DNA of 64,000 nucleotides from contig NZ_JAQTLY010000005.1 of NCBI RefSeq assembly GCF_028714655.1, forward strand, positions 1-64,000, in the 5' to 3' direction. This DNA comes from Sulfurimonas sp. Lineage in GTDB: Bacteria > Campylobacterota > Campylobacteria > Campylobacterales > Sulfurimonadaceae. The position numbers were made by a program, and so were the translations under genes. The notes beneath the pieces were generated by a model. That model was not told the origin of the DNA and searched no databases. It worked only from the letters and a program-made list of their open reading frames with translations. Shown in pieces: positions 1 to 64,000 of this stretch (position 1 is its first letter; each line of letters opens with the position of its first letter).

Positions 1-622
1 GAACCTCACCTTTAAATATCCAAACTTTAACGCCTATACAACCATAAGTAGTATGAGCTTCAGCAAAACCGTAATCTATTTTTGCACGAAGAGTATGTAA
101 AGGAACGCGTCCCTCTAAGTACCACTCCGTACGAGCCATTTCAGCTCCGCCAAGACGACCGCTAACTGATACTTTAATACCTTTAGCTCCGCCTCTTTGT
201 GCATTTTGCATAACTTTTTTCATTGCTCTTCTAAAAGCAACGCGGCGCTCTAATTGAGTAGCAACATTTTCTGCAACAAGTTGAGCAGAAATTTGAGCTT
301 TTTTCTCTTCTTTGATATTTACCGATATAGGCTTACCTACAAGAGCTTGAAGAGTGTCTTTTAACTTCTCGATATCGCCGCCTTTTTTACCGATAATGAT
401 ACCGGGACGAGCAGCTACGATAGTAACGCGAAGTCTTTTAACAGTTCTTTCTATGATAATGTTAGCAACACCTGCATAGTAAAGTTCTTTTTTCAAATAT
501 GTACGAATCTTGTGATCTTCGCCTAAAGCTGCAGGTGCAGTTTTAAAGTTAGGAAACCAACGACTTTCCCAATTACGGTTGATACCAAGACGTAAACCAA
601 TAGGATTAACTTTTTGTCCCAT
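1..622 (-). CDS. rpsC: 30S ribosomal protein S3 (partial, C-terminus outside window)
   Basis: Binds 16S rRNA in the head of the small subunit at the mRNA entry site. The ATG at 622 opens a protein beginning [11 protein letters not shown], the invariant S3 start. A KH-type RNA-binding motif ([10 protein letters not shown]) lies about 75-85 residues in. About 207 residues are visible and the stop codon lies beyond base 1. It is the last gene of the S10 operon seen here and starts 1 nt after the rplV stop codon, so translation is probably coupled. Confidence 0.97.
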
Positions 623-623
623 A

Positions 624-941
624 CTATTTACCCTCTACTTCTACTAATATATGCGCCGTCGGCTTTCTGATTCCTGATGCCATACCGCGAGCTCTCGGAC
701 GAAATCTCTTAAGTACCGGACCATTATCTACACGACATGATTTTACTACACAATCCGACGCTTCATTACCGCTATTAGCAACTGCCGATGCAACTACTTT
801 ATAGATAATTCTTGCCGCTTTGTTTGGTGTGAATTCTAAAGCTGCCAATGCTTCTTCAGCGTTCATACCTTGAATCTCTCTTGCAATAAGACGAGATTTT
901 GTCGGTGAAACACGAGAATATTTTAATAATGCTCTAGCCAT
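624..941 (-). CDS. rplV: 50S ribosomal protein L22
   Basis: Large-subunit protein that binds 23S rRNA and lines the peptide exit tunnel. The 105-aa product has the usual family length and begins [17 protein letters not shown]. It carries the conserved C-terminal tunnel hairpin, with KRFRPRARG followed by [11 protein letters not shown]. It lies between rpsS and rpsC with almost no spacing, in standard S10-operon order. Nothing about it is unusual. Confidence 0.98.
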
Positions 942-943
942 GA

Positions 944-1219
944 TTAACCTTTCTTCTGTACAGAGCCCTTATGGCCCTTGAATGTACGAGTCGGTGCGAA
1001 TTCACCTAATTTATAACCAATGTGGTTCTCTGTTACGTATACTGGAACAAATTGACGACCGTTATGAACATTCATAGTTAAGCCAACCATATCAGGCAGA
1101 ACCATACTTCTACGAGACCATGTTTTGATAGGTTTTTTACTTCCTTCTGCTTTAGCTACAACTACTTTTTTCATTAAATGATCATCAACAAATGGACCTT
1201 TTTTTACACTTCTTGCCAT
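944..1219 (-). CDS. rpsS: 30S ribosomal protein S19
   Basis: Small-subunit head protein that contacts 16S rRNA and pairs with S13. The 91-aa product begins [16 protein letters not shown] and has the family motifs [37 protein letters not shown] and TRTFKGHKG, all typical of S19. It starts 4 nt after rplB ends and is followed by rplV 2 nt later, within the S10 operon. Confidence 0.98.
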
Positions 1220-1223
1220 TTAA

Positions 1224-2063
1224 CTACCTCTTCGGATTAGATTTACGGCGAGTAATAATAAGTTTATCACTTGCTTTTTTACGACGAGTTTTAGAACCCT
1301 TCGTTGGTTTACCCCATGGAGTAACCGGATGACGACCTGAGTTCGTTTTACCTTCACCACCACCATGCGGGTGATCGATTGGGTTCATTGCAGAACCGCG
1401 CGTTTGAGGACGAATACCCATATGACGAGTACGACCTGCTTTACCAAGTACTATGTTGATATACTCTTCGTTACCTACAATTCCTACAGTCGCCATACAC
1501 TCACCTAATACTAAACGCATTTCAGATGAAGGCATACGAAGTGAAACATACTTGCCGTCACGACCCATAATTTGAGCAGAAGTTCCTGCTGAACGAACTA
1601 ACTGTCCGCCTTTGCCGATTTTTAACTCAATATTATGAACAGATGTACCTACAGGTATATTCATAAGTTTCATTGCATTACCCGGCTTAATATCCACTCC
1701 GGTTTCATCAGAGATAATAGCATCTCCGACATTTAAACCTTTTGGTAAAAGGATATATCTCTTGTCACCGTCTGCATATGTAACTAATGCAATACGGCAG
1801 TTACGGTACGGATCGTACTCAACTGTACTGACAGTACCAGGAACACCGAATTTATCTCTTTTAAAATCGATAATACGGTAAAGTTTTTTAGCACCTGCCT
1901 CTTTATGGCGAGATGTAATACGACCATTGTTATTTCTTCCTGCAGCTGCCGGAATTCTAACAAGTAATGAACGAACGCTTGCTTTTGAAGTGATATCGCT
2001 GTTTTCAACATTTGTATAAAAACGACGAGACGGACTTGTTGGTCTATATGATTTTATTGCCAT
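1224..2063 (-). CDS. rplB: 50S ribosomal protein L2
   Basis: Primary 23S rRNA-binding protein near the peptidyl-transferase centre. The 279-aa product is of normal length. It carries the conserved RNA-binding repeats and the C-terminal signature around [19 protein letters not shown] with HPHGGGEGK, which includes the His residue linked to peptidyl transferase function. It begins 1 nt after rplW ends. Confidence 0.98.
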
Positions 2064-2064
2064 T

Positions 2065-2346
2065 TTAAACCGCCAAACTTTCTATTTGTGCACCTTCAGG
2101 CAACTGAACATAGAACTTTTTAAAGTCGTTTTGTTTACCTGTCATGCCACGGAATTTTTTTACTTTTCCGCTTTGATTCAATGAGTTTACTCTTGATGGA
2201 ATGATTCCAAAGTACTCACGAAAAACTTCTTTAAGACCTGACTTAGTCATACGAGGAGATGTTTGAACAACAATAATCCCATCTTCTTGCATACCAAGAG
2301 TCTTTTCTGTATATAGTATAGATTTAATATCTGTAATATCTGCCAT
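2065..2346 (-). CDS. rplW: 50S ribosomal protein L23
   Basis: Binds 23S rRNA at the tunnel exit and serves as docking site for trigger factor and SRP. The 93-aa product has the L23 pattern: an N-terminal segment with TEKT, then a region with [20 protein letters not shown] that corresponds to the rRNA-contacting loop. It overlaps the rplD stop by one base, a sign of translational coupling in the S10 operon. Confidence 0.97.
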
Positions 2347-2960
2347 TATTTAGCCTCACCTACAAGATTTTCCCATACCGCTTTCTCGATCACTAGTGAA
2401 CGATAATTAGCAGCTAAATAAGCATTTAATTCATTAGCTTCAATTACAAATGTACTTGAAAGATTCTGAAATGCTAAATAAGTTTTTTCATCCAAAAAGC
2501 TTTTCACGAAAAGTGTATCTCTTTGGTTTAACGCTTTAAACATTGCTGCAGCATCTTTTGTTTTTCCTGATGCTATTTCAATGCTGTCAACGATAAATAA
2601 ACTACCGTTTTTTGCATGCTCGTTAAGAGCGAAGTTAAGAGCAAGTTTTTTTTGCTTTTTGTTAACTTTAAGGTCATAATTACGATTGTTCTTAGGACCG
2701 AATGCTTTACCACCGCCAACGAATGTCGGAGCACGAAGTGAACCGGCACGACCGCGTCCGCCGCCTTTTTGAGCCCATGGTTTCTTACCACCGCCTCTAA
2801 CTTCTGCACGAGTCAGAGCTGAAGCGCTGTTAGCTCTCATAGCTGCTTGAGCAGACTTTACATATAGGTATAAGTTATGAGGATTAATACCGGAAAAACT
2901 TTCCGGTACTGCTAACTCAGAAGCTTTTTCCATTTTTTCATTTAGAACGATTGCGCTCAT
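2346..2960 (-). CDS. rplD: 50S ribosomal protein L4
   Basis: Large-subunit assembly protein whose long loop reaches the exit tunnel. The 204-aa product has the characteristic loop [20 protein letters not shown] followed by [15 protein letters not shown]. In E. coli L4 also represses its own operon at the S10 leader; whether this happens here cannot be judged from the sequence. It overlaps rplC by one base and rplW by one base. Confidence 0.98.
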
Positions 2961-3535
2961 TATTTAGCTACCTTTACACGACCTAAAGCACCGTTAGCGC
3001 CTGATACTGAACCGGCTACTACTAAGATGTTGTTCTCTGCATCGTAAGAGATTATTTCATTTTTTACACTGTTTTGTGTATTTCCGTATTGTCCGGGCAT
3101 TTTCTTACCCTTCATAACACGACCAGGGTATTCATTGCTACCGATTGAACCTGTTAAACGACCAAATCTATGACCGTGTTCTGCAGGACCACCGCTAAAA
3201 TTCCAGCGCTTCATAGCACCTGTAAACCCGCGACCTTTTGTGTTAAATGTAGCTTTTACTACTTTAGCTTCTGCCAAAGGAGTTAAATCTAAATTACCAG
3301 CTTCGCTATTTGCTACATCTAATGTAACAAAACGATTAAATTCAGATGAAAGGCTATATTTTTTTTGTTGGCCTTCAATCGCCTTATTCATTTTTTTACC
3401 GCGTTTGTAAGCTACAATTGCAGTACCTTCGTTAACTTCACATACCTTAGCATCTAATACTCTTAATAGAGTAACAGGTTTACTAGGAACAGTGATAGTA
3501 CGGCTCATACCGATTTTTTCAACAATATATTCCAC
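2960..3535 (-). CDS. rplC: 50S ribosomal protein L3
   Basis: Early assembly protein of the large subunit. The 191-aa product contains the L3 signature [21 protein letters not shown] followed by [11 protein letters not shown] and the [15 protein letters not shown] segment that includes the glutamine methylated in some bacteria. It is the second gene of the S10 operon, 9 nt after rpsJ, with the ribosome-binding site AGGAGG near 3541-3546. Confidence 0.97.
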
Positions 3536-3544
3536 GATGACCTC

Positions 3545-3856
3545 CTACTTATCCATAGAGCGAACTTCAACGTCCACTTCCGGTGCAAGATCTAGTTTCA
3601 TTAAAGAATCAACAGTTTCCGGCGTAGCGGATACGATGTCGATAACTCTAGCGTGCATACGAATCTCAAACTGCTCACGAGAACTTTTGTTAACGTGCGG
3701 AGATTTGATAACCGTATATTTACGAATCTTTGTTGGTAAAGGTATCGGACCACGAATTACCGCGCCTGTACGCTTAACAGCCTCTACGATTGACGCTACA
3801 GATCTATCAAGTACACGATGATCATAAGCTTTCAATTTTAAACGAATTTTTTCCAT
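3545..3856 (-). CDS. rpsJ: 30S ribosomal protein S10
   Basis: Small-subunit protein (NusE) that also works in transcription antitermination. The 103-aa product has the invariant core [31 protein letters not shown]. It is the first gene of the S10 operon; the GGAA-rich ribosome-binding site lies just upstream of the ATG at 3856. The leader of about 50 nt precedes it from the promoter at 3911-3916. Confidence 0.98.
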
Positions 3857-3910
3857 GTTTTTCCTTCTAAAGAACTCGTCAAGTCTTGCCTGACTATTTA
3901 AGGGAGCGGA

Positions 3911-3916
3911 ATTGTA
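3911..3916 (-). promoter_or_regulatory. Promoter -10 of the S10 operon
   Basis: Read on the minus strand the region is TTGGATACAAT, a good vegetative -10 box (TACAAT) about 55 nt before the rpsJ start. Campylobacterota promoters usually lack a clear -35, and none is evident here. Expected transcription start is near 3904. Confidence 0.6.
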
Positions 3917-3999
3917 TCCAAACTATCTCTATAATTCAAGAATATAAGGGCTAAAATTTAAAATTTATACAATTTTATTTCCTTTTAATAAGGAAATGC

Positions 4000-4005
4000 T
4001 AAAAT
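4000..4005 (+). promoter_or_regulatory. Extended -10 directly before the start codon (leaderless candidate)
   Basis: TGCTAAAAT (3997-4005) is an extended -10 box, and the ATG of the next gene begins 7 nt after its last base, where transcription would start. The only purine-rich stretch (AAGGAA near 3990) is about 17 nt from the ATG, too far for a normal ribosome-binding site. This suggests a leaderless mRNA. Confidence 0.45.
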
Positions 4006-4011
4006 TACAAT

Positions 4012-5076
4012 ATGGAAATTTTACTTGAAGAGTTATACAAAACCGACATACATATAGACAAATTTCACTTTAGAAAACTGTTTTTGGAAGATTTAAGCTA
4101 CCAAATAAACGGAATATCGCAAAGCGGAAAAACAAAACTGGTTAAAAACTATCTGCTTGGGCTTAAAAAGAGCAGTTATTTATATATAGACTGCAGTGAT
4201 TTGCGTATAGATATAGATGAGTTCAACAATATGCTCCAAAATTTTTGCAGCAATAACAAAATTGAAACACTTGTACTCGATAACTATATTCAAACTATTA
4301 AAATAGTAAATGTACCGCAATTGATTATCTGTTGCGAAGTAAATTATAAAATAGAGTTTTTAAATACCCTTAGGCTCTATCCGCTAGACTATGAGGAGTT
4401 CCTTGCTTATGAACATAAATATGACTCAAGTTCACTCAACCACTTTTTCCAGCTAGGCGGTTTCCCGTATATGCATAAGATAAATAGCGACGAGAGGGTA
4501 ATTTATCTACAAAAAACATTAAAATATACACTGAGTGAGATAGAACTTGACATCATAATTTTTTGTACAAAAATGATGGCACAAAAAATATCGCCATATT
4601 CCATATATGAAAGACTTAAACATACGAGAAAAATATCAAAAGACAAACTCTATAAATCTTTTGATGCTCTAAGCGAAAAAGGCTACATTCATCAACTGCA
4701 AAAAACAAATCACCCAAAAGCTATCAGAAAAATTTACCTATGCGACATATCTTTAAAAGCCGCTCTTAGTATAGACAAACATTTTGGCAGACTTTTTGAA
4801 AATATGATTTATTTGGAGCTTTTAAAATCAGGCAGAGAGCCCTTTTACGATGACGGTATTGATTTTTATCTTCCCTTTAGCGAAGAGGTAATTTTAGGAA
4901 TGCCCTTTGCGGATGAGAGGGTGCTGTTTAAAAAAATAGAGTCTATTGAAGCGTTTTTATTTACTTATCAGATTAAAAAAATAACTGCTATAACGATGAG
5001 CAAAGAGGGAAGCATAAGCCATCCGCTCTCGCAAGTTGAGATGATTCCTTTTGATATCTGGGCGCTTGGAGATTAA
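4012..5076 (+). CDS. AAA-type ATPase (AAA_14/DUF4143-like architecture)
   Basis: Predicted ATP-binding protein of 354 aa. A Walker A motif GISQSGKT lies at residues 34-41, followed by a short P-loop fold with hydrophobic strands (SYLYIDCSD, IETLVLDNY as a possible Walker B). The middle has a winged-helix-like segment (about 170-235: KISKDKLYKSFDALSEKGYIHQL). The C-terminal half resembles the DUF4143 region with HFGRLFENMIYLELL. Such ATPases occur widely and their substrates are mostly unknown. It is transcribed away from the S10 operon and has no partner gene next to it. The ATPase call is fairly firm; the cellular role is unknown. Confidence 0.7.
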   Translation: MEILLEELYKTDIHIDKFHFRKLFLEDLSYQINGISQSGKTKLVKNYLLGLKKSSYLYIDCSDLRIDIDEFNNMLQNFCSNNKIETLVLDNYIQTIKIVNVPQLIICCEVNYKIEFLNTLRLYPLDYEEFLAYEHKYDSSSLNHFFQLGGFPYMHKINSDERVIYLQKTLKYTLSEIELDIIIFCTKMMAQKISPYSIYERLKHTRKISKDKLYKSFDALSEKGYIHQLQKTNHPKAIRKIYLCDISLKAALSIDKHFGRLFENMIYLELLKSGREPFYDDGIDFYLPFSEEVILGMPFADERVLFKKIESIEAFLFTYQIKKITAITMSKEGSISHPLSQVEMIPFDIWALGD

Positions 5077-5096
5077 TAAACTTCTTACAAACCAAA

Positions 5097-5163
5097 GATC
5101 CTGAATCAAGTTCAGGATGACGAAAAGTTGAAAATCTTGTCATTCCAAACTCGATTTGGAATC
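5097..5163. repeat. Nested palindromic intergenic repeat pair
   Basis: Two hairpins stand in inverted orientation. One is cctgaa(5100-5105)/ttcagg(5111-5116), the other attccaaa(5142-5149)/tttggaat(5155-5162). The second half read backwards matches the first in pattern: AGAT, then a palindrome, then ATGAC. The whole is therefore an inverted pair of two related palindromes. Similar short palindromic repeats are scattered in many bacterial genomes. It could act as a transcription terminator or mRNA-stabilising structure after the ATPase gene. Confidence 0.6.
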
Positions 5164-5239
5164 TAACTTTTTAGTTATGAAGTCTAATATTTAATCATTT
5201 ATTAAATAATTTATCTAATTTATAATTATAAATTTATGA

Positions 5240-5245
5240 TAGAAT
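5240..5245 (+). promoter_or_regulatory. Probable -10 of the chemoreceptor operon
   Basis: TGATAGAAT (5237-5245) is an extended -10 box. Transcription would start near 5252, leaving a short leader with a clear AAAGGA ribosome-binding site about 8 nt before the ATG at 5276. Confidence 0.45.
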
Positions 5246-5275
5246 ATACGACCAAAAATAAAAGGATGCGATTTT

Positions 5276-6640
5276 ATGTTTTTTTCAAAAAATACCGATA
5301 AGAGTCTGATTAAAGAGTTAGTAAACGATATCGTTCTGCTTAAAGAGGAGCTTGATTTTTACAAAGAGATGGCTGCTTTTTCCCAAGAGGAGATGTTAGT
5401 CGCATTAAACAGAGACGGTTCCGTAGCCTTTCAAAATGAAATAGCCGCAATGAACATAAAATCAATAGACGATCTTTCAAGAGAGCTGCAAAAAAACAGC
5501 AATATCATTGAACTAAACGGATGCAGCGGTAAGTCCGTCTTTAAAAAATCAAAAAACAGAGATGTCACATTTTACAGGATAACTAAAACGGATATGCGCG
5601 ATACCCGTGACAGCAATATCTTAAGCCTTCATCAACAGGCTATAACATCTGCACTGACGGATACGCAAAAAACTTTTTCGCAGATGCTTGAAGAGCTAAA
5701 AGTTATGAAAAGCGAATCCGTAGTGATTGCAAACGACTCAAAAGAGGGTCTTGTGCTTATAGAACAATCAGCTCGCGCTATGGATATGCTTAGTCAAAAT
5801 ACACAGCTAAACATTACCGGTATGCATTCGCTAAACCAGAGAAGCAATGAGATATCTACGGTGCTTACTCTTATCCAAGATATAGCAGACCAAACAAACC
5901 TATTGGCTCTCAATGCCGCAATTGAAGCTGCCCGCGCCGGTGAGCATGGACGCGGTTTTGCCGTTGTTGCAGATGAAGTCAGAAAACTAGCCGAAAAGAC
6001 ACAGACTGCTACTAAGGATATATCTTTGGTCGTAAAAGCTATGCAGCAAGAGACAAATGAAGCTGAGACTAACACTAACGAGGTAAACGATATCGTTATA
6101 GAGACAAAAGATAAAATAGAGGATTTAAGCATAAAGATTAAATCCTTTGAAGAGAATGCTTCTCGCAGCCAGTACGAAGTAGAACATATCAGCGACAAGA
6201 TATTTTCATCTTTAGCTAAGATAGACCATGTTATATATAAGCATAATGTTTATGCTCTTATTTTCGGTGAAGAGAGTAGCTTTAACAATACATCGCACAA
6301 TGAATGCCGTTTAGGAAAATGGTACACAAGCGGTGTAGGCAAAGAAACTTTTTCTAAAATGTCCTCATATACCAAACTTGAGAGACCTCATGCGATAGTG
6401 CATGAGCAGGCAAACCTGCTTGCAACCGAGTGCGGTTCTGACAAAGTCGTATGCTCTAAAGAGATCATAGAACAGCGCATTCGTGCAATAGAAGATGCCA
6501 GCAACGATGTTTTTAAATATCTTGATGCTTTAGTAGATGAAAAAGCAAAAGAAACTATGCATATAGCAGCAAAAGAACTATTTAAACAAGGAGAAAAAAA
6601 AGATGAGCACACAACAAAAAAACATAGTCATCATAGATGA
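5276..6640 (+). CDS. Soluble methyl-accepting chemotaxis protein with C-terminal CZB zinc-binding domain
   Basis: Cytoplasmic chemoreceptor of 454 aa without membrane segments. A short N-terminal coiled coil is followed by a PAS-like stretch (about 30-105). The receptor signalling hairpin at about 205-245 has the conserved tip [21 protein letters not shown]. The C-terminal CZB domain (about 320-400) shows the expected zinc ligands: KHNVY, CRLGKW and the pair HAIVH. CZB receptors are known to sense zinc- or oxidant-linked cues. The last 38 bases overlap the next gene, which gives a His/Lys-rich tail. It likely forms one operon with the response regulator and kinase that follow. Confidence 0.88.
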
Positions 6641-6977
6641 TGAGAATGATATTTTGCAGATGCTGGAGAAGTATCTTTCTCGTGAAGACGGATATAGGAT
6701 TACGACATATAGCAATCCAGTAAATGCAATATCTTCACTGCCAAAAGATACGGATTTGATACTGCTTGATATAATGATGCCGCAAATGAACGGTTTGGAC
6801 GCCCTTCCTAAACTATTGGAGAAAAATCCAAAAACAAAAGTTCTTATGATGACGGCCTACTCTACCCTCGACAAAGTTCTTAACGCTCATAGATACGGAG
6901 CAACGGATTATATAATGAAACCGTTCTCTTCTCTTGATGCATTGGGTAAAAAAATTAAAGAAATTTTGAAAAAGTAA
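6603..6977 (+). CDS. CheY-like single-domain response regulator
   Basis: A 124-aa receiver domain. Acidic pocket residues are in IIDDEND near the start, the phospho-acceptor Asp56 is in [11 protein letters not shown], the Thr is in MMTAYST, and the Lys is in IMKPFSS. It has no output domain, so it probably relays a signal by protein contact. Its ribosome-binding site (AAGGAG, about 6591) lies inside the preceding chemoreceptor gene, and the start overlaps that gene by 38 nt, which implies translational coupling. The sensor kinase follows 2 nt after its stop codon. Confidence 0.93.
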
Positions 6978-6979
6978 CT

Positions 6980-8569
6980 ATGGGCATAAACGAAATATCT
7001 ATCCTTTTTGTAGAAGACGATGAAAAAATAAGAACGCAGATATCTGATTTTTTAACATCAAAAAAGTTTAAAAATGTATATATAGCCAAAGACGGGGAAG
7101 ATGGTCTTTTAAAATATCGGGAGTATAGACCGGATATCGTATTGACGGATTTGACCATGCCTATTATGAGCGGGCTTGAAATGTCGAAAAAGATTAAAAT
7201 TTTAAATGAAAACACACCGATACTTCTCATCACTTCCCATTTTGAAAAAGAGATAACGGAAGAAGCGGTCGATATCGGTATAGATGCTTATCTTTTTAAG
7301 CCGCTGACACTTGATAGAGTTGAGAAAATACTAAACAAATATATAGAGAGGATTCTGCTTCAAAGAAAGTTTAAAAATGAACATAAACTCTTAGAGGAGT
7401 ATAAGCGCGTTATAGATATTAGCGCTTCCGTTACCAAAACCGATACAAGAGGCATCATAACCTATGTAAACGACTCATTTTGCAAAATGACCGGCTACTC
7501 AAAAGAAGAGGTTATCGGGAAAGATCACAAAATAATTAAACATCCTGAAACAAAAAGCAAACTTCATAAAGAGATGTGGGCAACGATATCAAATAAAAAA
7601 GTATGGCGCGGGCGTGTCAAAAATCTCAAAAAAAACAGAGAAACCTACTACGAACATTTGGTAATAGTACCCATCGTAAACGAAGAGAATATAATCCAAG
7701 AGTACATAGCGCTTAAACAAGATGTTACGGAACTCTCCACCCAAAAAGAGCATCTCAAAAAACGGATAGAAGAAGAGGTTGAAAAAAACATCAATCTCCA
7801 CAAAGAGAGAGAAAAAGAGAGACTTTTAGAGGAAAAATTTTCAATTATAGGGAAAATGGCTGCCGGAATTACTCATGAAATAAACACTCCTCTTACATAT
7901 ATAAAGGGCAATCTGGAGCTGATGATACAGGATATAAAAGAGCTGGACGACACCGTAAAACAAAAGAAATATCTGCAAGAAGACAGCAAAACCGTGCTTG
8001 ATGGAGTAAGCAGAATTGCCTCCATAGTCGAATCCATGAGAGAGATGGCATCTCAAGCAAAAGAGAAGCCTCAAGAAAACAATATCTACTCCTCTTTGAT
8101 AACTGCACTCACGCTCTCGCACAATAAAGCAAAATTTATCTCAAACATCACGATTCAAAATAAGCCGTTCAAACTTGGAATGGATAAAGATTTATACGCT
8201 TTTACTGCACCCATTCAAACTCAGAGAATTGAGCAAGTTTTTATCATAATCATAAACAATGCGCTTGATGCACTAAAACTTAGCAACAGTTTTGAAACAA
8301 GAGCATTGGACATAACGCTAAGAGATGAAGACGAGTATGTGGTAGTGAGCTTCAAAGATAACGGCGGCGGGATAAGCCAAGAAATGATGCCGAATATTTT
8401 TGACTCATTTCAAAGCTCCAAAATTGAGGGCGGAATGGGTCTTGGTCTTAATGTCGCTAAAAAAATAGTTGAAGATCACGGCGGAAAAATTGTTCCGTCA
8501 AACTGCGAAAACGGCGCACTCTTTGAAGTATACCTCCCTAAAAGGCTAAAACTGCAAAATGAGAGCTGA
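6980..8569 (+). CDS. Receiver-PAS-histidine kinase hybrid protein
   Basis: A 529-aa soluble signalling protein. Receiver domain 1-120 has Asp57 in VLTDLTMPIMSG. A PAS domain with PAC-like end (about 135-250) follows, then a coiled coil (255-285). The kinase has its H box at His299 (GITHEINTPL) and ATPase boxes N (NNALDAL), G1 (DNGGGI) and G2 (GMGLGLNVAKKIVEDHGG). The receiver-first order suggests it is controlled by another kinase before signalling onwards. Its likely partner is the CheY-like protein just upstream. It overlaps rnhB by 11 nt. Confidence 0.92.
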   Translation: MGINEISILFVEDDEKIRTQISDFLTSKKFKNVYIAKDGEDGLLKYREYRPDIVLTDLTMPIMSGLEMSKKIKILNENTPILLITSHFEKEITEEAVDIGIDAYLFKPLTLDRVEKILNKYIERILLQRKFKNEHKLLEEYKRVIDISASVTKTDTRGIITYVNDSFCKMTGYSKEEVIGKDHKIIKHPETKSKLHKEMWATISNKKVWRGRVKNLKKNRETYYEHLVIVPIVNEENIIQEYIALKQDVTELSTQKEHLKKRIEEEVEKNINLHKEREKERLLEEKFSIIGKMAAGITHEINTPLTYIKGNLELMIQDIKELDDTVKQKKYLQEDSKTVLDGVSRIASIVESMREMASQAKEKPQENNIYSSLITALTLSHNKAKFISNITIQNKPFKLGMDKDLYAFTAPIQTQRIEQVFIIIINNALDALKLSNSFETRALDITLRDEDEYVVVSFKDNGGGISQEMMPNIFDSFQSSKIEGGMGLGLNVAKKIVEDHGGKIVPSNCENGALFEVYLPKRLKLQNES

Positions 8570-9113
8570 TTTATGCGGAATTGATGAGGCGGGACGAGGA
8601 CCCATTGCAGGCAATTTGGTAATTGCGGGCTGTATTTTAAAAAAACCTATAGACGGTTTAAATGATTCAAAAAAGCTCAGTGAAAAAAAAAGAGAAGCTC
8701 TCTATGAGGTCATCATCAAAAGTTCCTCTTACCATATAGTTAGATTCTCCCCGAAAGAGATTGATGAAGAGGGTATATCTCTGTGCCTAAGAAGAGGCTT
8801 AGAAGATATTATGAAAAATCTTGCTTGCAGTGAGTATCTTTTTGACGGAAACTCTACCTTTGGCGTAAACGGGCTTAACACGATGATAAAAGCAGATACA
8901 AAAATCCCTGAGGTAAGTGCCGCTTCGATTTTGGCTAAAGTAACCCACGATAGAGATATAATCGAATCGGCAAAAAAATACCCGATGTACGGCTTTGAAA
9001 AACATAAAGGGTACGGAACCGCTCTGCATATAGAGATGATAAAAAAGCACGGCTACTCTGAAATCCATAGAAAAAGCTATAGACTCAAAGCACTTGAGCC
9101 TACGCTTTTTTAA
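8559..9113 (+). CDS. rnhB: Ribonuclease HII
   Basis: Cleaves RNA in RNA-DNA hybrids and removes misincorporated ribonucleotides. The 184-aa product begins with the family motif GIDEAGRGPIAG (catalytic Asp-Glu pair). Conserved acidic positions follow in YLFDGN and in ASILAKVTHDRD, and a C-terminal GYGTALHIEMIKKHG helps confirm the type 2 enzyme. It overlaps the upstream kinase gene by 11 nt and converges with the porin gene. Confidence 0.96.
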   Translation: MRADLCGIDEAGRGPIAGNLVIAGCILKKPIDGLNDSKKLSEKKREALYEVIIKSSSYHIVRFSPKEIDEEGISLCLRRGLEDIMKNLACSEYLFDGNSTFGVNGLNTMIKADTKIPEVSAASILAKVTHDRDIIESAKKYPMYGFEKHKGYGTALHIEMIKKHGYSEIHRKSYRLKALEPTLF

Positions 9114-9119
9114 AATTTT

Positions 9120-10619
9120 TTAAAACAGATAATTTAGCTCAAAACGGTACTCTTTGTATGAGTCTTTATCTGTGCCGCTTGTACGATTATCGGCATCAAC
9201 AGAAGCAAAACGAACTCTAGCGTCAAGCTGCGGTGTAAGCTGCTGAACTAAATCTATATGTATGACGCTCATGTCTGCTTGCGCTCCGGCGGCTTGTTTG
9301 CTCTCGTCAAAATTTTGAATCACATAACGACCCATAGCTTTAAACCCTTTAAGGATTTGAGCTTTGCCAAAGTCATAAGTCACTTCACCCATAGTGCTTT
9401 TCGTATTTGCTATCCAGTTAGTCTGAGCCATCGCACGGGTATATCCGCCTGTTGGAAAACCTCTCCACGGAGCAACCAAGTCTGCCTCATCGGCTACATC
9501 AGAGTAACCTGCCAGAACTTTAAGCGCACCTTTTGTTAAAACCAAACGAGCCATCCATGCCGAACCGTCAAGTGAATATCTATCTTTGTAGCCAAGCAAT
9601 GTTGTCGGATGTTTATCTCTTGCTAAATTTCCGCTAAGGCTTGCCCCGCCGATTACACCGCCACCGTCATCAATCTGGCGCATATAACGAAATCCCGGGG
9701 TTAGCGAAAAACCGTCTCCCAAGTTTACTTTATAGTTTACCTCTCCTATAACAGATGAGACAACATTGGGAACTGTCGTATATGTAGCATCAAATTCTAA
9801 ATTTTCAATAGATTTATTGTTTATAGCTGCTATTATAAGTTCATGCTCAGGATCTTCTCCCGCAGCTCTAAAATTTGCATAGCTTAATCCCTTATGAACA
9901 CCGCTGTCATCGTTGTTGTTCCAGCTATTGCCTGAAGAGTCTTTAAAAGTTAAAACATCATGAAATGAAGTATGATCTCTTAATTTTTGAGCAGTTAGGT
10001 ACGCACCTTTAAGAGTTGTTTTTGGTATCTCTTTTGATTCAAAGCTCAAACCCTCAAATGCATTTGGGATCATCTTTGTATCATTTGAAGCCGTAAGTGC
10101 CGATTCAAAAAATTGACGACCGAATTTAAACGATGTTTTTGAGATGTCATACTGCAGATAAGCCTGAGCCAAAACCGCCATATACCAATCACCGCCCGTG
10201 CTTACATCATATCGGCTGAATGTATCTTTACCCGATTTTACAAACCCGATATCCGCATTTTCTTCACGAAGAGAATCAAACGGACTGGAAGAATAATAAA
10301 AACCTGCCGTTGCACTTAGACCTGAGAGCGGAGCTGTTTTATAGATCAAACTGCCGCCGAGACCAAAAGCTTTATTGTCAGCATTTGTAGCGTTATTCGG
10401 AGCTTCCCAATCGTATCTAAAAATATTTGTTCTAAGGCGACCGTAAAACATACCGTTTGTAAACGCTTCGCCTATATTGTTTGCAGAGGATGGAAGAGTG
10501 TTGTATACTTCATCCATATTGCCCTGCAAAGTCCTTTTTGGTAGTACCTCATCTGCACTTATCGAAGCTGCAAGCGTACAAACAAGCGCTGCAACTAAAC
10601 TTAATTTTTTCAATTTCAT
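9120..10619 (-). CDS. Outer-membrane porin (OprD-like family of Campylobacterota)
   Basis: A 499-aa predicted beta-barrel. A typical signal peptide (MKLKKLSLVAALVCTLAAS, cleavage near ISA-DE) is followed by alternating amphipathic strands, and the last residues FELNYLF end in the terminal Phe used for barrel assembly. Motifs such as FKFGRQFFESALTASND and NWIANTKSTMGEVTYDFGKA resemble OprD-type porins common in Sulfurimonas and relatives. The substrate cannot be told. It is a single gene with an AAGGA ribosome-binding site upstream of the ATG at 10619. Confidence 0.82.
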   Translation of the reverse strand: MKLKKLSLVAALVCTLAASISADEVLPKRTLQGNMDEVYNTLPSSANNIGEAFTNGMFYGRLRTNIFRYDWEAPNNATNADNKAFGLGGSLIYKTAPLSGLSATAGFYYSSSPFDSLREENADIGFVKSGKDTFSRYDVSTGGDWYMAVLAQAYLQYDISKTSFKFGRQFFESALTASNDTKMIPNAFEGLSFESKEIPKTTLKGAYLTAQKLRDHTSFHDVLTFKDSSGNSWNNNDDSGVHKGLSYANFRAAGEDPEHELIIAAINNKSIENLEFDATYTTVPNVVSSVIGEVNYKVNLGDGFSLTPGFRYMRQIDDGGGVIGGASLSGNLARDKHPTTLLGYKDRYSLDGSAWMARLVLTKGALKVLAGYSDVADEADLVAPWRGFPTGGYTRAMAQTNWIANTKSTMGEVTYDFGKAQILKGFKAMGRYVIQNFDESKQAAGAQADMSVIHIDLVQQLTPQLDARVRFASVDADNRTSGTDKDSYKEYRFELNYLF

Positions 10620-10648
10620 TATATTATCCTTTCTCTACTCAATTTAAT

Positions 10649-11860
10649 TTAAAAATTCTCTAACAAAATCACATTTACAAAAGTATCTTTGCTAAGATCT
10701 CCGTCTTCTTCACCCGTTATCATTAAAGCACTGTTTTGTAACATATTTGTTAAAATTGCCGAACTTCCGACTTTTTTATCTCTAAAATTTACAAAATACC
10801 GACCGTCTACAATCTCGACATTACAAGCAGTAAACTCCGTAAGTCTGCTTCTTTTTGTAAAATCTTCGCTAAGTTTCGCTTCAACCGTTTTATATGCATT
10901 GCCACGACCCAGCATCTTTGCGATAAGCGGCAACACATATAAAATAGCCGTAACGGTTGACGAATAGGCAAAACCGGGAAGTGCCAAAATAAATCTATCA
11001 TCTTTTTGTGCTACCAAAATATGTTTTCCCGGTTTTATCGCTACGCCCTTGTAAATCACTTCGGCACCCAGAACAGGAACTATATCCTTTACAAAATCAT
11101 AGTCTCCAACGCTTACGCCGCCCGTGCTTACCAAAATATCGGCACAGCTGAGGGCATTTTGAAATGTCTGCATAATCGAGCTTCTGTCATCGCCGACCGT
11201 TCCAAGCTGCACCACTTCCGCTCCGGCTTGTTCAAAAAGCGCTGCGAGCGTGTAGTTGTTTGAGCTTCTGATTTGAGCTTCGTTATCGCTGCTGACACCC
11301 AAATCTAAAATCTCGCTTCCCGTTGAAATAACCGCAACGCGAGGTTTTAGTGCGACTTTTACCATTACGCGGTTAAGCGCCGCCATTACGCCGATTTCTA
11401 CAAAACCTATCTTCGTACCTTTTTTTATAAGTACATCTCCGGCTCTGTACCCCTCGCCTATCGGACGGACGGATGAACCTTTTGCAACGCTCTCGTTTAT
11501 AATGATTCTTCCGCCATCTACCGTGACATTTTCTATCTGGATAAGAGTATCGGCTCCATGAGGCATTTTAGAACCTGTAAAAGTTTTGATACATTCACCG
11601 CTTATTATAGTCCGCTTTTCATCGCTTCCTGCGGGGTTGTCTCCGAAAATAGCGATGCTTTTGCTCTCTAAATCGCTATGGATTACCGCATATCCGTCCA
11701 TTGAAGCAGTCGGAAATTGCGGATCATTAAACTCTGCAACGATATCTTCGTACAAAACTCTCCCAAGAGACGAACTTAGTGCCACATTCTGACTTCTTTG
11801 AGAATTTACCTGCAGCAGATCCAACATATTTTGGCTTGTTTCATAAGATAGTAGACTCAT
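10649..11860 (-). CDS. moeA: Molybdopterin molybdenumtransferase
   Basis: Inserts molybdate into adenylated molybdopterin. The 403-aa product has the expected N-terminal MoeA domains (SMDGYAV, GxMPxGADTLIQIENV-like), the molybdopterin-binding core with STGSEI and VSTGGVSVGDYDFVKDI, and a C-terminal domain IV. The usual LPGNPxS motif is changed to LPGFAYSS, a variation worth noting. It overlaps moaE by 4 nt at the end of a moaD-moaE-moeA operon, which would serve molybdoenzymes such as nitrate or sulfur oxidoreductases elsewhere. Confidence 0.94.
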   Translation of the reverse strand: MSLLSYETSQNMLDLLQVNSQRSQNVALSSSLGRVLYEDIVAEFNDPQFPTASMDGYAVIHSDLESKSIAIFGDNPAGSDEKRTIISGECIKTFTGSKMPHGADTLIQIENVTVDGGRIIINESVAKGSSVRPIGEGYRAGDVLIKKGTKIGFVEIGVMAALNRVMVKVALKPRVAVISTGSEILDLGVSSDNEAQIRSSNNYTLAALFEQAGAEVVQLGTVGDDRSSIMQTFQNALSCADILVSTGGVSVGDYDFVKDIVPVLGAEVIYKGVAIKPGKHILVAQKDDRFILALPGFAYSSTVTAILYVLPLIAKMLGRGNAYKTVEAKLSEDFTKRSRLTEFTACNVEIVDGRYFVNFRDKKVGSSAILTNMLQNSALMITGEEDGDLSKDTFVNVILLENF

Positions 11861-12294
11861 TTTAAGATTCCGCTCCCTTTTATAGCAGTTGAACGATCAA
11901 GCGCATAGATTCTTTTGCCGTCTCTTAAATCATATTTCCAGATAGGAGCGGATGCTTTAAAATCCTCTACAAACTCGTCTATAAACTCCAAAGCGACACG
12001 GCGTTTAGGAGAAAAAACGGCAGCAATATATGAAGATTCATGAAGCATCACATCCCCGCGCGAGTGAGCCATTTTTATAACCGCGCCTCTCTCTTTTGCT
12101 TTTCTTTGCCAAGCTTCAAACCAAGAGTTAAGTATGGGTTCATAGATATCAAAACTAAGTCCCTCAATACCGTCTTCGCTTCTTACGGTTCCGACAAAAG
12201 GTATATACGCCCCGTAGTTGCTATTTGCCTCTTGCTCGTACCAATCTTTTAAAATTTGTGGAACATCTAAAGCCCCGTCATACAGATAAAGCAT
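11857..12294 (-). CDS. moaE: Molybdopterin synthase catalytic subunit
   Basis: With MoaD converts precursor Z (cPMP) to molybdopterin. The 145-aa product has the MoaE pattern: GAYIPFVGTVR near the start, the central HSRGDVMLHESSYIAAVFSPKRRVALEF, and the catalytic-site lysine region KASAPIWKYD. It starts 3 nt after moaD and overlaps moeA by 4 nt, so the three proteins are probably made together. Confidence 0.95.
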   Translation of the reverse strand: MLYLYDGALDVPQILKDWYEQEANSNYGAYIPFVGTVRSEDGIEGLSFDIYEPILNSWFEAWQRKAKERGAVIKMAHSRGDVMLHESSYIAAVFSPKRRVALEFIDEFVEDFKASAPIWKYDLRDGKRIYALDRSTAIKGSGILK

Positions 12295-12297
12295 TAC

Positions 12298-12519
12298 TCA
12301 ACCTCCGCAAACAGGCGGAAGAAGAGCAATTCTGTCTCCGTCTTTTAGCTCTATATCTCTGCTGTTTACAAGCATATCGTTTATGGCAACGGCGGAGTTT
12401 TCCAGCCACGGGCGCATCTCTTCATCATTTTGCAATATTTTAGCCAACTCGCTCAAGTTCGCTATCTCTAACTTCAGAGACTCTTTTTGTATCGGACCTA
12501 AAAATTCTACTGTAACCAA
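12298..12519 (-). CDS. moaD: Molybdopterin synthase sulfur carrier subunit
   Basis: Small ubiquitin-like sulfur carrier of 73 aa whose C-terminal Gly-Gly (PPVCGG) is thiocarboxylated and fits into MoaE. The core has the beta-grasp pattern with VAINDMLVNSRDIELKDGDRIALLPP. It is the first gene of the moaD-moaE-moeA operon. The ATG at 12519 follows a weak ribosome-binding site (GGAG, near 12526-12529). Confidence 0.94.
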   Translation of the reverse strand: MVTVEFLGPIQKESLKLEIANLSELAKILQNDEEMRPWLENSAVAINDMLVNSRDIELKDGDRIALLPPVCGG

Positions 12520-12596
12520 AATATCGCTCCATAACTATTTTTATTGCTATCATTATATCAAACTCATCTTTTTTATTACCTGATATTACGCACTAT

Positions 12597-12656
12597 AATG
12601 AGCAAAGCCCATTCTAGCGGCAGGGACAGATGTCCCTTGCAGCCCCCTGAAGCCAC
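12597..12656 (-). repeat. Dispersed hairpin element, copy 1 (partial)
   Basis: Read on the minus strand this region contains CGCTAGAATGGGC, TTT, GCTCATT. It is the same stem-loop as in the copies at 18904-18960 and 44703-44766, but its left part has been replaced by another hairpin (gggac/gtccc at 12626-12639). It lies in the non-coding gap between moaD and mqnA. Confidence 0.5.
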
Positions 12657-12689
12657 ACAAAGCAAGCTTTATGAGATTTACAAAGTATC

Positions 12690-12719
12690 TTACACACTTT
12701 TTTTTTAAAAAGTGTGTAA
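12690..12719. terminator. Perfect 13-bp inverted repeat (terminator-like)
   Basis: The arms at 12690-12702 and 12707-12719 are exact reverse complements of 13 bases, separated by TTTT. The stem is A/T-rich at the loop end and contains CACAC/GTGTG. It lies between the divergently transcribed moaD and mqnA, so it is not an ordinary end-of-gene terminator. It could be an operator or a remnant of a lost gene. Confidence 0.45.
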
Positions 12720-12743
12720 AGTGAGTTATTAAGTTAAGCGCTG

Positions 12744-12749
12744 TATAAT
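12744..12749 (+). promoter_or_regulatory. -10 box of mqnA
   Basis: GCTGTATAATTTT contains a perfect TATAAT preceded by TG. It sits 28 nt before the GTG start, with a CGGAGAA ribosome-binding site in between (12766-12772). Confidence 0.6.
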
Positions 12750-12776
12750 TTTGCCAAATATCTCTCGGAGAAGTGT

Positions 12777-13427
12777 GTGGTTTTTGGAAAAATCGAGTAT
12801 CTAAATCTTTTGCCTTTTCATGTTTTTATGAAACGATTTGCAAGAACCTCTCAGCAGAGTATGAGTATGCACTACTACCGCGATGTTCCGGCAAAAACAA
12901 ACAAAAAATTTCTCTCACGCAGAGTCGATGCCGCTTTTATCTCAAGCATAAAAGCGAAAAATCACAAACATGTAAATTTAGGAATAATTGCAAAAAAAGA
13001 GGTTTTGAGCGTTTTGGTAGTTCCGCATGTAAATAATGTAAGCGATACCGCATCGGAGACTTCCAATGTGCTTGCAAAAATTTTAAATGTGCAAGGCGAA
13101 GTCCTTATAGGCGACAAAGCGCTCAGGTATTATCTGCAAAACAGACCTCATATAGATTTGGCGAAAATTTGGAATGAAAGGTATAATCTGCCTTTTGTTT
13201 TTGCGCTTTTGTGCTACCACAAAGATAGAGAGCTTTATAAAAAAATTGAAAAAAATTTCCTAAAATGCAGAGTAAAAATCCCAAGATATATTTTAAGCGA
13301 AGCCTCAATAAGAGCTGAAATTTCTCAAGAAAACATACTAAACTACTTAAAACATATCTCTTACCGTCTTGATACGAAAGCCAAAAAAGGTCTTGCCAGA
13401 TTTTACAAAGAAGCTTTAAAAGTATAA
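12777..13427 (+). CDS. mqnA: Chorismate dehydratase of the futalosine menaquinone pathway (MqnA-like)
   Basis: Likely catalyses the first step of the futalosine route to menaquinone, the pathway used by Campylobacterota. The 216-aa product begins with the family pattern GKIEYLNLLPFHVF, has DAAFISSIKA in the ligand-binding core, and ends with a helical region. It is shorter than many MqnA proteins (about 270 aa) but similar short forms occur in this phylum. The start is GTG at 12777, chosen for its ribosome-binding site CGGAGAA 4 nt upstream. Confidence 0.82.
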   Translation: MVFGKIEYLNLLPFHVFMKRFARTSQQSMSMHYYRDVPAKTNKKFLSRRVDAAFISSIKAKNHKHVNLGIIAKKEVLSVLVVPHVNNVSDTASETSNVLAKILNVQGEVLIGDKALRYYLQNRPHIDLAKIWNERYNLPFVFALLCYHKDRELYKKIEKNFLKCRVKIPRYILSEASIRAEISQENILNYLKHISYRLDTKAKKGLARFYKEALKV

Positions 13428-13509
13428 ATTCTCTTTCATCTCCTATTTTTTAACATGATTTCGTGATATATAATTAAAATCTATAAGAAATTATCAAGTT
13501 TGGGTTTGC

Positions 13510-13515
13510 TATACT
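13510..13515 (+). promoter_or_regulatory. Extended -10 box
   Basis: TGCTATACT (13507-13515) is a strong extended -10 box upstream of the small secreted protein gene at 13567, giving a leader of about 45 nt with AAAGG near 13556-13560 as ribosome-binding site. Confidence 0.5.
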
Positions 13516-13566
13516 CCTTATATCGTTTGGTTTAAAAAGTTAAAAATAATTATTTAAAGGTTCTAA

Positions 13567-14061
13567 ATGAAATTTATATTTTTACTGCTGCCTATATTTT
13601 TGTATGCCGGAAATCTTGTCGATGTAAGGTATCAAAGAAATGCTATTGAAGCGGAAAAAAATAGAATATTAAGCAAAAAATATGATATCAGAAGGGCAGA
13701 ATTGGAATTTGCAAAAAGCAAATCAGAAAAAGCTCAGCTAAAAACCGCTAATGACAATGCGCAAAAAGCAAATGAGTCGTATTATGAAAAGCTTAAAGAA
13801 AGAGATAACACAAGAAATATTGAAACAGCCGATACAAGGAGTACCAATAAAAACTTATCTGCCGCCGCTTATAAACCGTCTGACTTTAACGGCAAAGCGC
13901 AGCTTAAACTAGAAAATTTACATATTCTCGGAATCTCCAGCATTAAACCGTTTAAAGATAATAAGCTGATTATAGAAGCAGCCAACGGCACATTTGCACT
14001 GCCAAGAGAGAAGTTTAACGAGGCAGAGAAGATTAACTTTACTCAAGAATTACTGCAATAG
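13567..14061 (+). CDS. Small secreted coiled-coil protein of unknown function
   Basis: A 164-aa protein I do not recognise. It starts with a short signal peptide (MKFIFLLLPIFLYAG, probable cleavage after YAG). Residues 20-95 are strongly charged and alanine-rich (IEAEKNRILSKKYDIRRAE), typical of a coiled coil. Residues 105-164 look like a small folded domain with alternating strands (KLENLHILGISSIKPF, KLIIEAANGTFALP). It is most likely periplasmic. It stands alone between mqnA and the convergent phosphatase gene, with its own promoter. Confidence 0.6.
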   Translation: MKFIFLLLPIFLYAGNLVDVRYQRNAIEAEKNRILSKKYDIRRAELEFAKSKSEKAQLKTANDNAQKANESYYEKLKERDNTRNIETADTRSTNKNLSAAAYKPSDFNGKAQLKLENLHILGISSIKPFKDNKLIIEAANGTFALPREKFNEAEKINFTQELLQ

Positions 14062-14094
14062 CCTATGCCGATACACTTTTTCGTCCAAAAGAGA

Positions 14095-14688
14095 TTAATC
14101 TAACTTCGCTTTCTCACACTGTGTCGGCATATCATTTAGTCCTTGTTTCTCAACCCAAAATTTGTAGCTGCCTTTATTAGTATCGATTTGGACGACATAG
14201 ATACTGTCGAAATCGCCATTTTCCCATGCTGGCACTTTTATACTTTCAGGTACAAGAGCCTTAACTATTTCAACTATTAGATGGTGTTCCCAAGCTACAA
14301 AGATAGTAGCATCATCAAATTTGCCGTCTTTTAACTCTGCGACAAGCGGTTCAACCTCTAAAAAACCAAACTGAACATTTACCGGCAAACCATATCTGAT
14401 AGCAGTAGGCTCAATAGTTGCCAATGGTCTTATGTAATCATACAAAACTCCGCTATCCTTCTTTTGTTTAGCAGGATTTGAGGCAAAAACAGCAGTTGGC
14501 TTTCCAAACTTTTGTTCTAAAACATCCGGAAGTTTTAGGGCTCTATTTAGCCCTTGGCAATTTATCTGTCCCAACCCGCCAAGTGGTTTTTCACCGTGCC
14601 TGATAAAAACAATAGTCTCTACTCCAAATAACGATGTACAAAACGATAAAAATAGCCAAAATAAAACAACTTTACGCAATGAATGCAC
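14095..14688 (-). CDS. Secreted histidine-phosphatase-superfamily protein
   Basis: A 197-aa protein with an N-terminal signal peptide (KVVLFWLFLSFCTSLFG) and the phosphoglycerate-mutase-like signature FIRHGEK at about 28-34, in which the His is the phospho-acceptor. AWEHH, about two thirds along, supplies the second catalytic His. It probably acts on a phosphorylated compound in the periplasm; the substrate is unknown. It overlaps the upstream DUF4337 gene by 17 nt, so the two are likely co-transcribed. Confidence 0.72.
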   Translation of the reverse strand: MHSLRKVVLFWLFLSFCTSLFGVETIVFIRHGEKPLGGLGQINCQGLNRALKLPDVLEQKFGKPTAVFASNPAKQKKDSGVLYDYIRPLATIEPTAIRYGLPVNVQFGFLEVEPLVAELKDGKFDDATIFVAWEHHLIVEIVKALVPESIKVPAWENGDFDSIYVVQIDTNKGSYKFWVEKQGLNDMPTQCEKAKLD

Positions 14689-15250
14689 CTATCATAACAA
14701 CTAGACCTGCCACTCCAAGCCCCAAAGATGCAAGCCAGAATTTTTTATTTCTAGTGAGTGCCGAGATTGATGCCATGGCGATTGATATCTGCAAGAAAGT
14801 AATAGCAAAGCTGAGTATGTGATGTTTATGGTAGAAATGCTCACTCTCAAGATTTTTTGCTTCTCTCTTTTCTTCAAGTTTTTTAGCGTCAGCCTTTATA
14901 CTCTCTTGCTCTTTCTCATATTTTGCCACTTTTACCTTGAGATCATCCGCTTTTTCAGGAAAAAGTTCAGAACTTACCTTGTAAATATGCCCTTTTACGC
15001 TCTTTGCTTGATAAAAGCTCCACTGATCAGATGCTTCACTTTGCAATAATACAGCTTCATTTTTGCTCAAAATCGTATTTGCAGTGACTTGTGACTCATA
15101 TAAACCTGCTAAAGCAGTGATAATAGCTATGATAGCGGTGCTAAGAGATACAAAGGAAAGCCATCCTCTCTCCTCCTCCTCGTGATGCTTTATCTCCTCC
15201 ATTGCCTCTTCAACTTGTTTCAGTTGCTCTTCAATTGCGCCATGTTCCAT
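14672..15250 (-). CDS. DUF4337-like membrane protein
   Basis: A 192-aa inner-membrane protein. An acidic N-terminus (EEQLKQVEEAMEEIKHHEEEE) leads into one membrane segment (about 29-52). A coiled-coil domain (75-135, with SEASDQWSFYQAKSVKGH) follows, then two more membrane segments near the C-terminus (about 142-190). The order and the DQWSFYQAKSIK-type motif match the DUF4337 family, whose function is unknown. It is the first gene of a two-gene unit with the secreted phosphatase, and has an AGGAGA ribosome-binding site before the ATG at 15250. Confidence 0.72.
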   Translation of the reverse strand: MEHGAIEEQLKQVEEAMEEIKHHEEEERGWLSFVSLSTAIIAIITALAGLYESQVTANTILSKNEAVLLQSEASDQWSFYQAKSVKGHIYKVSSELFPEKADDLKVKVAKYEKEQESIKADAKKLEEKREAKNLESEHFYHKHHILSFAITFLQISIAMASISALTRNKKFWLASLGLGVAGLVVMIGAFIA

Positions 15251-15511
15251 CGTATTTTCTCCTTTAAATTAATTGAACTCTCTGAACAAAGCCGCTTCTT
15301 GGCTCTGTTTTAAAATTTTTCTTATTATAAACTTTTTATCTTTTTTTATTGTTGAATGTGCAGGTAAAATTGCTAAATTGATTGATGAGTATAAAAATAC
15401 TATAAAAGCCCTATGATTATTACACTCAATATTAGAATTTGTGCAGTAAAATAATCTTTTAAGTTTTGTTAAAGTGGTAGCGAGAAGCTTTGAAAGTGCC
15501 TATTTTAGGCT
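15251..15511. other. Intergenic region left of the integrated element
   Basis: No gene seen. The stretch holds the upstream region of the DUF4337 gene (minus strand) and A/T-rich DNA leading to the left attachment repeat at 15512. TTTGAAAG just before the repeat (15489-15497) also occurs just before the right repeat, hinting at a longer, diverged duplication. Confidence 0.5.
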
Positions 15512-15536
15512 AATGGTGCGGATGAGAGGACTTGAA
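15512..15536. repeat. Left attachment site: 25-bp copy of the tRNA-Leu 3' end
   Basis: Bases 15512-15536 are identical to 18767-18791, which are the last bases of the tRNA-Leu gene including its encoded CCA. No other part of a tRNA is present here. This is the expected trace of site-specific integration into a tRNA 3' end. Confidence 0.88.
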
Positions 15537-15661
15537 ATATAGTGTTTTTTCAAGTTTCTTAAAGTGTACTCATTAATCATCAAATAACGCCTATATCACG
15601 GTTCTCCAAGGGTTGTAATTATATCAAGTATTATCAAATAAAATCAAGTTTTTTCAATAAT

Positions 15662-15691
15662 GGTGACTAATTAGTCACCCTTTTAGTCACC
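15662..15691. promoter_or_regulatory. 18-bp perfect palindrome plus half site
   Basis: ggtgactaattagtcacc (15662-15679) is a perfect palindrome, followed by a further half site tagtcacc (15684-15691). It lies 250 bp before the HipA-like gene. It could be an operator for that gene's own winged-helix domain or an arm site of the lost integrase. The half site recurs at 18684-18692 at the other end of the element. Confidence 0.5.
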
Positions 15692-15925
15692 AAAACAATG
15701 TTATAATATTTCTCTTAAAATTTATAAATATCATTTCCAATGAGTTTAATGTAAAAAACTAAAAATATATCTGGAAGTTTTTCTGTAGATGCTTTTATAT
15801 AAGTTGATTTTTTTATAAATAAATACTTAAAATATAAAATTTTGTCGTAAGTTGGATATAATATTAAAAAAGTATTAATTGTGATATTTTTGTCATAATA
15901 TGTCGTAAAAGGAAAGTTTGTAAAA

Positions 15926-17506
15926 ATGAAACTTAATCAAACTGAAGAGATTATTCTAAATATTGTTACGAAAGAACAAGAAATAGTTAGTTCTGAGCTT
16001 ATTTCAATAACTCAGATGAATCCTAGAACTGTTCAAAGAGCTCTAAAAAAATTAGCTGAGTATGGGCTTGTTGAAGCATTAGGTACGACAAAGGACAGAC
16101 GCTATAAACGAATCTACAATAAAGATGAAGCACCCCACCAATATATAGTATTTAACAGTGGCGAAAAATCCGGAAAACTCTCTTTTGGAAATGGAGAATA
16201 TACTTTTGTATATGACAAGAACTATAAAAGTGAAGAGTTTGAAGGTTTAAAAAAAGGTTCTACCAACAGAAGTTCAGAGTTGTTTCCATTTTTTGAAAAC
16301 CTTATTCCAGAGTACGAACGAAGGGAAAAGCTTTTACAAAACAAAGAGGATTTAGGACTAGTTTTAGAAGAGCTAAGCAACTCTCATGGTGCTTTGGATT
16401 TTATACCAATCAGTGAAGTACATAAGTATGTATCTAACTACGGGAAAAGAGCAAGTTGGGTAAGTGTAAAAAATGAGATACTGCAAGATAATGATTTTCC
16501 AAATTTACTAGACTTTGAACTGCTAATTGATGATGATATACTTAATGCCGACTCAAATACGGAACATTCCGATTTAAGTGGCTTTCAAACAAAAATAGAT
16601 GTAGAAATAGGTTTTAAAAACAAACAGATAAAAGAGTCTGATAGTGCAGAATATCTGCTAAAGCCACGAAATAAAAAGAAACACAACTATTTTCATGTAG
16701 ATGATGATGGAAAAAAGAGACATTTTCCATATATTGCGTTTAATGAGCATTTATTTATGAGCTTTGCAAAAAATGAGCTTGGTTTTAATGTACCATACAC
16801 AGCCATTGTAAAAGCAAAGGATATTGACTACCACTATATCACAAAAAGATATGACCGCTATAAGGGGTTGAAGTATCCCCAAAAAGATTTTGCGCAGGTG
16901 TTAAATGTACTAAGTAAAAATAAATACAAAAGTGATAGTCAAACTCTATTTGAAGCAATTAATAAAACATTGATGAACAAAGAGCAAAAGCTAGAAGCAC
17001 TGCGTTTTTATTATTACAGCTACCTAATTAAACATGCAGATTTACATCTCAAGAATATAGCTGCACTCAATATCGGAAATAACAAATATATACTTTCACC
17101 TTTATATGATCTCATCTCTATAGGAATTTACAACGGTGATGCTTACGATATAGGCTTAGGTATGAAAAGCCCCTATAAAAAACCAAAAAACTGGAATATA
17201 AATGATTTTTACAGTCTTGGCTCTACTATAGGTATTGCACCTATCGCTTTTAAAAAAGAGGCACGCAAAATAACTAAGATATTTCTTCAAAAAATGCCTG
17301 AATATATCGAAAAAGTGCAAGAGTTTGAAAAAATACACCCTTTACCAATGCAACAGACTAGAAATTCTAAAAGTAGTGCTACATTCTCAAAACGTTTAAC
17401 AAGCATGTTTGAAAATAAAATCATACAACTTAAGAAAAGTGGAATTATTCAAGAACTGGAGTTAGTTCAAGAAGCAGGCGGGTTGCTCAATGCAGAAAAA
17501 AATTGA
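15926..17506 (+). CDS. HipA-like kinase with N-terminal winged helix
   Basis: A 526-aa protein. Residues 1-75 form a winged-helix DNA-binding domain (helix-turn-helix around SSELISITQMNPRTVQRALKK). The rest follows HipA: FFENLIPEYERRE (about 127-139), the nucleotide-loop motif LSGFQTK (217-223), YITKRYDRY, the catalytic motif HADLHLKN at 370-377 (Asp372, Asn377) and LSPLYDL with metal-binding Asp395. HipA kinases are toxins that phosphorylate aminoacyl-tRNA synthetases and are normally held by a separate HipB. No hipB gene is adjacent, so the fused domain may take its DNA-binding role. At the position of the HipA autophosphorylated Ser150 there is Asp216. It is carried on the tRNA-Leu element. 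Confidence 0.85.
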   Translation: MKLNQTEEIILNIVTKEQEIVSSELISITQMNPRTVQRALKKLAEYGLVEALGTTKDRRYKRIYNKDEAPHQYIVFNSGEKSGKLSFGNGEYTFVYDKNYKSEEFEGLKKGSTNRSSELFPFFENLIPEYERREKLLQNKEDLGLVLEELSNSHGALDFIPISEVHKYVSNYGKRASWVSVKNEILQDNDFPNLLDFELLIDDDILNADSNTEHSDLSGFQTKIDVEIGFKNKQIKESDSAEYLLKPRNKKKHNYFHVDDDGKKRHFPYIAFNEHLFMSFAKNELGFNVPYTAIVKAKDIDYHYITKRYDRYKGLKYPQKDFAQVLNVLSKNKYKSDSQTLFEAINKTLMNKEQKLEALRFYYYSYLIKHADLHLKNIAALNIGNNKYILSPLYDLISIGIYNGDAYDIGLGMKSPYKKPKNWNINDFYSLGSTIGIAPIAFKKEARKITKIFLQKMPEYIEKVQEFEKIHPLPMQQTRNSKSSATFSKRLTSMFENKIIQLKKSGIIQELELVQEAGGLLNAEKN

Positions 17507-17576
17507 TACAACCTTTATATCATATAACACAAAAATTATATCAATTTTTAAAGAGTACAATATATGAGGTTTGATA

Positions 17577-18175
17577 ATGGCAAAATTTATAAATTCTAAA
17601 AAATATAAAGGTGTTCAATACTACATTAAAGCTGATGGAACAAAATCCTATTATGTAAGATACAAAGATGAAAATAATGCACCAAAGAGAGTAAAAATAG
17701 GAGATGAGACAGACGGAACAACAGAGATATATTGCCATAATAAGCGAATTGAAATTTTAAATGCAAAAAACAAAGGAGAACAACCCCCTAAGATTGTCAA
17801 GCAGCATCGAAAAAAAATTCTAACGCTTGATAATGTAGCAAAAAAGTATTTTGAGACCATGGATAATTCCGATAGCACTTTTGAGAGATTGAGTAAATAC
17901 AATAAGCATCTCTTACCTGCTTTAGGTCAAAAAAGTATAACTGCAATTACAAAAGACGACTTGCTATCTTTGCAAAATGATTGTATTTACAAAAAGGGCT
18001 TCAGCCTAAAACATCCAATACCATTATTGAACTCTTTGGTACAATTTTTAATTTTGGTTTTAGAGAAGAGCTGTATGAAGCTGTCAATCCAACCAGCAAA
18101 ATAAAAAAGCCTAAAACCAAAGGCTCAAGAGAACGATTTTTAAATAAGTCGATCACCCTTTCAGTTTCCCTATAA
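17577..18175 (+). pseudogene. Tyrosine recombinase/integrase, frameshifted and truncated
   Basis: The N-terminal part (from the ATG at 17577, with GAGG upstream) has an arm-binding-like start (VQYYIKADGTKSYYVRYKDE) and a SAM-like core-binding domain (LTLDNVAKKYFE to AITKDDL). At the A-run 17991-17995 one base seems lost: the reading continues correctly in another frame as KGLQPKTSNTII and FREELYEAVNPTSKIKKP, up to RERFLNK near 18150. The catalytic domain with the R-H-R-Y residues is missing and unrelated sequence follows. It is inactive as written, and its position next to the tRNA fits an integrase of this element. Confidence 0.85.
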
Positions 18176-18766
18176 AAACCTATTGTTTAATGTGGTAATA
18201 ATGTGCTACTTACAAAGCTTAATCTACTGCAATAGTACTTCCACTGGGTGCCAGCCGTAACTGTATCAATTTCTACTCTTTTTTCAATACTTGGGTACTG
18301 CTTTGATTGCATTAACTATGATAGCCCTCAAACAGAGTATTTACTTCACCAGACGCTTGATAATACGCCTTCCAATTTTTTGAACAATAAGATTTGTGTG
18401 AGTGAGGAACAGGTACCAAGTGCTCCAGTTGAATTACTCAACGGGAAGCCAGAGTTGACTTCCTTCACCTTGGGAGTGAAAAACACTTGGTACCCCGTTG
18501 AATAATTGGACGGGGAAATTATAGATAAAATGAAACTTTAGTACCTGAATGGGAAAACATACATAGTTGATTGTAGATGATGATATTTGAGTTGAGTTGA
18601 AGATAAAAAAAGTAAAATTTGAAGTAAGAAAGCTTAAAGTGAAAGATAAAATGAAACATGAAAAAAGAGTATTTTTAACTCAAGGTGACTAAAGTGATTT
18701 TTTCTGAAACTTAAAATAGCTTAAAAAGTTCGTTATTTAGGTAGTTTTGAAAGATTTTATAAGAAG
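18176..18766. other. Non-coding right end of the element
   Basis: No convincing gene. It contains the interlaced inverted repeats at 18412-18510, the repeated word gataaaatgaaac (near 18524 and 18651) and A/T-rich DNA up to the right attachment site. A reading frame at 18248-18505 resembles nothing known and spans the inverted repeats. Confidence 0.5.
18412..18510. repeat. Interlaced inverted repeats (A-B-A'-B')
   Basis: Arm A ggtaccaagtg (18412-18422) pairs exactly with A' (18484-18494). Arm B (18429-18445) pairs with B' (18494-18510) over 17 nt with three mismatches. Because the order is A-B-A'-B', an RNA copy could form a pseudoknot. The purpose is unknown; it may be a remnant of a mobile or structured RNA. 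Confidence 0.55.
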
Positions 18767-18768
18767 AA

Positions 18769-18852
18769 TGGTGCGGATGAGAGGACTTGAACCTCCACAC
18801 CTTACGGCACTAGATCCTAAGTCTAGCGTGTCTGCCATTTCACCACATCCGC
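18769..18852 (-). tRNA. tRNA-Leu (anticodon UAG)
   Basis: An 84-nt class II tRNA with a variable arm. Acceptor stem GCGGATG pairs with CATCCGC, the anticodon loop is CTTAGGA, the T-loop is GTTCAAGTC, and CCA is encoded. Its 3' end is the integration target of the element to the left. Confidence 0.95.
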
Positions 18853-18903
18853 ATGTAGTTATTTAAATCTAATATTTTAATTTCTTAACTTTTTAAAAAG
18901 TTA

Positions 18904-18960
18904 AAGCTTTAGTGCCTTAGCGGCTAGCGTAGAAAAATGGACTTAGTTCATTTTTCGTTT
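18904..18960 (+). repeat. Dispersed hairpin element, copy 2
   Basis: Contains GCTTTAGTGCC, AGCGGCTAGCGTAG and then the stem-loop AAAAATGGAC-TTA-GTTCATTTTT. Compared with the copy at 44703-44766 the stem differs by a paired change (GGGC/GCTC to GGAC/GTTC) that keeps base pairing. It lies between two tRNA genes. Confidence 0.6.
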
Positions 18961-18968
18961 AAATTAAG

Positions 18969-19045
<77 letters not shown>

Positions 19046-19059
19046 ATGCATTATAAAAA

Positions 19060-19136
19060 TGGTGCGCCCGATAGGATTCGAACCTATAACCGTCGGATCC
19101 GAAGTCCGAAACTCTATCCAATTGAGCCACGAACGC
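19060..19136 (-). tRNA. tRNA-Arg (anticodon UCG)
   Basis: A 77-nt tRNA. Acceptor GCGTTCG pairs with CGGGCGC, the anticodon stem is TCGGA/TCCGA around the loop CTTCGGA, the T-loop is standard and CCA is encoded. It is 14 nt from the previous tRNA-Arg, within one cluster. Confidence 0.94.
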
Positions 19137-19179
19137 CACAAAGTTTATTATTTTTAAGTTTTTTTATATTTTTTTATTA

Positions 19180-19257
19180 TGGGGTGGGATGCGGGGCTCG
19201 AACCCGTGACCCTCGGCACCACAAACCAATGCTCTAACCAACTGAGCTAATCCCACC
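19180..19257 (-). tRNA. tRNA-His (anticodon GUG)
   Basis: Acceptor GTGGGAT pairs with ATCCCAC; an extra 5' G pairs with discriminator C, the hallmark of tRNA-His. The anticodon loop contains GTG, and CCA is encoded. Confidence 0.94.
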
Positions 19258-19279
19258 ATGTTTTTAAAAAATATAAAAA

Positions 19280-19357
19280 TGGTCGGGGTGAAAGGACTCG
19301 AACCTTCGGCCCCTTGGTCCCAAACCAAGTACTCTAACCATACTGAGCTACACCCCG
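19280..19357 (-). tRNA. tRNA-Pro (anticodon UGG)
   Basis: Acceptor CGGGGTG pairs with CACCCCG, the anticodon loop is TTTGGGA, and CCA is encoded. It is the first gene of the tRNA cluster in transcription order. Confidence 0.94.
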
Positions 19358-19400
19358 ACCTATACATTAAAGCAACCTAATGGCTGATTAATGAGGCGAA

Positions 19401-19406
19401 ATTATA
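19401..19406 (-). promoter_or_regulatory. Promoter -10 of the tRNA cluster
   Basis: On the minus strand this reads AACTATAATTTCGCC, with a perfect TATAAT about 44 nt before tRNA-Pro. It probably drives the Pro-His-Arg-Arg-Leu cluster. Confidence 0.6.
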
Positions 19407-19518
19407 GTTAATTACTTTTTAAAAGTCAATAGCATAAGAGCATATTTTTAAAGATTTTTATTAAATTATTCAAATTTGTTTGTTACAATACTCAAATATT
19501 GTTTAAAAGGTCGGGATT

Positions 19519-20964
19519 TTGAGTGAAATTTTTATAAGTATTAACTCTTTTTTAGAAGCAATTCTATTTTTTGATATTTTATTTGGAAAAGTAGAAGGTG
19601 TTCATCTGCCGTTTTTAGTCGTTTGGCTTATACTAGGCGGTGTTTATCTTACTATCTTAACAAAATTTATAAATTTAAGAGCAATGAGGCACTCATTTGA
19701 CATAATCAGAGGAAGATACAAAACAGCCGATGACAGAGGAGAAATCTCTCCTTTTGGAGCATTGACGACTGCACTTAGTGCTACGGTTGGACTCGGAAAT
19801 ATTGCGGGCGTTGCTCTTGCAGTTTCAATCGGAGGTCCGGGAGCTACTTTTTGGATGATTATTGCCGGTTTTTTAGGTATGAGTTTAAAGTTTACGGAAG
19901 TAACGCTTTCTCTAAAATATAGAGAGTTCTTACCCGATGGCACCGTTATGGGCGGTGCAATGGAGTATCTCTCAAAAGGTTTAGCAGAAAAAGGGTATGC
20001 AAAAATCGGGAAAATATTAGCTCTCTTTTTTGCTATTTTTATGATTGGCGGAGCGATAGGGGGCGGAAATGTTTTTCAAGTCTCTCAAACACTCAGCGCC
20101 GTATCTCAAGAAATATCATTTTTTAAAGATTTTCCGATAGTTTTTGGAATTATCATTGCCGGTCTAGTCGGAGTTATCATTATAGGCGGTGTTACGAGAA
20201 TAGCTAAAATTACAGAGTCTCTTGTTCCTCTTATGGCTATCATATATATTACGGCTTCACTGTGGATTTTAGGATTCCATTTTGACAAAATCAGTGATGC
20301 CTTTGGTACGATTCTACATGAAGCATTCTCTACAAGTGCCGTTTACGGCGGTATGGCGGGAGCAATAATTCAAGGGTTTCAAAGAGCTGTTTTTTCAAAT
20401 GAGGCTGGCATTGGTTCATCTCCCATCGCTCACGCTCCGGTTCAGACAAAATATCCGGTAAGACAAGGATTGGTGGCTCTTTATGAACCATTTGTGGACA
20501 CTGTTGTCATCTGTACTATGACTGCGCTTGTTATTGTTATAACCGGTGTTTACGCTCATGACGGAGCTTACACCGCACTCATTGAAGCAAAACAAGGAGC
20601 CGCGCTTACCAGTGCCGCGTATGGAACCGTAGTTAGTTGGTTTCCAATCATACTAACCATCAGTATAACTCTATTTGCTTTTTCAACTCTCATCTCTTGG
20701 TCATACTACGGTGAACGAGCATGGGTTTATCTGTTTGGCTCAAAATATTCCATACTATATAAAATCATATTTCTCTCTTTGATTGTCATAGCAACGGTCG
20801 TAAATACCGGTGTTTTGGTTGATTTTAGTTTTATGCTCTTTTTAACGATGGCGCTGCCGAATATTTTAGGACTTTTCATCATGAGCGGGGATGTAAAAAA
20901 AGATCTTCAAGAGTATCTATTAAAACTAAAAAGCGGCGAGCTTGACAGAGAGGCGTTGCGGTGA
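19519..20964 (+). CDS. Alanine/glycine:cation symporter family protein
   Basis: An inner-membrane sodium-coupled amino-acid carrier (AGCS family) of 481 aa with about ten membrane segments. Family motifs are visible: ALSATVGLGNIAGVALAVSIGGPGATFWM (about 87-117), GGAIGGGNVFQ and FSNEAGIGSSPIAHA (about 295-310). Alanine is the usual substrate but this cannot be read from sequence. The start is TTG at 19519 after the purine-rich AAAAGGTCGGGA. It overlaps the next small gene by 4 nt. Confidence 0.9.
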   Translation: MSEIFISINSFLEAILFFDILFGKVEGVHLPFLVVWLILGGVYLTILTKFINLRAMRHSFDIIRGRYKTADDRGEISPFGALTTALSATVGLGNIAGVALAVSIGGPGATFWMIIAGFLGMSLKFTEVTLSLKYREFLPDGTVMGGAMEYLSKGLAEKGYAKIGKILALFFAIFMIGGAIGGGNVFQVSQTLSAVSQEISFFKDFPIVFGIIIAGLVGVIIIGGVTRIAKITESLVPLMAIIYITASLWILGFHFDKISDAFGTILHEAFSTSAVYGGMAGAIIQGFQRAVFSNEAGIGSSPIAHAPVQTKYPVRQGLVALYEPFVDTVVICTMTALVIVITGVYAHDGAYTALIEAKQGAALTSAAYGTVVSWFPIILTISITLFAFSTLISWSYYGERAWVYLFGSKYSILYKIIFLSLIVIATVVNTGVLVDFSFMLFLTMALPNILGLFIMSGDVKKDLQEYLLKLKSGELDREALR

Positions 20965-21239
20965 ACGATATAGAGAATAGATGCAAAGAACTTTTAACAA
21001 AAAACGGTATCAACCTAAATTCAGAGATTGATTTTGATATAAACGGAGATATTCATACTCTTTCGTTTGAGTATATCATAGATACTTTTATGATGGCATC
21101 AGACTCATCAAAAACAGCTTTTTTAGCGGCTCTGCAAAAAGCGTCGGAGTCTAAAAACGAGGGTGTAAGAAAATTTTTTGAGGGAATGGGGCAGTTACTG
21201 CTTATAACACATCTCTCTAAAAAAATAGAAACTGCATAA
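20961..21239 (+). CDS. Small protein of unknown function
   Basis: A 92-aa soluble acidic protein I do not recognise. It begins with GTG in the overlap GTGA with the symporter stop codon, so it is translationally coupled to the transporter. It is mostly helical (FEYIIDTFMMASDSSKTAFLAALQKA), with no signal peptide or membrane segment. Its position suggests an accessory or regulatory role for the symporter, but that is a guess. Confidence 0.6.
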   Translation: MNDIENRCKELLTKNGINLNSEIDFDINGDIHTLSFEYIIDTFMMASDSSKTAFLAALQKASESKNEGVRKFFEGMGQLLLITHLSKKIETA

Positions 21240-21317
21240 ATTTACAGATATTTTAATAATAGTAGATGTAACATAAAGCAATAGAGAAAGTCTCTAAAAT
21301 ACTTTTAAGTTGAAACT

Positions 21318-24300
21318 ATGAAAAAAATATCCGTTTTTGCTATGCTATTTTTCTTTTTTACATACAGTTATGCAAATGAAAAAATTAGATTCGGTGTTTT
21401 TGCCTACAAAGGGGTGGAAAATACCCGCAGACAGTATCAGCCGCTTGTTGACTATCTAAATGAAAAACTCGACAATCGTGTAGTTTTAGAGCTTTTAACC
21501 ATAGACGAAATTGATAGAAAGATTAAAAACCGTGAGCTTGATATTATTACCACAAATCCGGCTCATTTTCTGCAGGTAAGACAAAGCTATCAACTAAGCG
21601 GAGCCATCGCAACATTGGAAGGTTTTAAAAACGGGATTTCTACAAACAAACTTGCCGGCGTTATCATAACAAAAAAAGATAGCGGGATAAAAACTCTCCA
21701 AGATTTAAAAAACAAGACTATCTCTACCCCGAGCAAAAAACATATGGGTGCGTTTAGAGTTCAAGCTTACGAACTCTATCTAAATAATATCGATATTTCA
21801 AAGATAAGTAAAAATATTATAGAAACCAAAGGCTCTCATCAGGAGACGGTATATACCGTTTTAGACGGCAGAGCAGATGTAGGTTTTATACGAGACGGCA
21901 TTTTAGAAGAGATGATTGCTTCTAATGAGATAAAAGGTGATGACATTTACATCATAAACGAACGAACAAACTCCGATCACCCTTACAAAATCTCAACCAG
22001 ACTCTATCCGGAGTGGCCTGTTTTTTCTCTGCCGCATGTCGATGAAGAGAGTGTTAAATCATTTATAGCAGCTCTTTTTTCTCTTCAACCTACAAAATCA
22101 ATCGAAAAAGAGGGAATTTACGGTTATACATTCCCCGCCGACTATCTTGAAGTAGAAGAGTTGTCCCGCGCTCTTAGAATTCCTCCTTTTGACAAAGCGC
22201 CAAAAATAACCTATATGGATATTATAAACCAATATAAAAAAGAGATTTTTGCTATTTTTATTCTCTTGGTGTTAGGATTGCTCTACTACATAATAGAGAC
22301 AAAGAGAAAAAACTTCCTCTCATCGCTCCTATCTAATATGGGAGAGGGTGTTTATGGGGTTGACGGGGATGGAAACTGTACTTGGATAAATAAAAAAGCG
22401 CTTGAGATGTTGGGTTACAGCGAAAAAGAGGCTTTATACAAAGACCAACATCTGCTTTTTCATCATCGTAAACCGACAAATGAGGAGTATGATGCACAAG
22501 AATGTCCTATATATCTAACACAACAAGACGGAAAAACCAGAGAGTGCGAAGAGTGGTTTATAAAAAAAGACGGCTCATTTTTTCCTGTAAATCTTACGGT
22601 GGCATCAACGAGCAACGGCGGCGGTATCGTAATATTTCGTGATATTAGCGAATTTATAAAAAAAGAGAATGAACTGAAAAAAAGCGAAAGCCTATTTAGA
22701 ATGCTCTTTGAATTTCTTCCTGATCCGGTAATTATAACCGATCCGCAAACAAAGCTTCCGTATATGTTCAACAAAGCTGCACACGAACTGCTCAGATACA
22801 GTGCAGAAGAGTTTGAAAAACTCTCTATAAAAGATTATGAAGCTATCGAAGACCCACAGGAAATTCAAAAACATATTGAGACTATATTTTCAAACGGAGC
22901 AGGCACCTTCGAGACTAAACATCGTACAAAAGACGGAGTGCTGCTAGACATTGCCGTATCCGTACAAATTATCTATCTACAAGAAAAACCGTATCTTTTA
23001 AGTGTTCACAGAGATATAACCCAAACAAAAAAGTACGAAAGGGATCTTCGTTTCCAAAAACAGCGGCTTAATGCCATTATAGAGGGAACGAATGTCGGTA
23101 CATGGGAGTGGGATATTCAACTCGGCGATGTGATATATAACCAAAGATGGGCGGAGATAATCGGCTATACACTTGAAGAGCTTTTTCCAATATCCATAGA
23201 TACATGGATAGAAAACACTCACCCAGATGATTTGTCGGAGTCAAAAAAAGCATTAGAGAGGCATTTTAGCGGTGAGGCGGATTACTATATGTGTGAAATC
23301 CGAATGAGACACAAAGACGGCCACTGGGTTTGGGTTTTAAACAGAGGGAAAGTCTCGGAGTGGAGCGAAGAGGGCAAACCGCTTGTTATCTCTGGAACAA
23401 GTCAAGATGTAACTGCTAAAAAATTGGCTCAAGAGGCACTCAAGATGGAGAGGGATCTCTTCTCAAGCGGTCCCGTTATCACAATAGAGTGGGAAGTATC
23501 GCAAAATTGGCCTATTCGATATGTTTCTAAAAATGTAACGGCGATTTTAGGTTACACACCGGAAGAGATGACGGATGAATCATTTTTATACACAGACCTG
23601 CTTCACCCTGATGATTTAGATGAATGTCTAAAAGAGGTGATTAACAACATAAAAAAGCATATAGATACTTATGAGCAGTCATATCGTTTAAGATTGAAAG
23701 ACGGCAGCTATAGATGGTTTTACGATTTTACGCGCGTTGTAAGAGACAAAAATGGAAATGCCATCTCAATTCACGGGTACTTATTTGATCAAACTCAACT
23801 TAAAAATGCGCAAGAGGAGCTTAAAAATAGCGAAAAACTTCTAAATCTTTTCTTTCAGCAGTCAATATACGGGTTTTTCTTTATGATGCTGGACGAGCCT
23901 ATTGAGTGGAATGATTCTATAGATAAAGAAAAAGCTCTTGATTACATATTTGAACATCAGCATGTTACAAAAATAAATGATGCTATGCTAGCTCAGTATG
24001 GAGCAAAAAGGGAAGACTTTTTAGGTTTTACTCCGAGAGATTTTTTTGAGCATAACATAGAAGATGGGCGTAGAATATGGAGAGGACTTTTTGATAGAGG
24101 CTCGTGGCATGTCGATACGAATGAACAAAAATTTGACGGTACCGATATGGTTATAAACGGAGATTATATCTGCTTGTATGATGATCAGAACAGGATTACC
24201 GGTCATTTTGGAGTGCAAAGAGAGGTAACGGAAGAGATAAGAGATAAAAAAGCATTAAAAGAGGCAAAAGAGCAAGCAGAGAAAGCAAATATCGCAAAAA

Positions 24301-26036
24301 GTGAGTTTTTGGCAAATATGAGCCATGAAATAAGAACACCGATGAATGCCATTTTGGGACTCAGCGAGCTTATGTCGGATACAAATCTTGATGATAAGCA
24401 AAAAGATTATCTGTACAAAATCAACGGTTCGTCAAAAATGCTCTTAGGAATCATCAACGATATTTTGGATTATTCAAAGATAGAAGCAAATAAACTTGAA
24501 CTTGAACATAAAGAGTTTGATCTTGGAAATGTACTGTCGCAACTAAAAGCGCTTTTTATGCAAAATGCAACAGGCAAAGGGTTGGAACTGCTTTTTGAAC
24601 TTAAAAACAGCGTTCCTAAAATGATAGTTGGAGATGAGCTTAGAATAAATCAAGTTTTAGTAAATCTACTAAGCAATGCACTGAAATTTACCGCTAAAGG
24701 AAGTGTAACGGTATCAATAGAGCTTAAAAAGAGAGAAGAGTTTGAAGCAGTTATAGGTTTTAGCGTTAGCGATACGGGAGTCGGTATAAAAAATGAGCAG
24801 ATTTCAAACCTCTTTACTCCGTTTTCTCAAGCCGATAACTCAATTACGCGTAAATACGGCGGCACCGGACTTGGTCTCTCAATCTCCACAAAGCTTGTTG
24901 AAGCAATGGGCGGAAAACTATCTGCCAATAGCAAACTAGGGATCGGTTCAACCTTTAGTTTTGACATAAAAACAGACATCCTCTCATGGGAACAAAATGA
25001 TTTAAAGATATCGGATGACCTAAACAAAACTATCTCAAATAAGGCGCATAACTACCCTGATTTAAGTCATCTAAATATTTTACTGGTAGAGGATAACGAG
25101 ATAAACCAAGAGATAGCTCTTGCCATACTAAAAAGAGTAAAAATTAATGCAGTAGTTGCAAATAACGGTAAAGAAGCAGTTAGTATATTTTTATCAAAGC
25201 CTAATTTTTTCAATATCATACTTATGGATTTACAGATGCCGGTTATGAGCGGATATGAAGCTGCGACTATCATTAGAGAACATGATAAAAAAATTCCTAT
25301 TATTGCTCTAACGGCGGCCGCTATGGTAGAAGATAGAGACAAAGTGTTAAAAGTCGGTATGAATGACCATCTTGCAAAACCGATTGACAGCGATGAGATG
25401 CTTCAAACCGTAGGAAAATGGTGTGCCGTATCGATAACCGCTCAATCAAAAGAACAAAACAGACAAGAAGATGATACGGTTCTTGATATGGAGCATGCTC
25501 TGGGTATCGTAAACTCAAACCAAGAACTGCTAAATAAAATCTTATCTAGGTTTTTGATAGAGCTTGAGAGTGATTTTAACAATCTGCCAGAGTTGATATC
25601 TCAAGATGAGCCTTCCGCAAAAGCACTTATCCATGCTCTAAAAGGCGTTAGCGGCAATATCGGGGCAAAAGCTCTGGCATCAATATGCAGTATGATAAAC
25701 GAAAGTTACAAAAGAGGCGATAAGATTTCTGAAGAAAATATAGATAATCTAAAGACGGCAATGGATGAACTAAAGGCAAAAATCAAATCAATACATCCGG
25801 ATATACACACGGCGTTACAAAAAACAGAACTAAATGGCGAGGAGTTGAAAAATTTATTTCAAGAAACGCTAAAAGATGTTAAAATCGGAACAATGATACA
25901 GATGCATATACAACAGATACTTTTTGATGCTCTTAAAGATAGGGTAAATAGTTACGAACTAGAGTCGTGGGCAAATGCTATGGATGAGTTTGACTACGAC
26001 AGAGCTTATGATATTATGAAAGAGTGGAATATATGA
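21318..26036 (+). CDS. Hybrid sensor histidine kinase with PhnD-like periplasmic sensor, several PAS domains, receiver and Hpt
   Basis: A 1572-aa membrane sensor. After a signal peptide a periplasmic binding-protein-like domain (about 20-295) resembles the phosphate/phosphonate PhnD type. One membrane segment follows (about 307-325), then about five PAS/PAC units (330-985). The kinase core has His1003 in MSHEIRTPMNAIL and an ATPase domain (G2 box GGTGLGLSIS). The receiver has Asp1304 in LMDLQMPVMSG, and the C-terminal Hpt has His1439 in HALKGVSGN. The layout matches BvgS/EvgS-type phosphorelays with H-D-H steps in one chain. The likely output is the diguanylate cyclase regulator that overlaps its end. 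Confidence 0.9.
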   Translation: MKKISVFAMLFFFFTYSYANEKIRFGVFAYKGVENTRRQYQPLVDYLNEKLDNRVVLELLTIDEIDRKIKNRELDIITTNPAHFLQVRQSYQLSGAIATLEGFKNGISTNKLAGVIITKKDSGIKTLQDLKNKTISTPSKKHMGAFRVQAYELYLNNIDISKISKNIIETKGSHQETVYTVLDGRADVGFIRDGILEEMIASNEIKGDDIYIINERTNSDHPYKISTRLYPEWPVFSLPHVDEESVKSFIAALFSLQPTKSIEKEGIYGYTFPADYLEVEELSRALRIPPFDKAPKITYMDIINQYKKEIFAIFILLVLGLLYYIIETKRKNFLSSLLSNMGEGVYGVDGDGNCTWINKKALEMLGYSEKEALYKDQHLLFHHRKPTNEEYDAQECPIYLTQQDGKTRECEEWFIKKDGSFFPVNLTVASTSNGGGIVIFRDISEFIKKENELKKSESLFRMLFEFLPDPVIITDPQTKLPYMFNKAAHELLRYSAEEFEKLSIKDYEAIEDPQEIQKHIETIFSNGAGTFETKHRTKDGVLLDIAVSVQIIYLQEKPYLLSVHRDITQTKKYERDLRFQKQRLNAIIEGTNVGTWEWDIQLGDVIYNQRWAEIIGYTLEELFPISIDTWIENTHPDDLSESKKALERHFSGEADYYMCEIRMRHKDGHWVWVLNRGKVSEWSEEGKPLVISGTSQDVTAKKLAQEALKMERDLFSSGPVITIEWEVSQNWPIRYVSKNVTAILGYTPEEMTDESFLYTDLLHPDDLDECLKEVINNIKKHIDTYEQSYRLRLKDGSYRWFYDFTRVVRDKNGNAISIHGYLFDQTQLKNAQEELKNSEKLLNLFFQQSIYGFFFMMLDEPIEWNDSIDKEKALDYIFEHQHVTKINDAMLAQYGAKREDFLGFTPRDFFEHNIEDGRRIWRGLFDRGSWHVDTNEQKFDGTDMVINGDYICLYDDQNRITGHFGVQREVTEEIRDKKALKEAKEQAEKANIAKSEFLANMSHEIRTPMNAILGLSELMSDTNLDDKQKDYLYKINGSSKMLLGIINDILDYSKIEANKLELEHKEFDLGNVLSQLKALFMQNATGKGLELLFELKNSVPKMIVGDELRINQVLVNLLSNALKFTAKGSVTVSIELKKREEFEAVIGFSVSDTGVGIKNEQISNLFTPFSQADNSITRKYGGTGLGLSISTKLVEAMGGKLSANSKLGIGSTFSFDIKTDILSWEQNDLKISDDLNKTISNKAHNYPDLSHLNILLVEDNEINQEIALAILKRVKINAVVANNGKEAVSIFLSKPNFFNIILMDLQMPVMSGYEAATIIREHDKKIPIIALTAAAMVEDRDKVLKVGMNDHLAKPIDSDEMLQTVGKWCAVSITAQSKEQNRQEDDTVLDMEHALGIVNSNQELLNKILSRFLIELESDFNNLPELISQDEPSAKALIHALKGVSGNIGAKALASICSMINESYKRGDKISEENIDNLKTAMDELKAKIKSIHPDIHTALQKTELNGEELKNLFQETLKDVKIGTMIQMHIQQILFDALKDRVNSYELESWANAMDEFDYDRAYDIMKEWNI

Positions 26037-26947
26037 GAGAAAATGACTATATACCGACTATTTTAATAGTCGATGATATGGCTGCGAATATTGCTATTTT
26101 ATCGGATTTACTTCAGAGTAGCTATAAAATTAAAATAGCAAAAAACGGTCAAAGAGCACTTGATATAGCAAGAGGCAAAGAGAAGCCGGATCTCATTCTT
26201 TTGGATATAGAGATGCCGCAAATGAGCGGATATGAAGTTTGTAAAAAATTAAAAGATTCTTCAGACACCAGAAACATCCCCGTTATATTTGTAACTGCAA
26301 AAAATGATACGACGGACGAAGAGTATGGCTTAAAGTTAGGAGCGATTGACTACATCAAAAAACCGTTTCATCCTGCAATTATAAAAATAAGAGTAAGAAA
26401 TCATATAAATCTAAAACTCAAAAGCGATAAACTAGAAGAACTTTCAATGTGTGACAGCCTTACGGGCATTCCAAACAGAAGATACTTTGACGAGACTCTT
26501 GAGAGGAAGCATAGAGAAGTCTTAAGAGATAAAAAAAGTCTCGCCGTTATAATGATAGACATAGACTTCTTTAAACTCTACAACGACAACTACGGACACT
26601 GGAAGGGAGACGAATGTCTTGCAAAAGTAGCCGTAACACTAAGAAAAACTCTAAAACGCTCAACGGATACGGTTTCAAGATACGGCGGTGAGGAATTTGT
26701 TATTTTATTAAAAGATATAGATAAAGAGGGAGCAAAAAGAGTTGCAGAATCTTTAGTAAACGCAATTGCCGAGCTTAAAATCCCTCATGAGTATTCGCCT
26801 GTTACAAATTTTGTAACAATAAGCGTTGGAGTTGCTATAAAAGAGGAGAATGAATCCATCTCTAAAGAAGAGCTGCTAAAAATTGCAGACGATGAACTCT
26901 ACCGCGCCAAAGAGAGCGGCAGAAACAGATTTTGCGCGGGGTTTTAA
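26033..26947 (+). CDS. Response regulator with GGDEF diguanylate cyclase domain
   Basis: Makes c-di-GMP when phosphorylated (inferred). Receiver 1-125 has Asp58 in [11 protein letters not shown]. The GGDEF domain (about 140-300) has the active-site motif GGEEF at 218-222. The start is taken as the ATG at 26033, whose ATGA overlaps the kinase stop; a GTG at 26024 is also possible. It ends in a 4-bp overlap with convergent thiG. The adjacent phosphorelay kinase is the obvious phosphate donor. Confidence 0.92.
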
Positions 26948-27723
26948 AACTGTATCAACCCATTCATAGGCGAAGAGGCGGTAGCATAAGGGCGTTTTGC
27001 AATTCTTCCCGAGAGATAGCTCATCCGCCCTGCTATTACTGCATGTTTCATCGCCTCTGCCATCATTATAGGATTTTGCGCTCCGGCAATGGCAGTATTT
27101 GTTAAAACTCCATCAGCTCCAAGTTCCATAGCATAAGCGGCATCGCTTGCACATCCTATTCCCGCATCTACTATTACGGGGACGCTCACGGCTTCACGAA
27201 TAAAGACGATGTTGTAAGGATTTTGAATTCCGAGTCCGCTCCCTATAGGAGCTGCAAGAGGCATTATCGCGTGCGCTCCCGCATCTTCAAGTCTCTTTGC
27301 CATAATCGGATCATCCGAAGTGTAAGCCATAATCGTAAATCCCTCACGAGCTAAAATCTCACAAGCTTTTATAGTCTCAAGCACATCGGGATAGAGAGTT
27401 TTTTGAGTATCTCCAATAACTTCTAGTTTGATTAAGTCAATTCCCGTAGCTTCACGGGTGAGCCTAAAAGTGGTTATAGCCTCCTCTGCCGTAGTACATC
27501 CTGCCGAGTTTGGCAAAAATTTTACATTCGTACCTGCAAATGTATCTCTTAGATTTTCTTTATCGGGGTCTGTTATATTTAAACGACGAACCGCAACAGT
27601 AATAAGTTCGCTTCCGCTAACTAAAGTTGCCTCTTTTGTGGTTAGAAAATCTTTGTATTTTCCGCTTCCGACTATCAAGCGAGAGCCAAGTTCATATTTT
27701 CCGATTTTTAGTATATCTTTCAT
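26944..27723 (-). CDS. thiG: Thiazole synthase
   Basis: Builds the thiazole phosphate part of thiamine from DXP, ThiS thiocarboxylate and dehydroglycine. The roughly 259-aa TIM-barrel has [20 protein letters not shown], the catalytic Lys in [11 protein letters not shown], and the phosphate-binding [16 protein letters not shown]. The start is set at ATG 27723 because AGGAAA lies 9 nt upstream; an upstream in-frame ATG at 27738 has no such site. No other thi genes are adjacent. Confidence 0.95.
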
Positions 27724-27760
27724 TTCGTTTTTCCTCATATATTATTAAATTTAATAAGCT

Positions 27761-27766
27761 ACTATA
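27761..27766 (-). promoter_or_regulatory. Possible thiG -10 box
   Basis: Read on the minus strand as GGGTATAGTAGC, a TATAGT box about 37 nt before the chosen thiG start. It separates thiG from the upstream operon ending at 27827. Confidence 0.4.
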
Positions 27767-27826
27767 CCCATTCAATACAGTAATCTTAAGTAAAGTTTTA
27801 TTGATTTTACCAATTTTTAAAACAGC

Positions 27827-28339
27827 TTATTGAAATAACCATTTATAAACTCCAAGTCGTTGCATTCTATTTATCTCTGCACTGTTGCATTGAAGATGTA
27901 TATTATCCCACTTTGAGTTATCAGCAGGACAATCTTCAATCAAAAGCTTACCTATATCCTCAAAATTGCTTTTATTAAAAAACTTTTTCAAAGATTCACT
28001 TTCTTTATGGTTTACACCCAACAAAAAAACGCGATTAGCATATTGAGTGGGTACCAAGTTGTGGAACTTTTCCATTTTCTGATTAAAAAAATCCGATCCA
28101 TCTGATGTTTTGTCATCAAAATCCATAAGCAGCAATATATTACATGCCTCATATTTTTCTAAAAGATGTATATTGTTTTTCAGGCTTTCAAATACCTTAT
28201 CCCACCCACCACATGGATTTTTTATATCAAAAACATTACTTTTAATGTTTGACAAAATCTGTATTCCATTTATGATTTCCCGATAAGGTTTGTCTTCTAA
28301 AAGAACAACCATATGCTCTTTATAACGGTTTACACCCAT
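27827..28339 (-). CDS. Small Toprim-like protein paired with an ATPase
   Basis: A 170-aa protein with no family I can name with certainty. The N-terminus has VVLLEDKPYREIINGI with Glu15 after a hydrophobic strand. Residues 68-76 read ILLLMDFDD with Asp73 and Asp75. Glu followed by a DxD after a second strand is the core of Toprim nuclease domains (OLD, topoisomerases), so a metal-dependent nuclease is plausible. It begins directly after the stop codon of the ATPase gene with no gap. ATPase-plus-Toprim pairs (OLD/Gabija, PARIS) are known anti-phage systems; this pair might be one. Confidence 0.6.
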   Translation of the reverse strand: MGVNRYKEHMVVLLEDKPYREIINGIQILSNIKSNVFDIKNPCGGWDKVFESLKNNIHLLEKYEACNILLLMDFDDKTSDGSDFFNQKMEKFHNLVPTQYANRVFLLGVNHKESESLKKFFNKSNFEDIGKLLIEDCPADNSKWDNIHLQCNSAEINRMQRLGVYKWLFQ

Positions 28340-29446
28340 CTATCTATCCAACTCACCATTGTCATACGCATCGACAACTGTTGAGCTTTTATAAGAAATT
28401 TCTTCTAAAATATTAATTCTTGTTGGTGATAAATGTGAGTCTCTACTAAGAACAAAAATATTATGGTTAGAAAAACTATTGATAACTCTCTCATTATGAG
28501 ATGTTAAAAGTAGCTGTCCAAGACTTGCTGAAGATTCAAATGTCTTCCTAAATTCTATAATCATCTGTTTTAATTCTACCAAACCTATAAAATTATCTGG
28601 CTCATCCCATATACAAAGTAAATTTGGATTATTTGCTTGAGCTGCCAAAATAGTTGCTGATAGGAAAAATATCTTTTCTCCGTCAGATAATTGTTCAAAA
28701 TCAAAAGAAACTGCACTACTATCTTGCTTAAATATAAAACTCAATCCCTTATCATCTCTCCCAAGGATTTCAAATTTAAAAAGTTGTAAATCAGGCATTT
28801 TTGATTTTAAAAAATCATACATTTGCACATAAAGACTTGGATTTGAAGACAATAACCATCTAGCAAAATCTATAATATTTGATCCATCTCTTAATAATTT
28901 AGGGTTTTCAATCTTTGATAATGAAGAAAAATATTTTGGAAATGGTGATAAAAAGATAATAGTTTTTAACCATTCTCTAAAAAGTGCGATAGGATCATTA
29001 TGCGTCTTAGCTGACACCAATGAAAGTCCAACATGGTGCCAATCAAGTAAAAAGTGTGCACTATCATTAAGTACTGTTTGCCCACCGTCTCTTGTGAATA
29101 CTATTGTTTGTCCAGCAGAAAGTTTTTCACTCTTTATTTTAGGAGCGTTAAAATTTTCAGGAAATTCAATCATTAAAATATAATGGAATTTTTGTTTATC
29201 TAATTCTACTTCCAATTCAAGGTGTATAGGAGTTTTTTTATTACCAAAACTAAAGCTTTCAATAGATATAAGTTCTTCTAAACTAGTTACACCTTGTCCT
29301 ATTTTTTGAAAAATTTCAATTACTTCAAAAACTGTTGTTTTTCCAGAGCCATTTTTACCCAACAAAAAAACAGAATTAAGATTCTTGAAATCTAATTCAA
29401 AATTTTGAAGACATTTAAAATTATGTGCATACAACCTCTTAATCAT
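28340..29446 (-). CDS. ABC-type/AAA_21-like ATPase (SMC-RecF fold)
   Basis: A 368-aa soluble ATPase. Walker A GKNGSGKT is at 30-37, the signature LSDGEK at about 252, Walker B LLCIWDEPD at about 280, and a His switch in LLTSHNE. The order matches AAA_21/OLD-like ATPases. It overlaps nnrD by 4 nt (ATGA) and is followed at once by the Toprim-like gene, so all are co-translated. Such ATPases often detect phage or DNA ends and license a partner nuclease. A role in defence is an inference; repair is an alternative. Confidence 0.82.
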   Translation of the reverse strand: MIKRLYAHNFKCLQNFELDFKNLNSVFLLGKNGSGKTTVFEVIEIFQKIGQGVTSLEELISIESFSFGNKKTPIHLELEVELDKQKFHYILMIEFPENFNAPKIKSEKLSAGQTIVFTRDGGQTVLNDSAHFLLDWHHVGLSLVSAKTHNDPIALFREWLKTIIFLSPFPKYFSSLSKIENPKLLRDGSNIIDFARWLLSSNPSLYVQMYDFLKSKMPDLQLFKFEILGRDDKGLSFIFKQDSSAVSFDFEQLSDGEKIFFLSATILAAQANNPNLLCIWDEPDNFIGLVELKQMIIEFRKTFESSASLGQLLLTSHNERVINSFSNHNIFVLSRDSHLSPTRINILEEISYKSSTVVDAYDNGELDR

Positions 29447-30819
29447 TTTGTTTCCTCTAATCTACTTATTTCATCTATCAAGTCATCGGGCGTGAGTGAA
29501 AAATCAGCACCTTTGTAATTTAGCGCAAGTTTAGCATGTGCTAATGAACCGTTTATTGCCGCATCCAAACACTCATAACCTTGAGCCAAAAGAGAGGCGA
29601 TAAGACCGCTTAAAACATCTCCGCTTCCGCCTTTTGCAAGTGATGGAGTTCCGTGCGGATTTATAAAAAAGTTATCATTTTTACCGATGATGACATTTGC
29701 ACCTTTTAAAAGAAGTACTATATGCGGAAATTTTTTACAAAACGACTCGGCATATTTAAACCGCTCCTTTTGTAACTCATCAGCGGATATATCTGCAACT
29801 TTCGTAATTTTTAAAAGAGAAACAAACTCTTTTGGATGCGGGGTTATAACTACATTTTCTCTTTTTAATATCTCTAAAACGATAGGCATACAAAAAATAT
29901 CCGCATCGGCAACAAGAGAAAGAGAATTGTCTAAAAATTTGGCAAGTTCTATCTCGCTAAACTCTACGCCAAGACCCATTCCCAAAGCCAAAGCAGTTGC
30001 TCCTTTTGGCACTTCGTGAGAGTACATCAAGGTATGCGGTATCTCTATCTCTTCAAATCCTACAAGCGTTACCAAACCGCTTCCAAATCTAAATGCAGAT
30101 AGCGCACTCATAATGCTAGCACCGCTTTTTTCTCCCGATGCAATCGCTAAATGTCCGTAGCTTCCTTTATGAGAATCTTTTTTTGTTCTGTTTGGAAGTT
30201 TTAAATCCTCCAAATCAAGAACTCTCCAGTTGCTCTCTTTTTCGTAAATTTCTCTGCTCACACCCAAATCAAGGACTTTTATATCCCCGACCATATCTTT
30301 TGCACTATCCAAAAACATACTCTTTTTCAAAGCACCCATTGTTAATGTTACATCGGCTCTAAAAGCAAAAGCCGACGGAATATCGCATGCAATTTTAAAA
30401 GCATTTACGGAGTTCATTTTATCAATAAGCAGCGAAAGTTCATCGCTTAAACAGCCGCTATATCCGGTTCCTACGATTGCATCGACTAAAACATCGCAAC
30501 TCTCAAGCTCCGTAATCTCTTTAACACCTATGCTAAAAGCACGGTTTTGTTGTAAAAGCGCCATCTTTGAAGCAGGTTTTTTTGCCCTAAGTATAGATAT
30601 ATCGTAACTTTTGTGCAGAAGCCTTGCAAGTGCCGTCCCGTCCGCCCCGTTATTGCCGCTTCCGCATACCACGACTATTTTTGAGTTTTTCTCAAAGTTA
30701 TCGCGAATGTAGCAAGCCATGCCATCTGCCGCATGCTCCATCAAAATATCTTCGTTTAAAAAAAACTTCTCATAGCATCTTCTATCTAAAGATGCCACCT
30801 CATCAAAAAGTTTTTGCAT
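29443..30819 (-). CDS. nnrD: Bifunctional NAD(P)H-hydrate repair enzyme (epimerase + dehydratase)
   Basis: Repairs damaged NAD(P)H hydrates. The 458-aa fusion has an N-terminal YjeF epimerase domain (about 1-200, GSGNNGADGTALARLL, DAIVGTGYSG) and a C-terminal ADP/ATP-dependent dehydratase of the ribokinase-like fold (about 215-455). The latter shows KGSYGHLAIASG, VITPHPKEF and the catalytic GTPSLAKGGSGDVLSG. It follows the P-loop gene by 2 nt and overlaps the ATPase gene by 4 nt. Confidence 0.95.
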   Translation of the reverse strand: MQKLFDEVASLDRRCYEKFFLNEDILMEHAADGMACYIRDNFEKNSKIVVVCGSGNNGADGTALARLLHKSYDISILRAKKPASKMALLQQNRAFSIGVKEITELESCDVLVDAIVGTGYSGCLSDELSLLIDKMNSVNAFKIACDIPSAFAFRADVTLTMGALKKSMFLDSAKDMVGDIKVLDLGVSREIYEKESNWRVLDLEDLKLPNRTKKDSHKGSYGHLAIASGEKSGASIMSALSAFRFGSGLVTLVGFEEIEIPHTLMYSHEVPKGATALALGMGLGVEFSEIELAKFLDNSLSLVADADIFCMPIVLEILKRENVVITPHPKEFVSLLKITKVADISADELQKERFKYAESFCKKFPHIVLLLKGANVIIGKNDNFFINPHGTPSLAKGGSGDVLSGLIASLLAQGYECLDAAINGSLAHAKLALNYKGADFSLTPDDLIDEISRLEETK

Positions 30820-30821
30820 AA

Positions 30822-31556
30822 CTACACTTCAAAAACATACTCGTCTATGTGAACAATATTGCTCTTTATATCGTTAAACAGAAGCGTCTTATAGTTTGTT
30901 CTATACTGGTAGAAAAATCTGTTTTTCGGTAATTTTTTTAAATTTGCCGTGTTAAAATACTCAAAAGTTGAACATTTTCCAAGGTATAAAAAAGTAAAGA
31001 GCAGTTTTATCTGCGGGTTTTCAAATGTCGAGTGAGGCTGTGTTAAAAAAGTCAACCCGTACTTCTTTAAATTTAAAAAGTTTAACATATAGAGCAAAAA
31101 GTCTTCAAATTTCGTATAAAAACCGTTTAAATTTTCGATATCGTGAAAAAAGTAGTAATAATTATCTAAAAGTCCTCTTATCTGAAGAGTTTCCGTCAAT
31201 TTACTTTTTATATCTCTTTTATTTGAAAAGTAAGCCGGATCAACTGCCATATAGATATGCTGTTTATCATTGACTAGTTTATTAAACTCTTCTTGAAACT
31301 TCTCGCTCTCATCAAATCTTATATAGTTAAAGTGTTCATCTTTATATCTCAACTCTATATTGTCCACATCCGAGTTGGAAAAATCAAGATACAGTGTTGC
31401 AACATTGTTGTCGATTACATAATTTCTTATCTTGCACGCAAGATTGGTTTTTCCCGCCCCCTCTTCTGCCAAGATTAAGGTGTTAAAATATAAAACTCTC
31501 TCTTCAACTTTTAGTGTATTTATGCTGCTTACATATTTTCCTAGTACATCTCTCAT
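30822..31556 (-). CDS. P-loop ATP-binding protein of unknown function
   Basis: A 244-aa soluble protein. The Walker A motif AEEGAGKT lies at 30-37; a strand with VATLYLDFSN and a region YYYFFHDIENL may supply the Walker B aspartate. It resembles small AAA/archaeal-type ATPases but I cannot place it in a named family. It heads the operon with nnrD, the ABC-type ATPase and the Toprim-like gene. Its upstream region is shared with divergent kpsF. Confidence 0.65.
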   Translation of the reverse strand: MRDVLGKYVSSINTLKVEERVLYFNTLILAEEGAGKTNLACKIRNYVIDNNVATLYLDFSNSDVDNIELRYKDEHFNYIRFDESEKFQEEFNKLVNDKQHIYMAVDPAYFSNKRDIKSKLTETLQIRGLLDNYYYFFHDIENLNGFYTKFEDFLLYMLNFLNLKKYGLTFLTQPHSTFENPQIKLLFTFLYLGKCSTFEYFNTANLKKLPKNRFFYQYRTNYKTLLFNDIKSNIVHIDEYVFEV

Positions 31557-31635
31557 TTTTTTCCCTCTAAAATCTTTTTGGAAATATTATATCTTATCTA
31601 TAATTAACTCTACGCTTTTATACCCAAAAAAAAGG

Positions 31636-31641
31636 TATAAT
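31636..31641 (+). promoter_or_regulatory. -10 box directly before kpsF (leaderless candidate)
   Basis: GGTATAATTGCGTT places a perfect TATAAT with its last base 7 nt before the ATG at 31648. Transcription would begin at or beside the start codon, and no Shine-Dalgarno sequence lies between. Confidence 0.5.
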
Positions 31642-31647
31642 TGCGTT

Positions 31648-32610
31648 ATGAATTACAGACAAATAGCACAAGAAACCCTAAAAATCGAAGCTCAAACACT
31701 CCTTGAGAGTGCTCAAAATATCGGTGATGTTTTTGACAAAGCAGTAGAGATTATTCTCGCATGCAGAGGAAAACTCATCGTTACGGGTGTAGGAAAATCA
31801 GGACTAATCGGCGCTAAAATGGCGGCAACTTTTGCATCGACCGGAACGCCCAGCTTTTTTCTTCATCCGACAGAAGCGCTTCACGGCGATTTGGGGATGA
31901 TCGGCAGAGATGATGTTGTTTTGGCGATTAGCTACAGCGGAGAGAGCGAAGAGCTAAGCTCCATACTTCCGCATATAAAAAGATTTGATACTCCGCTTAT
32001 CGGTATGACGAGAGATAGAAACTCCACGCTTGGAAGATACAGTGATTTGGTTATTGATGTCGTAGTTGAAAAAGAGGCGTGTCCTCTAAATATTGCGCCG
32101 ACCAGCTCAACAACCCTGACTCTTGCTCTTGGCGATGCACTTGCCGTCTGCCTTATGAGAGCAAAAGACTTTAAAAAGAGCGATTTTGCCTCATTTCATC
32201 CGGGCGGATCTCTTGGCAAACAGCTTTTTGTAAAAGTTAAAGATTTGATGAGAACAAAAGATTTGCCCCTCATAAGTGCAGATACAAAACTCAAAGATGC
32301 GATTGTAAAGATTAGCGAAGGCAGGCTCGGAACGGTTTTGGTTACAGATGAGCAAAATAGACTTCTGGCACTTGTCAGTGACGGGGATATCCGCAGGGCT
32401 TTAATGAATGAGGATTTTTCACTGGAAGAGAGCGTTTTAAAGTATGCAACGCTAAGTCCAAAAACAATAGATGATGAAAATATACTTGCAAGTGAAGCAC
32501 TTGTGCTTATAGAAGAGATGAAGATACAACTTTTGGTTGTAACAGATAAACAAAAGAGAGTTCATGGCGTGCTTCACATCCATACTTTGATAGAAAAAGG
32601 CATTTCATGA
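31648..32610 (+). CDS. kpsF: Arabinose-5-phosphate isomerase (KpsF/KdsD family)
   Basis: Converts ribulose-5-phosphate to arabinose-5-phosphate, the first step towards Kdo for lipopolysaccharide. The 320-aa product has a SIS domain (about 30-170) with VTGVGKSGLIGAKMAATFASTGT and HPTEALHGDLGM. Two CBS domains follow (about 200-315). The start is set at ATG 31648, where the family similarity begins; an in-frame extension upstream to 31432 is not conserved in character. It overlaps rluB by 4 nt. Confidence 0.94.
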   Translation: MNYRQIAQETLKIEAQTLLESAQNIGDVFDKAVEIILACRGKLIVTGVGKSGLIGAKMAATFASTGTPSFFLHPTEALHGDLGMIGRDDVVLAISYSGESEELSSILPHIKRFDTPLIGMTRDRNSTLGRYSDLVIDVVVEKEACPLNIAPTSSTTLTLALGDALAVCLMRAKDFKKSDFASFHPGGSLGKQLFVKVKDLMRTKDLPLISADTKLKDAIVKISEGRLGTVLVTDEQNRLLALVSDGDIRRALMNEDFSLEESVLKYATLSPKTIDDENILASEALVLIEEMKIQLLVVTDKQKRVHGVLHIHTLIEKGIS

Positions 32611-33605
32611 GATTAAACAAATACATCGCGCACCACTCAAGCTACTCAAGAAGAGAGGCGGACAAAGTTATACAAGACGGCTTCGTTAGGGTAAACTCAG
32701 AGATTCAAACCAACCCTGCTACCGATATATACGAGGGTGTAGACATTGTTTATGTCAGCGGCAAACAAGTTACCCCGAGAGATAAATATACGGTAATCGT
32801 CTACAATAAACCAAGAGGCGAACTTGTAACAAAGAACGACCCAAAAGGCAGAAGAACTATTTACGACACTTTAGCTAAAGAGTATAAGCACTATATTCCC
32901 GTAGGCAGGCTTGACTACGCTTCAGAGGGTTTGCTTCTCTTAAGCGATGCTTCAAAAGTTGCCTCTGCACTTATGGAGTCAGACTTAGAGCGCATATATA
33001 AGATAAAAATCAAAGGTGAAGTCACTCCCGATATGGAAGATGCCATGTTAAACGGTATGACGCTTGAAGATGCAACTGCCGGCGGACATAGCCACTCCAA
33101 GGTGACGGCTATGGAATTTAAACCTTTTATAGGATATAAAATTCAAAAAAATCAGCCGAACTATTCCATTTTAAAAGTAGCACTTAGCGAGGGGCAGAAC
33201 CGAGAGCTTAGAAGATTTTTCGCCCATTTCGGAGCAGAGGTTGTTGACCTTAAGAGAATTAGTTTTGCTGAGATTAAACTAAACAATCTTCCTACTGGTA
33301 AGGTTAGATTTTTGGATAGAAGCGAATACTCGGCACTGGCAAAATTTTTAAAAGAAGAGAAGAAGTCAGACTCTAAAGAAGAGAAAAAACCAAATTTCAA
33401 AAATGAAAAAAAACCAAACGCCAAAGAGAGCAAAAAATCAGACTTTAAAGATGAAAAAAAGCCAAGCTTTAGAGATAATGAAAAGCAAAAGCCAAGTTTT
33501 AAAAATGAGAAAAAAACCACCCTTAAAGACGGTAAAAAACCGAACTTTAAAGATGACAAAAAAACGAACTTTAAAGACAAGAAAATAACTAAAAAGAAGA
33601 GTTAA
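32607..33605 (+). CDS. rluB: Ribosomal large-subunit pseudouridine synthase (RluB-like) with long lysine-rich tail
   Basis: Makes pseudouridine in 23S rRNA. An S4 RNA-binding domain (1-60: RLNKYIAHHSSYSRREADKVI) precedes the synthase domain, which has the catalytic Asp in GRLDYASEGLLLLS and EGQNRELRRFF near its end. After about residue 250 comes a low-complexity tail of roughly 80 residues built from repeats such as KKPNFK, KKSDFK and KKTNFK. Such basic tails probably help bind rRNA. It overlaps kpsF and is followed 2 nt later by rarA. Confidence 0.92.
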   Translation: MRLNKYIAHHSSYSRREADKVIQDGFVRVNSEIQTNPATDIYEGVDIVYVSGKQVTPRDKYTVIVYNKPRGELVTKNDPKGRRTIYDTLAKEYKHYIPVGRLDYASEGLLLLSDASKVASALMESDLERIYKIKIKGEVTPDMEDAMLNGMTLEDATAGGHSHSKVTAMEFKPFIGYKIQKNQPNYSILKVALSEGQNRELRRFFAHFGAEVVDLKRISFAEIKLNNLPTGKVRFLDRSEYSALAKFLKEEKKSDSKEEKKPNFKNEKKPNAKESKKSDFKDEKKPSFRDNEKQKPSFKNEKKTTLKDGKKPNFKDDKKTNFKDKKITKKKS

Positions 33606-33607
33606 AA

Positions 33608-34792
33608 TTGGCAGATTTTACTCATCTTTTGCGACCGAAATCTTTTGATGAGATAATCGGGCAGGAACATTTAAGCGCCAAGGATGCTCCTCTTAGAGTT
33701 TTATGCGAAAAAAATGCGCTGGGCCACAGCTTCTTTTTTGGACCCTCGGGCTGCGGCAAAACTTCCATAGCCAGAATTATCGCCAAAGTAATGGATATGC
33801 CGTTTTACGAGTTTAATGCCACAAGTATAAAAATCGAAGAGCTAAGAAAAATTTTTGAACAGTATAAAAACGCTCTGCAAAAACCGCTTATTTTTATAGA
33901 CGAAGTACACCGTTTGGCTAAAAATCAGCAAGAGGTTTTGTTGCCGTTTATGGAAAACAACTCGGTTTTGATTATCGGAGCTTCAACCGAAAACCCTTTC
34001 TTTTCGCTTACTTCGGCTATTCGCTCCCGCTCCATGCTTTTTGAACTCCGCTATATCTCAAACGAAGCATTAAGAGAACTTCTTAACAAAGCGTTATTAA
34101 ACACCTCTTTGGTATGTGATGAGGATGCGGCAGAATATCTAGCAGCTAGCAGCGGCGGCGATGCCCGTTCAATGCTGAAACTCTTGGAATTTGCTTCAAA
34201 TATAGACTCGCAAATAACGCTAAATATCTTAAAATCTCTAAGACCAAATGCGCTAAGTACGGGGAGCAGCGAAGCAGGCGTTCATTATGACTTAACAAGC
34301 GCCATGATTAAATCCATCAGAGGTTCAGATATGGATGCTTCTATATACTATCTGGCAAGACTGATTGATGGCGGAGAGAGTGCCGATTTTATAGCAAGAC
34401 GGCTTGTCATCCTTGCCAGCGAAGATATAGGAAATGCAAATCCCCACGCCCTCACTCTTGCAACTTCTGCTATGACTAGCGTTGCGAAAATCGGTTATCC
34501 CGAAGCTAGGATTATTTTAGCACAGTGCGTTATATATCTTGCTTCATCGCCAAAATCAAACTCTGCTTATTTGGCTATAAACGATGCCTTAAATACGATA
34601 AAGAGCGGTGTTATGCTGGATATCCCAAAAAATATTACGCAGAGAAACGAAGGGTATCTGTACCCTCACGATTTCGGCGGATTCGTAAAACAAAAGTATC
34701 TCTCTAAACCTATAAACTTAGTTAAACTAAAAGATATCGGTTATGAGAAAAAAATTAAGGAATGGCTAAGAAACATTTCCGATTTTAGTTGA
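33608..34792 (+). CDS. rarA: Replication-associated recombination protein A (AAA ATPase)
   Basis: Clamp-loader-like ATPase of 394 aa acting at stalled replication forks. It begins with LRPKSFDEIIGQEHL, has Walker A GPSGCGKT (about 44-51) and Walker B LIFIDEVHR, sensor 1 GASTENP, and the C-terminal tetramer domain with SDMDASIYYLARLIDGGE-type and RRLVILASEDIGNANP motifs. The start is TTG at 33608, 2 nt after rluB, so the genes are co-transcribed. Confidence 0.95.
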   Translation: MADFTHLLRPKSFDEIIGQEHLSAKDAPLRVLCEKNALGHSFFFGPSGCGKTSIARIIAKVMDMPFYEFNATSIKIEELRKIFEQYKNALQKPLIFIDEVHRLAKNQQEVLLPFMENNSVLIIGASTENPFFSLTSAIRSRSMLFELRYISNEALRELLNKALLNTSLVCDEDAAEYLAASSGGDARSMLKLLEFASNIDSQITLNILKSLRPNALSTGSSEAGVHYDLTSAMIKSIRGSDMDASIYYLARLIDGGESADFIARRLVILASEDIGNANPHALTLATSAMTSVAKIGYPEARIILAQCVIYLASSPKSNSAYLAINDALNTIKSGVMLDIPKNITQRNEGYLYPHDFGGFVKQKYLSKPINLVKLKDIGYEKKIKEWLRNISDFS

Positions 34793-34849
34793 TTTTAATC
34801 ATAAAAGTTATAAACTCTCGCAATACACACAAAAAAACAAGGAGTTTAT

Positions 34850-35137
34850 ATGGAGTTGGAAGTATCGTCGAACACTCTTGTAATCAAGGGCAATATTAAG
34901 AGCGTTAGTGATTTTCAAAATATTAAACAGAGCGTTGACGCTATGGTTACCCAACATAGACATATAAATGTCAATATACTTGACTCCCTTTCAATAACAT
35001 CTTCGGTAATTGGCTATTTCAATAAACTTGTTCTTAAAGACAATATAGATATGCATATGAATGTAAAAAATGAGCAGCTTTTAAATCTTTTGGATGATTT
35101 GAATCTGGTATCTACCTTTAAAGTAAAAAGAAGTTAA
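34850..35137 (+). CDS. STAS-like small protein (possible anti-anti-sigma type)
   Basis: A 95-aa protein. Its pattern of a beta strand ([14 protein letters not shown]), a helix, and the strand-loop [22 protein letters not shown] resembles STAS domains, in which a serine in the D-S-x-x-x-S loop is phosphorylated by a partner kinase. A good AAGGAG ribosome-binding site precedes the ATG. The next two genes encode a chemoreceptor and a protein with PP2C phosphatase plus HATPase kinase domains, the exact enzymes that act on STAS proteins. The assignment rests partly on this context. Confidence 0.6.
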
Positions 35138-35138
35138 G

Positions 35139-37115
35139 ATGACAATCAAATATAAACTAAATCTAATCACGGCGATAGTAATCTCGTTTGCGCTGATAAT
35201 AATTGCGTTAGCAGCAAATAAAGCGTTAAATGATAGAGCGACAATTACTCAATCTCAAGAGTTAAATACTCTCTCACAAAAACTAAGTCTTGTAATTCAT
35301 GAAACGCAAAAAGAGAGAGGTGCGAGTGCAGGTTTTCTCGGTTCAGGCGGAAAGCAATTTGGCGATATCTTGCCAAAACAGAGAGCAGATACGACAAGAG
35401 AGTATGAAAATCTAAAAGCATATATAAAAACTCTTGACTTAGAATCTTTCCCGAAAGAGCTTAAGGGCGAGATATCGGCTTTTGATTCGGATATGGGCAA
35501 AATAGCACAAATTCGCTCATCAATTGACTCTCTTTCAATCAGCGTAAAAGATGAAGTCGCTTACTATACAGATATGAATACAAAGATTTTAAACATAGTT
35601 GCACTCAGTGCAAAAGTAGCAACTTCTCAAGAGTTAGTCAAAGCTCTTAGCGCATACAGCAACTTTTTAAAATCAAAAGAGCGTGCAGGGATTGAAAGAG
35701 CGGTACTTAGCAGCACTTTTGCCGCAGGTAAATTCGGCGATGGCGTGTTTGCCAAATGGGTTACGCTTGTCGCTGAACAGGATGCATTTATAGACGCTTA
35801 CCTATCAATGGCTACAGAGGCTTCAAAAACACTCTATAATCAAAAAATGAACTCTCCTATCATTGGCGAAGTAAACAAAATGAGAGATATAGCAAAAGCA
35901 AAAGCTTTTGAGGGCGGCTTCGGAGTTGATAGCGTAGTATGGTTTAAAACCATAACAGATAAAATAAACCTTTTAAAAGAGGTTGATGATGAGCTGGCTA
36001 AACAAAACGGCATCCTGATAGATCAGCTTAAATCAACTTCTATTACAAATACGACAATTGCTTTGAGCGGTTACTCCGCTTTTGCCGTAGCGATATTCAT
36101 AATAATTTTTATAATCAGCAGAGGCGTAAACAGAAGCGTTCGCAGCTCTTTAGAAAAGATAGAGTGCGTCTCCAGCCACCTAGATTTAACATGCGATATT
36201 ATCGTAGAGGGCAAAGATGAAATCTCTCAAATCTCAAAAGCGCTAAAAGTAATGATTGTTGCATTTAAAGAGAGCGTTTATAAGGCAAAAGATGTCTCTG
36301 CAACAACATCAAAAGAGAGCAAAATTTTAAATGGTATCGTTGAAGAGCTTACAAAAAATGGCAATTCCGCCGATAATAAAATCGCAAGCATCAATGTATT
36401 GGTAACCGAAGTCGGAAATAGACTTGATGCAATCGAAGAGGCTTCTATAACAGTTACCGAAGACTTAGAAAATACATTTGATGTGTTGGACGGTTTTATT
36501 GAGAAACTTGATTCAGTCGTAAAAGCGATTGAGGATGGCAGTGAGCATCAGCAAGAGCTAGTTCAAAAAGTTTCTTCACTTACTGAACAGGCAAAAAACA
36601 TTAAAGATGTTTTGGCAATCATATCCGATATAGCAGATCAAACAAATCTGCTTGCACTAAATGCCGCGATTGAAGCTGCTCGAGCAGGTGAACACGGAAG
36701 AGGATTTGCGGTTGTTGCAGATGAAGTTCGCAAACTTGCAGAGAGAACACAAAAAAGCCTTAGCGAAATTAGCGCAAATGTTAATCTCATCACACAAAAT
36801 GTTATTGAAATCTCGGAAGAGACACAAAAAACATCAAGGGATATGGGCGACATAGCACATTCGGCACAAGAATTAATCTCCTCTTCATACGAAACAAAAC
36901 AAAATCTATCCATTACAACCGAAAAATCTAGTGATGTTATGCACCAAAGCACATATATAGCTACAAAAACAAAAGAGCTTATTCGCAATATGGACGAAAT
37001 CATAGAGATTTCACAAAAAAATACACAACATAGAACTCTCGTAGATGCCGCTGCTATAAAGTTGGCAAATGATGCAAATAGTTTACAAAACGAACTAAGC
37101 AAATTTAAAATCTAA
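35139..37115 (+). CDS. Methyl-accepting chemotaxis protein with NIT sensor domain
   Basis: A 658-aa membrane chemoreceptor. Membrane segment 1 (about 7-27) and segment 2 (about 305-327) flank a helical periplasmic domain of the nitrate/nitrite-sensing NIT type, recognisable from [14 protein letters not shown] (about 50-63). A HAMP-like stretch follows, then the signalling hairpin with [21 protein letters not shown] (about 505). The ligand is suggested, not shown. It lies 1 nt after the STAS-like gene and overlaps the next gene at its stop codon. Confidence 0.88.
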
Positions 37116-38809
37116 TGCTTACTGACATAAACAACTCGGTCTTAGAGTATCTAAAATCTTCAACACTCCTTTGTGTTGAAGACAGCAAATCCACACAACT
37201 CATCTACCGCTCCCTTTTTGAAGATTTGGTAAAAGAAGTAGTCTGTGCAAGCAACGGCGAAGAGGGCTATGATAAATTTTGCAAAGAAGATATAGATTTA
37301 GTCGTATGCGACTATAATATGCCCATACTAAACGGCATAGAGATGATTAGAAAAATCAGAAATATTGACAAAGACATCCCAATCATTTTAGTTTCAGCGA
37401 TTGAAGATGTCGATGTAATAGTTCAAGCACTCCAACTCAATGTAAGCAATTTTTTAAAAAAACCTATAGTTACCTCCGAAGTAATGCAGTCAATTGAGAA
37501 TGTATCTAAACTCTTAATTGCCAACAATTATATAAAAGAACAAAGCGAGAAAAAGCTAAAAGAGCTTGAGAAAAAAGAGGAGTACAACTCTTACCAAGAA
37601 GATTTGGCATTTTCTAAAGAGCTAAATATCCTTAGAAATGATTTTTACTATCAAATGCTTGATAACCAACAATGCTTTGCACTTATAGATTTTTTCTACA
37701 AACCTCTTGATGTTTTAAGCGGGGATGCGTACAGTGCTAGAAAAATCAGCGACGATAAAGTCTTTTACTTTATAGTAGACGGAATGGGAAAGGGGTTGTC
37801 GGCATCACTAAGCTCAATGCTAATGACTTCATTCGTAAATCATATAATCGATAAGAGTCTTGATAGCTTTGATTTTAGAACTATATTAGAGGCTTCTTTG
37901 GAGTATATAAAACCTATCTTGCTTGACGAAGAGGCTCTCTCTATTGATTTTATCATCATAGACCATAAAGCACTTACAATGGAGTATGCAAAATTTGCCA
38001 TGCCGCCATCACTTGCCCAAACAGCCGATAACGAAATAATCAGGATAAAATCCAACAATCCTCCGATGTGTAAATATACAAGGGATGTTTCAATCTCGAC
38101 CGTAGATATCTCAAAAACTATAAAATTTCTTTTTTACAGTGACGGAGTTGTAGAGAACAGCGTCAGATACGATAACAAATTATATATGGATTTTATAGAA
38201 GAGGATTTTTTATCATCATTTACAAAAGATGAATTTAGAGAAAAGTTGCTCTGGAAGATAGATACTCAAGAGGATGATATGACTTTTGTTTTTATAAATC
38301 AATTGACTTTAAATAGTCGAATAGACCATATAAAAAAAACATTTGAGAGTACTCTTGACGCAGTAGATGAAGCAAATAACTGGTATGCCGACATCTGGAG
38401 CAATTTTACAAGCAACTATAAACTATCATACAATGCAGGCGTTGTTTTTACGGAACTTTTTATGAATGCTTACGAGCACGGAAATCTGGGCATTGACTCT
38501 GAGACAAAACATAAACTCTTGGAAGAAGACAACTATTTTACGACACTTGAAATGCTGCAAAAAAAATGCGATAAACAGATAACGGTAACAGTAAATACCA
38601 TCGAGTACAGCTCAAGACAATATATAACTACTCTTATAAAAGATGAGGGAGAGGGATTTGACACTCAGATACTAAGTAAAATATTTAGAGACAGAAAAAA
38701 CTTTAACGGTCGAGGGGTTTATATATCAAGACAATCGTCACTCGGGATATACTACAACTCAAAAGGCAATGCGGTACTTTTTTTACATAGACTAGAAGAT
38801 GAAGCATAG
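37115..38809 (+). CDS. Receiver-PP2C (SpoIIE) phosphatase-HATPase protein
   Basis: A 564-aa soluble regulator. The receiver domain (15-135) has phospho-acceptor Asp66 in VVCDYNMPILNG. A coiled coil leads to a SpoIIE-type phosphatase (about 190-385) with metal-binding motifs GDAYSA and IVDGMGKG. The C-terminal anti-sigma-like kinase domain (about 415-560) has ELFMNAYEHGNLG, DEGEGFD and RGVYISRQ. It combines both enzymes of a partner switch, one to remove and one to add phosphate on a STAS protein, under receiver control. The STAS-like gene at 34850 is the likely substrate. Confidence 0.88.
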   Translation: MLTDINNSVLEYLKSSTLLCVEDSKSTQLIYRSLFEDLVKEVVCASNGEEGYDKFCKEDIDLVVCDYNMPILNGIEMIRKIRNIDKDIPIILVSAIEDVDVIVQALQLNVSNFLKKPIVTSEVMQSIENVSKLLIANNYIKEQSEKKLKELEKKEEYNSYQEDLAFSKELNILRNDFYYQMLDNQQCFALIDFFYKPLDVLSGDAYSARKISDDKVFYFIVDGMGKGLSASLSSMLMTSFVNHIIDKSLDSFDFRTILEASLEYIKPILLDEEALSIDFIIIDHKALTMEYAKFAMPPSLAQTADNEIIRIKSNNPPMCKYTRDVSISTVDISKTIKFLFYSDGVVENSVRYDNKLYMDFIEEDFLSSFTKDEFREKLLWKIDTQEDDMTFVFINQLTLNSRIDHIKKTFESTLDAVDEANNWYADIWSNFTSNYKLSYNAGVVFTELFMNAYEHGNLGIDSETKHKLLEEDNYFTTLEMLQKKCDKQITVTVNTIEYSSRQYITTLIKDEGEGFDTQILSKIFRDRKNFNGRGVYISRQSSLGIYYNSKGNAVLFLHRLEDEA

Positions 38810-38826
38810 CTAAAAGCTACGCTTCA
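38800..38826. terminator. Bidirectional terminator hairpin
   Basis: tgaagcatagct (38800-38811) pairs with agctacgcttca (38815-38826) across a 3-nt loop, with one G-U pair. It lies between the convergent phosphatase and rplT genes, with A/T-rich flanks on both sides. Confidence 0.6.
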
Positions 38827-38834
38827 AATTTAAC

Positions 38835-39194
38835 TTATTTAGTTAATGCTGCTTTTGATGCTGCTGCAACGGCACTAAATCCTGCTGCATCATTCATCGC
38901 CATATCAGCAAGAACTTTACGGTCAAGTTCGATGCCAGATTTGTGAATACCGTTCATAAATGAAGAGTAGTTCATACCATTCAAGCGACAAGCTGCATTG
39001 ATACGGATAATCCATAGTTTACGGAAATCGCGTTTCTTTTGCTTACGGTCACGGAATGAGTAGTACATTGAGCGTTCTAACTGCTCTTTTGCTTTACGGT
39101 AGTGTTTACGGCGTCCGCTGTAAAAACCCTTCGCTAATTTTAATATCTTTTTGTGTTTTCTTCTACGAACAACACCTGTTTTTACTCTTGGCAT
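38835..39194 (-). CDS. rplT: 50S ribosomal protein L20
   Basis: Early 23S rRNA-binding assembly protein of 119 aa, with typical N-terminal [21 protein letters not shown] and [18 protein letters not shown] and [13 protein letters not shown] in the globular part. It follows rpmI in the usual rpmI-rplT order; infC is not next to them here. A gap of 109 nt between rpmI and rplT could hold regulatory structure. Confidence 0.98.
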
Positions 39195-39303
39195 ATTTTT
39201 CCTTTTTTTTCTTTACCTAGTCACTTTTTGTGCTAAAGGTGCCACGCACTTTGGTGGACTTGCCCAAACCTAAAGTTTGGAGATTAAATGAATTAACTAA
39301 AAA

Positions 39304-39495
39304 TTAGTTAATCATAGCCTTTACATTTTTTTCATCAACTTTAGCAATGACTTTTGGTCTATGTTGCTTTGTACGAGTCGCTGAATCTTGTTTTGTCAAG
39401 ATATGGCTTCTAAACGCCGTACCGCGTTTAACTGTACCGTTTTTCTTAACTTTGAAACGCTTTACAGCGCCTTTAACAGATTTCATCTTTGGCAT
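39304..39495 (-). CDS. rpmI: 50S ribosomal protein L35
   Basis: A 63-aa basic ribosomal protein starting [20 protein letters not shown], with [15 protein letters not shown], the L35 signature. It has its own promoter (39523-39528) and an AGGAGT-type ribosome-binding site before the ATG. Confidence 0.97.
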
Positions 39496-39522
39496 CGAAA
39501 CTCCTTTATAAATTGGAGCGCA

Positions 39523-39528
39523 ATTATA
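39523..39528 (-). promoter_or_regulatory. -10 box of rpmI-rplT
   Basis: On the minus strand it reads TTTGGGTATAATTGCGC, a perfect TATAAT preceded by a T-rich run, about 28 nt before rpmI. Confidence 0.65.
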
Positions 39529-39550
39529 CCCAAATTTTTTGATTTTTTGC

Positions 39551-39556
39551 TATACT
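39551..39556 (+). promoter_or_regulatory. Extended -10 directly before a small gene (leaderless candidate)
   Basis: TGCTATACT (39548-39556) ends 7 nt before the ATG at 39563. No ribosome-binding site lies between them, so the transcript probably begins at the start codon. Confidence 0.5.
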
Positions 39557-39562
39557 AATGCC

Positions 39563-39790
39563 ATGAATTCTATTAAACATATCAACAATGCACTCAAAGA
39601 TTTAGACAAAGAGGTTGAAGCCATTCTGCAAGACATGAGCTTGCCGATGAATGAAAAAGACAACCGTATGCTTCCTATACTGCAGCAAAAAAGAGTTTTA
39701 ACACAAACGCTAGAGGATTTGACATACTTAAAGAACAACCCGCCAAAACCAAATCAGGCTTGTGGAATTTCTAAGCATAGAAAAGATTGA
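39563..39790 (+). CDS. Small protein of unknown function
   Basis: A 75-aa protein I do not recognise: helical, with MNSIKHINNALKDLDKEVEAIL and QQKRVLTQTLEDLTYLKN suggesting a short coiled coil. The start is set at ATG 39563 because an extended -10 box lies just upstream and the earlier in-frame codons would fall within the promoter. It is divergent from rpmI and followed by a palindromic repeat. Confidence 0.6.
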   Translation: MNSIKHINNALKDLDKEVEAILQDMSLPMNEKDNRMLPILQQKRVLTQTLEDLTYLKNNPPKPNQACGISKHRKD

Positions 39791-39807
39791 ACTCTCTTAG
39801 CCACATC

Positions 39808-39905
39808 AGATTGCTTCGTCGTAAACTCCTCGCAATGACTGCAAATTTGAATATTTGTAATGATAAAGAGTAAGTCATTGCGAAAGCTTTAGCTCATAGC
39901 AATCT
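39808..39905. repeat. Inverted pair of 32-nt palindromic repeats
   Basis: The left unit 39808-39839 begins agattgc and ends gcaatgac; the right unit 39874-39905 is its inverted counterpart, gtcattgcg to gcaatct. Each unit itself has dyad features. The arrangement parallels the element at 5097-5163. It follows the small gene and precedes the SRP RNA gene on the other strand. Confidence 0.6.
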
Positions 39906-39965
39906 AGAATCGTTTAAAGGTTTGATTGTTTTTATTTGAAGAAATTTAGCAGAAGCAGTGTTTAA

Positions 39966-40078
39966 AAAAGTACTTCTCCCCAGATACCTGCGGCACATAG
40001 CACATCAAGGCGTGCTGCTGTATTCCTACCCTGACACAGTATCTTGGAGGTACCATTGCACAGGTCTAAAGAGAAGCG
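39966..40078 (-). ncRNA. ffs: Signal recognition particle RNA (4.5S-type)
   Basis: Minus-strand sequence with the conserved SRP core: GTCAGGGTAGGAATACAGCAG (positions about 40011-40031) corresponds to the bacterial GGTCAGG-GGAA-GCAGC loop region. Flanking arms pair (for example GGTACCTCCAAGATACTG with GCAGGTATCTGGGG), and the ends CTTCTC/GAGAAG close the rod, followed by a T-run near 39970. The ends are approximate. A TATAAT box sits just upstream. Confidence 0.85.
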
Positions 40079-40083
40079 ACGGA

Positions 40084-40089
40084 ATTATA
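40084..40089 (-). promoter_or_regulatory. -10 box of the SRP RNA gene
   Basis: On the minus strand GGCTATAATTCCG contains a perfect TATAAT about 7 nt before the presumed RNA 5' end near 40077. Confidence 0.65.
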
Positions 40090-40118
40090 GCCAAAATAAT
40101 AAAGAGTTGTCAAAAGAA

Positions 40119-40457
40119 TTAAAGCGAAATTGTCCCGACTACACTCTTTATAGCATCATGATAGCTCTCATACTCAAAATTGCTCTTTTGCTCGGCAGCG
40201 GCAAATTCTATCTCTTTTGCCATCTCATACACTTCATTAAACCTAAGATTTCCCGCACTTCCCTTTATAGAATGCGCATTTAATCTTATGTTGTCGTAAT
40301 CTCTTACGGTTATAGACTCGTTGAGGTTATTTAAAATTATTTCCGTCTCTTCAAAAAAACTAGCGATTAACAGCGGGACATGCTTTGGTTTAATTCCTAT
40401 CGATATTGCCATCTCTTCATGATCTATATTTGAATAATCTGCATCTAAAATAGGCAT
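40119..40457 (-). CDS. Stand-alone Hpt (histidine phosphotransfer) protein
   Basis: A 112-aa helical protein with the Hpt signature AHSIKGSAGNLRF around residue 60, in which the His is the phospho-carrier. It has no other domain. It may shuttle phosphate between the hybrid kinases in this window and a response regulator, or be linked to another system; nothing adjacent is a two-component gene. Confidence 0.88.
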   Translation of the reverse strand: MPILDADYSNIDHEEMAISIGIKPKHVPLLIASFFEETEIILNNLNESITVRDYDNIRLNAHSIKGSAGNLRFNEVYEMAKEIEFAAAEQKSNFEYESYHDAIKSVVGTISL

Positions 40458-40517
40458 ATCTACACTCCCGTATTATTTTTTTTAATATGATTTTAGCATA
40501 AAAAATAACAATTTTGA

Positions 40518-40523
40518 TACAAT
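40518..40523 (+). promoter_or_regulatory. Extended -10 directly before the nucleosidase-like gene (leaderless candidate)
   Basis: TGATACAAT (40515-40523) ends 6 nt before the ATG at 40529. As with three other genes in this window there is no room for a ribosome-binding site. Confidence 0.5.
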
Positions 40524-40528
40524 TGCGT

Positions 40529-41062
40529 ATGTTATATATAGTAATTGCACTAAAATCGGAAGCACAGGCATTTGTCGATAAATACAAACCGACTAAAGCC
40601 AAATGCGGCGATTTTACTCTTTTTGAAGGTAACCGTTTAAAGCTGATTGTCAGCGGCATCGGTATTGATAATGCAAGAAACGCAACAGTTGCAATGATTG
40701 AACATTTTAAACCGCAAAAAAGAGATATTTTTATAAATATCGGTATCTGCGGAGCAAATAAAAAACATAAAATCGGCAAGCTTTTAAAGATAGGCTCGAT
40801 TATATATGAGGATAAAAAATATATAATCGATGAAGATATTTTAAATACGCTTACATGCAAAGAGAGTGAAGTTTCCCAAGATTTATATGAGATTGCCGAT
40901 ATGGAGTCGTTTGGTTTTTTTACAGCGACAAAAGAGTTTAAAAACCGCTATATCTATAAAGTGGTAAGCGATCATTTTGAGCCAAGCAAGGTCACAAAAG
41001 AGGGCAGCAAAAAATTGATTTTTAGTGTAATTGATGAGATTATGAGAGAGGTTGAAGCTTGA
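40529..41062 (+). CDS. Nucleosidase/nucleoside phosphorylase-like protein (MTAN superfamily)
   Basis: A 177-aa protein with the family layout: N-terminal strand MLYIVIALKSEAQ, LIVSGIGIDNA as phosphate/ribose loop, FINIGICGAN, and the active-site region DMESFGFF near residue 122. Members hydrolyse MTA, SAH or aminofutalosine. It is shorter than MTAN (about 230 aa), so the substrate is uncertain. The start at 40529 matches the family start; its stop overlaps the next gene by 4 nt. Confidence 0.72.
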   Translation: MLYIVIALKSEAQAFVDKYKPTKAKCGDFTLFEGNRLKLIVSGIGIDNARNATVAMIEHFKPQKRDIFINIGICGANKKHKIGKLLKIGSIIYEDKKYIIDEDILNTLTCKESEVSQDLYEIADMESFGFFTATKEFKNRYIYKVVSDHFEPSKVTKEGSKKLIFSVIDEIMREVEA

Positions 41063-41751
41063 AAAAGGTTGTAGTAACGGGGGCAAGCAGCGGGATAGGA
41101 AAAGAGATAACGGCGAGACTGCTAAAGCTTGGTTATGAAGTAATCGGTGTAAGCAGAAATGTTAAAAAAGAGGATTTTGAGAGTGAGTTTTTTAAACCGA
41201 TGCAAGCAGATTTATCAAACGAAGCCTCAACTGCCGAAATATGTAAAAGCCTATCAAAAGAGAATATCTTTATGCTGATAAATTGCGCAGGATTTGGCAG
41301 ATTTGAACCGCATGAAGAGTTAAGTGCCAAGACCATTGCCGATATGGTTTTTTTAAACCTCACCGCTCCCATGCTGCTTACAAACGCCCTGCTTCGCGAT
41401 TTGAAAAAAAACAGCGGCTATCTCATAAATATAAACTCCATTGAAGCGCTAAAATCAAACAAATTTGCCGGAGTTTACAGCGCTACAAAGAGCGGACTAA
41501 AAGCATTTGGAGATTCTCTTTTTGAAGAGACGAGAAAAAGCGCACTAAGCGTTACAAACATAAATCCGGATATGACACAGAGCAATTTTTACAGCGACCT
41601 TAGATTTGAGACAACTGCAAATGAAGATGAAAAACTTCTTGCCTCTGATATCGCCGATGCGGTTGAGCATATACTTAGCATGAGAAAAGGCGCCGTTGTA
41701 AGCGAATACACCATAAGAAGTTTGAATTTCGGGATAGCTAAAAAAAGATAA
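41059..41751 (+). CDS. Short-chain dehydrogenase/reductase
   Basis: A 230-aa NAD(P)-binding oxidoreductase. Cofactor motif TGASSGIG (7-14), NCAG (about 75) and the catalytic pattern Ser-Tyr-x3-Lys in INSIEALKSNKFAGVYSATKSG. It starts with TTG in a TTGA overlap with the nucleosidase-like gene. The substrate is unknown. Confidence 0.88.
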   Translation: MKKVVVTGASSGIGKEITARLLKLGYEVIGVSRNVKKEDFESEFFKPMQADLSNEASTAEICKSLSKENIFMLINCAGFGRFEPHEELSAKTIADMVFLNLTAPMLLTNALLRDLKKNSGYLININSIEALKSNKFAGVYSATKSGLKAFGDSLFEETRKSALSVTNINPDMTQSNFYSDLRFETTANEDEKLLASDIADAVEHILSMRKGAVVSEYTIRSLNFGIAKKR

Positions 41752-41777
41752 GTTAAGTATAATATACTGCAAGTCGA

Positions 41778-42032
41778 CTATGAACGGATATCCAGACTCT
41801 TAGAAGTATGAATATCCATAGAGCGTAAAAAATCAAGGTTTGTCTTAATCTGCTTCATCGAAGCCGAAGTTTCGTTTTTTAGAGCATACATCAAACTGTT
41901 TGCCTCTTTTAAAAGACAAATTGCTTCTTCTATCTCTTTTTCTTCTTTAAGTTGCGGAGGGCTATCCATCAACTTATCTAAAGCAGCCGCATCTTTCTCG
42001 ACTATAGCTATCTTTAGCCTATCTAGCCACAT
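41778..42032 (-). CDS. FliT-like flagellar protein (probable chaperone)
   Basis: An 84-aa helical protein (MWLDRLKIAIVEKDAAALDKLM, then EEAICLLKEANSLMYALKNE). It has no recognisable motif, but its size, helical nature and place directly after fliS and fliD fit the FliT export chaperone. The ATG at 42032 overlaps fliS by 14 nt; a TTG at 42038 is an alternative start. The name is inferred from context. Confidence 0.55.
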   Translation of the reverse strand: MWLDRLKIAIVEKDAAALDKLMDSPPQLKEEKEIEEAICLLKEANSLMYALKNETSASMKQIKTNLDFLRSMDIHTSKSLDIRS

Positions 42033-42393
42033 TTGCAATCTCTCTCCATGCTTCTAAAAGCCCTTTAAAAACATTGCTCACCTCATCAAGTTTTGCTACA
42101 TCATTACGAGAATTAACCAATGCAAGGAGTTGAATCTGATAATTATAAAGACCTTCCAAATAGTAAGCCACCTTTCCGCCTTTAAAATCCAAAATTGAAA
42201 TAAGCTCCGTAATAACCGCAACGGAACGATTTATCCAATAAACTCTTTTTTCTATATTACCGTCTTTGATAGCTTTTTTTGCTTGAGCATTGAAACGAAG
42301 AACTCCCTCATACATCATCTCTACCAATTTTTCCGAAGACTCAATCCCTACATTATTTTGTGCATAAATACTATGAGCTACATTTCCATACAT
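42019..42393 (-). CDS. fliS: Flagellar export chaperone
   Basis: Binds flagellin in the cytoplasm and prevents early polymerisation. The 124-aa product has YGNVAHSIYAQNNVGIESSEKLVEMMYEG and the family helix region IEKRVYWINRSVAVITELISILD. The start is ATG 42393 with AAGGA 7 nt upstream; longer in-frame starts lack such a site. It lies between fliD and the FliT-like gene. Confidence 0.94.
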   Translation of the reverse strand: MYGNVAHSIYAQNNVGIESSEKLVEMMYEGVLRFNAQAKKAIKDGNIEKRVYWINRSVAVITELISILDFKGGKVAYYLEGLYNYQIQLLALVNSRNDVAKLDEVSNVFKGLLEAWREIANVAR

Positions 42394-42488
42394 TTTAAAT
42401 CCTTTTTCATTCCCCAGTTCAATCTCATTCATCAGAAACAAATCGGCTATTTTTAGATTTGCTTTAGCTTTTTAGCGATTTTTTATCA

Positions 42489-43868
42489 CTAATTGCTATT
42501 TGTTTGAGCATTTACCAAACTCGTAAACATCGAAGAAGCATTGTTTATCTTTGCAATAATCGCATCATACGCGGCATACTGTTTTTTTAGTATCTCATAC
42601 CTTGCATCAAGTCTCTCGGTCGCTTTTGTTTTTCTCTCTTCAAGCGTTGTGATATTTTCTTTCGTTGAATCTGCAAATTGATCAAGTACCCCGTTATAAT
42701 CGGTATACTCCTTAACTATTGTAGCCATTTCATTAAATGAACCGGTTAAAGTAACTGTGGTTAAATCTGCCTTTGTGTATGTTCCGCCGGAGAAGAATGC
42801 CTCAAAATTTTGTAAATCTCCGTCCATTTTTTCACCGAGAACAGTTTTATCAACACTCATCTTTCCGTCTTTATCTACACTAAAACCGTAATCAGACAAA
42901 TATCCTACGCCTCCGCCAACCGTTGAGAGCATATCTTGGATTGCCCGTTTCATACTTTTAATAGTGCTTTCTCCGGAGAAAATACCCCTCTCCTTGCTAT
43001 CCGTACTCGATTTTGTCTGTTTATTTAATTCGGTTATAGCAGAGTTATATTTCTCTACAAAACTATCTATTTTGGTTAAAATATCCTCTCTGTCTTGTGC
43101 AACGCTAACGGTTGAAGAACCGGTCTCTTTTAAAGTGATATCTAGTCCGGAAATCAAATCCGTTATATTGTTGCTGCTTCTAGTAATGGCTTGACCGTTA
43201 AATGTTAAATTTGCATCGACACCGGTTTGAATTGCACTCAAACCCGTTGTAAGTCTTGCATCTTTTAAGTTTGCTCCCAGTCCGTCGGCATTGTCCGTAA
43301 TGGTTATATTTTGAGTTGAGCCCGTCTTTGCCGAACTTACAAATAAACGAAAATCGGTACCGCTTACTTGAACGATTGTCGCATCAACTTTATCGCCTGC
43401 CGTATCGTTAATTAAATTTTTCAAACCGTCTAATGTAGTAGCTGCATCGTAAGCAATAGTAAAATCAGTACCGTCTATATTTAGTTTCATTACTCCCGCA
43501 CCGTTTGCGATAGTATCCGTTTTCGCCGTAAAAGAACCTGACTGTTCTATCTGTTTTGTTGCAAGTTGCGTGACATTTAAAGAAAAATCTTGAATATCAC
43601 TATTTGCAGCTGCGGTTACCGTTACAGAAGTACCCGTAACGGTCGTTTTTCGCTCGTCGTAAAGTGTTTGAACTTTTAATGCATCTATGCTGTCTATGAA
43701 GTTTTTCATACTAGCATCCACAACATCCAACGAATCCTTCTTGTCATTTTCACTTGCAAGCTCCAAAGTTATCGGAGTTATAAACTTGGCTTCATCAGCC
43801 TTGCGCAACTGATCTAAAACATCTTGAGTTAAAATACTCGAACCGACTCCAAGCGAAGATACACCCAT
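42489..43868 (-). CDS. fliD: Flagellar filament cap protein
   Basis: Caps the growing filament and folds flagellin. The 459-aa product has the conserved N-terminus (MGVSSLGVGSSILTQDVLDQL), a variable middle with repeated Thr/Ala strands, the FliD_C region (GIFSGESTIKSMKRAIQDML), and a C-terminal coiled coil. A good AAAGGA ribosome-binding site precedes the ATG. The 5' leader contains a small hairpin (aacgat/atcgtt, 43885-43901). It heads fliD-fliS-fliT-like. Confidence 0.94.
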   Translation of the reverse strand: MGVSSLGVGSSILTQDVLDQLRKADEAKFITPITLELASENDKKDSLDVVDASMKNFIDSIDALKVQTLYDERKTTVTGTSVTVTAAANSDIQDFSLNVTQLATKQIEQSGSFTAKTDTIANGAGVMKLNIDGTDFTIAYDAATTLDGLKNLINDTAGDKVDATIVQVSGTDFRLFVSSAKTGSTQNITITDNADGLGANLKDARLTTGLSAIQTGVDANLTFNGQAITRSSNNITDLISGLDITLKETGSSTVSVAQDREDILTKIDSFVEKYNSAITELNKQTKSSTDSKERGIFSGESTIKSMKRAIQDMLSTVGGGVGYLSDYGFSVDKDGKMSVDKTVLGEKMDGDLQNFEAFFSGGTYTKADLTTVTLTGSFNEMATIVKEYTDYNGVLDQFADSTKENITTLEERKTKATERLDARYEILKKQYAAYDAIIAKINNASSMFTSLVNAQTNSN

Positions 43869-43946
43869 GACAAATCCTTTTTACAACGATCTTACATCGT
43901 TATAGTTTTTTCAATACACTCTAAATCGACAAATTGTTAATTTTTT

Positions 43947-44651
43947 TTAGAAGAACGGCTTATTTTGAAAATCCGTTTTAGCTTTTTCATAATCTGAAGG
44001 AATCCCGATATCTATAAAATAAGAGTTATTCGATACATATGAGCATACTTTCATATTCGATAAATTATTTTCTAAAAACTCTTCAAAAGAAAATTTACTC
44101 AAAGTCGGTAGTTTATCAAATATACTTTTTTTTATCATATAAACACCGCCGTTTATGTACGCTTTATGGTAAAACTTTTTTTCTTCAAATTTTTTAACAA
44201 TACCAGATTCTACTTTTACGGCGCCATATCTATCAAAATTCCTCATCTCTTTTAAAGATATGGTTATATCTGCCTCAAATTTATTATTTGTTTTTTCTAA
44301 TTCTGCCAAATCTACTTCAAAAAAAGTATCACCGTTTATTACTAAAACATTTTTAGCGTTGTCTGTTATAAGAGATAAAGCTTTTTTAATAGCTCCTCCT
44401 GTCCCCAGAGGTTCATCTTCACATGAGTAGCTTAACGGAATACCTTTATATTCACTTTTGAAATAAGCTTTAATTACATCTTGCTTATAACCGACGCTAA
44501 TTACTATATTTGTAATGTCATATTTAGACAAGTACTGCAATAAATATTCTAAAAATGGCTTTTTATTTATATCTGCCATAGGTTTTGGAACATCTTTAAC
44601 TACGCTTTGCAATCTTGTACCAAATCCGCCGGCTAAAATTATAACTTCCAC
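43947..44651 (-). CDS. Sugar-1-phosphate nucleotidyltransferase (HddC/GmhC-like)
   Basis: A 234-aa enzyme that joins a sugar-1-phosphate to a nucleotide. The motif LAGGFGTRL is at 6-14, with KPMADINKKPFLEY, GTGGAIKKA and the metal site in VINGDTFF. Similarity is to heptose-1-phosphate guanylyltransferases. The start is set at GTG 44651 with ACGGAG upstream; an ATG-led extension to 44786 would run through the hairpin repeat. With the GHMP kinase at 58608-59969 it could make a GDP-sugar for the glycan. Confidence 0.82.
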   Translation of the reverse strand: MEVIILAGGFGTRLQSVVKDVPKPMADINKKPFLEYLLQYLSKYDITNIVISVGYKQDVIKAYFKSEYKGIPLSYSCEDEPLGTGGAIKKALSLITDNAKNVLVINGDTFFEVDLAELEKTNNKFEADITISLKEMRNFDRYGAVKVESGIVKKFEEKKFYHKAYINGGVYMIKKSIFDKLPTLSKFSFEEFLENNLSNMKVCSYVSNNSYFIDIGIPSDYEKAKTDFQNKPFF

Positions 44652-44702
44652 TAAATACTCCGTAAATAATAGACTTTGCAAAACTGCAAAAACTCTTCTG
44701 CC

Positions 44703-44766
44703 TCGCAAGAGGCTAGCTTTAGTGCCACAGCGGCTAGCGTAGCTAAATGGGCTTTGCTCATTTAGC
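44703..44766 (+). repeat. Dispersed hairpin element, copy 3
   Basis: Contains GCTTTAGTGCC, AGCGGCTAGCGTAGC, then the 8-bp stem-loop AAATGGGC-TTT-GCTCATTT. It matches the copy at 18904-18960 and the partial copy at 12597. It sits between the radical SAM gene and the nucleotidyltransferase gene, upstream of the latter's GTG. Confidence 0.6.
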
Positions 44767-44798
44767 GTGTAAATTGAGTTCTGCAAAAACTCTAATAA

Positions 44799-46187
44799 TT
44801 AAGTTTGTCTAAAACCTCTAAATGTAGCATCATGCTCAATATATAAACTCTCAAGCTGTCTTTTTGTATCCTGTTTAACTCTTGCTTGATAATTATCAAG
44901 CAAAATTTCATTTGCGTCCATAAGCGCTTGATAAAATTCTTTATCACTCAGCTTTGTAAAGTTACATGTTAAGAGGTCGGAATTTTTATGCTTATTTTCA
45001 TAAAAATCTTCTATACCGCCTAAAAGTCCTTTTTCTATCGCTAAATAGTACAACGGTGACCCCGGGTATGGAGTAACCGGCCTTATTGTTCGCAACTCCT
45101 CTTCTTTGTCATATTTGAGTAGAAAATCGACACCTTTCATAAGCGTTTCTCTTGTTTCATCAATATTTCCAAAAATTATATTGTATCCCGGTGCCATCCC
45201 GGCTTCTTTTGTAGCTTTTATTCCGCTTTCAATCTGCTTTGTTGTCAAAACCTTATTCATATTTTTTAAAATTTGATTATCAAAAGCCTCTATGCCATAA
45301 TTGACATATACACAACCGGCTTGTTTCATCAACTTGAGAACCTTTGGTTTTGCATAGTTTAATCTTCCGTTACAATCCCATTTAAATTTTAAACCTGCTT
45401 TTATAAAATCTTCACACAAGCTAACTGTTCTAGGTATTGAAGACATAAGCAGCTCATCGGAAAATGAGATATATGTTATACGATAATTTTTTTGTAAAAA
45501 TTTTATCTCTTCTATTATAGACTCATTGCTTCTGCCCCTAAAGCCTTTGTCCATTCTATAACAAAAATTACATGTAAAAGTACATCCGCGGCCGCTTAGC
45601 ACAGGCATAATAAAATCTGTTTTCGTACATTCGGGCATTCTTATTTTTCTATAATGTTCAATATTAAACAGATGATACGCCGGCATGGGAATAGAATCTA
45701 TATCTTCTATAAGCATTCTTGCGGGATTTACAAAAGTTTTGTCATCTTTTTTGTAAGCAATTCCCAATACATTTTTTAAATCTTTTTTATGCTCAAGAGC
45801 ATCCAGTAAATCAATAATAGTAACTTCGCCCTCACCCATGACAATTGCATCTGCATTCATTTTTTTAAGAAAATAACGCGGTTCCGGACTTGGTCCAAAA
45901 CCACCCAATATGTAAAAAGGTCTCTGTTTAGACTCATTTACGGCGCGTGATATTTTTTTTGCTTTTGCATACTCATAATAACCGCCTATAAAACTAAGAC
46001 CGACAACATCATAGTGTTCATTATTAAGCTTATCTGTTAGATGCTCTTCCGGATAGTGGTGAATATCTTGTGCATATATTTCCACCTCGTGTCCATACTT
46101 TAGCAATGTCGCGGCAATATATGCCAAACCTTGCGGGAACCACTGTATAAATGATTCATTGTCATAACAAATTAATAATACTCTCAA
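44799..46187 (-). CDS. B12-binding radical SAM protein
   Basis: A 462-aa enzyme. The N-terminal cobalamin-binding-like domain (1-150: SFIQWFPQGLAYIAATLLKYGHEV) precedes a radical SAM barrel with the iron-sulfur cysteines Cys202, Cys206 and Cys209 (CxxxCxxC). A C-terminal helical part follows. Members of this class methylate or rearrange unactivated carbons. Placed between a Maf glycosyltransferase and a sugar nucleotidyltransferase, it may modify the flagellar glycan, but the substrate is unknown. Confidence 0.85.
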   Translation of the reverse strand: MRVLLICYDNESFIQWFPQGLAYIAATLLKYGHEVEIYAQDIHHYPEEHLTDKLNNEHYDVVGLSFIGGYYEYAKAKKISRAVNESKQRPFYILGGFGPSPEPRYFLKKMNADAIVMGEGEVTIIDLLDALEHKKDLKNVLGIAYKKDDKTFVNPARMLIEDIDSIPMPAYHLFNIEHYRKIRMPECTKTDFIMPVLSGRGCTFTCNFCYRMDKGFRGRSNESIIEEIKFLQKNYRITYISFSDELLMSSIPRTVSLCEDFIKAGLKFKWDCNGRLNYAKPKVLKLMKQAGCVYVNYGIEAFDNQILKNMNKVLTTKQIESGIKATKEAGMAPGYNIIFGNIDETRETLMKGVDFLLKYDKEEELRTIRPVTPYPGSPLYYLAIEKGLLGGIEDFYENKHKNSDLLTCNFTKLSDKEFYQALMDANEILLDNYQARVKQDTKRQLESLYIEHDATFRGFRQT

Positions 46188-46210
46188 TAACTATCCTTAA
46201 TTTTATATTT

Positions 46211-48214
46211 TTAACATCTATTTTTTATAAAAGCTTCTAAAGTTTCTGCATACATCTTTTCTATGTTTAACATTCCGCTTTGTAACATTTTATCAAATTT
46301 TTTAATATGTCTCTTTTCATTTTTCAAACCTTTTGTATTGAAAAAATCTATTATCAACGGCAATACATACTCAAAATATGTATAGTACACATCTACAATA
46401 TTCTCTGTTTCATGCTTTCCCCTATGAAGTATACCAGATACTACGCCCAACATATCGTACAAGTACCTGTTAACATTTGAATGCGAAACACTATTTATAT
46501 ACTGGTCTATATCATTTTTTATCTGCTTTGCTTTAAAGAGCCTTAATTTAAGCGATTCAACATTATCTTTACTTAATTCCGTTGCACTGTTTTTACTAAA
46601 AATATCATAAATTAAGTGATAAAGTTCTTTTTTGTCAATCTCGCTATATTTATCTACATTAATTGTTTCTATCGGTGTTGGAACAGTATCAAATAATTTT
46701 GCCCCGTCATTTAAATTATAAACTGTCTGATTATCCCTTTTAACATTTTTCATATATTCGTGAAGAAACTGAACAGATGTGTGAGTTATTGCAGTAGTAT
46801 AAACAATATTTGTCAAATTTCCCTGAACGGGAAATAAATTTTCACTGGCAACCATATTGGTATGAAGTTTATTTTTTTTACTTAAATCAATTATTTTTTT
46901 ATCTTCATAATCTTCAGAATGCGATGAACCCGTCTTTTGATTTATGGCTAAATCTAATCCCAATAAATAAAGTTCTCTAGTATCAAATACAAGTGATAAC
47001 ATAAGAGTGTGTGAACCTACGCATGGTGCCGTTAATGAACCAAAATTTTCAAAATACCTTGCATTTGATTCATGATAAAATATCTGCTCTTTAGAAAAAA
47101 GTGCTCTTAACTTAGATAAAGCAAAAGGTCCAAATAACACAATAGTATCTTTCAAAAATTCATGAGTGGGGATATCTTTAAAAAGAGGCATAGAACCTTC
47201 ATAGCCGTCTATATGAGTAACAATATCAGGCTTTATATTGTTATTATACAAAGTATTTAATACTGCAGCAATAGCAACCACTATAAATTTATGGTGGTTC
47301 TTTTTAACCCACTCAAGATTTTTTTTAAAAGACGGACCTGCAGCTAAAAGTAAAACGGGCTTATTTGTAAAAAGATTATTTTCTAAGTGCTTACTAATAT
47401 TTAAAACTTTATAGCCGTCATTTATGTACTCTAGCGGTCTTAAATACTTTTTCAACTCTTGTTTATATGGAAAAAATGCAAACCCCTGTGTTGAGAGCGC
47501 ATTTTGTATCTGTTTTATCTTATTGTCGGAATGAGCGCTAAAGTATGAATATTTTAAATATCGGTTATTAAAAAAAGTACCTCTTAAAAAGCTTTTCATA
47601 ATAATAAGAAATTTATTTTCATCATCGGCGACTGAAAAATACAACTCACTATGCTCAGCAATTTTATAAAATGATGTTGTAAAAAGAGAAAGTCTAAAAA
47701 GTTCAATATCATCTTCAATGATAAAATATTCTTTTGCTTTTATTTTATCATCTATTAGCGAGATATGGAGACCTAATCCTACACCGATAAAAATAAATTT
47801 TTCAATAATTTTCATTGTATCGTCGAGATTAGAATTTTCAATATAATAATTCATTATGGGTAAAATATCTTCAAACCCTTCCGATCTGTCATCTAGCTCT
47901 TTTTGTCTATCTTTTGATACTTTATATAGCGGAAAACCCTCAAAAATAAAAGAATCTTTTTTGTAATTAATCACACTCGCAATTTGTCGAGAAATATTTT
48001 GACTATTGTCGGAATATAGGTAAAGACCCGTCTTCAATTGCTTGACATCAAAATAGCCGCTAATATACTCCAAATCATACTTGGCACTACGGCTGCCATC
48101 TTCAAGAGAGTCATTAAAGAGTGTGAGCTTTTGCATAAGCTCCGGTTGTTGCTCCGAGAAGTATTTTAAATTTTTTTGGTATGTCTCAATAGCAATTTGT
48201 TCAATAGATTCCAT
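46211..48214 (-). CDS. Motility-associated factor (Maf, DUF115) glycosyltransferase 1
   Basis: A 667-aa cytoplasmic protein of the Maf family, which attaches nonulosonic acids to Ser/Thr of flagellin. The core DUF115 domain (about 265-430) shows KPVLLLAAGPSFKKNLEWVK, KPDIVTHIDGYEGS, CVGSHTLMLSL and LYLLGLDLAI; helical arms lie at both ends. It is the neighbour of a second Maf gene and of the sugar-synthesis operon, which supplies the likely donor. Confidence 0.88.
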   Translation of the reverse strand: MESIEQIAIETYQKNLKYFSEQQPELMQKLTLFNDSLEDGSRSAKYDLEYISGYFDVKQLKTGLYLYSDNSQNISRQIASVINYKKDSFIFEGFPLYKVSKDRQKELDDRSEGFEDILPIMNYYIENSNLDDTMKIIEKFIFIGVGLGLHISLIDDKIKAKEYFIIEDDIELFRLSLFTTSFYKIAEHSELYFSVADDENKFLIIMKSFLRGTFFNNRYLKYSYFSAHSDNKIKQIQNALSTQGFAFFPYKQELKKYLRPLEYINDGYKVLNISKHLENNLFTNKPVLLLAAGPSFKKNLEWVKKNHHKFIVVAIAAVLNTLYNNNIKPDIVTHIDGYEGSMPLFKDIPTHEFLKDTIVLFGPFALSKLRALFSKEQIFYHESNARYFENFGSLTAPCVGSHTLMLSLVFDTRELYLLGLDLAINQKTGSSHSEDYEDKKIIDLSKKNKLHTNMVASENLFPVQGNLTNIVYTTAITHTSVQFLHEYMKNVKRDNQTVYNLNDGAKLFDTVPTPIETINVDKYSEIDKKELYHLIYDIFSKNSATELSKDNVESLKLRLFKAKQIKNDIDQYINSVSHSNVNRYLYDMLGVVSGILHRGKHETENIVDVYYTYFEYVLPLIIDFFNTKGLKNEKRHIKKFDKMLQSGMLNIEKMYAETLEAFIKNRC

Positions 48215-48228
48215 AATAAACTCTTTTT

Positions 48229-50250
48229 TTATAAATTTGATAGCAAATTACATTCCTCTTCTTTTTTTAATTTAGCAGTTACAAGATTTAAATAATGGCT
48301 TATAATTTGCGAAATATGCTCCAATATTAATATATATAGATTATAGATATGAAACTCTTTTTTTTCAAGCTCCTCGGAGTTCATAAAATCAAATAAATAG
48401 CCTAAGATATATCTTAGGTATAAATCAATTACACGGCTTATTTGATAGTTTTTTATCTCATTTTCGTTAGTTAATCTTGTATTTAACAGAAGAATGTTTT
48501 CTACTGTTTTAGCTAAAGATAGCTGATGATAGTTTTTATACTTTTTAACTAATTGAAGCAGTTTTTTAGAGTGTAAAAGCTTTTCATCCAAGTTATTCAA
48601 TTCAACACTATTTAAATTTTTAGATGAATTCTGCAAGCATATACTAAAGAGATGTTTATAAATATCTTCTTTTCTTGATATTTTTTTTAACTCTAAATCT
48701 TGCACTTTTTTTGAATTAACATCTATAAATTTTGCACCGTCACTTAGGTTAAAAATATTTTGAGAATCCTGCTTTAGTAGTTTTGTAGATAAGTTAACAA
48801 CATCAATAGATGTTTGCCACCTTGCATTGGTAAAAACTTCTTTGCTTAAATTGCCCTCTATTTTAAATAAACTCTCACTGTATCCCAGTATCTCTTTTTT
48901 ATCTGTATGATTTTCAATAGAAATTGTTTTCATATCAACATAAGAATCTATATGTGTTTTACCTGTTTTAGTATCAAGAGCCAAATCCAATCCCAATAAA
49001 TATATATTTTTTGCTTTTAAAATTAGCAGTATTTGATAAGCGATAGAACCGACACAAGGAGCTGATGGCTTTATAGAATTTATTTTATAATTAGTTCCGT
49101 TTTCAAAAAGAAAAACATTTTTTTCATCAAATAATCTAATAACATCGGTGTCTATTTTATCGGAAAAAAAACAGATAGAATTTTTTATAAAATCCATAGA
49201 TTTTATTTTCGCAAAAAGTTCCACGGAAGAGTGATAAGCATCCAAATGCACGATAATATCCGGTGAAATATGCTCTCTCTCCAGTAATGTCAGTGTTGCA
49301 GAAACCGCAACTATAATAAAATTTTTATGATTTTGTCTAAGCCATTCTATGTTTTTTTGTAGAGAAGGACCTGCTCCGAGAAGTAAAAAAGGTTTTTCAT
49401 TAAGTATACTATCAGCAAAAGCAAGTTCTTTGTTTAAGAATTTGTAATTACCGAAAATATAATCAAGCGGTTTTAAATTTTGCGTCAATAAGACATTATA
49501 ATCAAATGAAAAATGTGCACCGGAGGCTATGGCAAGATGAAACTGCTCATGCTTATCTTCGCTATGGCTAAGAAGATGAAAATATTTTATATAATGATTG
49601 TAGTAATATTTTGTATCCAAAAACTCTTTGGAACTTTTTGAGAACTCACTTTTATCTTCAAAAATTGAAAAAATCAGTTGTGCATCCAAAGCTAACTTGG
49701 CATAGTTTGTCGTAAAGAGAGAAAGCCTAAAAAGTTCTAAATCATCCTCAATAATAAAATAGACTTCAGAAGAGATTTTTTCATGTATAGAAGATATATG
49801 CAAACCTAAACCTGTTCCAAAAAAAACAAATTTATCCAAAGTTTTTAATCTTTTATTTTTTAGTGAATTTTGTTGGCAATAGTGCATTATAGGAGCAAAT
49901 CCGCTCATCGAATCTTCAAACGGTTTTTTTTGTTTGTATACCTCTAACTCACTATCATCAATGATATATTCATGAAAGCCTTTAAAAAGATTATCATTTA
50001 ACTCATAATCAATACTTTGTGATGCCAACTTTGCATGAGTTGAGCTATCTTTAGCGTATAAAAATTTTTTTGTAGTTTTCTCATATACATCAAAATAGCC
50101 CTTTTCATAAACAAGCTCATACTTTTCTTGATAGTAGCCGTTTTCAATAGCATTGTCCAAAGCCGCTAATTTTGAGTATACCCCTTTTTGAAAAGCCTGT
50201 AAATATGCAATATTGTCATTGAAATTTTTAGTGACTTGGTTAGTTACCAT
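48229..50250 (-). CDS. Motility-associated factor (Maf, DUF115) glycosyltransferase 2
   Basis: A 673-aa Maf protein with the same layout as its neighbour (KPFLLLGAGPSLQKNIEWLR, SPDIIVHLDAYHSS, CVGSIAYQILL, IYLLGLDLAL) but clearly diverged. The start is set at ATG 50250, which overlaps the SDR stop codon; a longer reading to 50313 would lie inside that gene. Two Maf enzymes may use different sugars or sites on flagellin. Confidence 0.87.
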   Translation of the reverse strand: MVTNQVTKNFNDNIAYLQAFQKGVYSKLAALDNAIENGYYQEKYELVYEKGYFDVYEKTTKKFLYAKDSSTHAKLASQSIDYELNDNLFKGFHEYIIDDSELEVYKQKKPFEDSMSGFAPIMHYCQQNSLKNKRLKTLDKFVFFGTGLGLHISSIHEKISSEVYFIIEDDLELFRLSLFTTNYAKLALDAQLIFSIFEDKSEFSKSSKEFLDTKYYYNHYIKYFHLLSHSEDKHEQFHLAIASGAHFSFDYNVLLTQNLKPLDYIFGNYKFLNKELAFADSILNEKPFLLLGAGPSLQKNIEWLRQNHKNFIIVAVSATLTLLEREHISPDIIVHLDAYHSSVELFAKIKSMDFIKNSICFFSDKIDTDVIRLFDEKNVFLFENGTNYKINSIKPSAPCVGSIAYQILLILKAKNIYLLGLDLALDTKTGKTHIDSYVDMKTISIENHTDKKEILGYSESLFKIEGNLSKEVFTNARWQTSIDVVNLSTKLLKQDSQNIFNLSDGAKFIDVNSKKVQDLELKKISRKEDIYKHLFSICLQNSSKNLNSVELNNLDEKLLHSKKLLQLVKKYKNYHQLSLAKTVENILLLNTRLTNENEIKNYQISRVIDLYLRYILGYLFDFMNSEELEKKEFHIYNLYILILEHISQIISHYLNLVTAKLKKEEECNLLSNL

Positions 50251-51074
50251 ACACTTCTGCCGCCATCCATATTCAGTGTTGCACCGTTCATATAACTGCT
50301 GGCATCGCTGCATAAAAAAACAACCGAGGCTTTATACTCATCAAGATTTGCCATTCTTTTCATTGGAATAAGCTGTGCTATTTTATTTACAAACTCATCT
50401 GAATGATTATTAAAAACACCGCCGGGAGCAAAAGCGTTACATCTGACACCTTTGTCTGCCCAGTATGTTGCAATGTATTTTGTAAGCCCTATTAGTCCAT
50501 GTTTTATAACAGAGTATGTGACAGGTTTTACATTTTGTTCTTCATCTTTAAGCCCGTCTTGTTTGTATAATCTCTGATCCGGCGCAATTACACCCAAATC
50601 CGATGCTATATTTAAAATAATGCCTCTCTTGTTTTTTGCCATCTCTGCTCCGAATATTTTGCTGCAAAGCATAGCACCGGTAAGTCCGACAGAAATTTCT
50701 AAATTCCACTGTCTTGCGTCAAAATTTTCAAGTCTTGATTTGTTAACTGCACTGTTTTTTTCAAATTTTGGGTCAATTGCGGCATTATTTATAAGTATAT
50801 TTGGAAACTTGCTAAAGTGTTTAAATATTTTTTCTTTTGCTTTTAATATCTCATCTTCATTTGTTATATCAACTTTTAGCGACAGTACATCTGTATTATA
50901 CTTTTTTAAAAAATATTTTTTTGTCTCTTCTAGGGCGTTTTCATTAATATCAAATATAATTACATCCGCCCCCGCTTCAATCAAAGCTTCTACATGCTGC
51001 TTGCCGAGCAGTCCCGCTCCGCCTGTTACAATTGCAAGACTATCTTTTAAACTGAATTTTTCTATTACGCTCAT
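50244..51074 (-). CDS. Short-chain dehydrogenase/reductase of the glycan cluster (1)
   Basis: A 276-aa NAD(P)-dependent oxidoreductase with GGAGLLGKQH (cofactor), NNAAIDPKF, and the catalytic Tyr/Lys in PVTYSVIKHGLIGLTKY. It ends NMDGGRSVW, typical of cluster-associated PtmA/LegF-context SDRs. It overlaps the Maf 2 start by 7 nt and lies 8 nt from the SDR upstream. It probably reduces or oxidises a sugar intermediate. Confidence 0.85.
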   Translation of the reverse strand: MSVIEKFSLKDSLAIVTGGAGLLGKQHVEALIEAGADVIIFDINENALEETKKYFLKKYNTDVLSLKVDITNEDEILKAKEKIFKHFSKFPNILINNAAIDPKFEKNSAVNKSRLENFDARQWNLEISVGLTGAMLCSKIFGAEMAKNKRGIILNIASDLGVIAPDQRLYKQDGLKDEEQNVKPVTYSVIKHGLIGLTKYIATYWADKGVRCNAFAPGGVFNNHSDEFVNKIAQLIPMKRMANLDEYKASVVFLCSDASSYMNGATLNMDGGRSVW

Positions 51075-51082
51075 AAATTATC

Positions 51083-51826
51083 CTAAATTATTTTATTTAT
51101 CTGTCCGCCGTCAACAACAATATTGGCACCTGTTATAAAACTGCTCTCTTCTAAAAACATTACTGCTTTTGCTATATCCTGAGGTGTTGCAAAACCATTT
51201 AGAGGAACATTTTTTTCGATATATTCCTCTACCGCTTCTTTGTTCTTTTTAATTTTATCATCCCAAGTACTTCCATCAAACATTACATTGCCCGGAGATA
51301 TAGAGTTTACTCTAATCTTTAATTTCGCAACTTCGTTAGATAAATTTTTAGCAAAACCAAGAAGAGCGGTTTTTGCACTGCCGTATGTTATCGGCGCACC
51401 TAAAGATTCACAACCTGCAATTGAAGAGATAAATACTATATGTCCGCCTCTTTGGCTCATAACTTCAACACTGTATGTAGCCAGAGATACCGCACTAAAA
51501 AAGTTAATCTCAAATACTCTTTTATACTCTTTTATATCCACATTCCAGCCCAAAGCAGATTTTCCGCTTCCTATATTTGCAACGACTAAATCTAGTCTGC
51601 CCTCATCTTTAAATATTTTTTCTACTGTTTGTTTTATGTTTAAATCAATACTTAAGTCACTAACAATTAACTTAACCTCAGCATCTAACTCACTTTTTGT
51701 TCTTTCTAAACTCTCTAAATCTCTGCCGTTTATATAGACTATATAATTACTTTCAATCAGCCTCTTAGCAATACCTTTTCCGATACCTCTGCTAGAACCG
51801 CTTACCAATGCTACTTTTTTTTCCAT
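51083..51826 (-). CDS. Short-chain dehydrogenase/reductase of the glycan cluster (2)
   Basis: A 247-aa SDR with SGSSRGIG, VVANIGSG and the catalytic ITYGSAKTALLG. The C-terminal GANIVVDGGQ is typical. The start is set at ATG 51826 (MEKKVALV), 4 nt after the isomerase stop; a TTG at 51847 would overlap that gene. Together with the other SDR it points to two redox steps in the sugar pathway. Confidence 0.84.
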   Translation of the reverse strand: MEKKVALVSGSSRGIGKGIAKRLIESNYIVYINGRDLESLERTKSELDAEVKLIVSDLSIDLNIKQTVEKIFKDEGRLDLVVANIGSGKSALGWNVDIKEYKRVFEINFFSAVSLATYSVEVMSQRGGHIVFISSIAGCESLGAPITYGSAKTALLGFAKNLSNEVAKLKIRVNSISPGNVMFDGSTWDDKIKKNKEAVEEYIEKNVPLNGFATPQDIAKAVMFLEESSFITGANIVVDGGQINKII

Positions 51827-51830
51827 AATC

Positions 51831-52658
51831 TTATAAATACTTCTCAATATATTTGGTTATAAACTCTTTTTGTTCTTTAACCATCATCAAATCATCTATA
51901 TATTCATCGGCTTTAGCCGACTGCATGATGATATTTCCGTTAAACTTGTATTTTTTTAGCATACTAAATACTGTTTTAAAATCAGCACTTCCCTCTCCGA
52001 GTTTTACAGAACCGCCGCCTAGAACTCTATCTTTTATATGCAGGTCTGAGATATACTCTCCATACGCCTTAAACTCCTCTTTAGGATTGTATCCTAGTGA
52101 TGCGGAATTGCCTATATCGTAGTTTACTTTAATACTTTTAGAATCAAATCTATCCAGCAGCTCTTTAAATCTTTGAGGATTTAAATCTGTCTCAAAATTG
52201 ATATTTATACCATATTTTTCTGCTAATGGTAACACTCTCTTTATTGATTCAACGAGCATATCAAAATCATTTTCATCTTTAAGCGTCGATTGGTCAACGC
52301 AGGGTATGACTATATCAACTACATTTAATTTTTTTACATTCTTGATTAACTTTTTAAGTATCTTTTGACTCTCTTTTTGATGTATAGAGTGAAATGGAGC
52401 CTGCATAAAATAGTCGGCACAAACAGATTTAACATCTACTCCTGTTTGTTTGATTATCTCTTTTATCTCTTTTATACCATTTTTAGACATCAAGGGATTT
52501 TGCTCATAATCGTTATAATCTAAAATAAACTCTATTTGAGCAAAACCCAACTCCTTTGCTATGTAAAACTCCGCTTGCCAATAGTTTAGTGGATGAGCTT
52601 GGTATCGACCTTCGTATCGCGGAAGCAATCTTCCCTGCATAATTCCTATATTTTTCAT
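51831..52658 (-). CDS. Sugar phosphate isomerase/epimerase-like TIM barrel protein
   Basis: A 275-aa protein of the xylose-isomerase-like TIM barrel superfamily. It shows MQGRLLPRYEGRYQA at the start, NFETDLNPQRF, YDIGNSASLGY, and DLHIKDRVLGG with acidic and His residues expected to bind a metal. It overlaps the methyltransferase gene by 4 nt. It probably epimerises or isomerises a sugar of the glycan. Confidence 0.82.
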   Translation of the reverse strand: MKNIGIMQGRLLPRYEGRYQAHPLNYWQAEFYIAKELGFAQIEFILDYNDYEQNPLMSKNGIKEIKEIIKQTGVDVKSVCADYFMQAPFHSIHQKESQKILKKLIKNVKKLNVVDIVIPCVDQSTLKDENDFDMLVESIKRVLPLAEKYGININFETDLNPQRFKELLDRFDSKSIKVNYDIGNSASLGYNPKEEFKAYGEYISDLHIKDRVLGGGSVKLGEGSADFKTVFSMLKKYKFNGNIIMQSAKADEYIDDLMMVKEQKEFITKYIEKYL

Positions 52659-53326
52659 AATTTAACCCTTTTTGTAGCACTGCTTACAAGCATTAATTCT
52701 CTTGAAAATCGCAAAAATTTGTTTTTGGTTCTTACCGGTATAAACGGAGAAATAATAGCACTTACTATATTTAGTTTAGGATATTTCCAAAGCAGCGGCA
52801 GCTGTCTAAACTTATATACATTTACATCTTCAAAACTATGTATTTTCAGTATATCCTCTAGTCCTATTTTTGAGAATGGCGTTCTATGTGTATAGTCATC
52901 AAAGTATATCTTATAGCACGATTCCCAATCAGGAACCAATGTTAAAAGCACTCCATTTGGCTTTAGAACTCTGTACGCCTCTTTCATATATCGCTCAGGA
53001 TAATAAAAATGTTCCAATACCGATTTTGAGTAGATAATATCAAATGAGTTATCTGCATAAGGAAGCTTCTCCTCTTCTACATTACCTACTTTAATATCTA
53101 TATCTTTATTAAAATTTGGAGCTTCGGGAGAGAGGTCTATGCCATTTACTTGCAACCCGAGATTTTTAAAGTTTCTAAGCATTTCTCCTCTACCGCAGCC
53201 TATCTCAAGAAGAGTGCTTTTTTCTTTTAAATCAAAGGCATCAAAAAGATATTTTGCAAGTTTTGCAGGGTAAGGCGTGTAAGGCGTATTCTCTTCACTA
53301 TAGACAACTTTAAGATAATCACTCAT
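52655..53326 (-). CDS. SAM-dependent methyltransferase (class I) of the glycan cluster
   Basis: A 223-aa methyltransferase with the SAM-binding glycine motif LEIGCGRGEML (about 40-50), DLSPEA and PYADNSFDIIYSKSVLEH. It probably methylates a sugar. It lies 2 nt after the VOC gene and overlaps the isomerase gene by 4 nt. Confidence 0.87.
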   Translation of the reverse strand: MSDYLKVVYSEENTPYTPYPAKLAKYLFDAFDLKEKSTLLEIGCGRGEMLRNFKNLGLQVNGIDLSPEAPNFNKDIDIKVGNVEEEKLPYADNSFDIIYSKSVLEHFYYPERYMKEAYRVLKPNGVLLTLVPDWESCYKIYFDDYTHRTPFSKIGLEDILKIHSFEDVNVYKFRQLPLLWKYPKLNIVSAIISPFIPVRTKNKFLRFSRELMLVSSATKRVKL

Positions 53327-53328
53327 TG

Positions 53329-53757
53329 CTATAACTCCTCAACAATCTCTAAAATAGTTCCGTCAATATCATGGCAATAAATAACTTTTACTTTGCCATC
53401 AGGAGAAAGAAGCGGCTTTGAGTTGCATTTACACTTATATTCTTGCAATTTTTCATATACAACATCAATATCTTCTACACTTACCGCAACATGTGAAAAG
53501 CCGAGTCTATTAGCGGGATAATTATCTTTTTCATGAAATGGACTGTTTTTATACTCCAAAAGCTCAAAAACAGTACCGTCCATAGCTTTTAATTTAGCCC
53601 ATTTTATAGAAGCATCTTTAATACCGACCAAATCTTCAACATACTTTCCCTCTTCGAGCATTTCATTTACAACTTCAAGTGCAAACAAATCTTCATAAAA
53701 CTCTATAGACTTTTTTAAATCACGAACAACAATACCTATGTGTCTTAATTTAATCAT
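53329..53757 (-). CDS. VOC (glyoxalase/dioxygenase-fold) protein
   Basis: A 142-aa metal-binding protein of the vicinal oxygen chelate fold. It starts MIKLRHIGIVVRDLKKSIEFYEDLF, has GFSHVAVSVEDID in the second repeat, and ends DIDGTILEIVEE with the metal Glu. The start is ATG 53757, in an ATGA overlap with the aminotransferase. Its role in the sugar pathway is unknown; epimerase activity is possible. Confidence 0.85.
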   Translation of the reverse strand: MIKLRHIGIVVRDLKKSIEFYEDLFALEVVNEMLEEGKYVEDLVGIKDASIKWAKLKAMDGTVFELLEYKNSPFHEKDNYPANRLGFSHVAVSVEDIDVVYEKLQEYKCKCNSKPLLSPDGKVKVIYCHDIDGTILEIVEEL

Positions 53758-55130
53758 TTTTTTTCTTCTAATATCTCTACTAAACACTCTTTATAAACAT
53801 TTATAGCTTCAACCAGTGCATCTTCGGGGATAGATAACGGAGGTCCAAATTTAATTGTGCCGGATAATGTTCTAACAGAGTTTACCCCTTTGAGCATTGC
53901 TCTGTAAATCAACTCATCCACCAACTCTATATCAAGTTTATCACTTCCCTCTTTTGCGAAAAAAACTGCTGCAACCAACCCCCTGCAACTTATATAAGAG
54001 ATAAGTTCGGGATACTCTTTTTGCCATTTCAATAACTCTTCTTCTAAAACTTTTCCTTTTACAAAAGATTGTTCTACCAGCTTTTCATCAATCAAGACAT
54101 TAAGCGATGCCAAAGAAGCCGCACACGCCAAAGGATTGCCGCCATGAGTGCTGTTCATCGACGGGTCGATATTTAAAATCTCGCCTCTCCCCAAAATAGC
54201 CGATAACGGTATACTTGATGAAATGGCTTTCCCCATACATACCAAATCCGGCTCCATATTGTAATGCTCAAATCCAAAGAGTCTGCCCGTTCTTCCAAAA
54301 CCGGCTTGGACTTCATCAACTGTTATAAGCACTTGATTCTCTTTCGCCCATTTAACCATGGCATCTATGTACGGTTGTGGGTAAAACAAAGCGCCCCAAC
54401 CTTGGTATGGCTCCATTATGATTCCGGCTACATTTTTAAAAACAAGCCCCAATTTTTCCAACTCTTTTAAATCTCTTAGAAAAAGTTCATCTGCGCTTAG
54501 CCCGCTCTCTTTAACATACCACTCTGTCGGAAAAGGGAGATGATAAATATCTTTGTCCTGATTTACTATCCACTCTTTTCCTGCGGCTTTTCCGCCTAGC
54601 TGTTGCGAACCTGTTGTTTTTCCGTGAAAAGAGCCTAAAAAGCTGAGTATTACTATCTTCTCTTTGCTGATTTTCCTACCGTTTTGCCTCATAGTTTTAA
54701 AAGCGGCTTCCGTAGTTTCTGAGCCTGTCGTGTACAAAATACATTTATCTAAATATGATGGCGTTACTTCAATTAATCTTTTTACAAAATCTCTTCTCTC
54801 GCGGGATGGATAATAGTAGTTATTTAACAAAGGTTTTTTACAACTGTTTTCTATCGCTTGGACTACTTTTGGATGAGAGTGTCCGATATTTGCAACAAAT
54901 ATTGTAGATGTTAAATCTATAAAACAGTTTCCGTAACCGTCAAATATTTGATAATCTTTTGCGCTATCCCATAAAATCGGCAGCTGGTCATGCATAGAGT
55001 CCGTCTCGTAAAATCTTAAATCTTTGATTATCTCTATTGTATCAGGATGAGGAATCGGAGTGCAAACCTCTCTATGTTTTGTTTTTATATTTTTTGTTTC
55101 TTGGGGTATTAAATCATAATGTATTTTCAT
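53754..55130 (-). CDS. Class III (PLP) aminotransferase
   Basis: A 458-aa PLP enzyme of the glutamate-1-semialdehyde/ornithine aminotransferase type. It shows TTGSETTEAAFKTMR, SFHGKTTGSQ, ITVDEVQAGFGRTGRLFGFEH and the PLP Lys in CMGKAISSSIPLSAI. Nonulosonic acid pathways normally use DegT-type aminotransferases, so a class III enzyme is unexpected here. It overlaps the CMP-transferase and VOC genes by 4 nt each. Confidence 0.9.
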   Translation of the reverse strand: MKIHYDLIPQETKNIKTKHREVCTPIPHPDTIEIIKDLRFYETDSMHDQLPILWDSAKDYQIFDGYGNCFIDLTSTIFVANIGHSHPKVVQAIENSCKKPLLNNYYYPSRERRDFVKRLIEVTPSYLDKCILYTTGSETTEAAFKTMRQNGRKISKEKIVILSFLGSFHGKTTGSQQLGGKAAGKEWIVNQDKDIYHLPFPTEWYVKESGLSADELFLRDLKELEKLGLVFKNVAGIIMEPYQGWGALFYPQPYIDAMVKWAKENQVLITVDEVQAGFGRTGRLFGFEHYNMEPDLVCMGKAISSSIPLSAILGRGEILNIDPSMNSTHGGNPLACAASLASLNVLIDEKLVEQSFVKGKVLEEELLKWQKEYPELISYISCRGLVAAVFFAKEGSDKLDIELVDELIYRAMLKGVNSVRTLSGTIKFGPPLSIPEDALVEAINVYKECLVEILEEKK

Positions 55131-55867
55131 CTATGTTCTCTTTTATTTTTTTTTAAATGTTCCAATAAATCACTGCCGTTTTTTGATATTAGATACTCTA
55201 TATATTTAAACTCTTCGAGAGTATCCACTTCATAACCGTTAGGTGTAACATATCCGAGTATTTTGCCACCATATAGTGAATTATACTGTTTTATGAAACT
55301 CGGTTTAAGTATATCGACATAACCGTTTGGTATATAAACTTCAGGAAAGGATTGTCTGGGTTTATTTGTATCTTCAAGAGTATATTTATCGCAAATAGGA
55401 GTGTAAAAATTATCTTTTATCAAAAACCATTTAAAAGGGGATTCTGCTGCTATATGTGATGATCGCAGTGAAGTCGCTTCGCTGTTTTTCATAAACTCTT
55501 CAATAGCCGCATCTATATATTTTACTTCTCTAAGCGGTGTTGTCGCTCTTAGCAAGATGATTAAATCAGGGATATAGTCTTCATTTTTTTCTAACCAATT
55601 CAGAGTATGCAAAACATAATCTATATCTGCAGATTTATCGCCTGCAAACTCGCTTGGTCTTAAAAATGGAGCTTGGGCACCAAAACTACACGAAATCTCT
55701 GCAATCTCCTCTGAGTCGGTTGAGACTATCACTCTGTTTATCTTTTTAGAAAGTTTTGCTGCAGCAATCGTGTAGCCAATTAAAGGAAATCCCTCCAACA
55801 GCTTGATATTTTTTTTTGGAACACCTTTTGAGCCGCCACGGGCCGGAATTAAAGCTAAAATATTCAC
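55127..55867 (-). CDS. Acylneuraminate/nonulosonate cytidylyltransferase
   Basis: Activates a nonulosonic acid with CTP. The 246-aa product has the signature LIPARGGSKGVPKKNIKLL at the N-terminus, STDSEEIAEISCSFGAQ and LLRATTPLR. It is close to PtmB/LegF/NeuA proteins of Campylobacterota. It shows that the cluster makes a CMP-sugar of the sialic-acid type. It starts 3 nt after the methyltransferase stop. Confidence 0.92.
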   Translation of the reverse strand: MNILALIPARGGSKGVPKKNIKLLEGFPLIGYTIAAAKLSKKINRVIVSTDSEEIAEISCSFGAQAPFLRPSEFAGDKSADIDYVLHTLNWLEKNEDYIPDLIILLRATTPLREVKYIDAAIEEFMKNSEATSLRSSHIAAESPFKWFLIKDNFYTPICDKYTLEDTNKPRQSFPEVYIPNGYVDILKPSFIKQYNSLYGGKILGYVTPNGYEVDTLEEFKYIEYLISKNGSDLLEHLKKNKREHR

Positions 55868-55870
55868 TTT

Positions 55871-56722
55871 TTACCTTTTAATTAATTGTGCTATAACCGT
55901 ATCTGTCGCACCTAAGCTTGAGAGCTGTGCTTCATAAGCCTTGGTTAACTCGGGGGAGTCTATAAAATTACCCCACTTTTGATGTCCGCCTGCTTTGTTA
56001 TGCGATAGCCAATATAGATGATTGGATAAAGGGTAGCGCTGAATATATTTTACAAACTCTATCTCGACTCCGTAAACTTTTTTAAAGAGCAGTCGCAAAG
56101 TTTTAGAGTTATAAAGAAAAAGATGAGGACTCCAATATGTAAAATTCGAAAATGCCTTGTTCTTATAGATTGTCAATAATGCATCATCCGAATTTGGAAC
56201 TTCAACAATCAATTTGCCGCCTTTTTTTAGTTTAGAGACTAAGAGTTTTAAAATACCTATCGGATTGCTTAGGTGTTCTACTACATGAAAAGCCGTGATT
56301 ACATCATATCTGTCATTTTCTAAGCTCTCAATATCTGCTGTATGATTAATATTGTTCTTCTTATAATGTTCTATTATTTTATTGTCAAGTTCGATTCCGA
56401 CGACTGATTTTGCCACCTCTTTAGCTTTTAGTAAAAATCCCCCCGCACCACTGCCAAAATCAACGATATCCTTGTTTATTATCATATCTTTTACAAATTC
56501 AAATCTTCTATTATCATCAACGCAGGTTTCATTGAGCCACTCATTTATATCAAGACCTTGCGACATGTTAGAATCTTCATAATAGTTTTCATCAATATGC
56601 TCTAAACTAGATAAAAAAACTAAACCGCAATGATTACATTCTAAAACATCAAGTTTCTCATTATCACGAACTTTGCCGTCTCTTACTTTGTAATCAGAAG
56701 AGCCGCATAAATAACATTTCAT
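55871..56722 (-). CDS. Methyltransferase with N-terminal cysteine cluster
   Basis: A 283-aa SAM-dependent methyltransferase. The N-terminus (CYLCGSSD and CNHCGLVF) has two CxxC pairs that likely bind zinc. The SAM-binding DFGSGAGGFLL follows at about 100, then DVITAFHVVEHLSNP. The layout matches Methyltransf_23-type sugar methyltransferases. It overlaps the NeuB fusion by 1 nt (TAATG). Confidence 0.86.
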   Translation of the reverse strand: MKCYLCGSSDYKVRDGKVRDNEKLDVLECNHCGLVFLSSLEHIDENYYEDSNMSQGLDINEWLNETCVDDNRRFEFVKDMIINKDIVDFGSGAGGFLLKAKEVAKSVVGIELDNKIIEHYKKNNINHTADIESLENDRYDVITAFHVVEHLSNPIGILKLLVSKLKKGGKLIVEVPNSDDALLTIYKNKAFSNFTYWSPHLFLYNSKTLRLLFKKVYGVEIEFVKYIQRYPLSNHLYWLSHNKAGGHQKWGNFIDSPELTKAYEAQLSSLGATDTVIAQLIKR

Positions 56723-58611
56723 TATATTTTCCCTTCCATTCTCTCTAAACTAACCCAGAAGCCTTCGCCATTATTTTTATGCCCCTGCCAAACTTCCGGA
56801 ATAAAAGAAGCATTTGGAGAAAACTCATTTATAACAGGATATATATGTTCAAAATCAATATTTCCATCGCCTATTTGAATACCCTCTCCATCTACGCCGC
56901 TACCGTCTGATATATGATAGTGCGCCGTATAAGGAGCTAATTTTCTTGTATATTCAATGTGATTCCAGCCAAATTTATTACATGCCAAGTGTGAATGTGA
57001 AATGTCCTGACAGATTTTCAGATTTGTTTTATTACAAAAATCAATTATCTCATCTGCATCGATAAAAATATTTTGATACCTTTGACCTCCAAAAAGCCAA
57101 GGAAACGGTGCCATATTTTCAGGCAGCAGCTCTACCCCGTCTAGGTTTAGTTTACTTATTGAATCAATAAGATTTTTATAATATGTTGGTTTTTGTTCAA
57201 TCGGTAAAATTTCATCTTTAGTAAATCCGCCGCAATGCACTACGATTTGAGGCTTGGTAGTTTTTGGAAAATATTTTTTCATACCTAAAGTTTTATCAAT
57301 TACTCTTTGAAGATGCGCGATAGATTTTTTTCTGTACTCTTCATCCGGTGTGCAAAGGTCTAAAAGATGATCATCCTCAAACAATTCAGGTGCATGAACG
57401 ATATACTCACAACCATATGTTTGCGTTAAAAATTTTGATAAATCCTCCGTAATATCTTTAAAACTCATATGAAACTCAACAGAATCCGGCTTAGTATTTT
57501 GCATTAAAGAGTCAATATCATGAAATCTTACAGGCAGTGCCCAAGTCCTATTAAAGTTATAATGTTTCTTAGCTCTTACTAAACCACCCAAGTCAGATTT
57601 AAAAAGCGCTTTTCCCTTTTTTATGTCCCTTACTGCTTTATATCCGACTATTTTATTTAGATACTGAGGATTAAGTCCTTGTCCCGGGCTTTTAATCTCA
57701 AACATCTCTTTAGTAAAGATTTCACCCTCTTTTATATCTTCTTTGGCAAATATGCTTTTAGATAAATTTTCTCTGTTTATTAATTCGCCTTGAGTTACAA
57801 CTCTATCTTTATCGCTTCCAAGCGAGAGTTCAACTTCACGAATCCCTTCAACTAATCTTTTAAAATCATCATACTCTAAACTAGCGCTATGGTCAGGTCC
57901 TTCCATATTTCTATCAAGAGTAAAGTGTCTTTCAATTATTTGTGCTCCCATGGCAACAGCCGCGATTGAAACGGCTATTCCCCTCTCGTGACCTGAATAT
58001 CCGACGGGAATATTATATTTTTTTAATTTATTAATGTACCTGAGATTAATGTCTTTAAACGGTGCAGGATATGTGGAGTTGCAATGAAGCAATGCAAAGT
58101 CTGCTTTTAATCTTGTCAAAAATTCAACACTCTCATCTATCTCCTCTTTCGTGCTCATTCCGGTTGATAATATTAAAGGCTTGTTTTTCTTAACCAAATG
58201 CTCTAACAAATCAAAATTTGTCATATCCGCGGATGCCGTTTTAAACGCTTCGACACCTATCGATTCAATTGCATCTGCACTTGACTTATCCCAAGGAGTA
58301 CACATAAATATAAGATTTTTACTTCTTGAATACTCTGCTAAAGATTTATACTGCTCATAACTCAACTCAAATTTTTCCAACAATCCCATTGTGTACTGTG
58401 TAGACAAGTCACTGCTTGTCATATCAAGTGCATCTTTGGAATATAACTCTTTTAAATTTCTCATCTGAAACTTAACACAATCAACTCCACATTTAGCAGC
58501 AAGGTCTATTAATTTCACGGCATTTTCATAAATACCGTTATGATTCATACCAATTTCCGCGATTATAAATACTTTATCGTTACTTCCGATTTCAAAATTG
58601 TTAATCCTCAT
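56722..58611 (-). CDS. NeuB-type nonulosonic acid synthase fused to a TIM-barrel isomerase
   Basis: A 629-aa fusion. Residues 1-280 are a NeuB synthase (IIAEIGMNHNG, DCVKFQMRN, HCNSTYPAPF, IIERHFTLDRNMEGPDH), which condenses phosphoenolpyruvate with an amino sugar. A SAF domain follows (about 285-340). The C-terminal 280 residues form a xylose-isomerase-like TIM barrel (EFHMSFKDI, IVHCGGF, CQDISHSHLACN, HISDGSGVDGEG). The start is ATG 58611 with AAGGA 7 nt upstream and an ATGA overlap. The fusion implies channelling between an isomerase step and the condensation. Confidence 0.92.
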   Translation of the reverse strand: MRINNFEIGSNDKVFIIAEIGMNHNGIYENAVKLIDLAAKCGVDCVKFQMRNLKELYSKDALDMTSSDLSTQYTMGLLEKFELSYEQYKSLAEYSRSKNLIFMCTPWDKSSADAIESIGVEAFKTASADMTNFDLLEHLVKKNKPLILSTGMSTKEEIDESVEFLTRLKADFALLHCNSTYPAPFKDINLRYINKLKKYNIPVGYSGHERGIAVSIAAVAMGAQIIERHFTLDRNMEGPDHSASLEYDDFKRLVEGIREVELSLGSDKDRVVTQGELINRENLSKSIFAKEDIKEGEIFTKEMFEIKSPGQGLNPQYLNKIVGYKAVRDIKKGKALFKSDLGGLVRAKKHYNFNRTWALPVRFHDIDSLMQNTKPDSVEFHMSFKDITEDLSKFLTQTYGCEYIVHAPELFEDDHLLDLCTPDEEYRKKSIAHLQRVIDKTLGMKKYFPKTTKPQIVVHCGGFTKDEILPIEQKPTYYKNLIDSISKLNLDGVELLPENMAPFPWLFGGQRYQNIFIDADEIIDFCNKTNLKICQDISHSHLACNKFGWNHIEYTRKLAPYTAHYHISDGSGVDGEGIQIGDGNIDFEHIYPVINEFSPNASFIPEVWQGHKNNGEGFWVSLERMEGKI

Positions 58612-59969
58612 ATTTTTTCCTTGGTTATCCAACTTCTTAATCCATTTTTATCAAATGTAAAAGTCTCTATTTGAAAGCCTCTCTCTTTTAAAGAGTTCAT
58701 CAATTTTAATTTATTAAAAGTTTGTACATAAAATAAAAAGTAGCCGCCGCCGCCGGCACCTAGTAACTTCCCGCCTAAAGCACCGTTATTCAGCGCATAC
58801 TCATAAAGTTCATCTAAAAATGCAGTTGTAATCTTTGAAGAGAAGTTCTTTTTTATGACCCATGCTTTATGTAAAAGTTCGCCAAAATCATCAAGCCTGC
58901 CCTTTAAAATCCTTGATTTCATTTCATGTGCAATATCTTTAGAAATCTGCGCATACTCTTTTTGTTTCTCTTTATTCATATTTTCTTTTTGGTCATCATG
59001 AATATTACCGGAGTTGTGTGTTATTCCGGAATAACACAAGATTAAAGAGTCTTCTAATTCATTGATTATATTCTCGGTTATTCGCAGAGGATTTACAATA
59101 TTTTCATCATTTTTAAATTCCATAAAGTTAAACCCGCCAAATACCGTAGCATATTGGTCTTGCCAACCGCCTGCAAGCCCTAGTTCAACTCTTTCGGCAT
59201 GAAACGCAAGTTCAGCGATTTCATAATCATTAAATTTATTTTCTCTAAAATTATTGAATGTTCCTATTATAGCCGAGAGTTGCACGGCAGAACCGCCAAG
59301 CCCGGAACCGACAGGCACATCACTGTAAGTATAAAGCTCAAATCCAAAATCAGGGTTTAAAAGCTTAATAACGGATTTGATTAAATCTAGCGTTCCGTCA
59401 AAGCGTATCTCTTTAATATCATTGTATTCAATCCCTTCTTTTAAATCATAAGAAAATATTTTAATCTTATGATCATTCCTCTTTTGTAAAACGGCATGTG
59501 CAAATTTATTTATAGTAGCGTTTAAAACTACTCCGCACTCTTCATAAAAATAGGTTGTCAAATCTGTTCCGCCTCCGGCAAAACTTATTCTAACAGGGGA
59601 TCTTGCTTTTGAAATAATTTTCTCTTTTTGATTCCAATTAATGTTTTTTTGGGACACTACCGATATAAGTTCATGGTTTTTATTTAAAATTGGGATAATT
59701 CTAATTTTTGTATCAAGAAGTTTTAAAATATTCTCTCTTGTTGCGTCTTTTTCTAGTAAAAACACAAAATCTCTATTTAAACACTTACTTATTTCTATAT
59801 TTAAATCTTTTTCAACCAGTAAAACTCTTCTTATGTCGCCGTCGGTGGCACTGCCTATAATTTTTTTATTATCTTCGACAAACACTATACCCGAATGATT
59901 ATTTTCAATTACCCGTAATGCAGACTCTATGCTCTCATTTTTATTTATTAAAAATTTATTTATTTTCAT
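58608..59969 (-). CDS. CBS-GHMP sugar kinase (HddA-like) fusion
   Basis: A 453-aa protein. Residues 1-115 are a CBS-domain pair (GIVFVEDNKKIIGSATDGDIRR, IIPILNKNHELISVVS). Residues 120-450 are a GHMP kinase with RSPVRISFAGGGTDL, the phosphate loop PVGSGLGGSAVQL and LLGAGGGGYF, close to heptose-7-phosphate kinases. CBS domains usually bind adenyl or sugar nucleotides, so they may sense pathway state. It is the first gene of the operon and pairs with the nucleotidyltransferase at 43947-44651. Confidence 0.88.
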   Translation of the reverse strand: MKINKFLINKNESIESALRVIENNHSGIVFVEDNKKIIGSATDGDIRRVLLVEKDLNIEISKCLNRDFVFLLEKDATRENILKLLDTKIRIIPILNKNHELISVVSQKNINWNQKEKIISKARSPVRISFAGGGTDLTTYFYEECGVVLNATINKFAHAVLQKRNDHKIKIFSYDLKEGIEYNDIKEIRFDGTLDLIKSVIKLLNPDFGFELYTYSDVPVGSGLGGSAVQLSAIIGTFNNFRENKFNDYEIAELAFHAERVELGLAGGWQDQYATVFGGFNFMEFKNDENIVNPLRITENIINELEDSLILCYSGITHNSGNIHDDQKENMNKEKQKEYAQISKDIAHEMKSRILKGRLDDFGELLHKAWVIKKNFSSKITTAFLDELYEYALNNGALGGKLLGAGGGGYFLFYVQTFNKLKLMNSLKERGFQIETFTFDKNGLRSWITKEKI

Positions 59970-60012
59970 TCCAACTCACATTATTTGCATTTAGCTATTA
60001 AATTTGTTGATA

Positions 60013-60018
60013 ATTGTA
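60013..60018 (-). promoter_or_regulatory. Possible -10 of the glycan operon
   Basis: On the minus strand AAGTTACAATTATC contains TACAAT about 44 nt before the kinase start at 59969. It lies in the 141-nt gap after the last flagellin gene, which otherwise shows only a hairpin (GAGTG/CACTC, 60063-60083). Confidence 0.4.
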
Positions 60019-60110
60019 ACTTAATTTTTATGAACTTAAGAAGATGTAGAAGTTAAAGTGTAGAGTGACACAACTTGCCACTCCTAACTTTTTTAAAAAA
60101 TTGATTGAGA

Positions 60111-60944
60111 CTATTGTAATAGTCTTAGAACATTTTGCTGAACGGCATTAGCTTGGCTCATTGCATAAGACCCTGATTGAGCTAAGATATTATGTTTTGC
60201 AAAGTTTGCAGACTCTTTAGCAAAGTCAACATCACGAATGTTTGATTCAGCTGCTGCAATATTTACTTGCGTAACTGAAATATTTCTAACATTTGATTCA
60301 AGTTTATTTTGTGCAGCACCCAGTGTAGCACGAAGAGTGTCCACATTTTTGATACCGATATCCATAAAACCGATTGTTGCTTCCGCACTACCTGCAGTTG
60401 CAACGGTAAGGCTAGCCGCAGCAGTTGCTAAATTAACAACAGACGCAGTTCCGATACTTACAGCCTGCGTATCATTAGCGTACGCCCCCGTATGAAATGT
60501 AAAAGTACCTGTTACCCCGCCGGATCCATTAAGAATCCCTATCCCGTTAAACTTAGTTTTACTTCCGATATCATCCGCTTCTGCTGCTAAAGCATCAATC
60601 TCTTTTTTAATGTAGCTTCTTGAGTCTGCATCTTGAGTATCATTGGCTGCCTGAGTAGCAAGGACACGAATTCTTTTAAATATATTCCCGACTTCTTCTA
60701 AAGCGCCGTCTGCCGTTTGGATAAGACCGATACCGTCATTTGAGTTAGCTATAGCTTGACCCAAACCTTGAGATTGAGCCGAAAGTTTATTTGCAATAGC
60801 CAAACCTGCCGAATCATCTGCAGCTTTGTTTATTCTTAGACCTGAAGATAGAGCAGTTAAACTTTTATCAAGTCCAACATTGTTCATCGTCGATTTCATA
60901 TGTGCATTCATTGCACCGATGTTTGTGTTTATTCTAAATCCCAT
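60111..60944 (-). CDS. Flagellin, copy 1 (third in transcription order)
   Basis: Main filament protein of 277 aa. Conserved ends (MGFRINTNIGAMNAHMKS at the start and MSQANAVQQNVLRLLQ at the end) form the coiled-coil D0/D1 core around a short variable middle. It differs from copy 2 only at one residue (Lys in place of Ala in DFAKESANF). The Ser/Thr-rich middle is the expected target of the Maf glycosyltransferases nearby. A palindrome around the stop codon may aid termination. Confidence 0.96.
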   Translation of the reverse strand: MGFRINTNIGAMNAHMKSTMNNVGLDKSLTALSSGLRINKAADDSAGLAIANKLSAQSQGLGQAIANSNDGIGLIQTADGALEEVGNIFKRIRVLATQAANDTQDADSRSYIKKEIDALAAEADDIGSKTKFNGIGILNGSGGVTGTFTFHTGAYANDTQAVSIGTASVVNLATAAASLTVATAGSAEATIGFMDIGIKNVDTLRATLGAAQNKLESNVRNISVTQVNIAAAESNIRDVDFAKESANFAKHNILAQSGSYAMSQANAVQQNVLRLLQ

Positions 60945-60962
60945 AATAAATCCTTTTTGGGC

Positions 60963-60977
60963 AGAGCCTTTTGCTCT
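60963..60977 (-). promoter_or_regulatory. Leader hairpin of flagellin copy 1, next to the Shine-Dalgarno
   Basis: agagc (60963-60967) pairs with gctct (60973-60977) around a 5-nt loop, 7 nt upstream of the AAGGATTTATT start region. The same hairpin is kept before copies 2 (61902-61916) and 3 (62831-62847, with six base pairs). Confidence 0.55.
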
Positions 60978-60989
60978 AGTTACTTTTTC

Positions 60990-61005
60990 TCAGCTTCCTT
61001 GCTGA
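60990..61005 (-). promoter_or_regulatory. Hairpin with AAGGAA loop upstream of flagellin copy 1 (CsrA-type site)
   Basis: On the RNA strand TCAGC-AAGGAA-GCTGA forms a stem with GGA exposed in the loop, the known CsrA recognition form. In Campylobacter jejuni CsrA binds the flaA leader and is countered by FliW; a similar role here is inferred. An identical site precedes copy 2. Confidence 0.5.
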
Positions 61006-61049
61006 ATTTTTCAACAACTTTTATGCATTTTCTAGTAAGCAATCCAAGA

Positions 61050-61883
61050 CTATTGTAATAGTCTTAGAACATTTTGCTGAACGGCATTAGCTTGGCTCAT
61101 TGCATAAGACCCTGATTGAGCTAAGATATTATGTTTTGCAAAGTTTGCACTCTCTGCCGCAAAGTCAACATCACGAATGTTTGATTCAGCTGCTGCAATA
61201 TTTACTTGCGTAACTGAAATATTTCTAACATTTGATTCAAGTTTATTTTGTGCAGCACCCAGTGTAGCACGAAGAGTGTCCACATTTTTGATACCGATAT
61301 CCATAAAACCGATTGTTGCTTCCGCACTACCTGCAGTTGCAACGGTAAGGCTAGCCGCAGCAGTTGCTAAATTAACAACAGACGCAGTTCCGATACTTAC
61401 AGCCTGCGTATCATTAGCGTACGCCCCCGTATGAAATGTAAAAGTACCTGTTACCCCGCCGGATCCATTAAGAATCCCTATCCCGTTAAACTTAGTTTTA
61501 CTTCCGATATCATCCGCTTCTGCTGCTAAAGCATCAATCTCTTTTTTAATGTAGCTTCTTGAGTCTGCATCTTGAGTATCATTGGCTGCCTGAGTAGCAA
61601 GGACACGAATTCTTTTAAATATATTCCCGACTTCTTCTAAAGCGCCGTCTGCCGTTTGGATAAGACCGATACCGTCATTTGAGTTAGCTATAGCTTGACC
61701 CAAACCTTGAGATTGAGCCGAAAGTTTATTTGCAATAGCCAAACCTGCCGAATCATCTGCAGCTTTGTTTATTCTTAGACCTGAAGATAGAGCAGTTAAA
61801 CTTTTATCAAGTCCAACATTGTTCATCGTCGATTTCATATGTGCATTCATTGCACCGATGTTTGTGTTTATTCTAAATCCCAT
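61050..61883 (-). CDS. Flagellin, copy 2 (second in transcription order)
   Basis: A 277-aa flagellin. Its middle and N-terminus are identical to copy 1, but near the C-terminus it carries the codons of copy 3 (DFAAESANF), so it is a mosaic. The spacer before it (61884-61988) repeats the spacer before copy 1, and the repeat unit is 939 bp. This shows recent tandem duplication with gene conversion. It ends in the palindrome agactatt/aatagtct at its stop codon. Confidence 0.96.
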   Translation of the reverse strand: MGFRINTNIGAMNAHMKSTMNNVGLDKSLTALSSGLRINKAADDSAGLAIANKLSAQSQGLGQAIANSNDGIGLIQTADGALEEVGNIFKRIRVLATQAANDTQDADSRSYIKKEIDALAAEADDIGSKTKFNGIGILNGSGGVTGTFTFHTGAYANDTQAVSIGTASVVNLATAAASLTVATAGSAEATIGFMDIGIKNVDTLRATLGAAQNKLESNVRNISVTQVNIAAAESNIRDVDFAAESANFAKHNILAQSGSYAMSQANAVQQNVLRLLQ

Positions 61884-61901
61884 AATAAATCCTTTTTGGG
61901 C

Positions 61902-61916
61902 AGAGCCTTTTGCTCT
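61902..61916 (-). promoter_or_regulatory. Leader hairpin of flagellin copy 2
   Basis: Same agagc/gctct stem-loop as before copy 1, with unchanged spacing to the ribosome-binding site. Confidence 0.5.
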
Positions 61917-61928
61917 AGTTACTTTTTC

Positions 61929-61944
61929 TCAGCTTCCTTGCTGA
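61929..61944 (-). promoter_or_regulatory. AAGGAA-loop hairpin before flagellin copy 2 (CsrA-type site)
   Basis: Identical to the site before copy 1 (60990-61005): a 5-bp stem with GGA in its loop. Confidence 0.5.
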
Positions 61945-61988
61945 ATTTTTCAACAACTTTTATGCATTTTCTAGTAAGCAATCCAAGA

Positions 61989-62813
61989 CTATTGTAATAG
62001 TCTTAGAACATTTTGCTGAACGGCATTAGCTTGGCTCATTGCATAAGACCCTGATTGAGCTAAGATATTATGTTTTGCAAAGTTTGCACTCTCTGCCGCA
62101 AAGTCAACATCACGAATGTTTGATTCAGCTGCTGCAATATTTACTTGCGTAACTGAAATATTTCTAACATTTGATTCAAGTTTATTTTGTGCAGCACCCA
62201 GTGTAGCACGAAGTCCGTCAACCGCTTTTATACCGGTATCCATATTTGTAACCGTTGTTTCCGCAGCAGCTCTTGTTGTAACTACAAAAGTACCCGCTAA
62301 CGCAGTAATAGATGCACTTCCTATAACTACTGCTTGCGTATCACCTGAGTATGCACCGGTATGAAATGTAAAAGTACCTGCCGCACCGCCGGTAGCATCA
62401 AGAATTGAAATACCGTTAAATTTAGTTTTAGTTCCGATATCATTCGCTTCTGCAGCTAAAGCCGTAACCTCTTTGTCAATATATGATCTTGAATCTGTAT
62501 CTTGAGTATCGTTGGCTGATTGAGTAGCAAGGACACGAATTCTTTTTAAGATATTTCCAAATTCCTCTAAAGCACCGTCTGCCGTTTGGATAAGACCGAT
62601 ACCGTCATTTGAGTTAGATATAGCTTGACCCAAACCTTGAGATTGAGCCGAAAGTTTATTTGCAATAGCCAAACCTGCCGAATCATCTGCAGCTTTGTTT
62701 ATTCTTAGACCTGAAGATAGAGCAGTTAAACTTTTATCAAGTCCTACATTGTTCATCGTCGATTTCATATGTGCATTCATCGCACCGATATTTGTGTTTA
62801 TTCTAAATCCCAT
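61989..62813 (-). CDS. Flagellin, copy 3 (first in transcription order)
   Basis: A 274-aa flagellin. Ends match the other copies but the middle (about 100-215) has diverged (for example DSRSYIDKEVTALAAEANDIGTK and GAYSGDTQAV). It is the only copy with a clear sigma-28 promoter upstream, so it may lead an operon or be expressed separately. The unit length to the next copy is again 939 bp. Confidence 0.96.
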   Translation of the reverse strand: MGFRINTNIGAMNAHMKSTMNNVGLDKSLTALSSGLRINKAADDSAGLAIANKLSAQSQGLGQAISNSNDGIGLIQTADGALEEFGNILKRIRVLATQSANDTQDTDSRSYIDKEVTALAAEANDIGTKTKFNGISILDATGGAAGTFTFHTGAYSGDTQAVVIGSASITALAGTFVVTTRAAAETTVTNMDTGIKAVDGLRATLGAAQNKLESNVRNISVTQVNIAAAESNIRDVDFAAESANFAKHNILAQSGSYAMSQANAVQQNVLRLLQ

Positions 62814-62830
62814 AATAAATCCTTTTCGGG

Positions 62831-62847
62831 TAGAGCCTTTTGCTCTA
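62831..62847 (-). promoter_or_regulatory. Leader hairpin of flagellin copy 3
   Basis: tagagc (62831-62836) pairs with gctcta (62842-62847). The stem is conserved though the surrounding leader differs from those of copies 1 and 2. Confidence 0.5.
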
Positions 62848-62863
62848 GTTTAATTTTTATCTC

Positions 62864-62875
62864 GGCATCCATGCC
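62864..62875 (-). promoter_or_regulatory. GGA-loop hairpin at the 5' end of the copy 3 mRNA (CsrA-type site)
   Basis: On the RNA strand GGCATGGATGCC folds as GGCA/TGCC with GGA in the loop, a few bases from the expected transcription start (near 62881). It differs in sequence from the sites before copies 1 and 2 but keeps the same logic. Confidence 0.45.
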
Positions 62876-62887
62876 TTGATGTAAACT

Positions 62888-62916
62888 ATATCGGCACTAT
62901 AAAAAAATAACTTTAA
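62888..62916 (-). promoter_or_regulatory. Sigma-28 (FliA) promoter of flagellin copy 3
   Basis: On the minus strand TTAAAG (62911-62916) and GCCGATAT (62888-62895) are separated by 15 nt, an almost perfect match to the FliA consensus TAAA-N15-GCCGATAA. Confidence 0.8.
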
Positions 62917-62997
62917 TCTTTTTAGAGATATTTTTAAAAAAATCCTCAATTTCTTCTATTTATACTTTTTTTGCTACACTTCCAAACTTAAAACAAC

Positions 62998-63003
62998 TAT
63001 ACT
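62998..63003 (+). promoter_or_regulatory. Possible topA -10 box
   Basis: CTATACTAT provides a TATACT box about 20 nt before the TTG start at 63023; AGGAAA (63013-63018) is the ribosome-binding site. A second candidate, TGCTACACT, lies at 62972-62980. Confidence 0.4.
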
Positions 63004-63022
63004 ATATATATAGGAAATCTAT

Positions 63023-64000
63023 TTGAACTTAATTATCGTCGAATCACCCGCTAAAGCAAAGACTATTAAAAATTTTTTAGGCAAAGAGTATGAGGTTATT
63101 GCATCTAAAGGTCATATACGCGACCTTCCAAAAGCTCGTTTTGGAATCACCATAGATGAAAAAAACCATCTCATTCCCGCATATAGCGTTGCAAAAGAGA
63201 ATATGCCTACGGTAAAGCAGATCAAAGATTTGGCAAAAAAGAGTGATACGATATATATCGCGACCGATGAGGATCGCGAAGGTGAGGCGATAGGCTGGCA
63301 TATAGCTCACGCGATAGATAAAAATCCCGAAGAACTTCCTAGAATCGTATTTCACGAGATAACAAAAACCGCTATAAACAATGCATTGCAACATGCACGC
63401 AAAATTGATATGAATATGGTAAACGCCCAACAGGCACGCCGTCTGCTTGACCGTGTCGTTGGTTACAAACTCTCGCCGCTTCTTAGTTCAAAAATCCAAA
63501 AAGGTCTCTCGGCAGGGCGTGTTCAGTCATCGACTCTAAAACTTGTCGTAGATCGCGAAAGAGAGATAAGAGCGTTTGTTGCGCAAGAGTATTGGACTAT
63601 TGATACGATGTTTAAAAAAGATATAGAAGCAGCACTTATCTCTCACAAGGGAGAAAAACTCTCTAAACTCTCCATAGAGAACAAAACTACGGCAGATGCG
63701 ATAACCGCAAGCGTAAAAAATGACACATTTGTCATCTCAAGCATTGAAACAAAAGAGAGAAGAAGTGCAACACCTCCGCCGTTTATGACCTCAACTCTTC
63801 AGCAAGTCGCTTCAAGCAAACTGGGCTTTACTCCTAAAAAAACTATGATGGTAGCTCAAGTGCTTTATGAGGGTGTAAAAACTCCAAACGGAACAAGCGG
63901 TGTGATTACATACATGAGAACGGACTCGCTAAATCTTGCAGCTGAAGCGGTTGATGCCGTTCGCGGTGTAATCGAGAGCAGATTTGGAAAAAAATATCTC
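63023..64000 (+). CDS. topA: DNA topoisomerase I (partial, C-terminus outside window)
   Basis: Relaxes negative supercoils. The visible 326 residues begin with the Toprim domain (NLIIVESPAKAKTI, ATDEDREGEAIGWH). The core continues with VNAQQARRLLDRVVGYKLSPLL, and the catalytic Tyr297 is in ITYMRTDSL. The start is TTG at 63023 with AGGAAA upstream. The gene runs past the right edge. Confidence 0.96.
   Translation, partial: MNLIIVESPAKAKTIKNFLGKEYEVIASKGHIRDLPKARFGITIDEKNHLIPAYSVAKENMPTVKQIKDLAKKSDTIYIATDEDREGEAIGWHIAHAIDKNPEELPRIVFHEITKTAINNALQHARKIDMNMVNAQQARRLLDRVVGYKLSPLLSSKIQKGLSAGRVQSSTLKLVVDREREIRAFVAQEYWTIDTMFKKDIEAALISHKGEKLSKLSIENKTTADAITASVKNDTFVISSIETKERRSATPPPFMTSTLQQVASSKLGFTPKKTMMVAQVLYEGVKTPNGTSGVITYMRTDSLNLAAEAVDAVRGVIESRFGKKYL

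What the first reader, a model, noticed from the sequence alone, without database searches (positions are those of the whole stretch)
27827..29446. ABC-type ATPase and Toprim-like pair inside the nnrD operon: possible defence system
An ATPase with complete Walker A, signature, Walker B and His-switch is followed with zero spacing by a 170-aa protein with a Glu (15) and DxD (73, 75) pattern. ATPase/Toprim partnerships define several anti-phage systems (OLD/Gabija, PARIS). The small size of the second protein fits none that I can name, and coupling to a housekeeping repair gene by ATGA overlap is unusual.
Basis: partly seen in the sequence, partly recalled or inferred. Interest (0 to 1): 0.65.

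Follow-up and report, generated by a model that had tools for sequence, protein, structure and literature searches.

The report
Lone ATPase–Toprim-like two-gene cassette
A rare, horizontally acquired pair of genes, an SMC/Rad50-type ATPase and a small Toprim-like protein with no entry in the family databases searched, sits between two housekeeping genes of one Sulfurimonas-like bacterium and most probably acts as a small anti-phage or stress-triggered nuclease system; no function has been tested.

Summary
The pair is real. It lies on the minus strand: ATPase 28340-29446, then the 170-aa protein (P170) at 27827-28339. It is accessory: 1 of 135 congeneric genomes and 2 of 397 genomes of the phylum have P170, and in 17 fetched congeners thiG follows nnrD directly. 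The ATGA overlap with nnrD is a by-product of insertion; nnrD gained four codons. About 30 further loci, mostly cyanobacterial plus some Acidobacteriota, carry the same ATPase-then-P170 order, usually with an ATGA overlap. P170 matches no Pfam, NCBIfam or PADLOC model, but keeps E15 and D73 in 25 of 25 members and D75 in 24. AlphaFold2 (pTM 0.81) gives the Toprim strand/helix order with these residues at the catalytic places. Foldseek ranks an OLD Toprim domain first in the PDB and primase/Toprim proteins near the top among viral models, none at E<=1e-3. The ATPase is closest to those paired with DUF4276 small Toprims and to PADLOC HEC-01A/AbiLi. Neighbours are mostly housekeeping genes, not defence islands; several copies are decayed. 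Best reading: an ATPase-controlled small Toprim nuclease, working like PARIS/AbiL, but not a proven member of either. Anti-phage role is inferred only.

The parts
28340..29446 (-). 368-aa ABC-type (SMC/Rad50-like, AAA_21/AAA_15) ATPase
   Evidence: ORF; Pfam; PADLOC HEC-01A 1.9e-23 and AbiLi 7.4e-22; Foldseek PtuA/Rad50; 64% identity to Sulfurovum and 35-41% to cyanobacterial/Acidobacteriota partners
29336..29359 (-). Walker A GKNGSGKT (residues 30-37)
   Evidence: translation; G30, N32, G33, G35, K36 invariant in 25 homologues
28676..28690 (-). ABC signature LSDGE (253-257)
   Evidence: invariant in 25 homologues
28601..28621 (-). Walker B LLCIWDE (276-282)
   Evidence: C278, W280, D281 and E282 invariant
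28496..28498 (-). His-switch H317 (TSHN)
   Evidence: T315-N318 invariant
27827..28339 (-). 170-aa small Toprim-like protein P170 (no family model)
   Evidence: ORF; no Pfam/NCBIfam/PADLOC hit; AF2 pLDDT 81.6, pTM 0.81; Foldseek
28295..28297 (-). E15, predicted Toprim glutamate after strand 1
   Evidence: invariant in 25 homologues; follows strand 9-14 in the model
28115..28123 (-). D73-F-D75, predicted Toprim DxD after strand 3
   Evidence: D73 25/25 and D75 24/25; end of strand 66-73
29443..29457 (-). Left junction: nnrD tail with four extra codons (EETK) and new stop overlapping the ATPase start
   Evidence: comparison with L004-L009, L012 and L013
27739..27826 (-). Right junction: intergenic stretch between P170 and thiG, keeping a thiG leader
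   Evidence: no direct or inverted repeat of 11 nt or more
29443..30819 (-). nnrD (bifunctional NAD(P)HX epimerase/dehydratase), host gene upstream; context only
   Evidence: Pfam; NCBIfam; found in 50 of 60 congeners
26944..27738 (-). thiG, host gene downstream; context only (named from the sequence, no family model confirmed it here)
   Evidence: adjacent to nnrD in most congeners

Best explanation
This is a self-contained two-gene accessory system that entered the nnrD-thiG junction of one Sulfurimonas-like lineage by horizontal transfer. The SMC/Rad50-like ATPase would dimerise on ATP and act as sensor and scaffold. The small Toprim-like protein, made by coupled translation directly after it, would be the effector: a metal-dependent nuclease using E15 and D73/D75, released or switched on when the ATPase senses phage or foreign nucleic acid, cleaving RNA (tRNA as in PARIS) or DNA and stopping phage growth or the cell. 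Shown here: the pair, its linkage, conserved ATPase and E/DxD residues, accessory distribution, insertion site, predicted Toprim-like order. Inferred: nuclease activity, ATPase control, trigger, target, and anti-phage role.
For: Pairing ATPase-then-P170 in about 30 loci of three phyla, mostly with a 4-nt ATGA overlap. E15 and D73 invariant, D75 in 24/25. AF2 model with order strand-helix-strand-helix-strand-helix-strand, E15 and DxD after strands 1 and 3. Foldseek: OLD Toprim domain first in the PDB (E 0.01, prob 0.95), primase/DnaG Toprim/Toprim/RloB models among the viral hits. Sub-threshold HMM hits of single members include HEC-01B, mad4, DUF4276, OLD-like_TOPRIM_1. ATPase profile scores DUF4276-paired ATPases highest, then RloB-paired ones; PADLOC HEC-01A, AbiLi. 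Accessory: 1/135 genus, 2/397 phylum, 24/339 Cyanobacteria, 4/199 in the phylum of a Bryobacterales genome; empty sites; cassette G+C below the flanks in 22/22 loci; decayed copies; one pair between IS-like genes and one ATPase on a conjugative plasmid. Literature: separate AAA + TOPRIM_OLD/RloB pairs tested as toxin/neutraliser and linked to AbiL (PMC10440598); AriB is a two-metal Toprim tRNase, E26A inactive (PMC12409363).
Against: No Foldseek match reaches E<=1e-3 and the TM-scores of the Toprim hits are about 0.4. Profile-profile comparison of P170 with DUF4276 and RloB is weak (probability 0.3-3.7%) against controls at 0.07-0.6%. Neighbours are mainly housekeeping genes, not defence genes. 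No hit in phage records and no relative confirmed in IMG/VR. One member (L104) has lost D75.
Confidence: 0.6

Rival explanations
1. Toxin-antitoxin form: P170 is toxic by itself and the ATPase neutralises it, as reported for AAA:TOPRIM_OLD pairs; phage interference with the ATPase frees the toxin.
For: AAA (D29):TOPRIM_OLD pairs were tested in toxicity-neutralisation assays (PMC10440598); gene pairing and translational overlap.
Against: L117, L126 and L110 keep an open P170 frame with E15 and DxD although the ATPase is truncated, interrupted or gone. This fits an effector that is inert without its ATPase better, but expression in those genomes is unknown, L110 has no start codon, and the L126 stop could be a sequencing error.
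Confidence: 0.22
2. A chromosomal housekeeping function (DNA repair or RNA processing, RecF/RecR-like or RNase M5-like) kept by some lineages, not defence.
For: Housekeeping neighbours; several cyanobacterial relatives keep the pair at the same site (murA: L102, L110, L118; acidPPc/GGPPS: L103, L109), which suggests vertical keeping. The OLD-family ATPase Cran1 of an archaeon acts in cell cycle, not defence (PMC12796447 abstract).
Against: Absent from about 99% of congeners, clean empty sites, low G+C, decayed copies: the marks of a dispensable, transferred module.
Confidence: 0.13
3. P170 is not a Toprim protein but another Rossmann-like alpha/beta protein, and E15/DxD have a structural or different metal-binding role.
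For: Foldseek E-values above 1e-3; lumazine-synthase-like and other Rossmann-like folds also appear in the PDB list; hhalign not significant.
Against: Viral-library ranking rich in primase/Toprim/topoisomerase/RloB models; conserved residues at the Toprim positions; several of the weak HMM hits are to Toprim-type families that partner ATPases.
Confidence: 0.15
4. Chance neighbours, or fragments of a once larger gene.
For: None found.
Against: Linkage, order and spacing kept in about 30 loci from three phyla.
Confidence: 0.01

Closest known systems
HEC-01 (PADLOC candidate system) and other ATPase + DUF4276 small-Toprim pairs
   Same: Two genes, AAA_21-type ATPase first, about 200-aa E/DxD protein second, usually overlapping or abutting. 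ATPase is a near full-length match to HEC-01A (1.9e-23); P170-family members hit three HEC-01B models at E 0.002-0.006 and DUF4276 once at 0.003.
   Different: P170 of the window matches none of these models; profile comparison with DUF4276 is not significant. P170 is shorter, with its own conserved GW, RVFxLG and C-x6-W blocks.
AbiL (AbiLi/AbiLii; RloA/RloB)
   Same: Bicistronic ATPase + Toprim-type effector; ATPase matches AbiLi at 7.4e-22. AbiL is described as an abortive infection system (PMC10440598).
   Different: P170 does not match RloB (PF13707); ATPase similarity to RloB-paired ATPases is lower than to DUF4276-paired ones.
PARIS (AriA/AriB)
   Same: Separate ATPase and Toprim nuclease; AriB is a two-metal tRNase inactivated by E26A (PMC12409363), a Glu that would correspond to E15 by position (inference).
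   Different: ATPase hits AriA models less well than HEC-01A/AbiLi; P170 has no DUF4435/AriB match.
OLD / Gabija GajA
   Same: ATPase coupled to Toprim nuclease; top PDB hit of P170 is an OLD Toprim domain (6nk8).
   Different: There the two domains are fused in one protein; no helicase partner (GajB) here.
Septu / retron PtuA
   Same: Best Foldseek match of the ATPase (8ee4, 3e-12).
   Different: The partner of PtuA is an HNH nuclease (PtuB), not a Toprim.

Membership tests
Toprim fold | Alternating strand/helix core with Glu after strand 1 and DxD after strand 3 | tested here: met
   AF2 order and residue positions; conservation
Toprim fold | Significant structural match to a known Toprim domain | tested here: inconclusive
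   Best PDB hit is OLD Toprim, E 0.01, prob 0.95, TM 0.43; viral Toprim/primase models E 0.0045-0.06; none <=1e-3
Toprim fold | Significant sequence-profile match | tested here: not met
   No Pfam Toprim family for the window protein; best for any of 25 members: DUF4276 0.003, OLD-like_TOPRIM_1 0.081
HEC-01 | HEC-01A ATPase | tested here: inconclusive
   1.9e-23, 81 bits over residues 2-337; PADLOC's own score/coverage cut-offs were not applied
HEC-01 | HEC-01B partner | tested here: not met
   Window P170: no hit at E<=5; other members 0.0022-0.0064 only
AbiL / RloAB | RloB-type (PF13707) second protein | tested here: not met
   No Pfam hit; hhalign probability 0.5%
PARIS | AriB/DUF4435 second protein | tested here: not met
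   No Pfam or PADLOC hit
OLD / Gabija | ATPase fused to Toprim (plus GajB helicase) | tested here: not met
   Two separate ORFs, neighbours nnrD and thiG
ABC-type ATPase (SMC/Rad50/AAA_21) | Walker A, signature, Walker B, His-switch and fold | tested here: met
Anti-phage defence system | Accessory distribution | tested here: met
   1/135, 2/397, 24/339 and 4/199 genomes; empty sites
Anti-phage defence system | Location in defence islands | tested here: not met
   112 nearest neighbours are mainly housekeeping; few PADLOC hits, several visibly housekeeping proteins
Anti-phage defence system | Protects against phage | not testable with these tools
   Needs experiment

The most novel reading that the evidence does not exclude
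P170 defines a new, very compact stand-alone Toprim nuclease family, activated by its own ATPase, forming an undescribed two-gene immune system that travels alone and settles between housekeeping genes instead of in defence islands, so that island-based searches would miss it.
Probability: 0.45. Interest if true: 0.55.

Novelty: new variant of a known kind. Interest (0 to 1): 0.4.

Why it matters
If it works as proposed, it adds an uncatalogued small Toprim effector family to the ATPase-plus-Toprim immune systems (PARIS, AbiL, OLD/Gabija) and shows that such modules can be carried as solitary two-gene cassettes outside defence islands, where neighbourhood-based discovery would miss them. It gives one clean comparison: near relatives with nnrD directly followed by thiG, against this genome with the cassette.

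Tried and rejected
Functional link to nnrD repair: rejected, because in congeners thiG follows nnrD and the overlap comes from insertion. Membership in Gabija/OLD, PARIS, AbiL or Septu: rejected on the second protein or on architecture. Direct sequence relation of P170 to DUF4276 or RloB by hhalign: not significant, although some of those alignments place the DxD motif, and the RloB one also the Glu, in the expected register. Search for P170 in phages, plasmids and viral contigs with the window protein: nothing; the Sulfurovum protein found one cyanobacterial plasmid, which opened the cyanobacterial family. Terminal repeats marking a mobile element: none within either window junction. DUF4276 and HEC-01 literature: no paper in the held library.

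Full report
OBSERVATION. Both ORFs are where the finding says, on the minus strand. The ATPase (28340-29446) has Walker A GKNGSGKT, signature LSDGE, Walker B LLCIWDE and His-switch TSHN; the key residues are invariant in an alignment of 25 homologues. P170 (27827-28339) begins on the base after the ATPase stop. E15 and D73 are invariant in 25 family members and D75 is kept in 24. The nnrD stop overlaps the ATPase start by four bases.

INSERTION, NOT COUPLING. nnrD is found in 50 of 60 congeners. In 17 of the 19 fetched congener loci (L004-L022 without L016 and L020) thiG follows nnrD after roughly 5-136 bases; in L016 the gap is about 484 bases and in L020 thiG is absent from the fetched stretch. 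In the closest relatives whose junction was read NnrD ends ...IS(R/K)L*; in the window it reads ...ISRLEETK*, the extra four codons being made of the ribosome-binding region of the ATPase gene. A thiG leader is retained at the right end. The cassette has 29.8% G+C against 38.3% in the flanks; it is lower than the flanks in all 22 loci measured, although the neighbouring conserved ORF244 is also low (31%). No repeats of 11 nt or more lie within either window junction. So the 'unusual coupling to a housekeeping repair gene' is the mark of an insertion.

DISTRIBUTION. P170 occurs in 1 of 135 genomes of the genus and 2 of 397 of the phylum; the second is a Sulfurovum MAG (L002/L055, 55% identity for P170 and 64% for the ATPase), at another site beside a phosphatase-like ORF. 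With a profile, 24 of 339 Cyanobacteria and 4 of 199 genomes of the phylum of a Bryobacterales genome have it. One pair lies on a cyanobacterial plasmid next to IS-like genes, and an ATPase with no P170 found after it lies on a conjugative Dolichospermum plasmid. ATPase and P170 are paired in that order in almost every locus, typically with the 4-nt ATGA overlap; the Sulfurimonas-like and Sulfurovum versions have zero spacing.

DECAY. Several loci hold remains: ATPase truncated (L114, L117, L118, L124), interrupted by a stop (L126), or missing (L110, L119); P170 truncated (L118, L119, L123, L124). Some of these could be assembly or contig effects. Such loss is usual for dispensable modules. 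In L117 and L126, P170 is open with E15 and DxD although the ATPase is broken; this leans against a toxin that needs the ATPase as antitoxin, but expression there is unknown.

WHAT P170 IS. No Pfam, NCBIfam or PADLOC model matches the window protein. AlphaFold2 on ten family members gives mean pLDDT 81.6 and pTM 0.81, with strands 9-14, 37-39, 66-73, 104-109 and helices between; E15 follows strand 1 and D73-F-D75 ends strand 3. This is the Toprim order (established knowledge). Foldseek against the PDB ranks the Toprim region of an OLD protein (6nk8) first, E 0.01, probability 0.95, TM 0.43. Against viral models it ranks a primase/helicase first and a DnaG TOPRIM domain third, with Toprim, topoisomerase 2 and an RloB-like protein further down. 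No hit reaches 1e-3. Weak HMM hits of single family members include HEC-01B, mad4, DUF4276 and OLD-like_TOPRIM_1, among unrelated weak ones. Profile-profile comparison with cyanobacterial DUF4276 and RloB sets is not significant (probability 0.3-3.7%, controls 0.07-0.6%). I therefore call it Toprim-like, moderately supported at fold level, not shown by sequence.

WHAT THE ATPASE IS. It is an SMC/Rad50-type ABC ATPase: Foldseek best PtuA (3e-12) and Rad50, PADLOC best HEC-01A (1.9e-23) and AbiLi (7.4e-22). Its profile scores ATPases next to DUF4276 genes highest (up to 55 bits) and those next to RloB lower (up to 29 bits). Both of those families show the same two-gene layout, ATPase first, small protein second.

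MECHANISM. Separate AAA + TOPRIM_OLD/RloB gene pairs have been tested as toxin and neutraliser, and RloB/AbiLii belongs to the AbiL abortive-infection system (PMC10440598). AriB of PARIS is a two-metal Toprim tRNase whose E26A mutant is inactive (PMC12409363). By analogy the ATPase senses infection and P170 cleaves nucleic acid. This is inference. The trigger, the target and the choice between activation and neutralisation are open.

AGAINST DEFENCE. The nearest genes in 30 loci are mainly housekeeping (groEL, murA, clpB, IF-2, HSP70, polyprenyl synthetase and others). Of 112 neighbours few hit PADLOC models at 1e-15, and several of those hits are likely housekeeping proteins such as DNA polymerase I and cellular AAA ATPases (the tool gives tallies, not names, so this is partly inference). 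Related cyanobacteria sometimes share the site, which suggests long vertical keeping.

VERDICT. A real, rare, horizontally moved two-gene cassette with an uncatalogued small Toprim-like partner: a new variant of a known kind (ATPase + Toprim systems). Defence is the best guess, at about 0.6.

Noticed in passing
30822-31556 (-): ORF244, a conserved P-loop-like protein upstream of nnrD in most congeners (61-94% identity), with only a weak DUF87 hit and a weak mad8 hit (0.0024); function unknown, part of the ancestral locus, not of the cassette.
   Followed up: partly
L053, L099, L101, L103, L105, L107, L109, L111, L113, L115, L116, L125, L127, L128 (upstream of the ATPase start): A loosely conserved leader of about 30 nt, roughly TTCACTTTCCANTNCTNGGAATTGTTTTNTT, directly before the ATPase ATG in cyanobacterial copies; absent in the window. 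It may be a translational or regulatory element that travels with the cassette.
   Followed up: partly
L121 9779-9790 and 11424-11435: A perfect 12-nt inverted repeat (CGAGGAAACTGC / GCAGTTTCCTCG) brackets the acidobacterial cassette just outside both genes; possibly a trace of mobility, possibly chance.
   Followed up: no
L131-L187 (cyanobacterial DUF4276 and RloB loci): Many cyanobacterial genomes carry several different two-gene ATPase + small Toprim-type pairs (up to 7 DUF4276 matches in one genome).
   Followed up: partly
L104 9845-10333: P170 with D75 changed to V beside an open but longer (407-codon frame) ATPase: a natural candidate for a catalytically dead effector.
   Followed up: no
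21318-26036 (+): 1572-aa protein with a solute-binding-like N-terminus, several PAS-like stretches, histidine kinase, receiver and Hpt-like parts (read from the sequence only), overlapping a diguanylate-cyclase-like response regulator at 26024-26947.
   Followed up: no
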